Below are positions 1 through 36,672 of a stretch of 36,672 nucleotides of DNA, piece by piece. This DNA is from a virus: the IMG/VR virus record IMGVR_UViG_3300036944_000659, positions 1-36,672 of that record, one strand, 5' to 3'. A model generated the notes under the pieces. It had not been told where the DNA came from. It made no database searches and worked only from the letters and a program-made list of their open reading frames with translations. The translations under genes and the position numbers were made by a program. How positions within the stretch are numbered: the stretch's first letter is position 1; the number at the start of each line of letters is the position of its first letter.

Positions 1-2
1 TT

Positions 3-725
3 AAGTTTAGCATTGGGGATTCTCCTTTATATAGGTACTTTGGAATTGATAATGCAGGGGATTTATTGTTTGGAACTTCTGCAGATTTAGCAAAGTCGGG
101 AAACACGGTGTGGCACTCAGGCAACTTTCCCGACAACTCAACAGAATGGAACGATGCCTACAACAACAAGATAACCTCAGTAGGAGTAACAGGAACAACT
201 ACAAAAACAATAACCCTTAATCAGCAAGATGGGGGAACGGTTACGGCTAATTTTACGGATTTGCAAGGAGCAACCGGTACAGGCGTATCAGGTCGCGTAG
301 CTTATTGGAACAGCACAACAAACATTACAAGCGATGCTGATTTTACATTTGATGGCCTAAATTTACGAGTAGGCGCAACAAATGGAACTGGCAATGTTAA
401 TTCAGGCAATTTTACACTAACATCTGACAAGCGATTGAAAAGAAAAATAGCATCTATTGAAGACTTATCCATTTACGATGATATTAAGTTTGTTCAGTTT
501 AAGATGAAGGCAGATGGAAAATACCAGAGGTACGGGGTTATTGCACAGGACTTAGAAAAAATAAATCCTAACCTAGTTCGTAAAGATAAAGATGGTTATT
601 ACTCGGTAGCTTACATAGACTTGCTTATTGCCAAAACAGCCAGACAAGATGAGCAGATAAAAGAGCTAAATGAAAAGGTGGAAAAACTAACTAAATTAGT
701 GGAGGAATTAATAAATGAAAAGTAG
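3..725 (+). CDS. Tail fibre C-terminal part with S74 intramolecular chaperone (5' truncated)
   Basis: The frame is open to the left edge of the window, so the start is missing; the first in-window TTG at 66 is not a credible start. The last third has the hallmarks of the peptidase S74 / intramolecular chaperone domain of phage fibres: SDKRLKRKI, then YGVIAQDLE, then a Tyr-x-x-Leu-Leu segment and a C-terminal coiled coil (about 190-219). In known fibres this domain trimerises and cleaves itself from the folded fibre. The preceding part is Gly/Thr/Asn-rich, with a WHSGNF motif common in fibre shafts. It overlaps the next gene by 11 bp. It probably belongs to the same fibre as the gene cut by the right edge of the window, but the two frames do not join directly. 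Confidence 0.85.
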   Translation, partial: KFSIGDSPLYRYFGIDNAGDLLFGTSADLAKSGNTVWHSGNFPDNSTEWNDAYNNKITSVGVTGTTTKTITLNQQDGGTVTANFTDLQGATGTGVSGRVAYWNSTTNITSDADFTFDGLNLRVGATNGTGNVNSGNFTLTSDKRLKRKIASIEDLSIYDDIKFVQFKMKADGKYQRYGVIAQDLEKINPNLVRKDKDGYYSVAYIDLLIAKTARQDEQIKELNEKVEKLTKLVEELINEK

Positions 726-1617
726 GTTATTGATTATACTATTAATTGTCGGATTAAACGTATTTGCCCAAGTTCCGAACACCACAACATTTACCTTACA
801 AGATGTAGTGGATGAAGTAAACCCAACTACAAACGACTTGCAGGACTGTTTTAGTGATGCTATTGCTGATTATTTCAATCCAACTTACGAAGGCAGTAAG
901 AATAGCTTATTGAATTTTCGGGATTATGGGAGCCATAATGCTACAGCTGATTTATCAGGTGCTTATTTGGTGTGGGAATTAGATGCAATAACAAGCGGGG
1001 TAGTGCAAGATGCTACTGCAAATAATAATGATGGTACATTAAATGGAACGTCATGGACTGTTACGGCTTCTGGCAAGATAAATTCTGCATTAATACCCAC
1101 TAGCGATTCAGATGAAATAAACGCCCCAACAGATGAAACAGACGTGACAAGTATTTCTATTTCTTCGTGGTGGTACGGAAATGCGTCAAATTTAACAGGT
1201 GAACAAGGGGCTATATGGACATCCCCACCAATAAGTGCTTATTCTTTGCGATTAATCGTTATCGAGAATAGTGCTAGTATTGGATTTAATCTAATTAAAA
1301 TAATTGATAATACGAATGGTTTTTATTCCGCAACTATTCCTAGTTCAACTTTCCAATTTGCAGATTATGAATGGGTCAATATAATAGTTGTACGGTCTCT
1401 TTCTGCCATAAAAGTATATGCAAATGGGGATTTAATTCATAGTGTTACGAGAACAAATGGAACATTGGCTAATAGACGATTTTCTATAGCAGGCCGTGGA
1501 ACAACAGGAGCAGTAGGAAGATTTGATCAATTAGCGATATGGCACAGAGAATTAGATTCCGTTTCAGTTTCTTACTTATACAATTCAGGAAACGGTAGAG
1601 CTTACATAAATTGGTAG
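715..1617 (+). CDS. Secreted-type LamG/concanavalin-like lectin protein of the tail-fibre module
   Basis: A 300-residue protein. It opens with a signal peptide (MKSRLLIILLIVGLNVFAQ) ending in the FAQ cleavage pattern typical of Bacteroidota. Residues about 25-75 form a small N-terminal domain (TLQDVVDEVNP...NFRDYG) of a type I recall from phage and prophage proteins of this phylum. Residues about 80-300 resemble a LamG/jelly-roll carbohydrate-binding fold: NNDGTLNG, SISSWWYG, GRFDQLAIWHREL and the closing YNSGNGRAY motif. It likely binds surface glycans as a receptor-binding or adhesin component. It starts inside the end of the fibre gene (ATG overlapping by 11 bp). A signal peptide on a virion protein is odd (see findings). 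Confidence 0.75.
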   Translation: MKSRLLIILLIVGLNVFAQVPNTTTFTLQDVVDEVNPTTNDLQDCFSDAIADYFNPTYEGSKNSLLNFRDYGSHNATADLSGAYLVWELDAITSGVVQDATANNNDGTLNGTSWTVTASGKINSALIPTSDSDEINAPTDETDVTSISISSWWYGNASNLTGEQGAIWTSPPISAYSLRLIVIENSASIGFNLIKIIDNTNGFYSATIPSSTFQFADYEWVNIIVVRSLSAIKVYANGDLIHSVTRTNGTLANRRFSIAGRGTTGAVGRFDQLAIWHRELDSVSVSYLYNSGNGRAYINW

Positions 1618-1633
1618 TTAATAAATAACAAAT

Positions 1634-2068
1634 ATGAAAAAGTACATTTTATTAGCGGTATTTGCCTTAGTAGCTTTGGCATCCGCAGCACAGACAACAG
1701 AAGGAGATCACTTAGTAACAGTACTAGAAGATTCAATAATGCAGGCAGAAGCCGAACAGCAAGCCTTCAACGATTCAGTAATGGCAGCCCTCGATTATCA
1801 ATATGCAATGCAAAAGATTACACTAATGGCTGATAATGTGGTATTGCTGGACACCCTAAAGTGTAGACCAGTATTAGTAATTGATTCTGATAACAACTTT
1901 TACGCAACCTTGGGTAACTACGCCGTAATGTTTGAACGACTACAGGGGAGAATGTGGAACCGCCAAAATGAGGAAGTACGGATGAACTTAATAAAGGGGA
2001 AATCTCCTGAAATTTCCTTCCGAAATGTTAAAACAGATGTAGCAGTTGACCCCTCGACTATTAAGTAA
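1634..2068 (+). CDS. Small exported protein of unknown function
   Basis: A 144-residue protein starting with MKKYILLAVFALVALASAAQ, a clear signal peptide with an Ala-rich cleavage region. The mature part is acidic and helical at first (about 25-65), then mixed; no family is recognised. It lies 16 bp after the lectin gene and before the lysis genes, so it is probably co-transcribed with the fibre module. It could be a fibre accessory or a periplasmic lysis helper; neither can be decided from the sequence. Confidence 0.6.
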   Translation: MKKYILLAVFALVALASAAQTTEGDHLVTVLEDSIMQAEAEQQAFNDSVMAALDYQYAMQKITLMADNVVLLDTLKCRPVLVIDSDNNFYATLGNYAVMFERLQGRMWNRQNEEVRMNLIKGKSPEISFRNVKTDVAVDPSTIK

Positions 2069-2111
2069 TGTACGAGAACAAAACAGAAAAGGAATTTAAT
2101 TCTAGTATTAA

Positions 2112-2270
2112 ATGGACTCTAAAAATAAAAATAAATCTAAGCAAGTTGATAAGGCTATTCAGAAAAGAAAAAGAAAGCTCGAACGGAAACGTGCCAGGGA
2201 GATCTGGTGGAAAAATTCGGACTTGAAATTAATTATTGATACTGTAAATTTTGTAAAATGGATTACGTAA
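2112..2270 (+). CDS. Small very basic protein, unknown
   Basis: A 52-residue ORF with an extremely Lys/Arg-rich first half (KRKRKLERKRAREIWW) and a hydrophobic C-terminal end. No family is recognised. It lies between the exported protein and the lysis region and overlaps the next ORF by 13 bp, which suggests translational coupling. The charge pattern suggests nucleic-acid or membrane binding, but this is inference only. Confidence 0.4.
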   Translation: MDSKNKNKSKQVDKAIQKRKRKLERKRAREIWWKNSDLKLIIDTVNFVKWIT

Positions 2271-2461
2271 CAATTGAAATAAAATACAAAGAGCAATTGA
2301 ATACTTTTCAAACAATTAAGCTCAGAAATGAAAAGATAAGTGAAGCACGTCCACCAGGTTATCATTTATTCGATATTAAAGAAATCGGTTTTATCGGAGA
2401 AGATGGTGTAAGGGTAGTAATTCTTATCTTGTCATTTGAAAAAGTTACGTTAAATTTATAA
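2258..2461 (+). CDS. Small hypothetical protein upstream of lysis genes
   Basis: A 67-residue ORF, mostly beta-like (MDYVTIEIKY...VRVVILILSFEKV), with no recognised family. It overlaps the preceding basic ORF by 13 bp. A good promoter for the downstream lysis genes lies in its last codons. It is moderately supported by position and by the absence of a competing ORF. Confidence 0.4.
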   Translation: MDYVTIEIKYKEQLNTFQTIKLRNEKISEARPPGYHLFDIKEIGFIGEDGVRVVILILSFEKVTLNL

Positions 2462-2466
2462 CTTTG
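2436..2466 (+). promoter_or_regulatory. Predicted promoter for the lysis genes
   Basis: TTG at 2436-2438, a 20-nt spacer, then TAACTTTG at 2459-2466: a full match to the Bacteroidota -33/-7 pattern. Transcription would start at or just before the ATG at 2472, implying a leaderless or very short-leader mRNA. It would give the lysis genes expression independent of the fibre transcript. No test of activity is possible here. Confidence 0.5.
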
Positions 2467-2471
2467 GGTCA

Positions 2472-2675
2472 ATGGAAGATCGGCACGCAAAAATGATAGA
2501 GCGCATTTACAACGAGGTTGTTGGCGACGAATATACAGAAGGATTAATCCCAAAAGTAAACAAGATTGAAAAAGATGTTTATAATCTAAATGTCAAGTAC
2601 AAGATCGTAATAGGGGTTATTGCCTTCCTGATTGGAGCTTCGGCGTTTTTATCTGATATTTCAAAACTATTTTAA
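2472..2675 (+). CDS. Holin-like / XhlA-type small membrane protein
   Basis: A 67-residue protein with an amphipathic, coiled-coil-like first half (MEDRHAKMIERIYNEV...KIEKDVYNLN) and one C-terminal membrane segment (IVIGVIAFLIGASAFLSDI, about 45-64). This architecture matches hemolysin XhlA/holin-associated proteins, which sit at the inner membrane and cooperate with an endolysin. It stops 2 bp before the endolysin start, so the two are almost certainly coupled. Whether it forms the hole itself or assists one of the later small membrane proteins is unknown. Confidence 0.6.
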   Translation: MEDRHAKMIERIYNEVVGDEYTEGLIPKVNKIEKDVYNLNVKYKIVIGVIAFLIGASAFLSDISKLF

Positions 2676-2677
2676 TC

Positions 2678-3199
2678 ATGGATTCAGATCAATTTGTAAA
2701 GCAGTTTTTAAGCCTCGCTTTTTTTGTAGAAAAGGAAACAGGCATTTTTGCGGAGGCACTACTGGCACATTCAGCGCTCGAAACTGGATGGGGAACAAAA
2801 GTAAAAGGAAACAATTACTTCGGAATTAAAGGGAAAAAGAACCTAGTCCGAACAAAAGAAATATCAGAAAGCCCCGATCTTAAATTTCCTGAAATCTATT
2901 CAATAACACCATTTAAAAAGAATGGTAAAACATATTATGAATACGATTGTAAAACTTGGTTTGATTCGTATTTAAGCCCGAAAGATAGTTTTCTGAAATA
3001 TGCTGAGTTTATAAAAAGCAATCCAAGATATTCTAAAGCACTAACTCAGGATAGCGCAGAGGGGTACTTAAGAGAGATTGCGCGCGCTGGATATGCAACA
3101 GGATTAAACTATGAAGAAACGATCTTAAACGTGCTTAAATCAGTTCAGAAGAGAATTAATAAATTAACTGTAACAGTGGCACAAGATTTGCGTAAATAA
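2678..3199 (+). CDS. Endolysin, glucosaminidase (GH73/FlgJ-like)
   Basis: A 173-residue muramidase/glucosaminidase of the GH73 type. The signature is at residues 20-50: ETGIFAEALLAHSALETGWG, with the catalytic Glu in ALETGWG, followed by NYFGIKG. Later conserved parts include FDSYLSPKDSFLKYAEFI and ARAGYATGLNYEETIL. Enzymes of this family cleave glycan strands of peptidoglycan at N-acetylglucosamine. There is no signal peptide, consistent with release through the neighbouring holin-like protein. It is flanked by three small membrane ORFs, forming a compact lysis module. Confidence 0.85.
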   Translation: MDSDQFVKQFLSLAFFVEKETGIFAEALLAHSALETGWGTKVKGNNYFGIKGKKNLVRTKEISESPDLKFPEIYSITPFKKNGKTYYEYDCKTWFDSYLSPKDSFLKYAEFIKSNPRYSKALTQDSAEGYLREIARAGYATGLNYEETILNVLKSVQKRINKLTVTVAQDLRK

Positions 3200-3216
3200 A
3201 ACAAAAACTTATTACT

Positions 3217-3324
3217 ATGATTTTACTTACAGCATTTATTATTTACACATCGGCAACAATTGCCGCATTTACATTAAGCTATTTAGATTTACGCAAAAAA
3301 AAGAAAAAATGTGGGGTAGAATAA
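3217..3324 (+). CDS. Small membrane protein of the lysis region
   Basis: A 35-residue ORF with one N-terminal membrane helix (ILLTAFIIYTSATIAAFTL) followed by a Lys-rich tail (LRKKKKKCGVE). It starts 17 bp after the endolysin and overlaps the next ORF by 16 bp. Size and topology suit a holin, antiholin or inner-membrane spanin subunit; no motif allows a choice. Confidence 0.5.
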   Translation: MILLTAFIIYTSATIAAFTLSYLDLRKKKKKCGVE

Positions 3325-3632
3325 TCAAGATACTGACTTACCTCCTCCCTTATCTGATTAAATTGATTAATTTTATAGTTTCAAAATTTCAAAAAAATAA
3401 AATTATGGCAGAAGAATTTAAAGGTGCGATGTCGCCAGAAACAGAAAAAAAGTTAGATTCAAAATTAAAGTTTAAAAATAAACTTATTGAGGCAGTTGAT
3501 GGGTTGGCGGTTAAAACAGTAGATAATTATTTGCTAAGTCCGCTAATTGAAAAATTGCCGGAAGATGTTCGACCAGTAGTTATTGAAGCGTTGGCAGCAG
3601 TTGTTGACGAAATGCCCGAAGTGGAGATTTAA
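3309..3632 (+). CDS. Membrane-anchored protein at the end of the late operon
   Basis: A 107-residue protein with an N-terminal amphipathic or membrane segment (IIKILTYLLPYLIKLINFIV, about 4-24), then a charged helical domain (about 34-107) containing DNYLLSPLIEKLPEDVRPVV. An internal ATG at residue 33 could give a soluble short form, as in dual-start holins. It is the last gene before the terminator at 3652. The family is not recognised; it is likely part of lysis by position. Confidence 0.55.
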   Translation: MWGRIIKILTYLLPYLIKLINFIVSKFQKNKIMAEEFKGAMSPETEKKLDSKLKFKNKLIEAVDGLAVKTVDNYLLSPLIEKLPEDVRPVVIEALAAVVDEMPEVEI

Positions 3633-3651
3633 TAATATTTAATAAAATTTA

Positions 3652-3692
3652 AAAGAGGCTGTCCAAAAAGTAAAATTGAACAGCCTCTTTTT
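3652..3692 (+). terminator. Strong bidirectional intrinsic terminator
   Basis: Perfect 11-bp inverted repeat AAAGAGGCTGT / ACAGCCTCTTT (3652-3662 and 3680-3690) followed by T-rich sequence on the right and A-rich on the left. It separates the rightward late operon from the convergent leftward early operon, so it can stop transcription from both sides. Confidence 0.9.
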
Positions 3693-3719
3693 ATTATTGA
3701 TAGTTTTTATATTTTATTT

Positions 3720-3923
3720 TTAATTATCATACATCCAATCAGGCGCATTCTCAATATTTCGTTTGTGCTTTATTTTTATATCCTTCCAATCTCTTTGCAA
3801 TTTTTCTTTTATTGCTTGCCTAATAAACTGAGAAATGTTCACACCTTTTGATTTTAGAATCTTCAAACTATTAGCTTGAACTTCTGTTATCATAACTTCC
3901 TGTCTTACTGCATATTGTTTCAT
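3720..3923 (-). CDS. Ribbon-helix-helix DNA-binding protein
   Basis: A 67-residue protein starting MKQYAVRQEVMITEVQ, with a beta strand followed by two helices (SLKILKSKGVNISQFIRQAIKEKL): the pattern of Arc/MetJ/CopG-type ribbon-helix-helix regulators, which bind palindromic operators as dimers. The ATG at 3923 is preferred over an in-frame start 10 codons upstream because a 16-bp palindrome abuts it. It is the last gene of the leftward region, just after the cassette array, and probably represses itself. Confidence 0.7.
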   Translation of the reverse strand: MKQYAVRQEVMITEVQANSLKILKSKGVNISQFIRQAIKEKLQRDWKDIKIKHKRNIENAPDWMYDN

Positions 3924-3938
3924 TTTACCAGGGTAAAA
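3923..3938 (-). promoter_or_regulatory. Palindromic operator at the RHH gene start
   Basis: TTTTACC-AG-GGTAAAA is a perfect 7-bp-arm palindrome that touches the start codon of the ribbon-helix-helix gene. A site in this position would block translation start or transcription, and is typical of autoregulated RHH repressors. No second copy was noticed elsewhere in the window. Confidence 0.55.
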
Positions 3939-3955
3939 GGTATGGTTCCACATAC

Positions 3956-4041
3956 GTTAACGGCAAGCTGAAAATATAATAATTCATTCGAGCTTAATAA
4001 GTGGCTGCACCTCATTTAAGAAATAACAGCCAGCCGTTAAC
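3956..4041 (-). mobile_element. ORF-less mini cassette
   Basis: An 86-bp unit bounded by GTTAACGGC / GCCGTTAAC and holding no ORF of note. Arms extend inward (GGCTGGCTG versus CAGCTTGCC). It is the last unit of the array, next to the ribbon-helix-helix gene. It may be an orphan recombination site or a remnant. GTTAAC is self-complementary, so part of the match is trivial. Confidence 0.5.
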
Positions 4042-4071
4042 AAAGTGTAAAAATAATACTACATTAGCGGC
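4035..4071 (-). repeat. Short attC-like site
   Basis: On the coding strand GCCGCTAAT (4071-4063) and GTTAACGGC (4041-4033) pair at seven of nine positions around a loop of about 21 nt. It follows the Glu-rich cassette gene and leads into the ORF-less unit. It is the shortest candidate site in the array and the least canonical, because the first arm reads AAT instead of AAC. Confidence 0.45.
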
Positions 4072-4108
4072 TCGCATCAACGATAGTGCAAGCTTGAAGG
4101 AATAAAAA

Positions 4109-4468
4109 TTATTCCTCCACCGCACTAAGTTCAGCTTCAAGTTCTTCAATTTTAGCTTTTAATTCATCAATTTCATCCTGTAAATATTCTTTATCTCTTA
4201 TTGCATCATCCCTCTCACCCTCGGCTGATTCCGCTCGCTCGTATTCGTTATTGCCCCATTCTCTAAGTTCTGAGTTTGCATCTCTTACATTCTCAATCTC
4301 ACTTATTGCGCTCGCTAATTCTCCAATGATATTAACTGCTTCATCTGAACTATCAATTTCTGGATTCTTTTTAATATATTCAGCCTCGCCCTTCGCACTC
4401 TCCATATATCCAATTACACTATCAATAATAGGGCATGTATTTCCAATTGGTGCATTATCTCTTGCCAT
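4109..4468 (-). CDS. Coiled-coil cassette protein, unknown
   Basis: A 119-residue acidic protein. Residues about 30-119 form a long coiled coil (EIDELKAKIEELEAELSAVEE at the end). The N-terminal 30 residues hold Cys13 and short helices. No family is recognised. It lies in the array, but its own upstream cassette boundary is not clear. Unlike most neighbours it lacks the in-ORF Leu-His-x-His boundary peptide. It may be a phage accessory or structural coiled-coil protein. Confidence 0.55.
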   Translation of the reverse strand: MARDNAPIGNTCPIIDSVIGYMESAKGEAEYIKKNPEIDSSDEAVNIIGELASAISEIENVRDANSELREWGNNEYERAESAEGERDDAIRDKEYLQDEIDELKAKIEELEAELSAVEE

Positions 4469-4548
4469 ATCCGTAATTTTTATTTGTTATCCGTATTAAA
4501 TTTCGTGGGTTAATCCCGTACTATTCTTACACAAACCGTTGTAGTGCA

Positions 4549-4914
4549 TTAGCCCACGCACACATTGCCAGTAATTTCATATGAAAATCCTGCAAGTTCA
4601 TCCGAAAGCAAATCGCCACTACTTTTATTTTGCTTATAGCTATTATCAAGCAACCAAGCCCCTATTTTAGAATCCCAAAACACTTGCATCTTACTTTGAA
4701 CTAAACCTTCGTCTGTTTCAGTCCAGTCGCTAAGTATATCCCCTTCGTATATTTCAATGCCGTGTTTATCGCACAATCCAGTAAACTGCTGTACGGTTAC
4801 ATGGTCAAGGCTAATAAGTTTATTTAGGTTCTTAAATCTCTGTATGTCCGCCCACAACATCATTTTTTTGCTTTCTTTATTCCAAGCTCTAAATTTAAGT
4901 CGGTTATTTCCCAT
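4549..4914 (-). CDS. YopX-like phage protein in a complete cassette
   Basis: A 121-residue protein opening NNRLKFRAWNKESKKMM, with a QQFTGLCDKHGIEIYEGDIL segment: the signature of the YopX family, frequent in phages of Firmicutes and Bacteroidota and of unknown function. The whole CDS lies inside one cassette bounded by GTTGTAGTGC (4935-4926, coding) and GCACTACAAC (4547-4538), so this is a classical whole-gene cassette rather than a chimera. The stop codon lies one base from the right boundary motif. Confidence 0.75.
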   Translation of the reverse strand: MGNNRLKFRAWNKESKKMMLWADIQRFKNLNKLISLDHVTVQQFTGLCDKHGIEIYEGDILSDWTETDEGLVQSKMQVFWDSKIGAWLLDNSYKQNKSSGDLLSDELAGFSYEITGNVCVG

Positions 4915-4928
4915 CGCTTAAAAACGCA

Positions 4929-5058
4929 CTACAACAATTTATATAAGTAATAGCCGTTGTAGTGCAATTATTAGGGCTTATTACTCTATTTAACATTTGT
5001 AATTATTTTAAGGTTCGTGTTTCAAATCGGCTACTACTCATATAAGTAGCCGTTAGCG
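4929..5058 (-). repeat. attC-like hairpin between cassettes (130 bp)
   Basis: Arms ATATGAGTAGTAGCCG and the reverse complement of the other arm ATATAAGTAATAGCCG agree at 14 of 16 positions; both differences would be G-T wobble pairs on the coding strand. Outer cores are CGCTAAC and GTTGTAG. A second GTTGTAGTGC copy at 4956-4965 makes an extra 40-bp hairpin with 4926-4935. Confidence 0.75.
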
Positions 5059-5346
5059 GTAATTATGCTTAATTTTATTATAGCAATTAAAGCACATTCT
5101 ACCTCCTTCAAACGTTACCATTGTTTTAGTTTCATTACCGCATTTACCGCATAACGAACCGCTAACATCAGCTAAATGTAATGCTTTGTCTTGGCTCGTA
5201 TCAATATCGTTCACTTGTTTTTTTTCGTCTTTAAGTAATTGTAATTCTATTGCCATTTTTTCATACTTGTCAAATTCTTCTGAAGTTCTACCGGTATTAA
5301 AATATTTGTTTCCTATTTTACCGTACAATTTACCTGTGTATTCCAT
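5053..5346 (-). CDS. Chimeric cassette protein with C-terminal zinc ribbon
   Basis: A 97-residue protein. Residues 1-60 are a charged N-terminal module lying in the loop of the upstream attC-like hairpin. Residues 55-61 are the boundary peptide ALHLADV, its Val codon being the GTT core. Residues 62-97 are a zinc-ribbon-like module with CGKCGN...CFNCYNK (two CxxC pairs). The stop codon TAA lies within the closing core GCTAACG. Recombination at GTT would exchange the zinc-ribbon half onto another N-terminus. The function is unknown. Confidence 0.65.
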   Translation of the reverse strand: MEYTGKLYGKIGNKYFNTGRTSEEFDKYEKMAIELQLLKDEKKQVNDIDTSQDKALHLADVSGSLCGKCGNETKTMVTFEGGRMCFNCYNKIKHNYR

Positions 5347-5435
5347 AATCGTTCACTTTTTAGTATTTGTAATTTATTTTCTCGTTTTAACGTCCGTGCC
5401 TATTTCACGCACTACACTTAGCCTTACCGTTAGCC
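5160..5435 (-). repeat. attC-like hairpin whose loop carries a gene start
   Basis: Arms GCTAAGTGTAGTGC and (reverse complement of the far arm) GCTAAATGTAATGC agree at 12 of 14 positions. The far arm lies inside the ORF at 5053-5346, so the leader, start codon and about 60 codons sit in the loop. The GCTAA core of both arms is specific to this site; neighbouring sites have other bases, changed together. Confidence 0.75.
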
Positions 5436-5441
5436 GTCAGT

Positions 5442-5792
5442 TTAAACAACTGCACTTTTGATACTTTCATGCAATTTTTTAAATGAGTTATTTTTAAGCT
5501 CATAAACCCTGCCGAATTGATTATGTTGAACTTTTACAAATTTATCCATGTATGTTTTAAATTCTCTTATTTCATTAACTGATAAATCACGCTCAAACAC
5601 ATTTGAATAATCAGTTGTTCGATGAAATCCCATCTTTTTTAATTCTTTTATATCTTGTTTTAAAACTATCAAAAAGTAATCTCTTGAGTTTTCGTCAATT
5701 CCGTTACCTTTAAATGTGTTTAAACTTACGTTAACTGCGAAGCATATTTCTTTTTCAAATAATACTTCAAAAATTGTTTTTTCGTTTTTCAT
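5442..5792 (-). CDS. Whole-gene cassette protein, unknown
   Basis: A 116-residue alpha/beta protein with the segment KFVKVQHNQFGRVYELKNNSFKKL; no family is recognised with confidence. The CDS is wholly inside a cassette bounded by GTTAGCCGT (5889-5881, coding) and ACGGCTAAC (5437-5429). It lacks an internal boundary peptide. An 85-bp A-rich leader precedes it. Confidence 0.65.
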   Translation of the reverse strand: MKNEKTIFEVLFEKEICFAVNVSLNTFKGNGIDENSRDYFLIVLKQDIKELKKMGFHRTTDYSNVFERDLSVNEIREFKTYMDKFVKVQHNQFGRVYELKNNSFKKLHESIKSAVV

Positions 5793-5856
5793 ATCGCTTT
5801 TTTAAAAATTTATATTCAAAGTAACTTTAATATTTTTTGATAAACTATGATATTTA

Positions 5857-5946
5857 TCATGTTTTAAAAATAAAAACCGAACGGCTAACACCCGCTATAT
5901 TTAATGCGGGGTTAGTCGGTTGTTGTGTTATTTCAGCTTCGTTCAT
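5857..5946 (-). CDS. Short ORF reading through an attC-like boundary
   Basis: A 29-residue ORF starting MNEAEITQQ. The peptide NPALNIAGVSRS lies over the right arm of the hairpin, with GTT again an in-frame Val codon. It ends 24 codons before the 5442-5792 gene. It mirrors the junction peptides of the longer chimeric ORFs and may be a remnant N-terminal module. Expression is uncertain. Confidence 0.3.
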   Translation of the reverse strand: MNEAEITQQPTNPALNIAGVSRSVFIFKT

Positions 5947-6012
5947 ACTTTTGTGTAATTTGATAAGTTCGTTCTCGTAAATCCCGCACTAAACATAGCG
6001 GAAACGTTAGCG
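5883..6012 (-). repeat. attC-like hairpin, best-matched arms (130 bp)
   Basis: CCGCTATGTTTAGTGCGGG pairs with a far arm whose reverse complement is CCGCTATATTTAATGCGGG (17 of 19; both differences are G-T wobbles on the coding strand). Outer cores are CGCTAAC and GTTAGCC. The loop is about 70 nt. This is the site closest in size to known integron attC sites. Confidence 0.8.
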
Positions 6013-6306
6013 TTCATTGCTTCTTATCATTAAAATAATGTCGTTAACTGTATTTGCTTTTATACTATTTTCGTAAGCTTCTCTGTGTGCAGCACTTTCA
6101 TAAGCTTTTGCTTCACGTTCGGTAAATATATCAGCTTGTATCTGTATTTGATTAAGCACCGACTCGCTAACATTTTGTAAATTGCATAATTTTACTATGC
6201 GTTCTGCTTTATTAATATTATCGCAAGCACATAATTCGACATTTCCTTCCATTATCTGATAAAATGGAAATTCTTCTGTTCCTGAGTTTACTATTTCTAA
6301 TTTCAT
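6007..6306 (-). CDS. Chimeric cassette protein, unknown
   Basis: A 99-residue protein starting MKLEIVNSGTEEFPF; the ATG at 6306 is preferred over an upstream TTG. The first 45 residues resemble a small beta-rich module (FYQIMEGNVELCACDN). The boundary peptide LCNLQNV carries the GTT core as its Val codon. The C-terminal half is helical and charged and ends at a TAA inside the closing core. No family is recognised. Confidence 0.6.
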   Translation of the reverse strand: MKLEIVNSGTEEFPFYQIMEGNVELCACDNINKAERIVKLCNLQNVSESVLNQIQIQADIFTEREAKAYESAAHREAYENSIKANTVNDIILMIRSNER

Positions 6307-6369
6307 TTTGTTATTTTTTTTGTATTTCAAATCCGTAAAATTCCGACAACTTACAATTTACCGTTAACC
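6165..6369 (-). repeat. attC-like hairpin whose loop carries a gene start
   Basis: Arms TTGTAAGTTG and (reverse complement) TTGTAAATTG, both followed a few bases later by AATTTTAC. Cores are GGTTAAC and GTTAGCG. The loop contains the ATG at 6306 and about 45 codons. Confidence 0.7.
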
Positions 6370-6375
6370 GCAAGG

Positions 6376-6702
6376 CTAACCACCGTGTGTGATAAGTGCA
6401 ATTTTTATTATCACATTTTCAAACATCGTTACAATAACATTGAACGCCAGAGCTATTGCGATACCAAGGATAATAGGCTGCCAGTTATCAAATAAATAAG
6501 CCCAGCGGTTAACAAAATGTTTATGTAATGCTGGCTCGGTACTCGTATTGACTCCATTCGCTTGCTTTTCCTGCTTAGCATATATGTACCCATAATAAAA
6601 TCCAAACCATTCATTACTTTTTGCACATTCTGGTCCTGTTTCTCCCGTGTGTTCATTTGCCGCATTTGCAGCCTCTTTTTGTAGTAATTCTAATTCGCTC
6701 AT
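6376..6702 (-). CDS. Chimeric cassette protein with C-terminal membrane segment
   Basis: A 108-residue protein. Residues 1-58 are a soluble N-terminal module (SELELLQKEAANAANE...NEWFGFYYGYIYAKQE). The boundary peptide PALHKHFV holds the GTT core as Val. Residues 66-108 contain one strong membrane segment (PIILGIAIALAFNVIVTMF). A soluble front joined to a membrane anchor exactly at the recombination core supports module exchange. The stop TAG falls just before the closing core at 6363-6371. Confidence 0.65.
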   Translation of the reverse strand: MSELELLQKEAANAANEHTGETGPECAKSNEWFGFYYGYIYAKQEKQANGVNTSTEPALHKHFVNRWAYLFDNWQPIILGIAIALAFNVIVTMFENVIIKIALITHGG

Positions 6703-6783
6703 TACTTAGTATTTTTAAAGTTATTTACTCGTTTAAAATTCAGTGCGAATTTCACGCACTCCACAAACACCAACCCGTTATGC
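6507..6783 (-). repeat. attC-like hairpin whose loop carries a gene start
   Basis: Arms TGTTTGTGGAGTGC and (reverse complement) TGTTTATGTAATGC, 11 of 14. Cores are GCATAAC and GTTAACC. The loop includes an inner hairpin AGTGCG/CGCACT, the A-rich leader with CGAGTAAATAAC, the ATG at 6702 and about 63 codons. Confidence 0.75.
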
Positions 6784-7206
6784 CCCATTTAAGAAAGCAT
6801 CAACAAGGCAATCAATTATTACATTTTGTGCATTAGTACTTGTTACTGGCGATATAAACATTGTTTTAGCTGGTTTTTTTGGCTTTATAGCTATTGGAAA
6901 ATGCAATTGAATAAATTCCCTTAGTTCCTCTTTTGATGAAAAACGGGGCATAACAATGTGTTTATGTAAGCTGTTTTCGCCCGTAGGTTGCGCCATTCCT
7001 TCACACAATTTAGCTAAATGCAATCCAATTTTATGTAACATCTCAAGTGGCGTTTTTTCGCTACCATCAAGTAACTTCGGCAATCTGTCTGTATGTTCTC
7101 CGCCAAAGTTCAATTTCATAAACGCTTTCATCGCCCCTATTTGTTCCGCATTTTCGGAAGCATATTTTTCTAATTCTTCAACTTGTTTTGTAATCTTTAA
7201 ATCCAT
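6778..7206 (-). CDS. Chimeric cassette protein, helical N-terminus
   Basis: A 142-residue protein. Residues 1-75 are helical (VEELEKYASENAEQIGAM and EKTPLEMLHKIGLHLAKL). The boundary peptide ENSLHKHIV carries the GTT core as Val. The C-terminal module (PRFSSKEELREFIQLHFPI ... CLVDAFLNGA) has no recognised family. The stop TAA overlaps the closing core GGGGCATAACG. Confidence 0.65.
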   Translation of the reverse strand: MDLKITKQVEELEKYASENAEQIGAMKAFMKLNFGGEHTDRLPKLLDGSEKTPLEMLHKIGLHLAKLCEGMAQPTGENSLHKHIVMPRFSSKEELREFIQLHFPIAIKPKKPAKTMFISPVTSTNAQNVIIDCLVDAFLNGA

Positions 7207-7290
7207 AGCACATGTTTTTATAAGTTATTTACTCGCTTTAATTTTATCGGTTATTGTAGCAACAGCCAACACAAACACCAACCGTTAGCC
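6948..7290 (-). repeat. attC-like hairpin whose loop carries a gene start
   Basis: Arms GTGTTTGTGTTGGCTGTT and (reverse complement) GTGTTTATGTAAGCTGTT, 15 of 18. Cores are GGCTAAC and GTTATGC. It is the longest regular site (about 340 bp). The loop holds CGAGTAAATAAC, the ATG at 7206 and about 84 codons. The left arm shares TTTGTGTTGGCTGTTGC with 8077-8093. Confidence 0.75.
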
Positions 7291-7291
7291 A

Positions 7292-7591
7292 CTATTGCTT
7301 AAACTTCTCCTGAAATTCTACAATAGCTTCTACGCTCAACGTTGTACTTGTCATTAACCAATCACTCATTTGTTTAAGCAACAGTTCACGTTGTTGGCTA
7401 ACACTTTGTAAATGCAAACCGCTGTTCTCGTTTGAAGTGTCAGCCCACGCACGCTTTTTAAATTCAATAGAATCCATATAAGAATCTACATTTTGTTCGT
7501 TCATCCAATCTTCATTTGGAATTGAATGAGTATTTCTATCTACCCATTTCATAAAGTAGTTTAACTCTTTTTTTAATAAATCTAAATCCAT
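7292..7591 (-). CDS. Chimeric cassette protein, shares C-module start with 13416-13760
   Basis: A 99-residue protein. Residues 1-58 (LDLLKKELNYFMKWVDRNTH ... FKKRAWADTS) resemble small accessory phage proteins but no family is named. The boundary peptide GLHLQSV is followed by SQQRELLLKQM, encoded by 23 bases identical to those of the gene at 13416-13760 (7380-7402 and 13540-13562). The C-terminal module is about 36 residues long and helical. The stop TAG lies just ahead of the closing core. Confidence 0.65.
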   Translation of the reverse strand: MDLDLLKKELNYFMKWVDRNTHSIPNEDWMNEQNVDSYMDSIEFKKRAWADTSNENSGLHLQSVSQQRELLLKQMSDWLMTSTTLSVEAIVEFQEKFKQ

Positions 7592-7677
7592 CGCTCGTTT
7601 ATTTAATCGTTTTTAACTCGTTTCAACTTTAGTGCTAATCCAGTAAAGCGGTCAGCACTTACAATTTTCCGTTATGC
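7396..7677 (-). repeat. attC-like hairpin whose loop carries a gene start
   Basis: Arms TTGTAAGTGCTGACCGCT and (reverse complement) TTGTAAATGCAAACCGCT, 15 of 18. Cores are GCATAAC and GTTAGCC. The loop carries the ATG at 7591 and about 62 codons. Confidence 0.75.
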
Positions 7678-7682
7678 AGCAT

Positions 7683-8021
7683 TTATCTATATAAACTTCG
7701 ATATTCGCGAACCCATGAACGCTTGCCACACTTTCTACATTCAATGGTTCTAATTTGAGTGTCAGAATCATACTCATCGTGTTTGCAAGTTGCTTGCTTA
7801 ATAAAGAGCAGAAAACGCTGCATAACACCGTGTTTATGTAAGCTGTTCTTTCTCGTGGAAACAGGCTTCCCCCACGCACGTTCAAAACATTCTACAAGTC
7901 TTTCTGCCATCCATGCAGCCTCTTCTTCTGTATCGCTTCTATAATCTAATGCAAATGTTTGTACATCGTGTGTAAATTCAACAGTCCAACCATCTCCTGT
8001 GTCATAAGTTATTATTTCCAT
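7683..8021 (-). CDS. Chimeric cassette protein with C-terminal zinc-finger-like module
   Basis: A 112-residue protein. Residues 1-58 form an alpha/beta module (TYDTGDGWTVEFTHDVQTF ... AWMAERLVECFERAWGKP). The boundary peptide NSLHKHGV holds the GTT core as Val. The C-terminal module has C-K-H-x-E and CRKCGKRSWVREYR, a short zinc-binding pattern. The opening core GTTATGCAGC and closing core GCTGCATAAC match over 10 nt. Confidence 0.65.
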   Translation of the reverse strand: MEIITYDTGDGWTVEFTHDVQTFALDYRSDTEEEAAWMAERLVECFERAWGKPVSTRKNSLHKHGVMQRFLLFIKQATCKHDEYDSDTQIRTIECRKCGKRSWVREYRSLYR

Positions 8022-8051
8022 ACACTGTATTTTAATCGTTATTTACTCGTT

Positions 8052-8147
8052 TTAATTTATATGCAAATTTGTGGCAACAGCCAACACAAATGCAGCGATC
8101 CATGAAAGCCAAAATTCAAAATTAGATTCTTTACGATTAGATTCCAT
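8052..8147 (-). CDS. Possible small membrane peptide upstream of a cassette gene
   Basis: A 31-residue ORF (MESNRKESNFEFWLSW, then IAAFVLAVATNLHIN) with one membrane helix. Its stop codon lies just before the conserved CGAGTAAATAAC leader. The DNA encoding FVLAVAT is nearly repeated near 7245-7262, where the same peptide can be read without a start. It may be a real leader peptide or a by-product of the hairpin arm. Confidence 0.3.
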   Translation of the reverse strand: MESNRKESNFEFWLSWIAAFVLAVATNLHIN

Positions 8148-8164
8148 AAATAAAAACTTAAAAT

Positions 8165-8368
8165 ATGAATGAAACTGAAACAGTTAACTTAATCCTAGAC
8201 ATGTTGCTAACAACTCAGTCTAGATTAAATGCACTAATTAATTACCAAATAGATGCATCTGAGCTAGAAGACTTTAATAATGAGGTTCAAAGACAGAGAA
8301 CTATTATTTTAAAGGATGTTCTAAAGGATAATCCTCAAGTCGGAATAAAACTTTCAAAGAGTCATTAG
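8165..8368 (+). CDS. Small cassette-borne protein on the opposite strand
   Basis: A 67-residue helical, acidic protein (MNETETVNLILDMLLTTQSR...), with no recognised family. It is the only rightward gene in the array and lies between an opening core at 8482-8490 (CAGTGAAAC on the plus strand) and a degraded left arm near 8077-8100. Reverse-oriented genes in integron cassettes usually carry their own promoter; none fully matching the consensus is seen here. Confidence 0.45.
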   Translation: MNETETVNLILDMLLTTQSRLNALINYQIDASELEDFNNEVQRQRTIILKDVLKDNPQVGIKLSKSH

Positions 8369-8483
8369 ATTTTTTTTCTAGGTCAGCTTTAAAAAGTATT
8401 TTTAATAAATACCTTACATTTTTAATGAAAATTTTCATAATTAAAAATTAAGAATAAAATCCCTCCCCAAAAAATTAAAAACA

Positions 8484-8557
8484 GTGAAACGTCAGTACAT
8501 TTAATCGAATTACGTAGGAGGAAATTACGCCACGACAACATGTGCCAACCGTTAGCA
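8484..8557 (-). repeat. Short attC-like site after the 8585-8953 gene
   Basis: The closing core ATTGCTAAC (8559-8551) and a likely opening core GTTTCACTG (8490-8482) bound 74 bp. The arms agree moderately (GCACATGTTGTCG versus GTACATTTAATCG, 9 of 13). Read on the coding strand, the far arm encodes NSIKCTDVSL, again with GTT as Val, like the other junctions. Confidence 0.45.
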
Positions 8558-8584
8558 ATCAGTCGGATGCCATTTACTAAATGT

Positions 8585-8953
8585 TTAAGGGTTGCATTCA
8601 TCACAAATTTCAGGCACAAATGGAGCGTGTGGATTATGTTTGCAAGTATGGCAACCAACCACCACTTCGCTATCGCATTCACATAATAGTTGTATAATAT
8701 TATTTTGCATACGCTTTGGCTTATGGCATTTAGGGCAAATATTACTCGCTTCGTTATTGCTAACAATATGCAAAGTTAATTTGCAGTCCGTTGTTGAAGC
8801 ATCGTTGCCTTGCGCCTCTTTTAAAGCATCGTCTTTAGCATCACTCAACAAATCTATATCGTCCAACATATCGGATACGTCCTCAAATGTTTTACAATCT
8901 ACTTTGTCCTCTAAAAGTGTTCTAATCGTTTGTGTTCTCAAATAAATTCCCAT
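8585..8953 (-). CDS. Chimeric cassette protein with Cys/His-rich C-terminal half
   Basis: A 122-residue protein. Residues 1-52 form an acidic helical module (DVSDMLDDIDLLSDAKDDAL). The boundary peptide LTLHIV carries the GTT core. Residues 64-122 contain CPKCHKPKRM, LCECDSE and CHTCKHNPHAP...CDEC, which could bind one or two zinc ions. The opening GTTAGCAAT pairs with the closing ATTGCTAAC beyond the stop codon. Confidence 0.65.
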   Translation of the reverse strand: MGIYLRTQTIRTLLEDKVDCKTFEDVSDMLDDIDLLSDAKDDALKEAQGNDASTTDCKLTLHIVSNNEASNICPKCHKPKRMQNNIIQLLCECDSEVVVGCHTCKHNPHAPFVPEICDECNP

Positions 8954-9037
8954 CGCTTCGGTTTTTATTGTTATTCGTTTTAATCAAATTCTGTAAAATA
9001 TTCAGCAGCAAACATAACCTTGCATTTACCGTTACCC
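8758..9037 (-). repeat. attC-like hairpin whose loop carries a gene start
   Basis: Arms ATGCAAGGTTA and (reverse complement) ATGCAAAGTTA, 10 of 11, followed by TTTGC in both. Cores are GGGTAAC and GTTAGCA. It begins at the 3' end of the 9039-9539 gene, marking the upstream edge of the main array. Confidence 0.7.
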
Positions 9038-9038
9038 C

Positions 9039-9539
9039 CTACGACTTAACCCCCACAACCCGAAAACCAAACACTGATTCCGGTTCTTTTACGATCAGGA
9101 AAGTATAACAATCCCCAGGATAGCAGATTTCAATACCCTGTTTGGGAGACCTGATATTACGGTCATTATGTTCATTATTTACCCATTGGTCATTATATCG
9201 TTCAACATTAAACAATTTGATGCTATAATTCATAGCGTCCATTAATTCGACAAAATATCTTTTGCCTTTATTTTTTCGAGATACGCAATATAACGGTATT
9301 ATGCACATTACTTTGTCGCTTTCCCGAAAATCAACAATTGATTCAAAATAGTCATACATTTTGCCTTTTGAAAAGTATTTTTTTCGGGTGTCGGGTATCT
9401 CCTTAAAAGTATCTTCGCCAGTGATAATGTAATTACCGTGAACATTTATCTTTTCTGATCGGGTAATTTTCGCCCCGATTAATTCAGGATATATTGCCGT
9501 AACTTTCGGAGATTCGCTTTGAACTACTTGGGAACTCAT
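9039..9539 (-). CDS. Hypothetical early protein
   Basis: A 166-residue alpha/beta protein, not recognised. Notable parts are YPELIGAKITRSEKINVHGN, a basic patch SRKNKGKRYF and a closing VFGFRVVGVKS. It overlaps the upstream nuclease gene by 4 bp (ATGA type), so it belongs to the early operon rather than to the array. Its last codons merge into the first attC-like core, so its C-terminus may have been altered by cassette insertion. Confidence 0.6.
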   Translation of the reverse strand: MSSQVVQSESPKVTAIYPELIGAKITRSEKINVHGNYIITGEDTFKEIPDTRKKYFSKGKMYDYFESIVDFRESDKVMCIIPLYCVSRKNKGKRYFVELMDAMNYSIKLFNVERYNDQWVNNEHNDRNIRSPKQGIEICYPGDCYTFLIVKEPESVFGFRVVGVKS

Positions 9540-9862
9540 AATATTTCACGAATTAGATTTTTAAACTCATTTACCGACCGGACAATGTAATATTGAAATC
9601 CTTGGCTTACAACCTTCTCCTGCCATGCCTTTTGTGCTTTCGATTGACGGCCTGTGTCGGTCTTAAATTCGATTAGATAGGCATTACCGTTCCAAAGAAA
9701 GATAGTATCTGAAACGCCAGCTATTAAGCCCATGCCTTTGCGCTGCATTGCCCGCGCGATGTGTTCGGAATTATTTTGCACGGCAAAGAACAGCCCCCGT
9801 GTATAGGGGTGTTCGTTCCATAGCCATTTTACACATTCTGATTGGATTTGTGTTTCGGTCAT
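9536..9862 (-). CDS. VRR-NUC domain nuclease
   Basis: A 108-residue protein starting MTETQIQSECVKWLW. It matches the stand-alone VRR-NUC family (PD-(D/E)xK superfamily): GVSDTIFLWNGNAYLIEFKTDTGRQSKAQ holds the catalytic D and ExK, and GFQYYIVRSVNEF is the usual end. Phage members are thought to act on branched or replication DNA. The start at 9862 is chosen over 9880 because AGGAGG precedes it by 10 bases. It lies directly after the methyltransferase. Confidence 0.85.
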   Translation of the reverse strand: MTETQIQSECVKWLWNEHPYTRGLFFAVQNNSEHIARAMQRKGMGLIAGVSDTIFLWNGNAYLIEFKTDTGRQSKAQKAWQEKVVSQGFQYYIVRSVNEFKNLIREIL

Positions 9863-9876
9863 TTTATTTTTCCTCC

Positions 9877-10677
9877 TCAAAATAATATCGGATGTTTTTT
9901 AGATATTTCTGTCTTTGCATATCCAATCTCTTTTATTTGTTTATTATTTTCAATCGTTTCATCAATCCATGTTTTTGCACATTTGTAGAAGTCTTTTTTT
10001 ATCTCAAACCCATACGCTTTCCTTCTGCTATTTATTGCTGCAACCAAAGTACTACCACTGCCAGCACAAGGATCAATAACTACCTCCCCCTCATCTGTGA
10101 AAATTTCAATTAGCTTTCTTAATAGCTTGATAGGTTTTTGGGTTGGATGTAATTTTTTTACGGTGGCAGGGTCTTTTTCCCAGTCCATTATATTGAAAAT
10201 CATTTTGCCATTGTTGTTAAATTTTGGCAGTTTCTCACGGTAGAATATTAAAGCATATTCGGCATTTCCTACTACTTTCATATTTGCTTTTAAAACCTGA
10301 GCAGAGAAATTTTTACGAAATACTAAGTTTATGTAATTGTTTAGCCCGTATCTTTTAGCCAGTTCAATCAAATACATTTGCTGATTAAATGCACAGAAAA
10401 CAATCATGCACGGAGCCTGTCCTTTTGCTTTCGGCTCTTTCTTCAACATTTTTCTGCAAAAATGCATAAACTCAGCAGGTCTGAAATTCTTATCTGTATC
10501 GAAAAACTCTTTTCCTGCCAATTCGCTTTCTCCCTTTTTATTATCGCCATCTTGATACCATGCAGGATTACTTGCATAAGCGTTATTGCCTAAATTATAC
10601 GGAATGTCGGCAATAATTAATTGAGCTTTTGGAATACCGTAGCTCTTGAAATTCTGAAAATGGTCGTTGTATATCAT
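9877..10677 (-). CDS. DNA adenine/cytosine-N4 methyltransferase (beta-type order)
   Basis: A 266-residue amino-methyltransferase. Motif IV (ADIPYNLG) comes first, the HPTQKP segment lies at about 185, and motif I (DPCAGSGST) about 30 residues later: the beta-class order. The catalytic motif reads DIPY instead of the more usual DPPY or SPPY. The start at 10677 (MIYNDHF) is preferred over 10698: it overlaps the stop of the preceding small gene (ATGA) and follows GGAGGAGGAG. No cognate restriction gene is obvious, so it is probably an orphan enzyme protecting phage DNA. Confidence 0.9.
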   Translation of the reverse strand: MIYNDHFQNFKSYGIPKAQLIIADIPYNLGNNAYASNPAWYQDGDNKKGESELAGKEFFDTDKNFRPAEFMHFCRKMLKKEPKAKGQAPCMIVFCAFNQQMYLIELAKRYGLNNYINLVFRKNFSAQVLKANMKVVGNAEYALIFYREKLPKFNNNGKMIFNIMDWEKDPATVKKLHPTQKPIKLLRKLIEIFTDEGEVVIDPCAGSGSTLVAAINSRRKAYGFEIKKDFYKCAKTWIDETIENNKQIKEIGYAKTEISKKHPILF

Positions 10678-10790
10678 TTCTCCTCCTCCATTATCCATTT
10701 AGCAATTTTCCACATTGACCAGCACGCGAAGCCGATCAGACAGGCCATGCCTGCAAATAATAAAATAATCTCAATGTCTGTGTAATTCAT
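10674..10790 (-). CDS. Small single-pass membrane protein
   Basis: A 38-residue protein: MNYTDIEI, then a membrane helix (IILLFAGMACLIGFACWSMW), then IAKWIMEEEK. Its TGA overlaps the start of the methyltransferase gene, so the two are translationally coupled. It is the first gene behind a promoter at 10813-10846. The function is unknown. Confidence 0.6.
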   Translation of the reverse strand: MNYTDIEIILLFAGMACLIGFACWSMWKIAKWIMEEEK

Positions 10791-10812
10791 TTTTTGTTGT
10801 TTTAATGTTTCT

Positions 10813-10846
10813 CAAATATACGACTTATATAAACCCGTTTTACAAA
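10813..10846 (-). promoter_or_regulatory. Predicted promoter for the methyltransferase unit
   Basis: On the minus strand TTTG is followed by 22 nt and TATATTTG, a perfect -7 box (CAAATATA at 10813-10820 on plus) with a slightly long spacer. The leader to the ATG at 10790 is short and A-rich. Confidence 0.5.
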
Positions 10847-10864
10847 ATATGTTGCACAACATAT
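10847..10864. promoter_or_regulatory. Operator-like palindrome upstream of the methyltransferase promoter
   Basis: ATATGTTGCACAACATAT has perfect 8-bp arms. It touches the stop codon of the primase gene and lies immediately upstream of the -33 box. It belongs to the ATGTTNTANAACAT family seen at other phage promoters, though the centre differs (GCAC instead of NTAN). Confidence 0.55.
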
Positions 10865-13191
10865 CAGAACGGCACCTCATCGCGAACATCTTCAAGTCGT
10901 TCACTGACTTCTCCGAATTCAATATACATTCCACCGTGACCTGCGTCCTTATGCGTCCACTTCATAAATGACGAATAATCAATCATCCATCGGTAGAACA
11001 TTGATGCTGATTTGCAGTATGAACCTGGATTCTCGTCCATAAACTTCTTATATTCGTCATTTCGTGAGTACCGGGTATCGTTGCGGAAATTCTGCTCGGC
11101 ATAATGAACAAACTCATTTGATGTTTGCGCGATCAGACGTTTTGCACGTAAATTCACGTAATCAACATTCACAAATCCGGCCATCAGGTAAAGACGTACA
11201 CATTGCATCATCAAATTGTCAAATGAGTTCCATTCTTTTTCATCCCATCCGACAAAGAAATTTCGTTTAAAATCATCAAATGGCTGGTATTCGTCCGAAT
11301 AGTGTTTGTAAATTTCTACCTCAAACTTCCTCCTCCTTATTGCCGAATTATCACCTTTAATTACATAGTTGGTAGGTATTCCAATTTTCGGGCTTTGTTC
11401 CGGGGTCAGATACATTTCCCCTTTGTTCTTTTTTTCGATTGGCCATCCAGTGGTTAATATGCTGAACAGATTTTCAAAGTTGAAATTTTTAGGAATGTCG
11501 TCCAATACCACAACATTTGTATCTGGTCCCACTCGCTGCCAAACGAAATTTTTTCCTGAATTGAAACTTTTTCCGTCAATGAACACCAATACCCGCACTT
11601 TACTCATCGCCTGAAATATTAACCCTTTCCCGGTTCCGCCTTCCGGTTTTTCGCTTAGTTCTTCTTCAGTTAGAATTAATGACTTTACATTGCTGGGGTC
11701 TTTGTATCTGTGCATCATGTACCCCATCCCACTTGCAAGTGATTTGAAGCGGTTATCTGAACCATGCGATAGGTTCATCATGAACTTGTAAAAGTCGCAC
11801 GTATAGTCTTGTGATAGCGTAAATTCTCGATCAATTATTTGAGCTTTCCAAATGTAGCCGTTGAGGTCAATGTATGGAACTTCTGTAAGTTTTTCGGGGG
11901 TTATCTGAACGGCTGTATTTTTATAGAATGCCCAACTTTCTGTTTCTGTGTCATTAATAAAATCGGGTTTCTTTTCTGGGAGTAGTGATAAATATTCTTT
12001 TTTCATTTTGCTGGAATCGGCAAAAAGATTATAAGCGTTTTCTTCCTCAATTTTTCGCAAATATCCCAAAACAAAATCTCTGATATTATCAGCTGTAACT
12101 ACTTCAACAACGTTTTGATCTATTTTTATGAATGAAATATCTTCGGGGTGAAAGCGATATTTATAATATCCATTTTCAACTAAAAAGTTTCCAAGCTGAA
12201 AATAATTAATCTTTAAATTTCCCCGTGGGCTTACCGACCAGAAATAAGTTTTTTTTTCTGGCATCTCGATTTCTTCGCTTTGCCCGGATAGATAGTCTAT
12301 TTGTTTAGGTGTCGGCTCAGATCCGTCACTTACATATATCTCAGCTTGTTTGGCTAGATGGAATAATGTATTTATCGTTATTCCAGTTCGATATCCTTTC
12401 AAACAAGCGGAATATTGCCGATTACAGTCAGTACTTTTATATTTCGGGCTTACCCGGCTTATTCGGTGGTATAATTCGCGCCCTGTTTCGCCAAATTTAT
12501 CCGCAATACCAAAACCGATATTTAACCAATCTTCATAGTTATATGTTATATCTATTTGATTGGCTTCAATTTCATCAACCAGCTTTAGCGTATCTTTTTC
12601 AACCTCATCATTTGCGCGGATCTTTGTTTGTTTTGGCTCCTGCCGTTTTTCAATGCCGGTGAAAATTTCTGATTCGGTATTGACGTAAATTTCGGGGTCG
12701 TAACTTTCAAAGCAGACGCGGCTCCATCCTTTTACGTTTTTATCGAAATATTTACATTCCTTAAATTCGCTTGAAATGGCTTCAAATCGTAAATTATGCT
12801 CATCATTGCTTTTGCATTCCGGTATTCGCCATATGGCTTTCAATCCGTTTCCTGACGGGCTTGTGAACAGTGAATAGGTATGTTTGTTCTGTTTAATTTT
12901 ATTTCGCCACATCGCAAATTCACGCTGCGGTATCGCGTCAAAATCCAAGCAGATATACCCTGAATGCTGAAGCATCGCCTCGTTTGACCTTGACGAGAAT
13001 TTGCCCGAAAAGCAAATCCAAAATAGCTGCTTTTTATAGGTGTCGCGCTTTGCTTTATTATTCTCTGATCTTATTTTTTCGATTAGATGTCGGTTATTGC
13101 CGCGCCTGATTCGGTCTAATACTTCGTTTATCTCAAAATATTGATTCTGACTGTCGGACTGAATGTTTTTAAAAATCGTTATTTGCCCCAT
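10864..13191 (-). CDS. Primase-helicase with VirE/BT4734-like N-terminal domain
   Basis: A 775-residue replication protein. Residues about 1-180 match the VirE N-terminal/BT4734-like primase region of Bacteroidota mobile elements (FWICFSGKFSSRSNEAML, GYICLDFDAI, SLFTSPSGNGLKAIWRI, RVCFESYDPEIY). Residues about 200-285 look like a primase-helicase linker (PriCT-like). Residues about 465-680 form an SF3-type helicase with Walker A GGTGKGL, Walker B VVVLDDI, and a later sensor region in GIPTNYVIKGDNSAIRRR. The C-terminal 100 residues include a winged-helix-like part (MFYRWMIDYSSFMKWT). It very likely unwinds and primes phage DNA. Confidence 0.85.
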   Translation of the reverse strand: MGQITIFKNIQSDSQNQYFEINEVLDRIRRGNNRHLIEKIRSENNKAKRDTYKKQLFWICFSGKFSSRSNEAMLQHSGYICLDFDAIPQREFAMWRNKIKQNKHTYSLFTSPSGNGLKAIWRIPECKSNDEHNLRFEAISSEFKECKYFDKNVKGWSRVCFESYDPEIYVNTESEIFTGIEKRQEPKQTKIRANDEVEKDTLKLVDEIEANQIDITYNYEDWLNIGFGIADKFGETGRELYHRISRVSPKYKSTDCNRQYSACLKGYRTGITINTLFHLAKQAEIYVSDGSEPTPKQIDYLSGQSEEIEMPEKKTYFWSVSPRGNLKINYFQLGNFLVENGYYKYRFHPEDISFIKIDQNVVEVVTADNIRDFVLGYLRKIEEENAYNLFADSSKMKKEYLSLLPEKKPDFINDTETESWAFYKNTAVQITPEKLTEVPYIDLNGYIWKAQIIDREFTLSQDYTCDFYKFMMNLSHGSDNRFKSLASGMGYMMHRYKDPSNVKSLILTEEELSEKPEGGTGKGLIFQAMSKVRVLVFIDGKSFNSGKNFVWQRVGPDTNVVVLDDIPKNFNFENLFSILTTGWPIEKKNKGEMYLTPEQSPKIGIPTNYVIKGDNSAIRRRKFEVEIYKHYSDEYQPFDDFKRNFFVGWDEKEWNSFDNLMMQCVRLYLMAGFVNVDYVNLRAKRLIAQTSNEFVHYAEQNFRNDTRYSRNDEYKKFMDENPGSYCKSASMFYRWMIDYSSFMKWTHKDAGHGGMYIEFGEVSERLEDVRDEVPF

Positions 13192-13234
13192 TTAGTATTA
13201 AGTTTTTAGAAAGTGGAAACTAAGTTAAGGAAAA

Positions 13235-13381
13235 TTATTTACGTTTGTAATCATAGTAAGCATTTTGAAAGTATATTGCAATAACTCCCATGACTATTAA
13301 TAGATTTGTGTCTTGAACTACAATAGCCATTATAAATAGCAACTCAGCAATAATCATTAATATCCCTGTTATTTTCTTCAT
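13235..13381 (-). CDS. Small two-helix membrane protein
   Basis: A 48-residue protein with two hydrophobic segments (ITGILMIIAELLFIMAIVV and LLIVMGVIAIYF) and a polar tail (QNAYYDYKRK). It lies between the primase gene and the satellite cassette pair. Topology and size resemble small phage membrane proteins such as superinfection-exclusion peptides or holins, but nothing is specific. Confidence 0.5.
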   Translation of the reverse strand: MKKITGILMIIAELLFIMAIVVQDTNLLIVMGVIAIYFQNAYYDYKRK

Positions 13382-13415
13382 ATTTTACAATTTTATAGTT
13401 ATAAGTTGTTGATTT

Positions 13416-13760
13416 TTAGGTTTGTTGGGTTATATAACCGTTAACTGCAATATTGGCTTTTAAGTAATCGTCCACAATCTGTTCTTTATCAATAAATGCA
13501 CTTCCACCACCATTTTCAAGTTTTGTCAATAAGCCAATTAACAGTTCACGTTGTTGGCTAACATTATGCAAATGTAATGCTGTGCTCTCGTTGATATTGA
13601 TTGCCTTCACACGCTCTTGTAAATCATTCCAGTATTTATCGAAGCCTTCAATTGTCAATATTCCAGCTTCATCGTCAAAAGCCCATCTTGCACCAGCTTC
13701 GTATGCTTGTTTTGCAACTTCTTTGTTTATTTTAATCTCAATGTTTTTAATATTTGCCAT
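13416..13760 (-). CDS. Chimeric cassette protein of the satellite array
   Basis: A 114-residue protein. Residues 1-60 (KNIEIKINKEVAKQAYEAGA...WNDLQERVKAI) are one module. The boundary peptide STALHLHNV holds GTT as Val. The C-terminal module starts SQQRELLIGLL, with 23 bases shared with the gene at 7292-7591, and continues KEQIVDDYLKANIAVNGYI. The closing boundary is less clear (GTTAACGG within the last codons). It lies 4 kb from the main array, separated by the primase, methyltransferase and nuclease genes. Confidence 0.65.
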   Translation of the reverse strand: MANIKNIEIKINKEVAKQAYEAGARWAFDDEAGILTIEGFDKYWNDLQERVKAININESTALHLHNVSQQRELLIGLLTKLENGGGSAFIDKEQIVDDYLKANIAVNGYITQQT

Positions 13761-13844
13761 CGCTCGTATTATTAAAGTTATTTACTCGTATCTAATTCGC
13801 TGCATTTCTGGGGGCAGCACTCCACTTGCATTTACCGTTATGGC
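13556..13844 (-). repeat. attC-like hairpin of the satellite array
   Basis: Arms TGCAAGTGGAGTGCTG and (reverse complement) TGCAAATGTAATGCTG, 13 of 16. Cores are GCCATAAC and GTTAGCC. The loop has a stable inner hairpin (CTGCATTTCTGGGGGCAG, read on plus), the CGAGTAAATAAC leader, the ATG at 13760 and about 66 codons. Confidence 0.75.
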
Positions 13845-14070
13845 TTAATCTCGCCCTCCTCGCGTCGGTCGCTTTTCTCTACATTTAAAATTTTTGGATA
13901 ATACCAATCAACCATTAACGATACTAGAGGTAAATCAACCTGTATGAATTTTCTACCCGTAATAGTCTTCCCACAAGATATGCAGAATCCAATTTGCCAA
14001 AAATAATTTATCATAAAGTTCATAACTATAAAATTTTAAATTCCCGATAAAAACCGATTAAGCCATAACG
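13836..14070 (-). mobile_element. Single whole-gene cassette inserted after the helicase gene
   Basis: The 15-bp perfect inverted repeat CGTTATGGCTTAATC (13836-13850) / GATTAAGCCATAACG (14056-14070) bounds a unit with one complete small gene. It is the longest boundary match in the window. It starts 13 bp after the helicase stop codon. The upstream side has no recognisable hairpin, so 14069/14070 may mark a primary insertion point. Confidence 0.75.
13838..14023 (-). CDS. Small cassette protein, unknown
   Basis: A 61-residue protein (MNFMINYFWQIGFCISCGKT...) with a CxxC pair (CISC) and an aromatic stretch (VDWYYPKIL); the C-terminus is charged (SDRREEGEIKP). No family is recognised. The stop codon overlaps the closing core of its cassette. 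The CDS is fully within one cassette. Confidence 0.5.
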   Translation of the reverse strand: MNFMINYFWQIGFCISCGKTITGRKFIQVDLPLVSLMVDWYYPKILNVEKSDRREEGEIKP

Positions 14071-14082
14071 CAAAAATAAAAC

Positions 14083-15729
14083 CTATACATGTTGTTCAGC
14101 ATGTTTTCGTAATTGAGTGGCATATTGTCGCCGCATTCGCCAAATCCATCCGCTAGAATATTTCTTTGCCTTAGCAAATTCGATTAATCCCTGTTCGCCT
14201 TGAGTTACAATTATCTGCATAATTACCCATCCGTATTTATACCCCCTGCTTTCAGCAACTCGCTCAAAGTTTCGCCATTCCGGTTCTTTTGTCTGTATCG
14301 GTTCATTATAATTTATTTCGACAAGTTCTATCTCTTTTGATCTCTTGTCAGACGAAAAAATATAACCGCAATATGGGCATATTTGCGCTGATGCAAAGAT
14401 ATAGGCTCCGCAACCTGGGTTTCCTCGTTTATCGGGCTTGCCTTTCTCCCCGCTGATAGGATCGCCTTGTCCGCAATTTTTTACGGGTGCCGCGCCTCCG
14501 TCTTCTTTTTGGTTATGAAATAATGACCATTCCCGCTGCTGATTGTAATATCCTAATTCCTGACCATTATTCCCAAAATCCAAAATATTGAAGTGCTTTT
14601 TTGTCCAGTTAAATGTGCCGTCCGGTTTCGTACCTGAAAAAATTCGGCTTCCACGACCTAGCATCTGTAACCATAAAGGAATTGACTTAGTAGCTCTGTT
14701 AATTATTATCGTTTCAATATTTTTACGATTAAAACCTGTAGTCAATATTCCGGCATTTATCAGTACGAAAAAATCATTTCTTTTCCACTGGTTTAATATT
14801 ACTTTCCTATCGCCGGAATATTGCTGATACGCTTCGTACCAATTATTATATTCCTGCATTTTAATTTCATACTTCACCAATTTAGCAGGATCATTATCTG
14901 TTGGCTTTATCGGATGTGCTACGGGTGACGTTAGAAATTTTGCAGGTATTCCTTTACGGTTAAACTCTTTGCATGTTTCGACAACGTGATCGATATTTAC
15001 ACAAAATACTAATGTACTGGTATTCGGTGTTAATTTTTCCCAGTTATCAACCACCCCCGCATAAAGCTCTCTTTTATTAAACCGTTCATACATTTGCCCC
15101 TCTTGGTAATCTCCTTTTGAATTGGTGCGGACCCCGGCCATGCTCGGTGCATTGTGCGCGCCGTAATAAATGTCTTTAACTAATTTCCCGCGCTGAATTA
15201 ATTCGGGCACTTGTAATCCGGTAATCATTACCTCATAATCTTCGCCTAATTGCCGCTGCTTTCCTGATCTTAGCGGGGTGGCCGAAAATCCTAGGATAAA
15301 AGTGTCTTTTTGGAACGCTGATTTCGTGAAGAAGTCGGTAAATTCCTGCTTATGGCATTCATCTATGATAACCACATCGAACCACCTGAAGAAATTTATC
15401 CATTTCCCGATACGCCGCTTCAATGTTTGTGACATGGCTACATAAACTTGATGAGTTTTTGGCGGCTCGACCATTTGCCCGGCTAATATATGATATGGTT
15501 TTAAGTCAAACTCTTCCAAAGTTCCGCCTGTTTCAAAAAGTAACTCTATCCGGTCGGTAATTATCAACGCGCGTTTGTTCGCTTTTTTCATTTCTGAAAC
15601 GATGTGCGAAAATATAACGGTCTTTCCCGAACCTGTTGGCGATTGAATTAATATCCGTTTTTTGCCGGATTTCATGTGTTCGCGGGTTTGTTTAATTATA
15701 TCTTGCTGATAGTCGTATAGTTGGATCAT
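14083..15729 (-). CDS. SF2 DEAD/DEAH-type helicase with zinc ribbon
   Basis: A 548-residue helicase. Motif Q/I: YQQDIIKQ and SPTGSGKTVIF (Walker A, about 30). Motif II is IIDECHKQEF (DECH variant), motif III is FSATP. The RecA2 domain holds TLVFCVNIDHV, INAGILTTGFNRKNIE and QMLGRGSR. A zinc-ribbon-like insertion (about 420-465) has CGQGDP...GCGAYIFASAQICPYCG. Similar proteins occur in early regions of many phages and are thought to act in replication or recombination. An operator-like sequence at 14088-14103 overlaps the last codons but may be coincidental. Confidence 0.85.
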   Translation of the reverse strand: MIQLYDYQQDIIKQTREHMKSGKKRILIQSPTGSGKTVIFSHIVSEMKKANKRALIITDRIELLFETGGTLEEFDLKPYHILAGQMVEPPKTHQVYVAMSQTLKRRIGKWINFFRWFDVVIIDECHKQEFTDFFTKSAFQKDTFILGFSATPLRSGKQRQLGEDYEVMITGLQVPELIQRGKLVKDIYYGAHNAPSMAGVRTNSKGDYQEGQMYERFNKRELYAGVVDNWEKLTPNTSTLVFCVNIDHVVETCKEFNRKGIPAKFLTSPVAHPIKPTDNDPAKLVKYEIKMQEYNNWYEAYQQYSGDRKVILNQWKRNDFFVLINAGILTTGFNRKNIETIIINRATKSIPLWLQMLGRGSRIFSGTKPDGTFNWTKKHFNILDFGNNGQELGYYNQQREWSLFHNQKEDGGAAPVKNCGQGDPISGEKGKPDKRGNPGCGAYIFASAQICPYCGYIFSSDKRSKEIELVEINYNEPIQTKEPEWRNFERVAESRGYKYGWVIMQIIVTQGEQGLIEFAKAKKYSSGWIWRMRRQYATQLRKHAEQHV

Positions 15730-15749
15730 ATTTCTTTGATTATGGATTA

Positions 15750-15785
15750 GTGCGGGCGGTTCGGGCGGTGCGGGCGGTGCGGGGG
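15750..15785. repeat. Four 9-bp GC-rich tandem repeats
   Basis: Units GTGCGGGCG, GTTCGGGCG, GTGCGGGCG, GTGCGGGGG lie head to tail. The block is strikingly GC-rich in an AT-rich genome and is flanked by GGATTAG copies (15744-15750 and 15784-15790). Four G3+ runs with 6-nt loops could form a quadruplex on the plus strand. It lies between the DnaA-domain gene and the helicase gene. It may be an iteron-like origin or regulatory site. Confidence 0.7.
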
Positions 15786-15798
15786 ATTAGTCCGTGGC

Positions 15799-16254
15799 TC
15801 ACTCGACACCTTTATTATCATAGCAATTAATCGCGATACCAATCCGTTTTTCATCGCGGTTATATTTTCGCTCAATACCTAATTCAGTAATTATTCCTTC
15901 CAATTCGGTTATTTGATTAGCTATCAGTTTATCGGTGTCGATAAAATTATTAATGCGTTCGCGGGAGTTTATTACTGTCGCATGATCGCGACGGCCTATT
16001 TCATAACCTATTTTTGGCATTGAAAAATTCGTGTAATAATAGCAAAACCAATGCACTATTTGACGAACAAAAACGATATCATATTTTCGGCCTTGGTAAT
16101 CCATTAATTCCGCGTCAATATCGAAATAGTTGCATATTACATTTTTAATCGTTTCAATATCATTGTACCGTAACTTATTTAAAAATTCCCTAAATTCGGT
16201 AATATCGCCTTCAAATTCGCGAAATAATAAAAGCTCTTTTTCTGTGTATAGCAT
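15799..16254 (-). CDS. Stand-alone DnaA domain IV-like DNA-binding protein
   Basis: A 151-residue protein. Residues about 58-112 match the C-terminal DNA-binding domain of the initiator DnaA: FVRQIVHWFCYYYTNFSMPKIG, then GRRDHATV (the signature loop GxRDHxTV) and INSRERINNFI. There is no AAA+ domain. A free domain IV could bind DnaA boxes on phage or host DNA, either recruiting replication proteins or competing with host DnaA. The adjacent GC-rich 9-bp repeats make a local origin plausible. The termini outside the domain are not recognised. Confidence 0.85.
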   Translation of the reverse strand: MLYTEKELLLFREFEGDITEFREFLNKLRYNDIETIKNVICNYFDIDAELMDYQGRKYDIVFVRQIVHWFCYYYTNFSMPKIGYEIGRRDHATVINSRERINNFIDTDKLIANQITELEGIITELGIERKYNRDEKRIGIAINCYDNKGVE

Positions 16255-16268
16255 GTTGTTTTAGTTTC

Positions 16269-16297
16269 AAAAAGGAGGTTGTCGGCCTCCTTTTTTT
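16269..16297 (-). terminator. Intrinsic terminator inside the early region
   Basis: AAAAAGGAGG / CCTCC followed by Ts on both strands, with a 7-nt loop. It sits in the 54-bp gap between the SSB-like gene and the DnaA-domain gene. Read leftward it would reduce transcription of the downstream replication genes, acting as an attenuator. Confidence 0.7.
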
Positions 16298-16308
16298 ATT
16301 TTGTTTTT

Positions 16309-16683
16309 TTAAAATGGTAATTGCTCTGTACTTTCAGGTGCTGGAGGTAGGTCGGCACTTTGCACTGGTTCCTGTTCGACATTCCCCCACACCCGTAAAT
16401 TGCCTAAAATCGGCATTGCGCGCCTTTCTTCTTCGCTCATTTTTTCATGTACATCTTTCGGTAATGATTGCTTCACTAAGTGGGTATCGTCCGTTTTTCG
16501 CTTTTCCGGGGCCACTTCAAAACCAATCAAATCAAGATAACAATTGCCTTTTTCGGATAAAAACAGATTATTGTTTTTTATCGGCAAAGTAATCACGTCA
16601 ATCATTTCTCCCGATTTTGTTTTTCTTTTTTCAATCACATGTTGAAGCATGCTTAAATTAATTTTTTCGCTGATATTACTCAT
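16309..16683 (-). CDS. Putative ssDNA-binding-like protein with SSB-type C-tail
   Basis: A 124-residue protein. The first 60 residues are beta-rich (EMIDVITLPIKNNNLFLSEK, CYLDLIGFEV). The tail is Pro-rich and acidic and ends in STEQLPF, resembling the D-x-PF tip with which bacterial SSBs recruit partners. No OB-fold family is named with confidence. Position next to the exonuclease and annealing protein supports a role on single-stranded DNA. Confidence 0.55.
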   Translation of the reverse strand: MSNISEKINLSMLQHVIEKRKTKSGEMIDVITLPIKNNNLFLSEKGNCYLDLIGFEVAPEKRKTDDTHLVKQSLPKDVHEKMSEEERRAMPILGNLRVWGNVEQEPVQSADLPPAPESTEQLPF

Positions 16684-16762
16684 ATTGTTTTTCAGTCCGT
16701 CCGTACGTCCGCCGCCTGAATGCTGCCTTTGTTTGTTAATTTTACCAAATACTAAACGAATA

Positions 16763-17587
16763 CTAAGCTACCTTTTTACAAGCATCATCAATAGCCACGC
16801 CGTTTAATACCATTTCTTTTATCTGTTGTGCCTTTTTTATGCGCTCAACCATCCCTGCAATGAAAATATCATCACGGTTTACGCGAATAATTACAAGCTG
16901 GTATTCTTGCTTTTTGCGAGGATCGTAACTTATGAAGTCGCACCAATCCACCCCCGCCACATTTATATTATTTTGGATTTGTGCGTAATATTCGTGTTTT
17001 ACGTCAATTCCAGAAATACTTAATGATGCATTTGATTCGTGTTTGTCCGGGTCGTATGGACATTTTATTTCGATAATACCAATACGCTTGAATGCGCCAT
17101 ATTCGTAACGTTTTACCACTCTAGCTGAGTCTTCTATTGTGCTTATATCAATACTTTCTCTATGTCCTACTTCCCCGTCAAAGCTACCCCCATTAAACGG
17201 CATTTCCGGGTTAACCATAAATCCAACTTCATTAACTAAATAGCCGGTCTGCTCTGCATATTTCGCGCGCGCTTCCGGTTCATAGGTATTGCCCCATCTT
17301 GTTTGCACAAAGTCTTTTCGCATTTCTATTTCGGCTTGCATTTCGCGGCCTTCGTTAGTCATGCGCTCATAGCTAATTTTTCGCAGGATTACTTTTTTTG
17401 CAGTCGCGCCCCACTGTTCATCTTTCCCTCTCCCCTGTTTCATTAGGTCGGGAATTTCGGAACCTGTGAATTTATCCCAACGATGAAGAAACCATTCTTT
17501 TGATCGTTGGGCCATCTCATAATTTTCCTTTCGCCAAGGTTGCGACTCTCCTCCTATTTCCGGTAGGTCGGCAAATGGGCTAATCAT
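16763..17587 (-). CDS. YqaJ-like viral recombinase exonuclease
   Basis: A 274-residue lambda-exonuclease-fold nuclease. It opens with RSKEWFLHRWDKFTGSEIPDL. Catalytic elements: GNTYEPEARAKYAEQTG (Glu), GGSFDGEV (Asp), and GIIEIKCPYD (E-x-K). Such enzymes chew 5' ends of double-stranded DNA to give 3' tails for an annealing protein. It overlaps the upstream annealing-protein gene by 4 bp (ATGA). Confidence 0.85.
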   Translation of the reverse strand: MISPFADLPEIGGESQPWRKENYEMAQRSKEWFLHRWDKFTGSEIPDLMKQGRGKDEQWGATAKKVILRKISYERMTNEGREMQAEIEMRKDFVQTRWGNTYEPEARAKYAEQTGYLVNEVGFMVNPEMPFNGGSFDGEVGHRESIDISTIEDSARVVKRYEYGAFKRIGIIEIKCPYDPDKHESNASLSISGIDVKHEYYAQIQNNINVAGVDWCDFISYDPRKKQEYQLVIIRVNRDDIFIAGMVERIKKAQQIKEMVLNGVAIDDACKKVA

Positions 17588-18225
17588 TTCGCACCCCCTT
17601 CCAATTTCGACCTGCCGCCTGTTTCGATTATTTCGCGAATATCGGAAAACAGTTTTTTTGCACGGTCATTCCCTTCAAATGTAGATTTGGCCATATTATA
17701 AGCCGAAGCCAGATGTAAGATCGCCGGGCTCATTTTATTGCAATAAGCGGATAGTTCTTCAGGTGTATTCAACCTGGTACCGTCCGGTGCTATTGCTACA
17801 TAGTTCTGAACCGTTAACCGAACTTTAGGTAGGTCGTTTAAATGTCGGCCTATACCTATCCTTGAAGCCGCCCGAACGAACGCGCCACTTGCGGCCGTCT
17901 TTGCTTCAAATGTGGCTTTGTCAGTTTCCCCGATTGATTTTTTCCGTGAGGCTCTGGCCCCTCCTGCATCTGACTTTTCAATAACACCGTTATCCGTGTG
18001 GATTTGTATCGCACAGAAAAGAATTCCTGCAACTTCACGATACTCACAGCCCCAACCATCAATTCCGCATACATCGTCCAATATTGCCTCACACTGATCG
18101 CTGTCATAGTATGGGTAAATTTCGTTCATGTTGCCTGACTTATCACCTATCCGCCATTTTGGAAAAATTCCAATGCTTTCGTGATAGTCGGAACTCGTTA
18201 ATTTAATTAAATCTTCTTTTGTCAT
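17584..18225 (-). CDS. Rad52-like single-strand annealing protein
   Basis: A 213-residue protein of the Rad52/22-type annealing family. Key parts: CGIDGWGCEYREV, FCAIQIHTDNGVIEKSDAGG, then ATFEAKTAASGAFVRAASRIGIGRHLNDLP, the conserved helix-turn that ends the core. The C-terminal 70 residues are more variable. It pairs with the downstream exonuclease, with coupled translation, as a two-component recombination system. AGGAGG lies 7 bases before the ATG. Confidence 0.85.
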   Translation of the reverse strand: MTKEDLIKLTSSDYHESIGIFPKWRIGDKSGNMNEIYPYYDSDQCEAILDDVCGIDGWGCEYREVAGILFCAIQIHTDNGVIEKSDAGGARASRKKSIGETDKATFEAKTAASGAFVRAASRIGIGRHLNDLPKVRLTVQNYVAIAPDGTRLNTPEELSAYCNKMSPAILHLASAYNMAKSTFEGNDRAKKLFSDIREIIETGGRSKLEGGAK

Positions 18226-18257
18226 TTTTACCTCCTGTTTTTTACGCTTTTAAGCGA

Positions 18258-18557
18258 TTAATTTTTTATCATTTCGTAAATATCGGCCACAATATCACCA
18301 GAATAAAACGAGACTATTTTTCCATCAACGTACACATCGAAGCAATCTACTGTCATCCCTGTTATTTTCGGCTCGCAATCATACCAAACATTTATCCGGT
18401 GAACGTGGCCCATGAAAACAATCAATACATTTCCGTTTTCATATTGGAACGTAAATTCACCTGAGTAGTCCTTAAGTTTGTCCGAAAAATATCTGATAAT
18501 TTCCCCGGTATGTGTCGCGTTTATTCGATGGCCGAATAATATCTCATTTATTTTCAT
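18258..18557 (-). CDS. Hypothetical early protein
   Basis: A 99-residue, mostly beta protein (SGEFTFQYENGNVLIVFMGH, CFDVYVDGKIVSFYSGD), not recognised. It is the first gene after the operator at 18594-18607 and precedes the recombination genes, which points to a local transcription start. The function is unknown. Confidence 0.6.
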   Translation of the reverse strand: MKINEILFGHRINATHTGEIIRYFSDKLKDYSGEFTFQYENGNVLIVFMGHVHRINVWYDCEPKITGMTVDCFDVYVDGKIVSFYSGDIVADIYEMIKN

Positions 18558-18593
18558 GTGTGCAAGTTAGCTATTCACCTTGGTATTTGCAAT

Positions 18594-18607
18594 ATGTTGT
18601 ACAGCAT
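18594..18607. promoter_or_regulatory. Operator of the ATGTTNTANAACAT family
   Basis: ATGTTGTACAGCAT, a 14-bp near-palindrome with one mismatch, lies 37 bp upstream of the 18258-18557 gene. On the minus strand a TTG directly after it and TAACTTGC 20 nt later form a weak promoter, so a bound protein would cover the -33 region. Confidence 0.6.
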
Positions 18608-18641
18608 GTTTTCCTTCCCGCCGAATCCGAAAAAATAACGA

Positions 18642-18839
18642 TTACCGCGCATCCGCAACCTTTACGTCGAAAACAAAAACCGAAACATTCCGATAATCTT
18701 TTATGCAAGCCCCATACGCATAATTGTAATCTTTCGGGGGCTTTCGGTGGTTAAATTTACCGTCGATGAATACCTGGTAATCTTCGCGGGGTGCCTTTTC
18801 CCAGTTCCTCGCGCGCGCTCCTTTATGCTTGTTCGCCAT
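18642..18839 (-). CDS. Small basic hypothetical protein
   Basis: A 65-residue protein starting MANKHKGARARNWEK; the start at 18839 overlaps the end of the preceding gene by 17 bp, and a longer frame start at 18938 is judged a shadow. It contains DYQVFIDGKFNHRKPPKDYNY. No family is recognised. The basic N-terminus may bind nucleic acid. Confidence 0.5.
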   Translation of the reverse strand: MANKHKGARARNWEKAPREDYQVFIDGKFNHRKPPKDYNYAYGACIKDYRNVSVFVFDVKVADAR

Positions 18840-19392
18840 CCCCTTTATTTTTAAGTTTTTCAGAACGACAAACATAGACCAATTTTTCAGCATTGTCAGG
18901 ACTTGCCCGATCAAAACCAGCGCATAACGTACGCACATAGTTAACCGTCACACCGAAATATTGAGCGATTTCAATAGTCTCAACACCCGACAGATACATG
19001 TCCCTAATTGCCCATATTCTCGCGTAAATCTCATCGGATTTTCGTTTTTTCACCTCATCTTCACGCGCCTCAATATTCGCAAATGAGCAATCACTTTTTT
19101 GCCCATTCACCCACTTAGCTTGCACACCGACCCGTAAATAATCCATGTGCGAAACTTCGTCCGGCATGCCTATCTTTTTCCATGTCGCAATCAATCGCCC
19201 CAAATTAACATACCCCCCACGCATAGCGAACACCCTTAATCCCGTGTATCGCTGCGATGTTTTTCTCGGCAATAAATGCTTATTATCTCCTGCGATTTTA
19301 TATACATTCCCGTCAAAAGAGATGTACATATTTTCAAATTTAAACCCCCGCGTTTCGCTAATTTCGCGGAGGTCTTTGATTTCGTAACTCAT
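18823..19392 (-). CDS. HNH-like (degenerate) DNA-binding protein with C-terminal HTH
   Basis: A 189-residue protein. Residues about 25-105 follow the outline of phage HNH endonucleases: FDGNVYKI, LRVFAMRGGYVNLGRLIA, then HMDYLRVGVQAKWVNGQKSDCSFANIEAR, in which GQKSDCSFANIEAR corresponds to the GNKxNNxxxNLE end of HNH domains. The typical catalytic His pair is not clear, so nuclease activity may be lost. Residues about 125-160 (IWAIRDMYLSGVETIEIAQYFGVTVNYVRTL) form a helix-turn-helix. It may be a domesticated homing-type regulator. Confidence 0.5.
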   Translation of the reverse strand: MSYEIKDLREISETRGFKFENMYISFDGNVYKIAGDNKHLLPRKTSQRYTGLRVFAMRGGYVNLGRLIATWKKIGMPDEVSHMDYLRVGVQAKWVNGQKSDCSFANIEAREDEVKKRKSDEIYARIWAIRDMYLSGVETIEIAQYFGVTVNYVRTLCAGFDRASPDNAEKLVYVCRSEKLKNKGDGEQA

Positions 19393-19394
19393 AA

Positions 19395-19733
19395 TTATTG
19401 TTCTTTGTTTAATAAACCGGCCTCCTCAAGCTCTTTTTTCATTTCGTTAAACTGCTTTAATTTTTCTGATTTCAGTTTTTTTAGCCGATCTCCTTCGATG
19501 ATTTTTTTAAAAATATCTAACCCTTTTTTCTGTTCCTCTTCCGTAAATTCGCCCAAATACATACAGTTATCAACACTCCACTGTCCAAACGAAATATAGG
19601 CCCAAATTGAAAATTCGAACTCACCATCGACAACGATGCAACTAACGTGGTTGCTTACCTTTTTCACCTCAAAATCACCCGCTAAAATCTTAGCTTTGAA
19701 ATAATCTTGCACCTCTTTGATCTTGTTTTTCAT
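19395..19733 (-). CDS. First gene of the leftward early operon, unknown
   Basis: A 112-residue protein with an alpha/beta front (VKKVSNHVSCIVVDGEFEFS...GQWSVDNCMYLGEF) and a C-terminal coiled coil (LKKLKSEKLKQFNEMKKELEE). No family is recognised. It is preceded by the strong promoter at 19775-19805, so it should be among the first products made. Confidence 0.6.
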   Translation of the reverse strand: MKNKIKEVQDYFKAKILAGDFEVKKVSNHVSCIVVDGEFEFSIWAYISFGQWSVDNCMYLGEFTEEEQKKGLDIFKKIIEGDRLKKLKSEKLKQFNEMKKELEEAGLLNKEQ

Positions 19734-19774
19734 AACGTTTTTTCAATTATTAATTAATTTTTAAAAAGATAGCA

Positions 19775-19805
19775 CAAATATAAATTACATTTTTTACAAA
19801 AACAA
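19775..19805 (-). promoter_or_regulatory. Main leftward early promoter
   Basis: On the minus strand TTTG, 20 nt, TATATTTG: a perfect match to the Bacteroidota consensus (CAAATATA at 19775-19782 and CAA at 19803-19805 on plus). It shares TATATTTGTGCTA with the rightward promoter at 20172-20179. Confidence 0.75.
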
Positions 19806-20171
19806 ATTAATTATTGACTTTTATATAGTAGTTTATAAAAAGCTAAATTGTGTTTAATTGTGGTTTCATTCTTGTAACTCTTTGATATTCTTTTATTTAC
19901 TCTACTTATTTTAAACTAATTAACAAGAAATAGTAAATTAATAAAAAATAAAGTAATATATAAAAAGAGAAAATTAATAATAAATGTATTTTATGCTTTC
20001 CACTATAGGGTAAGGTAGGGATTTTTTGAATAGTTTAGCAAACCACAAGTAAATTATTGATATTTAATAAGTTAAAATATTTAACTCAAAAATAGCGACT
20101 TTTCACTTTATTAACCACCTTGTAAAAGTATGTTTTTTAGCATTTTACTTTTTTAAACAAAATGGTTTAGC
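19806..20171. other. AT-rich divergent intergenic region
   Basis: About 370 bp without a credible gene, made largely of A and T with runs such as AATTAATAAAAAATAAAG. One less AT-rich patch reads CACTATAGGGTAAGGTAGGG (20000-20019). It separates the divergent early and late operons, and is a candidate for an origin or regulator binding. No clear iterons were seen. Confidence 0.5.
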
Positions 20172-20179
20172 TATATTTG
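20172..20179 (+). promoter_or_regulatory. Predicted rightward -7 box for the AP2/terminase genes
   Basis: TATATTTG is a perfect -7 element 18 bp before the ATG at 20198. The -33 region is T-rich without a clear TTG, so the promoter may need an activator or be weak. Confidence 0.5.
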
Positions 20180-20197
20180 TGCTAAAATACATACGAT

Positions 20198-20632
20198 ATG
20201 ACAGAATTGGAATTATTGCGAAAATTAGTAACCTCTCAAGAACGTGAAATTGCAGCGTTGAAAAAAGAAAATCAGAACCTGAAAATAAAATTAATGTCTA
20301 AGCCGAAAAAGTTGAGAAACGCCAAAACATCAAAATATAAAGGTGTTTCGTTTGATCGCACCCATAACGTATTTAGAGCGCAAATTTTCATAGCTGGCAA
20401 GGTTCGCCCTCTTGGTACCTTTCCACCTACCGATCAGGGGGAAATTGCCGCTTCTGAGGCTTACAGGAATGCAAAAGCGAATAAGGCTAATCTCGAAAAG
20501 AAATATAAAAGCAAAGACAGACATAAGCAAGTTGAATTAACAGAACGCGAACAACGGCTTTTGGATCACGAATATCTGGAAAAAACAAAACCGGAAGTTA
20601 TGCCGGAGGCTAAGGATGCTTTTGGGTTTTAA
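20198..20632 (+). CDS. AP2-like DNA-binding protein with coiled-coil N-terminus
   Basis: A 144-residue protein. Residues 1-33 form a coiled coil (ELELLRKLVTSQEREIAALK). Residues about 45-98 resemble an AP2/integrase-type three-stranded DNA-binding domain: SKYKGVSFDRTHNVFRAQIF, then GTFPPTDQGEIAASEAYRNA. In phages such domains often sit in homing nucleases, but here no nuclease is attached. Placed directly before the terminase genes, it may be a regulator or packaging-site recognition factor. Confidence 0.65.
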   Translation: MTELELLRKLVTSQEREIAALKKENQNLKIKLMSKPKKLRNAKTSKYKGVSFDRTHNVFRAQIFIAGKVRPLGTFPPTDQGEIAASEAYRNAKANKANLEKKYKSKDRHKQVELTEREQRLLDHEYLEKTKPEVMPEAKDAFGF

Positions 20633-20661
20633 AAATGTTTTAATTTTTGTAAATTTGCGAT

Positions 20662-21078
20662 ATGGCACAATTTGAAAAAGGAAATAGAGCTGCGGAAAAA
20701 TGGACATTATCAGAGGCAACAGATGCTTTTGAATGGATGATGAACAATGCAATGGATGATAGTGATGTTTTATGCGTACAGGATGCTTATCTGGCATATC
20801 CTATGCGCGGTTCGGTATTCCATTATTTGATTGATAAATTTCCCGTTTTGGAAAAATTTAAAAGAGATATCCAAGACGTAATCATTTCACGGATAAATAG
20901 AAACGCATTAAGGAATGAATTTAATCCTACTGCTTCAATATGGAGACAGAAGCAATTAGGAGAAAAAGACACGCAATACCAGAAAGTTGAAGCCACCGTT
21001 GATAACGTCACCAAGCTAACGCCAGAGCAACGTGCCAAACGTATCGAAGAACTGAAAGCGAAATTAAACAATGATTAA
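20662..21078 (+). CDS. terS: Terminase small subunit
   Basis: A 138-residue helical protein that opens with a typical phage N-terminus (FEKGNRAAEKWTLSEA) and contains the small-terminase signature FNPTASIWRQKQLGEKD. The C-terminal part is basic (LTPEQRAKRIEELKAKL). Small terminases recognise the packaging site and load the motor. It overlaps the large-subunit gene by 8 bp. Confidence 0.8.
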   Translation: MAQFEKGNRAAEKWTLSEATDAFEWMMNNAMDDSDVLCVQDAYLAYPMRGSVFHYLIDKFPVLEKFKRDIQDVIISRINRNALRNEFNPTASIWRQKQLGEKDTQYQKVEATVDNVTKLTPEQRAKRIEELKAKLNND

Positions 21079-22555
21079 TGACACGGAACTTATTGAGCTT
21101 GAAAAGTTGATTTATGATGAATCGGTTTACCGGGCAAAAGATAATTTATTAGATTTTACCCGTCATACATTTTCAAAATTTCAATCTACATGGTTTCACG
21201 TTAATTATTACAAAATACTTGATCTTTTCGCAAAAGGGAAAATTAAGAAGATAATTATTTCGGTACCTCCGCAACACGGTAAATCACAAAATAGTTCTGT
21301 TCAACTTCCTGCTGATATGATAGGTCATAATCCTGACCTTAAGATTGCAACGGTTTGTTATTCGGCCACAAAAGCCAGGAAGTTTGGCCGTAAGACAAAG
21401 CAGTTAATGTCTGAAAAATCATACAAGGATGTGTTTGGTTCACGATTGGCTGGTATGGCAGACGGCAATTATATCAATACCGCCGAGGAGATGGAGATAG
21501 TCGGGCATGATGGCTCCTTAAAGATGGTAGGTTATGAGGGAGGGTTAACTGGTGATCCGGTGGACGTTCTTTTGATGGACGATTTATACAAGGATTGGAA
21601 AGAGGCCAATTCTCCCGTTATTCGGGAAAATGTAAAGGATTGGTATATTTCCGTGGCAGACACCAGGCTTCATAATGATTCCCAACAACTGATTGTTTTC
21701 ACGCGTTGGCACGAGGACGACCTGGTCGGATTTATTGAAAAAAATGAAGATGTAGTGTTAATTCATTCGTGGACACAGCTTGAAAATCCAAATCCTGATG
21801 TTTGGTACAAAATCAATTTCGAAGCTATAAAAACAGGAGAACCAACCGAAATAGACCCACGCAAACCAGGTGAACCACTATGGCCGGAACGTCATTCGAA
21901 AAAGAAATTATTAAAATCGAGATCAAAAGACCCGATAAAATTTGAATGTTTGTACCAAGGTAATCCTGCAAGTTCGGCAGGGCTCCTATATGGATCCGAT
22001 GGGTGGAAAACTTACACAGCATTACCCCCTGCTATCGTTCGTAAAAACTACACCGATACCGCCGATACGGGATCGGATAAGCTATGTTCAATTGACTATG
22101 ATGTTTGTGATGACGGGTTGGCTTATGTGGTCGATGTTAGATATACGGAAGAACCAATGGAAGTTACAGAACCATGGGTTGCCGGTGGATTTTTGAAAAA
22201 CAAAGTAAGCTATTCAGATATTGAAAGCAATAACGGAGGCCGTGGTTTTGCGCGTAAGATCAACGAAATTTGCAATCCAATTCAAGGCCGGATAAACACA
22301 CAGATAAATTGGTTCCATCAATCTGGGAACAAAGAAAGCCGGATCATATCCAACGCCGCAACTGTTAAACAGAGGATTGTTTTTCCTGATGATTGGCACT
22401 TGAGATGGCCTGACTTTTACAACGACGTAGTGAGATTTAAGCGCAATTTCAAGTCAAATGAGCACGATGATGCAGCCGACACATTGACCGGGATTGCGGA
22501 AAAGATGGACGACATACAAACAGGCTCCATGTTCCTAACCGCCGATATGCTTTAA
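21071..22555 (+). CDS. terL: Terminase large subunit
   Basis: A 494-residue packaging motor. The ATPase domain has VPPQHGKSQNSS (Walker A variant), VLLMDDLYKDWKEA (Walker B), and VFTRWHEDDLVG (motif III/coupling). The nuclease domain has CSIDYDVCDDGLAYVVDV (first acidic residues) and ends EHDDAADTLTGI, the usual closing motif. It translocates DNA into the prohead and cuts it. Confidence 0.9.
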   Translation: MINDTELIELEKLIYDESVYRAKDNLLDFTRHTFSKFQSTWFHVNYYKILDLFAKGKIKKIIISVPPQHGKSQNSSVQLPADMIGHNPDLKIATVCYSATKARKFGRKTKQLMSEKSYKDVFGSRLAGMADGNYINTAEEMEIVGHDGSLKMVGYEGGLTGDPVDVLLMDDLYKDWKEANSPVIRENVKDWYISVADTRLHNDSQQLIVFTRWHEDDLVGFIEKNEDVVLIHSWTQLENPNPDVWYKINFEAIKTGEPTEIDPRKPGEPLWPERHSKKKLLKSRSKDPIKFECLYQGNPASSAGLLYGSDGWKTYTALPPAIVRKNYTDTADTGSDKLCSIDYDVCDDGLAYVVDVRYTEEPMEVTEPWVAGGFLKNKVSYSDIESNNGGRGFARKINEICNPIQGRINTQINWFHQSGNKESRIISNAATVKQRIVFPDDWHLRWPDFYNDVVRFKRNFKSNEHDDAADTLTGIAEKMDDIQTGSMFLTADML

Positions 22556-22576
22556 TTCAGGCTAAAAATCGGCAAT

Positions 22577-22603
22577 GATAAAAGGGAACTTAATTCCTTT
22601 TCA
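22577..22603. terminator. Hairpin between convergent terminase and HTH genes
   Basis: AAAAGGGAA pairs with TTCCTTTT around a short loop. It lies between the end of the terminase gene and the oppositely oriented mini-HTH gene, overlapping the latter's stop codon. It is a plausible bidirectional terminator, weaker than those at 3652 and 23405. Confidence 0.45.
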
Positions 22604-22759
22604 TTTAGTAGTTTTAACCCTCTCGTAAAATTTGCAGAGTGCATTTTCATAACGTTTTTTTGCTGATGAATTAGCGTAAGCCATAAGCGATAAGCCAAAG
22701 AACCCGGCAATCTCTTTGTTTGTTAAGCCGAGTTCTTTTTTCAGTTGTTTAATAGTCAT
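22601..22759 (-). CDS. Mini helix-turn-helix protein
   Basis: A 52-residue protein, MTIKQLKKELGLTNKEIAGF, continuing FGLSLMAYANSSAKKRYENA. It resembles a single XRE-like helix-turn-helix (KELGLTNKEIAGFFGLS) with a short C-terminal helix. The ATG overlaps the stop of the preceding gene (ATGA). It is a candidate regulator acting at the palindromes upstream of its own operon and of the late promoters. Confidence 0.6.
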   Translation of the reverse strand: MTIKQLKKELGLTNKEIAGFFGLSLMAYANSSAKKRYENALCKFYERVKTTK

Positions 22760-23073
22760 TTTGTTTCAATCATTTTTCGCTTGCCTTTAGATGTGAGCTC
22801 AATGTAGTTGCCAGTTAACCCACCTCTAGGCGCATCGTTTTTTAATTCAAAGTCAATACCATTTCTAAGTCCTGCAAATCTTAATACTGCAATAGTATCT
22901 TCTGTATAATCCAAGTTCTTACAAAATCTTCCAGTACCAGAAGTCCAACAAGTCCTTATTCTGGTTTCCCAAGAATGATAAGGGTTTCCTGTCATTAAAC
23001 TTAATGCTAATTGATAACCTTTACTGCCTTTGTTTACGTTTTTTGTCCTTGCTAAAAATGTTGATTCTTTCAT
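22756..23073 (-). CDS. Hypothetical protein paired with the mini-HTH gene
   Basis: A 105-residue basic protein with WETRIRTCWTSGTGRFCKNL, DTIAVLRFAGLRNGIDFEL and a closing ELTSKGKRKMIETK. The last part could be a winged-helix-like segment. No family is named. It is the first gene of a two-gene leftward unit driven by a perfect promoter and preceded by a palindromic operator. It may be the partner, or the real DNA-binding regulator. Confidence 0.55.
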   Translation of the reverse strand: MKESTFLARTKNVNKGSKGYQLALSLMTGNPYHSWETRIRTCWTSGTGRFCKNLDYTEDTIAVLRFAGLRNGIDFELKNDAPRGGLTGNYIELTSKGKRKMIETK

Positions 23074-23100
23074 CGTGTTGTTGTTTTAATTATTATACTC

Positions 23101-23131
23101 CAAAGATAAGTATTTACTTAACACCTTGCAA
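23101..23131 (-). promoter_or_regulatory. Promoter of the mini-HTH unit
   Basis: On the minus strand TTG (CAA at 23129-23131), 20 nt, TATCTTTG (CAAAGATA at 23101-23108): a perfect match. The operator at 23152-23165 lies 20 bp upstream. Confidence 0.75.
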
Positions 23132-23151
23132 GTATTTTCCAATAAAAAAAC

Positions 23152-23165
23152 ATGTTCTAAAACAT
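23152..23165. promoter_or_regulatory. Operator between divergent promoters
   Basis: ATGTTCTAAAACAT, same family as the late-promoter sites. It lies between the leftward promoter of the mini-HTH unit and the rightward promoter of the predicted ncRNA, 1 bp from the latter's -33 box, so one bound protein could control both. Confidence 0.7.
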
Positions 23166-23166
23166 A

Positions 23167-23197
23167 TTGCATAAGTCAAAAACATTAATTAGATTTG
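23167..23197 (+). promoter_or_regulatory. Promoter of the predicted ncRNA
   Basis: TTG (23167-23169), 20 nt, TAGATTTG (23190-23197): a perfect match to the consensus. No ORF follows; transcription would start near 23204. Confidence 0.7.
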
Positions 23198-23203
23198 TTT
23201 TGT

Positions 23204-23436
23204 CTTTCCGACAGACGTAAAACAGTTAGGCGTTCTTTTAAACAGACGGGCAAAATCATAATTTATTAATCCATTATTAGTAATAACAATGAATTCGAGT
23301 TTCTATTTACAACAAATAACGTCCGTCTAACGCCTGGTCGCGGTTCGATTCCGTTATCAGGCACACATTGTTTTCTGGGGAATTGGTTCAATTTAGTTGT
23401 TTTTGCCTCCTTCGCGATTGCGGGGGAGGTTTTTTA
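23204..23436 (+). ncRNA. Predicted structured ncRNA with tRNA-like minihelix
   Basis: About 230 nt with no useful ORF, between a perfect promoter and an intrinsic terminator. A long stem pairs AGGCGTT (23228-23234) and AGACGG (23244-23249) with the continuous CCGTCTAACGCCT (23322-23334). Next, 23332-23362 can form an alternative 12-bp hairpin with loop TTCGATT. Its outer 7 bp (GCCTGGT/ATCAGGC) and inner 5 bp, the T-loop-like heptamer and the ACA that follows copy a tRNA acceptor/T-arm minihelix. The D and anticodon arms are absent. The first stem and the minihelix share three bases, so they may be alternative folds. Confidence 0.55.
23405..23436 (+). terminator. Intrinsic terminator upstream of the portal promoter
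   Basis: GCCTCC...GGAGG with inner pairing CGC/GCG, followed by TTTTTT. It ends the predicted ncRNA and insulates the late portal promoter. The sequence resembles the terminator at 30714-30745. Confidence 0.8.
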
Positions 23437-23452
23437 TTTTAAAAATACAACC

Positions 23453-23483
23453 TTGCAAAACATGTTATAAAACATTAATTTAG
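23453..23483 (+). promoter_or_regulatory. Late promoter with embedded operator (portal)
   Basis: TTG at 23453-23455, 20-nt spacer, TAATTTAG at 23476-23483 (one mismatch to TAnnTTTG). The spacer is filled by the palindrome ATGTTATAAAACAT (23462-23475). The same TTG-CAAAAC-palindrome arrangement is found at 25651 and 31513. Confidence 0.75.
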
Positions 23484-23501
23484 CCACAAATACATTTGCA
23501 A

Positions 23502-24803
23502 ATGAATTTTTTCAATTGGATAGTTCCGGCTAAAATCAAGCGGCAATTTGCCTCCGCTATTTATGAGTATTGGATCACTCAAGGCACAGCTAACACCATG
23601 GAAGATGATACCGGTGTTTTCCTTGCCGATGCGTATAAAGGCAATATTTCCGTGTATTCGATTATAGATCGCATTGATAAGATGCGAAGACAGGCACCCA
23701 TGCGATTATATCAGAAGAAAGACGGAAAGGCCATAGAGGTGACAGATCACGAGCTGAACCGATTCCTTTCAAAAGTAAATCCAGAAACGGGATTTAATGA
23801 TTTCGTCTCACAAGTGTTGATATATCGCCTCATTTGTGGAGAGAATTTCATTTACGCGCCACGATTAAATTCAGGATTAAACGCAGGGAAAGCCGCCGAG
23901 CTTCGGGTATTACCGGCCTCGGATGTAGAAATAATTGAAGGAACGCCATTAGACCCTGTTCGCGGGTACCGGATGGAAAACTCAACTATATCGCAGGAGT
24001 TCCCAAAGGCCGATGTAATTCACCAAAAACTATTTGACCCTTTATGGTATAGGAACAACACCCTACACGGGATGTCCCCAATAGTTGCGGCAAACAAGAC
24101 AGTATCACGGTTAAATGAAGCCGATATTACTCAATTAAAGCAACTTGAAAATCAGGGGCCAAAATATGCGTTATTCAAAAAGACCACAGGAACACAGCAG
24201 GGTATAAGCCAAAGATTAAGCGCCGAACAGCAAGACGATATTTCACAAAAAATAAAGACGGCAAGTAAATCAAGTAATCGCGGGTTGCCGTTAGTTTTAA
24301 AGGAAGAGTTCGGAAAACTTGACCTTGGAACAAACCTTGCAGATATGGCACTAACCGAGCTGACAGAAGCAGGCATTGTTGCCTTATGCAGTGTTTACGG
24401 AATGCCACCAGAACTATTCGGCTACGGCCAAAAGACGTACAATAACATGGGAACGGCTCGGAAGTCGGCTTGGACTGATTGCGTAATGCCGAACATGGAC
24501 AGTGTGGCCGACTTAATGAATGAGGCCATTATCTGGGGGTCAAAATATGCCGATCAAGGGTATTTTTTCAAGATGGACTATTCCGAAGTCGAAGAGCTCC
24601 AAGACGGTATGAAATCGAAAATCGAGTGGATGAACGCCGCAGGTCTCCCGATGAATGATGTATTTGAAGCCGCTGGATATTCCCGAGTAGATAATCCACG
24701 GATGGATGAACCGCGAGTGCCGAGTATGACCATGTTTTTATCTGACTTCGACCTTCCGCCCGATATTGAAAAAAGCTACGAGGATTATTTAAAAGTGAAA
24801 TAA
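23502..24803 (+). CDS. Portal protein (HK97-type)
   Basis: A 433-residue portal. The ATG at 23502 is chosen, 18 bp after the -7 box. Family features: N-terminal YKGNISVYSIIDRIDKMRRQ, middle NPETGFNDFVSQVLIYRLICGENFIYAP, LPASDVEIIEG, LTEAGIVALCSVYGMPPELFGYG and KTYNNMGTARKSAWTDCVMP. The portal dodecamer forms the DNA channel at one capsid vertex. Its TAA overlaps the next ATG (TAATG). Confidence 0.9.
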   Translation: MNFFNWIVPAKIKRQFASAIYEYWITQGTANTMEDDTGVFLADAYKGNISVYSIIDRIDKMRRQAPMRLYQKKDGKAIEVTDHELNRFLSKVNPETGFNDFVSQVLIYRLICGENFIYAPRLNSGLNAGKAAELRVLPASDVEIIEGTPLDPVRGYRMENSTISQEFPKADVIHQKLFDPLWYRNNTLHGMSPIVAANKTVSRLNEADITQLKQLENQGPKYALFKKTTGTQQGISQRLSAEQQDDISQKIKTASKSSNRGLPLVLKEEFGKLDLGTNLADMALTELTEAGIVALCSVYGMPPELFGYGQKTYNNMGTARKSAWTDCVMPNMDSVADLMNEAIIWGSKYADQGYFFKMDYSEVEELQDGMKSKIEWMNAAGLPMNDVFEAAGYSRVDNPRMDEPRVPSMTMFLSDFDLPPDIEKSYEDYLKVK

Positions 24804-25615
24804 TGCCAATACCAAAGCATCTTAAGCAGTTTGAACGGATATTAATTAGAGAGCGCAACAAGTTAGAAATTAAAGGCGTTCGGATGGCACATGCGGCGTT
24901 GGTGAAACAGTATCAATCTTTCGCTCAAAAGTTGGCCTTATCATTTAATAAGGACGAATTCGAGGCACTGACAGAAACCATTCGCGCCGATGAAATTGAG
25001 AAATTTCTAAACAAATATTATGGGATGTTTGCCCCTATTGGATTAATGTATCGCAAGAATGCGATTAGTCAAAAATCGGCAATAACTGGCATGAAATACA
25101 AACAGGCCGAAGATGATGAATATTTAGCGATATTCCAGCAATACCTCCAATCACGGCTAAGTGGGGAGGCAGGAAAATCAATTAGAACAATCACGTCCAC
25201 ATCTCAGGATAAAATTAAAGGTATTATTCGTGAGATACTTTCCGATGCGGAATTGCAAGGTGAAGGAATCGAGGTAATTAAACGCCGAATAATGAAATCA
25301 GTCGGTCAGAATTTACGCGGGAACGGATGGGCGCGAAGTCGGGCCATTGCACAAACTGAAATGATAAAGGCCTCAAATCAGGCCGCGCAATATGCCGTTG
25401 ATTCTACGGGGTTTGAATATCGGAAGTATTGGAGTACTTCGCATTTGGAAGGAATTCGCCCAACGCACTCTGACGCTGAACTAGAAAGCATTGAGAAAAA
25501 CGGGTTAAGAAGAGATGAACGTTTCGGTAACGGTTTACTTTTTCCTGGTGATCCTGCTGGTACGGCTGCCGAGGTGATAAACTGCCGCTGCTCTGTATTG
25601 CATGAGATCGTATAA
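24803..25615 (+). CDS. MuF/SPP1 gp7-like minor head protein
   Basis: A 270-residue protein. The N-terminal two thirds are helical. The C-terminal domain has the MuF pattern: RSRAIAQTEMIKASNQAAQYA, then KYWSTS, RPTHSDAE and the end FPGDPAGTAAEVINCRCSVLHE. In SPP1-like phages this protein enters the prohead with the portal and aids DNA release. There is no toxin extension after the domain. Coupled to the portal gene by a 1-bp overlap. Confidence 0.85.
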   Translation: MPIPKHLKQFERILIRERNKLEIKGVRMAHAALVKQYQSFAQKLALSFNKDEFEALTETIRADEIEKFLNKYYGMFAPIGLMYRKNAISQKSAITGMKYKQAEDDEYLAIFQQYLQSRLSGEAGKSIRTITSTSQDKIKGIIREILSDAELQGEGIEVIKRRIMKSVGQNLRGNGWARSRAIAQTEMIKASNQAAQYAVDSTGFEYRKYWSTSHLEGIRPTHSDAELESIEKNGLRRDERFGNGLLFPGDPAGTAAEVINCRCSVLHEIV

Positions 25616-25650
25616 TGTAACAAGACCAGTTTGCAAAAGGCAAGAGCAGT

Positions 25651-25681
25651 TTGCAAAACATGTTATAAAACATTATTTTTG
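25651..25681 (+). promoter_or_regulatory. Late promoter with embedded operator (protease/capsid)
   Basis: TTG at 25651-25653, 20-nt spacer, TATTTTTG at 25674-25681: a perfect match. The palindrome ATGTTATAAAACAT occupies 25660-25673 inside the spacer. It gives capsid genes their own start. Confidence 0.8.
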
Positions 25682-25692
25682 AGAATAAATAA

Positions 25693-26364
25693 ATGCACAT
25701 GAAAGATTTATTGCAGTTTAAGAGCTTTGAAATTAAATCTTACAAAGAGGAAGATGACGGTTTTGTGGTCGAAGGTTACGGAGCTGTATTTAATAATATT
25801 GATAGCGTTGGGGATGTTATCGAAAAGGGAGCTTTTGCAAAAACATTGCAAGAGCGAGGTGACAGAATCGCATTCTGTTTGCAACACAACATTCACGAGC
25901 CGATAGGGAAGATTGTCGAAATTAAAGAGGACGAAACAGGCTTATGGCTTAAATGTCGAATTAGCAAATCAGAACCGGGCATTGCCACGAAAATAAAAGA
26001 GGGCATTCTAAAAGAGATGTCTATCGGGTACCGGACTATTAATTCGAAAAACGAAATTATGAACGGCCAGGAAGTTCAGAAGTTAACCGAAATTAAACTG
26101 TTCGAAATTAGCTTGGTAACTATTGCCGCCAACCCGTTGGCAGTAGTTACAGGTATGAAAGCCGATGAAGTTAATTCTCATTTTGACGATGAATTTACGC
26201 GGCTAATTGGATTAACAAGAAGCTCAGAGATTAAGTTCGAGCTGATGAAATTACACGGACAAGTAAAAGCACTCATCGAGGACATGGAGCCGGAGAAACC
26301 CACTCCAACGCCTGAACCTGAGCCGCTGAAATCAGAAATAGTATTAAAAACTTTTAAATTTTAG
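25693..26364 (+). CDS. Prohead protease (HK97 family, U35)
   Basis: A 223-residue protein with the herpesvirus-assemblin-like fold of phage maturation proteases: VVEGYGAVFNNIDSVGDVIEKGAF, catalytic His in CLQHNIHEPIGKI, catalytic Ser in KEMSIGYR, and FEISLVTIAANPLA. It digests scaffold-like capsid N-termini before expansion. Two ATGs, 25693 and 25699, are possible; the first is given. The Pro/Glu-rich C-tail is probably disordered. Confidence 0.9.
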   Translation: MHMKDLLQFKSFEIKSYKEEDDGFVVEGYGAVFNNIDSVGDVIEKGAFAKTLQERGDRIAFCLQHNIHEPIGKIVEIKEDETGLWLKCRISKSEPGIATKIKEGILKEMSIGYRTINSKNEIMNGQEVQKLTEIKLFEISLVTIAANPLAVVTGMKADEVNSHFDDEFTRLIGLTRSSEIKFELMKLHGQVKALIEDMEPEKPTPTPEPEPLKSEIVLKTFKF

Positions 26365-26368
26365 TGAA

Positions 26369-27640
26369 ATGAAAATTGAAATTAAAGGCTTTACGCCTGA
26401 GCAAACATCTGATTTTCAGAAGGCTTTCGATAGTCTTTCAGATGAGATGCAAAACGCAGTAGCTGACAAAATTAAAGGCCTTGCAGGTAAAGAGGCCTTG
26501 GAAGAAGTAAAAGGACTTCTGAAAACCGATGATGGGAAAGATAAATTTTCCGAGTTGCAAAAATCAATTGATGACCTTGTTTTGGACGTTAAGAAATTCG
26601 AAGGTATGAAAAAGAAAGAGGAAAAGGAGATGACTCTTGACCAGTCAGTTAAAGAGCTGATTAGCTCTGATGAGTTTAAAAATGCAAAAAAGGACGGATT
26701 CCGTTCAAAAAGCAATTTCGAGATTAAAGCGGACACCTCCGATATCACCGGAACCGTGAACATGACCAGACAGAATTTGTCTGTAAACTTTGGCCCCGAA
26801 AGAGCCATTTCATTTTTAACTCAGGTAAATACTGGAACTGTAGGTCAGGATAAAAACAGGATTCTTTGGGTCGAAGGTGCATACACTTCGAATGTGGGCT
26901 ATGTTGGAGAAGGAACCGGACAGGCTACTGCTGACGCTGGTACCGCTACCGAGAAAACTCGTGCAATGGCTAAAATATCAGCAAAGCTTCCATTGACCGC
27001 AGAGTTATTGGAAGATGCTGATTACATTGCTTCGGCCTTCCGTATGAAAATGCAGGAACGCGCATTGCAATTTACCGATCTTGAAGTTTATTCAGGTGAC
27101 GGCTCTGACGGCGTGAATCCTAACCATATATATGGGATCGTAGGTCACGCAACCGCTTATTCTGCAACCACTACCGGAGCCAATGATGGAGTGAATGGTA
27201 CCATTGCGAATGCCAATATTGGGGACTTGGTGGACGATGCAATCTTGCAAGCTGAATTGAGCGAGCAAAGAGGGTTGGACACTTTGGCGATTCATCCGAA
27301 AACTTTCCAAAAATTCAAATATGCAAAGGCCACAGACGGTCAGTATTTATTTGTGAAAGACGTTAACGGAAATTACACTATTTCCGGATTACGTGTGATT
27401 AAATCAACCGCCGTAACAGCCAACACTTTGACTGTTTACGATTCGATGAAAGTTCAGTTGTGGTGGAAACGTAACGTTGAGGTTAAGTTTAGCCAAATGA
27501 ACGGAACTGATTTTGTTGATGACGCTTACACCGCCGTTCTTTTCTTAAGAGCCCAGGTATTGGTGGAAGGACCCGACAAAACTGCACTTATCCACGTTGC
27601 AGACGTTGACGCTTCAATTACCGCTGTTACAGCACCGTAA
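26369..27640 (+). CDS. Major capsid protein (HK97 fold) with N-terminal scaffold-like region
   Basis: A 423-residue protein. Residues 1-115 are helical and charged (delta/scaffold domain, presumably removed by the protease); 120-423 is the capsid: VNMTRQNLSVNFGPERAISFL, AKISAKLPLTAELLEDADY (a conserved HK97 element), LDTLAIHPKTFQKFKY, and VEVKFSQMNGTDFVDDAYTAVLFLRAQ at the end. It lies 4 bp after the protease gene. Confidence 0.9.
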   Translation: MKIEIKGFTPEQTSDFQKAFDSLSDEMQNAVADKIKGLAGKEALEEVKGLLKTDDGKDKFSELQKSIDDLVLDVKKFEGMKKKEEKEMTLDQSVKELISSDEFKNAKKDGFRSKSNFEIKADTSDITGTVNMTRQNLSVNFGPERAISFLTQVNTGTVGQDKNRILWVEGAYTSNVGYVGEGTGQATADAGTATEKTRAMAKISAKLPLTAELLEDADYIASAFRMKMQERALQFTDLEVYSGDGSDGVNPNHIYGIVGHATAYSATTTGANDGVNGTIANANIGDLVDDAILQAELSEQRGLDTLAIHPKTFQKFKYAKATDGQYLFVKDVNGNYTISGLRVIKSTAVTANTLTVYDSMKVQLWWKRNVEVKFSQMNGTDFVDDAYTAVLFLRAQVLVEGPDKTALIHVADVDASITAVTAP

Positions 27641-27663
27641 TATTAACCGTATTTGGAACAAAG

Positions 27664-27682
27664 GGGAGGATCGTTTCCTCCC
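27664..27682 (+). other. Stable hairpin after the capsid gene
   Basis: GGGAGGA (27664-27670) pairs with TCCTCCC (27676-27682) around a 5-nt loop. No T-run follows, so it is more likely an mRNA-stabilising or attenuating structure than a full terminator. It could explain higher capsid than connector expression. Confidence 0.5.
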
Positions 27683-27710
27683 TACGGTTCAAACTTAAAA
27701 TCATAACATT

Positions 27711-27878
27711 ATGTATAAAGTTATCAAGGAATTTGCAGGGGTGAAAGTCGGAACGGAAATGCCTATCCGAAAAGATCAAGTAAAATATATGATTGAGGCC
27801 GGATACATCGAACCGATTGAGCCGGAAGTAAAAAGCCGAAAAAAGAAAATTGACAAAACCAAAATTGAAACGAAATGA
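27711..27878 (+). CDS. Small basic protein between capsid and connector
   Basis: A 55-residue protein, MYKVIKEFAGVKVGTEMPIR, with KDQVKYMIEAGYIEPIE and a Lys-rich end. It resembles the next small ORF in its opening beta motif (VIKEFAG.KVG versus ILRPIYGQSVG), suggesting duplication. Position matches the head-decoration or neck-accessory slot of siphophages. Its stop overlaps the next start (ATGA). Confidence 0.6.
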   Translation: MYKVIKEFAGVKVGTEMPIRKDQVKYMIEAGYIEPIEPEVKSRKKKIDKTKIETK

Positions 27879-28012
27879 AAAAAGTAAAAATATTACGTCC
27901 TATTTACGGGCAGTCGGTGGGGAAAATCATTCCGTTAAAAGACGAACAGGCCGATTATGCGGTAAAGATTAAGGCCGCAAGCTATGTGGTAGACAAGAAA
28001 AAATCAAAGTAA
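27875..28012 (+). CDS. Small basic protein, paralogue-like of the previous one
   Basis: A 45-residue protein starting MKKVKILRPIYGQSVGKIIP; alpha/beta then a Lys-rich end. It is translationally coupled to the previous ORF and ends 1 bp before the connector gene. The function is unknown. Confidence 0.6.
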   Translation: MKKVKILRPIYGQSVGKIIPLKDEQADYAVKIKAASYVVDKKKSK

Positions 28013-28013
28013 A

Positions 28014-28529
28014 ATGGACATCAAGATAACGCCAACCGGAGCCGAGCCGATTACTTTAGACGATGTTAAGTTATATTGCAAAATCGAATACACAGCCGAG
28101 GACGCGCTTATTACTTCGCTGATTGGTTCGGTACGTGGGCAAATTGAGAAGGACTTGGGCCGGTCGCTGATTGCATCAACAATCGAACTATATACCGATT
28201 ATCTTCCTGACGAAATAAGGCTACCATATCCTGAGCATGACGCGATTACGGAGGTTAAGATCAACGGCACGGTATCGACTGACTACACGGAAAAAGGTCT
28301 AACGAAATTAATTGTAATTCCTTCCACTACTTACACCTTTTCGGAAGATGTGGTAGGAAGTTTTTACGTGAAATACACCACTACCGGGAACTGCCCGGAA
28401 GCCGTAAAAACTGAAATGCTTCGATTGATCGATGAGAAATACAGAAACAGGGGAAACACTTTTGTTGGTTCAACTACCGAATTATCAGAAAACACCTACG
28501 CTAATTTAGCGCAGTTTTGCGAAATGTAA
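28014..28529 (+). CDS. Head-tail connector (HK97 gp6-like)
   Basis: A 171-residue protein opening with TGAEPITLDDVKLYCKIEYT and ALITSLIGSVRGQIEKDLGR, the classical N-terminal helices of gp6-type adaptors. The C-terminal EMLRLIDEKYRNRGN helix is also typical. It forms the ring under the portal. Confidence 0.85.
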   Translation: MDIKITPTGAEPITLDDVKLYCKIEYTAEDALITSLIGSVRGQIEKDLGRSLIASTIELYTDYLPDEIRLPYPEHDAITEVKINGTVSTDYTEKGLTKLIVIPSTTYTFSEDVVGSFYVKYTTTGNCPEAVKTEMLRLIDEKYRNRGNTFVGSTTELSENTYANLAQFCEM

Positions 28530-28544
28530 TTAATACCTTGTATA

Positions 28545-28886
28545 ATGAACAATACCGGCCAATATAACAGAAGAATAACTCATTACCGCCACGGAGCAGA
28601 AACGCCTGACGGAATGGGAGGGTTCATATTTTCCGAGCCGACAGTTACGGAAGTATGGTGCAGGGCGCGGCAGTTAAGCATGGGCCAGAAATTCAATTAT
28701 GGGCTGGAATCGGGAACAGTGACTTATGATTTTCGGTTTAAGTATATGACTGCTGAGGGATTCTTATTTGACGACTGGTTTGTTTACAATGGTAGTAAGT
28801 TTATTATTTCGGAAGTTATCGACCTTGGAGATAAAGAGCAGGAAATAAGTATTATCGCACGAAAAGACACGACAGCAAATGGCTAA
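28545..28886 (+). CDS. Head-tail adaptor / stopper (SPP1 gp16-HK97 gp7 type)
   Basis: A 113-residue beta-rich protein: RRITHYRHGAETPDGMGGFI, VWCRARQLSMGQ, YDFRFKYMTAE, and the closing SKFIISEVIDLGDKEQEISI. This layout is shared by head-closure proteins. It overlaps the next gene by 8 bp. Confidence 0.85.
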   Translation: MNNTGQYNRRITHYRHGAETPDGMGGFIFSEPTVTEVWCRARQLSMGQKFNYGLESGTVTYDFRFKYMTAEGFLFDDWFVYNGSKFIISEVIDLGDKEQEISIIARKDTTANG

Positions 28887-29355
28887 AAATGGGATCAGCA
28901 TAGAAATTGACAAAGCCAGCCTCGCCAATTTGGAACGGCAATTTTCGCTATTAGGCACAACCATTGATAAAGCCAGCCCGAAAGCGATATTTAAGGTGTT
29001 GATGAAAATTCGATCTTATGCGATGCTTAGATTAACGGGGAGGGGTCACGTTGTTACATCTCGTTTGAAAAACTCAATTTATGTAGAAACGGGAGACCCC
29101 AGAATTAACACCGAGCTACCCAAAACATACACAGACGAATCAGAGCCGCCAAAGAGCTATAATGCTGAGCTAAAAACGGTTAGATTAAAAGAGAACGAGG
29201 GTGCAGTAGGCACGAATGTTGAGTATGGGGGAAAAATTGAGTTTATGGATAGCTACCTATATTGGGCGTTGAAAAATGTAGATGTGACAAGTATTACGGG
29301 TGAAGATTTGCGAGAGGTTGTAAATAACGTGGCAAACAGTAAATTTAGGATTTAA
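28879..29355 (+). CDS. HK97 gp10-like neck/tail completion protein
   Basis: A 158-residue protein. LRLTGRGHVVTSRLKNSIYVE and VGTNVEYGGKIEF are the recognisable gp10-family motifs (product after removal of side: ...TG.L..SI.......VGTNV.YA..VEFG). It is likely a tail-completion protein near the head-tail junction. Confidence 0.8.
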   Translation: MAKNGISIEIDKASLANLERQFSLLGTTIDKASPKAIFKVLMKIRSYAMLRLTGRGHVVTSRLKNSIYVETGDPRINTELPKTYTDESEPPKSYNAELKTVRLKENEGAVGTNVEYGGKIEFMDSYLYWALKNVDVTSITGEDLREVVNNVANSKFRI

Positions 29356-29359
29356 ACCA

Positions 29360-29773
29360 ATGAAAGACGCAAGACAAGCATTAGTAACAGGATTGCATAC
29401 GGCACTTACCGCCGCTTGCAATGCTTCCGTATATAGTCGAATGCCGAAGGCCGCCGATATTACCTACCCCTATATACAAATTGGTGATATTTACGATGAG
29501 GAAAGTGGCCCAAAAGATCAATTTCTTTTCAACTATGACGTTTTAATTAACGTCGTTTATAAAGACCAATCATCATTAACCGCATTTTTTGCAGATATCA
29601 ATAACGTAAAAAGCACGGTGAACAATAACGTGCCTTTTAGTATAGGGTCTGGTTTTCGTATAATTGAATCTACTTTAACAACAGCCTCTACAACAGAGTT
29701 TGAAGATGCAGACGGCACCATATTAAACGTGGCCGCCGTCCGTGTGATGTTTTACATTGCTCAATCCACATAG
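29360..29773 (+). CDS. Tail terminator-like protein (DUF3168 type)
   Basis: A 137-residue protein with a DUF3168-like outline: VYSRMPKAADITYPYIQIGD, FNYDVLINVVYKDQSSLTAFF, then a strand-rich end TTASTTEFEDADGTILNVAAVRVMF. Proteins in this slot cap the tail tube. Its last 13 bp overlap a convergent small gene. Confidence 0.75.
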   Translation: MKDARQALVTGLHTALTAACNASVYSRMPKAADITYPYIQIGDIYDEESGPKDQFLFNYDVLINVVYKDQSSLTAFFADINNVKSTVNNNVPFSIGSGFRIIESTLTTASTTEFEDADGTILNVAAVRVMFYIAQST

Positions 29774-29967
29774 CCAGTACCATCGCAAACCTCGCATTCA
29801 TCTACACAACGTTCATCTTCTGGTAATGTTTCCCAAACTTCAAACGATACCTCGCCATGTTCGGCACTTACATATATTCTCCCATTATCGCAATTTGGGC
29901 ACTCTTCCTGCTCCGGTTCTTCCGAACATACCGGACAGCCAAAATAGCCGTTACATATTTCGCACAT
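29761..29967 (-). CDS. Small DnaJ-type zinc-finger protein, antisense in the tail operon
   Basis: A 68-residue protein with four Cys pairs: CEICNGYFGCPVC, CPNCDNGRIY and CEVCDGTGYVD. The CxxCxGxG-like spacing recalls the DnaJ central zinc domain. It is otherwise very acidic. It is transcribed against the surrounding tail genes, behind the gene at 29951-30109 and overlapping it by 17 bp. Possible roles are chaperone cofactor or anti-host protein; unproven. Confidence 0.65.
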   Translation of the reverse strand: MCEICNGYFGCPVCSEEPEQEECPNCDNGRIYVSAEHGEVSFEVWETLPEDERCVDECEVCDGTGYVD

Positions 29968-30109
29968 AATAACCCCTCCGTAATTGTTTTACATTAAATT
30001 CTTTTTCGATGTCTGCTTCCGTTAGCGTTTTGAATATTGACGCAGCAGCGACAAATGGTAGTTTAAATTCTGCCATGAATTGTTTTAGTAGTTCGTTTTT
30101 TGTTATCAT
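29951..30109 (-). CDS. Small antisense protein, unknown
   Basis: A 52-residue protein starting MITKNELLKQFMAEFKLPFV, with AAASIFKTLTEADIEKEFNV and a basic end LRRGYYVRNM. The ATG at 30109 is chosen over an upstream start at 30142. It could be a small winged-helix or Tn-type regulator; no family is named. It has its own perfect promoter at 30127-30156. Confidence 0.55.
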   Translation of the reverse strand: MITKNELLKQFMAEFKLPFVAAASIFKTLTEADIEKEFNVKQLRRGYYVRNM

Positions 30110-30126
30110 TTTGATGTTGTTTTTAG

Positions 30127-30156
30127 CAAAAATACAAAACACATAAGCCTGTGCAA
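30127..30156 (-). promoter_or_regulatory. Promoter of the antisense gene pair
   Basis: On the minus strand TTG (CAA at 30154-30156), 19 nt, TATTTTTG (CAAAAATA at 30127-30134): a perfect -33/-7 match. Confidence 0.7.
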
Positions 30157-30166
30157 GTTTTTTATG

Positions 30167-30180
30167 ATGTTGTAAAACAT
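30167..30180. promoter_or_regulatory. Operator upstream of antisense pair and tail-tube gene
   Basis: ATGTTGTAAAACAT, same family as at the late promoters. It lies 10 bp upstream of the -33 box of the leftward promoter and 82 bp before the tail-tube gene, so it may serve either direction. Confidence 0.65.
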
Positions 30181-30261
30181 GTTTTTAATTTATAACTTGC
30201 AAACATTAAAGGGTTCTTATCAGTGCCCGAAAAATGAATTTTAACGTTAAAAAATAATATC

Positions 30262-30705
30262 ATGGCAAAAGATGTAGGTTCTTTAGTTTTTCTTACAATC
30301 GGGGGTAAGCTCTTAGTTGGGCAAACTTCGCTATCATATTCCAGCGCTTGCGATATGATAGATATTTCCTCAAAGGATTCCGGCAGACACCGCGAATTTG
30401 CAGCGGGGAAAATTAGTAAAACCTTTTCAGTGGGGGGCATTGGCTCGACTACCAAAGAGGCAACCAACGAGGGGTATTTTGAATTGGAAGCCAAGCAAGA
30501 TTCAGGTTCATTAGTTCCTTTTGTAATTACAAAATACACAGATGAAACCGCCACCACTCCGGTAGAGGGGGATGAATCTAAAGCGGGGACTGCTTTTATA
30601 TCAAATCTTAACTATGATGCGAACGACAATGAAGCCATTTCATTCTCGGCAGACTTCCAGATAACTGGAAAACCAACCGGATCAACAAATCCGGCAACAC
30701 CGTAA
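30262..30705 (+). CDS. Major tail tube protein
   Basis: A 147-residue beta-rich protein of the siphophage tail-tube type: LVFLTIGGKLLVGQTSLSYS, CDMIDISSKDSGRHREFAAG, TFSVGGIGSTTKEATNEGYF, and the closing ISFSADFQITGKPTG. The length suits a single tube domain without an added Ig domain. It is followed by a terminator, consistent with high separate expression. Confidence 0.85.
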   Translation: MAKDVGSLVFLTIGGKLLVGQTSLSYSSACDMIDISSKDSGRHREFAAGKISKTFSVGGIGSTTKEATNEGYFELEAKQDSGSLVPFVITKYTDETATTPVEGDESKAGTAFISNLNYDANDNEAISFSADFQITGKPTGSTNPATP

Positions 30706-30713
30706 ATAAAATA

Positions 30714-30745
30714 ACCTCCTCGTAATTTCGGGGAGGTAATTTTTG
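30714..30745 (+). terminator. Intrinsic terminator after the tail-tube gene
   Basis: ACCTCCTCG / CGGGGAGGT with a 6-nt loop, followed by AATTTTTG. It resembles the terminator at 23405-23436. Partial read-through would lower expression of the chaperone genes relative to the tube. Confidence 0.75.
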
Positions 30746-30766
30746 CTTTTCTTAAAACTTAATTTC

Positions 30767-31180
30767 ATGCGAAAAACAGACGCGAAACCACACAACGAGG
30801 TGATTATCAAATTACCTTTTCGTAAGACATTCGGCTTATTTTCAATTTCACCAAAACGAAAAATCGGGTTTATTTTTGATAATTACGTGGTGCATAAGGT
30901 ATTCATTAACTCAGGTGCGAAAAACGGCAAAGAGTTCGAAGAGTGGGCAAAGATCGACAACGGGACATTGCGAAACTTCGAGTTTATGTATTGCGCCGCC
31001 GTGCGTTACAGGGAGTTAATTCGTAAACCGGATAATTTCACACGGGTAAGCCTTAAGCGATCATTGACAGAAGCGACAGCCGACCAGGTGAAACTATTGG
31101 CCGAATGTGTAAAAAGGTCGGAAATGTATGGAGCCACGTTTAAAAAAAAACAAGTGACACGCAAGAAGAAGAAAATCTAA
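30767..31180 (+). CDS. Tail assembly chaperone, short product (G-like)
   Basis: A 137-residue protein starting MRKTDAKPHNEVIIKLPFRK. Size, position between tail tube and tape measure, and a slippery run near its end identify it as the lambda G-type chaperone. It contains VHKVFINSGAKNGKEFEEWA and ends in Lys-rich sequence. The start at 30767 is chosen over one 8 codons upstream. Confidence 0.75.
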   Translation: MRKTDAKPHNEVIIKLPFRKTFGLFSISPKRKIGFIFDNYVVHKVFINSGAKNGKEFEEWAKIDNGTLRNFEFMYCAAVRYRELIRKPDNFTRVSLKRSLTEATADQVKLLAECVKRSEMYGATFKKKQVTRKKKKI

Positions 31181-31494
31181 CCCCCGATAAAGAATATGAA
31201 CTTTGCATAAGTAAGATAGGCATTGCCCCCGATAAATACTGGCACATGACACCAGCCGAAACATATTCTATCGTTCAAGGCTGGCTTTATAGTATGGAAC
31301 GCCGTTCGGCAGACTTCCGAGAATTATACACATTACAATTTAATCAGTGGTCGAAGATCAAAAAGCGACAGCCGCAAGTTTGGCCGCTGCCGTTGATTGA
31401 TGGCCGCGTGTCCCGTTTTGATACTGCAGAAGATGAGTATAAATGGAGGGAGAAAATGATTAAGTGGGCAGAGAACAAGAAGCTGTTCGCTTAA
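31144..31494 (+). CDS. Tail assembly chaperone extension (T-like), made by -1 frameshift
   Basis: Reading frame -1 relative to the G-like gene. It is open from 31144, immediately after a TAA in this frame at 31141-31143. Ribosomes slipping at A-AAA-AAA-C (31144-31151) would join ...ATFKKK to TSDTQEEENLTPD. The extension has GIAPDKYWHMTPAETYSIV, the P-x(3)-W-x-MTPAE motif typical of GT products. The in-frame ATG at 31246 is therefore probably not the real start. Confidence 0.75.
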   Translation, partial: KKTSDTQEEENLTPDKEYELCISKIGIAPDKYWHMTPAETYSIVQGWLYSMERRSADFRELYTLQFNQWSKIKKRQPQVWPLPLIDGRVSRFDTAEDEYKWREKMIKWAENKKLFA

Positions 31495-31512
31495 CCGCTA
31501 TATCCTTATCGG

Positions 31513-31544
31513 TTGCAAAACATGTTATAAAACATTAAATTTAG
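31513..31544 (+). promoter_or_regulatory. Late promoter with embedded operator (tape measure)
   Basis: TTG at 31513-31515, 20-nt spacer holding ATGTTATAAAACAT (31522-31535), then TAAATTTA(G) at 31536. Nearly identical to the promoters at 23453 and 25651. The ATG of the tape measure follows at 31560. Confidence 0.75.
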
Positions 31545-31559
31545 CAAAAATACATTTCC

Positions 31560-33185
31560 ATGAAGTTAGCGGATCTTTTCATCAAATTAGGGCTAAAAAA
31601 GGACGGGTTCGACCGTGGTATTGACGGTGCGAAACAGAAAACAAATGCGTTTAGTTCTGCCGTTAAGAAGATCGGCGGAATTATGGCAGGGGCTTTTGCA
31701 GTCGAACGGATTTTCTCATTCGGAAAAGAGCTACTAGAATTGGGGGGTATTGCTGAAGGTGTAGAATCGGCCTTTAAACGAATTGCAGGTGTAAACACCC
31801 TTAACGATCTTAAGGATGCAACGCGCGGAACGGTTTCGGAACTGGAATTAATGAAGCGCGCTGTTTCTGCTCAAAACCTTGGGCTTCCAGTTGAAAATCT
31901 TGCTAGCCTTTTTGAATTTGCCACTAAACGCGCGCAAGATACGGGGGAGTCAGTTGATTATTTAGTTAATTCAATTGTTACTGGTATTGGGCGAAAATCT
32001 CCGTTAATACTTGATAATCTTGGCATTAGTGCCATACAGCTACGCGAAAAACTAAAAGGAGTAGGTATGGAATCGGCCAGTGTTGCGGAAGTTGCCGCAG
32101 CAGTTGGTGAAATCGCAGCAGATTCAATGCGAGAATCGGGTGAGATTATTGAGACTAATGCAATTAAGATGCAGAAGATGAAAGCTGCATGGGACGATTT
32201 TAAAAAGTCATTGGCAGAAAGTGAAGAAATAAATAAAGCTGGTAGCGCGATTGCTAATTTTGGAACAGCATTTATAAAAAACTTACCGAATGTAAAAAAA
32301 GATTGGGAAAATTGGGGAAGAACATTCAATGCGATAATGACCGGAGGAATTTCGTTATTATGGCAAAGGAAAAAAGCTGTAGAAGATTTAACAAATACTA
32401 CCGAAACCGCAATAAAAAAGGATGAGGAATTCAATAATCTACTTGCCGAGATAAATGTCAATGCCGAGGAAAATAATAAGATATGGGAGGAGAAATTTAA
32501 ACTTTGGGAAAAACAAAACGAGCAAACAAGAAAAGCCATCGAATTAACCGATTCCTTAACCGCTGCTAATGAAAAATACATGGATTCAATACCATCAGGC
32601 AATGACTTTTTTACTAAAGGAGATGCGGACGTTTCCGGCATAGTTGGAGGCGGGGGTGTGTTTGATATGTTAAGCCCAGAGAAAGAAGAAGATATTGGGT
32701 TTGACACGGAAGCTAGAGTTGCCCAAATTGAGGAATTTAGCGGAATGATGTCACAGGTTGCTTCGATGGCAGTATCGGCAATTGAGCAAATATCTAAGGC
32801 TTTCGGTGAGGCTTTAGTTTCTGGGGATTGGGATAATTTCGGGAAAGCAGTATTGCAGTCAATAGGTGGGTTCCTTCAACAAATGGGTGGGTTAATGATT
32901 GCCTACGGGGTGTTTATGGCTCTGTTTGACAAGGCAATTAAAGCGGGTCCCATTGGTTGGCCTTTGGCTATTGCTGCTGGTATTGGATTAGTGGCCGCTG
33001 GTGCTGCTATTTCTTCACTTGCTTCCGGTGGTGTAAGCGGGGCATCAACAGGCTACTCAGGCGCAACCTCATCAAGCAACTCATCATCAGCAGCCATAAA
33101 CGGAGACGTTCGGTTCGTGTTGGAAGGTGATAAATTAGTAGGAGCAATAGATAACAGTCGTTCACGCAGAAGATTAACAAGCTAA
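31560..33185 (+). CDS. Tail tape measure protein
   Basis: A 541-residue protein. It opens LADLFIKLGLKKDGFDRGID, typical of tape measures in this phylum. A long helical region (about 30-360) includes LELMKRAVSAQNLGLPVENLA and MESASVAEVAAAVGEIAADS. A hydrophobic stretch lies at about 430-500 (GGLMIAYGVFMALF, GWPLAIAAGIGLVAAGAAISSLA), then a Gly/Ser-rich end. At the usual 1.5 angstrom per residue the tail would be roughly 80 nm. The TAA overlaps the next ATG. Confidence 0.9.
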   Translation: MKLADLFIKLGLKKDGFDRGIDGAKQKTNAFSSAVKKIGGIMAGAFAVERIFSFGKELLELGGIAEGVESAFKRIAGVNTLNDLKDATRGTVSELELMKRAVSAQNLGLPVENLASLFEFATKRAQDTGESVDYLVNSIVTGIGRKSPLILDNLGISAIQLREKLKGVGMESASVAEVAAAVGEIAADSMRESGEIIETNAIKMQKMKAAWDDFKKSLAESEEINKAGSAIANFGTAFIKNLPNVKKDWENWGRTFNAIMTGGISLLWQRKKAVEDLTNTTETAIKKDEEFNNLLAEINVNAEENNKIWEEKFKLWEKQNEQTRKAIELTDSLTAANEKYMDSIPSGNDFFTKGDADVSGIVGGGGVFDMLSPEKEEDIGFDTEARVAQIEEFSGMMSQVASMAVSAIEQISKAFGEALVSGDWDNFGKAVLQSIGGFLQQMGGLMIAYGVFMALFDKAIKAGPIGWPLAIAAGIGLVAAGAAISSLASGGVSGASTGYSGATSSSNSSSAAINGDVRFVLEGDKLVGAIDNSRSRRRLTS

Positions 33186-35272
33186 TGGCATATCAGAAAA
33201 AATACTACTTCACATTTAAGCAGATCGGTACAGACATCGTCAATACGGTCGAAATTTGGCAGGACACCGCCGAAGTATTGACAGCCGAAGAAGTTATCGG
33301 AATGACCTCACCATTCACATCTGAGTTAAATGATTTAGATCATAAGTTTTCGCCAGTACTCGGGCAAGGGTGTGAGATTGGGTTACTTTCCGAAACAGAT
33401 CGAAAGTTTTTCAACGGCCTTTATCATGTCGATGCACAGGAATTTATGGTAAAGCATTACATTGGGTCAGACCTGAATTATATCGGGTACCTTAATTCTG
33501 AGATGTACATCGAGCCCTATGATAGTTCCGTAAATTACGGCACGTCAATAACGGGGAATGATGGGCTTGCTATTGCTGACCGGTTTACATTTGTTCAGGA
33601 CGATGAATCGCACTATACTGAACTGCTTACCGAATGGGATATTTTAATGATATGTCTGAACAAAATCGGGCTTCCGTGGGATGAGATACGCATATGTATT
33701 TCAACTGATTTCGCAGGCTTTTCAAATTCGCCAAACGTTACAGTTTTGCACGAGACTTACATTTCAGCGGCAAACTATTATGATGAGGACGACTTTCCGA
33801 TGACTATTCGGGAGGTTATGGAATCAATTCTACAGCCATACGGGGCGCAGTTGCTAATTCGCAACGGTCACGTTTATATTATCGACATACATTCGCGGAC
33901 AATTGGAATAGATTCCGGCTTTGCTACACCGCCTGTATTTAAGCGGTTTAATTTTGCGACAGGGGCTTACATTAGTGATTTAGGTATTTCGATAAATAAA
34001 GTTATTCAGTCAATAGGATATTCAGGCACCGGTCAATCCATTGAATTGTCGGGTGGAGTGAACAAACAGGTTGTTTCGTACAGCCCTTACCCGACCGACA
34101 CCGTTATTAATAACACCCTGGTTGGGTTGGATGAATTTTCAGGAATTCCAGCAACTTGGACGGCACGACAAGATTACTTTTTTAAAATACTTACAGGAAA
34201 CACTTTCTTGCAACTAAATGCTGCATATCCAGATGCTAACTTTGAATCCAGTTATTATGACGGGACGGTCGATGGCCGTTCAGTTCAAAATAATTATGAT
34301 GGGTATTTACGCTATCAGGCTGCGGCACTTCCGGCTGATATTGCCGAATTTAAGAATCCTTATTATGTAAGCATTTCAAGCAAACCGACAATAACAGTAG
34401 ATGGTGAGTTGCAAGGTGCTAGCATTGCTATTAAGTTTGATTATCTGCCAACTTTTACCGATTCGAAAGTTTACAGGTATATGGTTAAGGAAAGCGGACA
34501 TTTAGCGTTAAGGCTTTATTTCAAGCTAAGTATCGGCAATCTTTTCTATGACGGGGAGACGGGAAACTGGGTAGCTGACAGCTCGAAAAGTTTCTATCTT
34601 GAATTTGAAGATCGTTCGTTAGAAGCATGGTATAATGTCGAACATCTTATTAATGTTGGCGATGTCAATTCTGACGTTCTTTTGTCTGGGGACTTGAATT
34701 TTTATATTACATCAAAAGTTGAATATTATAGAATAATAAAGGGTCCAGATAATAACTCATGGGAATCTGCTGATGCTATCTATAACTCAAGCAGATGGCG
34801 ACAGATAATGATTTGGATTAAAAATCTAAACATTGACGTAAAAAATTCGGATAGCACTGACATACCAGATGATGATGTTGAGTATGTAGGTATTTTGAAC
34901 GAAAAATTTAAGAATGCAGGGGAAAAAATTGAGCTAACAACGGGGACGGATACTTATTCATCTGACCGGGCAAAGATGCTATATTTCAATGGAATTGATT
35001 TCAAGTCAATAAAAGAATGGACGCGTGCCGGACAAACTTACAAAATCGAGGAACTGTTTTTAAATTCATTAGTGTCAAATTATCGCTTTGGATTTATTAA
35101 GCTCAACAATATGCGGTTGCGGCAATCTTTTGACATCTTGAACGTGTTTACCGATAACAATATCCCAGGTAAAGTTTTCATGCTTAAATCGGCTAAATTT
35201 GACTATGAGATGAATGATGTTGAATGTTCATTCTGGGAGGTTTCGCCAGATCGTTTAACAATCGTAAAATAA
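33185..35272 (+). CDS. Large tail-tip / distal tail protein
   Basis: A 695-residue protein, mostly beta. The N-terminal part (about 1-130) has VEIWQDTAEVLTAEEVIGMT and LGQGCEIGLLSETDRKFF, similar in outline to distal-tail proteins. A hub-like middle (about 190-330) has MTIREVMESILQPYGAQLLI and RNGHVYIID. The C-terminal part is beta-rich (KMLYFNGIDFKSIKEWTRAG). Position after the tape measure supports a tip or hub role. The exact family is not named. Confidence 0.7.
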   Translation: MAYQKKYYFTFKQIGTDIVNTVEIWQDTAEVLTAEEVIGMTSPFTSELNDLDHKFSPVLGQGCEIGLLSETDRKFFNGLYHVDAQEFMVKHYIGSDLNYIGYLNSEMYIEPYDSSVNYGTSITGNDGLAIADRFTFVQDDESHYTELLTEWDILMICLNKIGLPWDEIRICISTDFAGFSNSPNVTVLHETYISAANYYDEDDFPMTIREVMESILQPYGAQLLIRNGHVYIIDIHSRTIGIDSGFATPPVFKRFNFATGAYISDLGISINKVIQSIGYSGTGQSIELSGGVNKQVVSYSPYPTDTVINNTLVGLDEFSGIPATWTARQDYFFKILTGNTFLQLNAAYPDANFESSYYDGTVDGRSVQNNYDGYLRYQAAALPADIAEFKNPYYVSISSKPTITVDGELQGASIAIKFDYLPTFTDSKVYRYMVKESGHLALRLYFKLSIGNLFYDGETGNWVADSSKSFYLEFEDRSLEAWYNVEHLINVGDVNSDVLLSGDLNFYITSKVEYYRIIKGPDNNSWESADAIYNSSRWRQIMIWIKNLNIDVKNSDSTDIPDDDVEYVGILNEKFKNAGEKIELTTGTDTYSSDRAKMLYFNGIDFKSIKEWTRAGQTYKIEELFLNSLVSNYRFGFIKLNNMRLRQSFDILNVFTDNNIPGKVFMLKSAKFDYEMNDVECSFWEVSPDRLTIVK

Positions 35273-35278
35273 CAGATA

Positions 35279-35692
35279 ATGACTGATATAAAAGTTTCGA
35301 CATTAAGCGTCCCTAGGGTACCGAGAAATAAAAGGATTTATTCGGAATACAAAACCGAACGGATTTCAATCGGCACTCCCTCCGAATTTGTCGATACTCA
35401 GCGAAATATTCAGGCCAACATCTTAAGTTATGATTTGGGGGATTTTGCAACAAGAACAATTACGGTAGACTTTCAAACTCCTTTCCTTGAACGCCCGATT
35501 GGATGGGTAAAAACTTACCGATACGAACCGCGATCAGGTGGGGGTTTTTTTTACACAAATGCGATTCACTACGTTAATAGTATCGATTGGCTAAATGAAT
35601 TGGGCTTTGAAATTATAGTTGAGAATTATGAAGCGTTAACGGGGTTGTTTGTTGAGTATAGCTTTGTTGAGCGAATTGACGATGAAGAGTAA
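35279..35692 (+). CDS. Tail-tip accessory protein, unknown
   Basis: A 137-residue beta-rich protein with TRTITVDFQTPFLERPIGWV and LTGLFVEYSFVERIDDEE. The arrangement recalls small H-lectin-like or fibre-attachment domains, but no family is certain. It lies 6 bp after the tail-tip gene and 32 bp before the fibre gene. Confidence 0.55.
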   Translation: MTDIKVSTLSVPRVPRNKRIYSEYKTERISIGTPSEFVDTQRNIQANILSYDLGDFATRTITVDFQTPFLERPIGWVKTYRYEPRSGGGFFYTNAIHYVNSIDWLNELGFEIIVENYEALTGLFVEYSFVERIDDEE

Positions 35693-35724
35693 GGGCAAAA
35701 ATTAAGTAACAGAAAAATAAAAAT

Positions 35725-36672
35725 ATGAAAACCAGGTTATTAATTGCATTGATGTTTGTTTGTTCGATCTCATTCGGGCAAAATGTGACAGGGAATTACG
35801 TTCGCAGCCGCACGGTTTATTATTCCGATACAACCTACACCCCAACAGGGACAGAGCCGGAAGGAACGAGTTATTACGATAAAGAAGAAGGATCATTTTC
35901 AGATGTATTAGAAAACGGTGTAATTGGACAAAGATATAAGGAGATATTTGCCACAGGACAAAATAATACCGGAGTTACAATCCAAAACGGAACACCTATA
36001 ATGTATGCAGGATCAATTGGCAATAGTGGGAATGTAAGAATAAAACCAGCGAGTTTTCTCAGCACAACTCCTGTTCTATATTTTATTGGAGTTGCAACAT
36101 CAGACATTCCAAACGATTCAGTCGGTAATATAACAACTTATGGCAAGGTTCGAGGGATTCAAACTGATGGTGCGAATTATGGAGAAACATGGACTGACAG
36201 TACTATTATTTATCCTATCAACGGAGGGTGGACTAAGGTTGTACCAGAAGCTCCAATACCTGCAATTCCCGCAGCAGTGGTTATTTCTGCGCATCCTACT
36301 AATGGAACTATTTTGGTTAGACCAGAACTTCCCCAAAGATTAACAGAGTTAGTAGATGTTAATGGAATACCGTTAACTGAAACAGGCCAATTCCCTGTGT
36401 GGGATAATGATAATAAATATTTCGACTTTAACTACAGAATCTCTAATGAGATCTATTCAGATTTATGGGATGGCAAAGATACAGTTATTGCTACTTTCGA
36501 TAACCTTCGCGATAAGTTTTTTTTATTGGATACAGACATCTCCACCAACCAACAAGCAATAATTGACAGTTCAGCTAGTTTGCAAGGGCAGATAGATTTA
36601 AACACTACTCATAGGCTTTCAGATAATGATTTGGATAATACGAATGAATTACAAACTATTTCAAAAGTAGGC
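35725..36672 (+). CDS. Tail fibre N-terminal part with signal peptide (3' truncated)
   Basis: 316 codons are open to the right edge. It starts with a signal peptide, MKTRLLIALMFVCSISFGQ. The rest has a fibre-like head: YSDTTYTPTGTEPEGTSYYDK, NGTPIMYAGSIGNSGNVRIKPA, then RLTELVDVNGIPLTETGQF and a Asn/Thr/Ser-rich shaft with coiled-coil register (QQAIIDSSASLQGQIDLNTTHR). It is probably the start of the fibre whose S74 end opens the window. Direct joining of the window ends would shift the frame. Confidence 0.7.
   Translation, partial: MKTRLLIALMFVCSISFGQNVTGNYVRSRTVYYSDTTYTPTGTEPEGTSYYDKEEGSFSDVLENGVIGQRYKEIFATGQNNTGVTIQNGTPIMYAGSIGNSGNVRIKPASFLSTTPVLYFIGVATSDIPNDSVGNITTYGKVRGIQTDGANYGETWTDSTIIYPINGGWTKVVPEAPIPAIPAAVVISAHPTNGTILVRPELPQRLTELVDVNGIPLTETGQFPVWDNDNKYFDFNYRISNEIYSDLWDGKDTVIATFDNLRDKFFLLDTDISTNQQAIIDSSASLQGQIDLNTTHRLSDNDLDNTNELQTISKVG

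Follow-up and report, generated by a model that had tools for sequence, protein, structure and literature searches.

What does a tailed phage encode in the gap between its TerL and portal genes, where a preliminary description had noted a candidate RNA resembling part of a tRNA? We examined this locus in a phage represented by an IMG/VR record of 36,672 bases (the window, which is the whole stretch of DNA analysed). The earlier observation proved largely real: the locus seems to encode a small non-coding RNA resembling just the upper half of a tRNA, which is the portion that tRNA-trimming enzymes recognise. A search begun from this RNA also uncovered candidate anticodon-less mini-tRNAs, dispersed between genes in many phage genomes, where they carry no annotation.

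Setting of the candidate RNA gene

The gene content of the window is that of a tailed phage (TerL, portal, head morphogenesis, protease, major head protein, helicase, and primase), and its portal has relatives in Cellulophaga and Flavobacterium phages. The pattern TTG-N20-TAnnTTTG, a promoter type characteristic of Bacteroidota, matches eight times in the window against 1.03 expected; because of this overrepresentation, together with the portal relatives, the host is probably a member of the Bacteroidota. The features of the gap and its borders are as follows.

21071-22555: TerL gene
22756-23073, minus strand: open reading frame between TerL and the candidate RNA locus
23152-23165, no strand: operator-like inverted repeat ATGTT-CTAA-AACAT, directly 5' of the RNA promoter
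23167-23197, plus strand: Bacteroidota-type promoter TTG-N20-TAGATTTG, an exact match to the pattern
23204-23436, plus strand: predicted non-coding RNA, its start placed from the promoter and its end from the terminator
23405-23436, plus strand: predicted intrinsic terminator, hairpin 23405-23430 and T tail
23462-23475, no strand: operator-like repeat ATGTT-N4-AACAT ahead of the portal gene
23496-24803: portal gene

The promoter described earlier as perfect is indeed an exact match lying just 5' of the RNA start; taken alone it is weak evidence, since the pattern recurs so often in the window, and the same pattern occupies the corresponding position (9100-9130) in the relative L007. The terminator was likewise recovered, by a pattern match, and the absence of a conserved open reading frame was borne out, the sole ATG frame (found by eye) being 13 codons from 23291, with its ATG lost in the close relatives L004 and L005. 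The segment 23167-23436 appears to be a stand-alone RNA gene.

The repeat ATGTT-N4-AACAT occurs six times in the window (10849, 23152, 23462, 25660, 30167, and 31522) against 0.13 expected, and five of the copies precede the candidate RNA, the portal gene, the protease gene (25660), and the genes after 30167 and after 31522. In L007 it precedes a T-arm RNA (at 9075), the portal gene, and the protease gene. The repeat is probably the operator of a late regulon and, because it stands ahead of both the candidate RNA and the structural genes, suggests that they are under joint control. A repeat of the portal promoter region, about 48 bp long and about 92% identical, was also seen at 31513-31560, ahead of the open reading frame 31560-33185.

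Fold and identity of the RNA

The predicted fold places a tRNA-like minihelix toward the 3' end of the RNA, preceded by a further stem.

23228-23234, plus strand: AGGCGTT, an alternative partner of 23329-23335 (AACGCCT), mutually exclusive with the minihelix
23244-23251, plus strand: 5' strand of a stem, AGACGGGC, pairing with 23321-23328 at probability 0.89-0.99
23321-23328, plus strand: 3' strand of that stem, GTCCGTCT, with AAC between it and the minihelix
23332-23362, plus strand: acceptor/T-arm minihelix, with GCCTGGT/ATCAGGC (7 bp), CGCGG/CCGTT (4 of 5 bp), and loop TTCGATT
23363-23366, plus strand: tail ACAC, A73-C74 in tRNA numbering, with CCA not encoded

The 12-bp hairpin with a T-loop followed by ACA, as first described, is thus present; 11 of its 12 pairs form, the exception being a C-U mismatch, and the letters that follow are ACACA. 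Its pair probabilities are at least 0.96; its folding energy is -17.4 kcal/mol (z -5.1), a stability reached by none of 200 shuffled sequences, and the whole RNA also folds better than its shuffles (z -3.2). Hairpins with at least 11 of 12 pairs and a TTCRANY loop are expected 0.027 times per shuffled window (1 per about 37), and the window holds exactly one. The tRNA-like geometry of 7 plus 5 bp that the preliminary description had seen is there, although it belongs to the 3' hairpin 23332-23362 itself. Its nested stem held in one half: the AGACGGGC/GTCCGTCT pairing is well supported, and a T-to-C change at 23322 in the relative L005 turns a G-U into a G-C pair and so retains it, whereas AGGCGTT/AACGCCT has a probability of about 0.03, and forcing it costs 2.7 kcal/mol. 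Its GCCT is also needed by the minihelix; this second pairing would almost never form at equilibrium, and it could be a transient co-transcriptional alternative.

The RNA matched no Rfam family of any kind above cut-off. As a tRNA, defined by a cloverleaf with an anticodon arm, it was found by neither ARAGORN nor Rfam; the same held for a tmRNA, including permuted and TLD-only forms, and here the third pair is C-G, not G3-U70, and a D-loop is lacking. A permuted tmRNA like that of the relative L050 (see below) was rejected because the 5' acceptor partner GCCTGAT is absent from the entire window RNA. Rfam matches to FMN, the L10 leader, and the PyrG leader lay under the gathering scores and were dismissed. 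No stretch of 12 nt or more complementary to the RNA was found in the rest of the window, 11-mers being the longest; a regulatory RNA is possible. In the phage collection, the whole locus had no sequence relatives, and a 49-nt minihelix query gave weak matches only, to tRNA 3' ends.

Relatives and a wider class of mini-tRNAs

The RNA is kept in L002, L004, and L005, whose contigs are about 97-99.6% identical to the window, and covariation among these close relatives is accordingly slight, consisting of the one G-U to G-C change. The one informative relative is L007, the next-nearest (TerL 87% and portal 76% identical), whose TerL-portal gap holds four T-arm motifs against 0.002 expected. They fold into three aberrant cloverleafs with closing stems, none of which is called by ARAGORN.

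9146-9268 of L007: cloverleaf 1, closed by TTGCAACGG/CCGTTGCAA, with two T-arms; Rfam tRNA score 23.8 bits, below the cut-off of 29
About 9371-9435 of L007: cloverleaf 2, without a D-arm
9441-9529 of L007: cloverleaf 3, closed by GTGATATAA/TTATATCAC

A terminator scan of L007 came back empty since the hairpin loop exceeds the limit of the scan; the hairpin is visible in the L007 fold. The tails are ACAC, GCAA, and GCAG in L007 and ACAC in the window, so that all four elements carry R73-C74. For the 3' flank of the window RNA, alignment with L007 succeeded at elements c and a (P of about 0.007 and 0.035, before any correction for the three comparisons made), whereas none was obtained for the body of the RNA, from promoter to T-arm (P = 0.68). 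Between the two phages the acceptor helix and T-arm persist while the intervening sequence changes, down to nothing in the window. Because everything between them changes, we take the tRNA top to be the probable functional part of the RNA; this is our main argument, and it draws on one comparison.

At greater distance the gap is variable. L050 (TerL 77%) carries a complete permuted two-piece tmRNA there, on the opposite strand (4487-4876, minus; Rfam RF04321, 59.8 bits; tag GKTINLFNIEAKVAA). No T-arm RNA was found in the TerL-portal gap of L032 or L033 (77% TerL identity), and nothing in that of L056. L068 carries tRNA-His, tRNA-Leu, and tRNA-Gln directly downstream of TerL (5541-5856, minus), and other relatives have tRNA-Met upstream of it. 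The gap adjoining TerL looks to be a recurrent site of tRNA genes in this group of phages.

More distant portal and TerL relatives carry a 41-nt element directly after a stop codon, GCGTA-TATGGTGAAA-GGGTGG-TTCGATT-CCACCC-TACGC-AC, and variants of it with compensated acceptors. Such mini-tRNAs were located in the following relatives of the window phage; those of the first four stand directly after a stop codon and show compensatory acceptor changes.

L043, about 10860
L046, about 11454
L048, about 11098
L127, about 342
L161, about 7176
L163, about 14217

Pattern scans of the viral collection and a pairing scan, used instead of a MAFFT alignment because the latter is not structure-aware, gave 105 distinct D-loop-bearing mini-tRNAs of about 41 nt, with 87 different acceptor helices and a modal stack of 12 bp; the R73-C74 tail is present in 53 of them. 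The scans fixed the ATGGT loop and the T-arm sequence, so these features are biased, while acceptor pairing and tail lay outside the pattern; the thresholds were chosen after the first examples were known. Neither 4.5 Mb of shuffled sequence nor the reversed sequence yielded a single mini-tRNA, and 1.22 Mb fetched purely by homology held five distinct ones against none when reversed. When five altered loop motifs were scanned as a control, six matches resulted, all to a single motif and with duplicates not merged. Most of the counted mini-tRNAs (87 of 112) lie outside crude open reading frame calls, and 53 of the 70 with neighbours on both sides are flanked by two genes of their own orientation.

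Some phages carry many copies. On the minus strand of L137 (IMGVR_UViG_3300048996_000071), eight near-identical mini-tRNAs with GCCTG..CAGGC acceptors lie within 8.7 kb, in successive gaps of one gene series (T-loops near 3155, 4173, 5492, 5887, 6400, 6790, 7171, and 8092), placed as if punctuating its transcript. L231 has six copies of GCGAGCC-AATGGTTAGA-GCAGG-TTCGATT-CCTGC-GGCTCGC on its minus strand (about 920-1790), some with diverged acceptors, spread through AT-rich noncoding repeats. Unannotated mini-tRNAs are also present in isolates, namely Mycobacterium phage George (L283; NC_042312), Streptococcus phage JX01 (L285), Mycobacterium phage Indlulamithi (L286), and Lactococcus phage 63302 (L287). 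In Bacillus phage Ray17 (L284; MH752385, about 38.8-39.0 kb), three tandem T-arm motifs, apparently aberrant tRNA-like folds, lie unannotated beside a head protein gene. No description of the mini-tRNA class was found in open-access papers.

The window element shares with the mini-tRNAs of L043, L137, L231, and others an acceptor plus T-arm of about 12 bp (11-14 bp in the class), a TTCGATT loop conforming to TTCRANY, the R73-C74 tail, the lack of an anticodon, and carriage by a phage. Theirs, however, have a GG-bearing D-like loop of 8-16 nt (about 7-16 nt in the class) and are sited between operon genes, whereas the window acceptor runs straight into the T stem and the RNA is equipped with a promoter and terminator of its own. 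Lacking the D-loop, the window element varies the mini-tRNA theme and falls outside the class in the strict sense.

Candidate functions of the tRNA top

Hairpins made of an acceptor stem, T-stem, and T-loop are classical model substrates that bacterial RNase P cuts efficiently, the enzyme using the 12-bp stack as a ruler and D73-C74-C75, which pairs with RNase P RNA, as an anchor (PMC11143913). Processing by RNase P is also established for phage-induced regulatory RNAs, for polycistronic mRNAs, and for tRNA-like 3' ends (PMC4919922). The window RNA has the coaxial stack of about 12 bp closed by a T-loop (11 of 12 pairs, TTCGATT), and of the 3' RCCA used for pairing with RNase P RNA its tail ACACA has R73 and C74 without C75. 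Because the minihelix equals the hairpin model substrate, we favour a tRNA-end-processing element, a reading to which we give somewhat less than an even chance. A short noncoding RNA would be made alongside the late structural genes, its 3' domain modelled on the acceptor and T-arm portion of a tRNA. Recognising the T-loop and the 12-bp stack, host RNase P would cleave at the C23331/G23332 junction, after which host RNase Z and the CCA-adding enzyme may trim and extend the 3' end after A23363; cleavage would release a 5' RNA of about 128 nt containing the AGACGGGC/GTCCGTCT stem and a minihelix of about 31 nt. The selected feature would be recognition by tRNA-end-processing enzymes, not decoding.

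Several observations count against such processing. Position -1 is C where U is the favoured base, CCA is not encoded, and one T-stem pair is mismatched; a cut is not needed to end the RNA, since it carries its own terminator. There is one informative relative, L007, with which the body cannot be aligned; L032 and L033 have no T-arm RNA in the gap, and the window element is missing the D-loop of the class.

Comparison with known systems is instructive. The AT-type hairpin substrates of RNase P (PMC11143913) have the same 7-plus-5-bp stack, 7-nt T-loop, G1-C72 pair, and unpaired tail starting with R73-C74, but the window element is natural and phage-encoded, its tail is ACAC in place of RCCA, C stands at -1, and a further stem precedes it. 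The C4 antisense RNA precursor of phages P1 and P7, an RNase P substrate (PMC4919922), is likewise a short phage RNA of the kind RNase P would process, whereas the window RNA has no C4-like sequence or antisense target and does have a real T-arm. The TLD-only tmRNA of phage DS6A (PMC4131195) resembles the window RNA in being phage-encoded and in retaining the tRNA top but neither tag nor anticodon; the window RNA differs in having no D-loop, no G3-U70, and no Rfam tmRNA match.

This last likeness leads to an alternative that we consider unlikely, in which the minihelix is a decoy titrating a host binder of tRNA tops, such as SmpB, EF-Tu, RNase P, or a tRNA-targeting defence nuclease. A molecule resembling the DS6A RNA is a strong inhibitor of tmRNA and may act by titrating SmpB (PMC4131195, PMC11915505), and the complete tmRNA of L050 sits in the same gap; yet the minihelix lacks the D-loop present in the tRNA-like domain of tmRNA, its third pair is C-G and not the G3-U70 alanine identity pair, and its partner is not known. 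Much the same low probability attaches to the view that tRNA genes land in the TerL-portal gap and that the RNA is one of them in decay, now functionless. The real tRNAs near TerL in L068 and other relatives and the three aberrant cloverleafs of L007 would fit such a relic, but promoter, operator, and terminator are all intact, the acceptor helix pairs inside the hairpin and is not a broken half, and drift would not be expected to leave all four elements with their acceptor, T-arm, and R73-C74.

The preliminary description had also offered a packaging RNA, for which the one argument is position beside packaging genes, and a regulatory RNA. That the RNA is either, with the T-loop hairpin merely a stable 3' module, strikes us as quite improbable: the location between terminase and portal and the operator-like repeat common to late genes would agree with it, but the window offers no antisense match of 12 nt or more, Rfam offers no match, and the body is not conserved in L007. 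Least credible by far is the suggested trace of a tRNA-type attachment site, in which the element would be a host tRNA 3' end that serves integration. The element does resemble a tRNA 3' end; nevertheless, an exact match to its 21-nt 3' end, GGTTCGATTCCGTTATCAGGC, was found in none of 84,980 species genomes (one genome each, among which the host may not be included), which makes an attachment site in a known tRNA unlikely. The three viral matches of GGTTCGATTCCGTTATCAGGC are all the same phage, and no integrase was found in the subset of window open reading frames scanned, the record being possibly incomplete. The earlier proposal of a tRNA mimic, by comparison, gains support from the acceptor plus T-arm geometry, the T-loop, the R73-C74 tail, and the retention of acceptor and T-arm in the L007 RNA.

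Returning to the processing element, the broader mini-tRNA class may be read likewise, as processing signals between genes. We suggest tentatively that the multicopy mini-tRNAs of many phages serve as intergenic sites at which host RNase P, perhaps together with RNase Z, is brought in to cleave polycistronic transcripts, a counterpart of mitochondrial tRNA punctuation, with the window RNA and the L007 cluster as a stand-alone branch. Annotation overlooks tRNA tops that lack an anticodon, since tRNA finders require one. If RNase P does cut the window RNA and the wider class, phages divide their transcripts using a housekeeping enzyme of the host, which could be tested in cultured carriers such as Mycobacterium phage George, Streptococcus phage JX01, and Lactococcus phage 63302. 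If these RNAs are decoys instead, they would amount to a novel, RNA-based way of interfering with tRNA-handling enzymes. Under either reading, a recurrent phage RNA element that is absent from the Rfam release searched would get a name.
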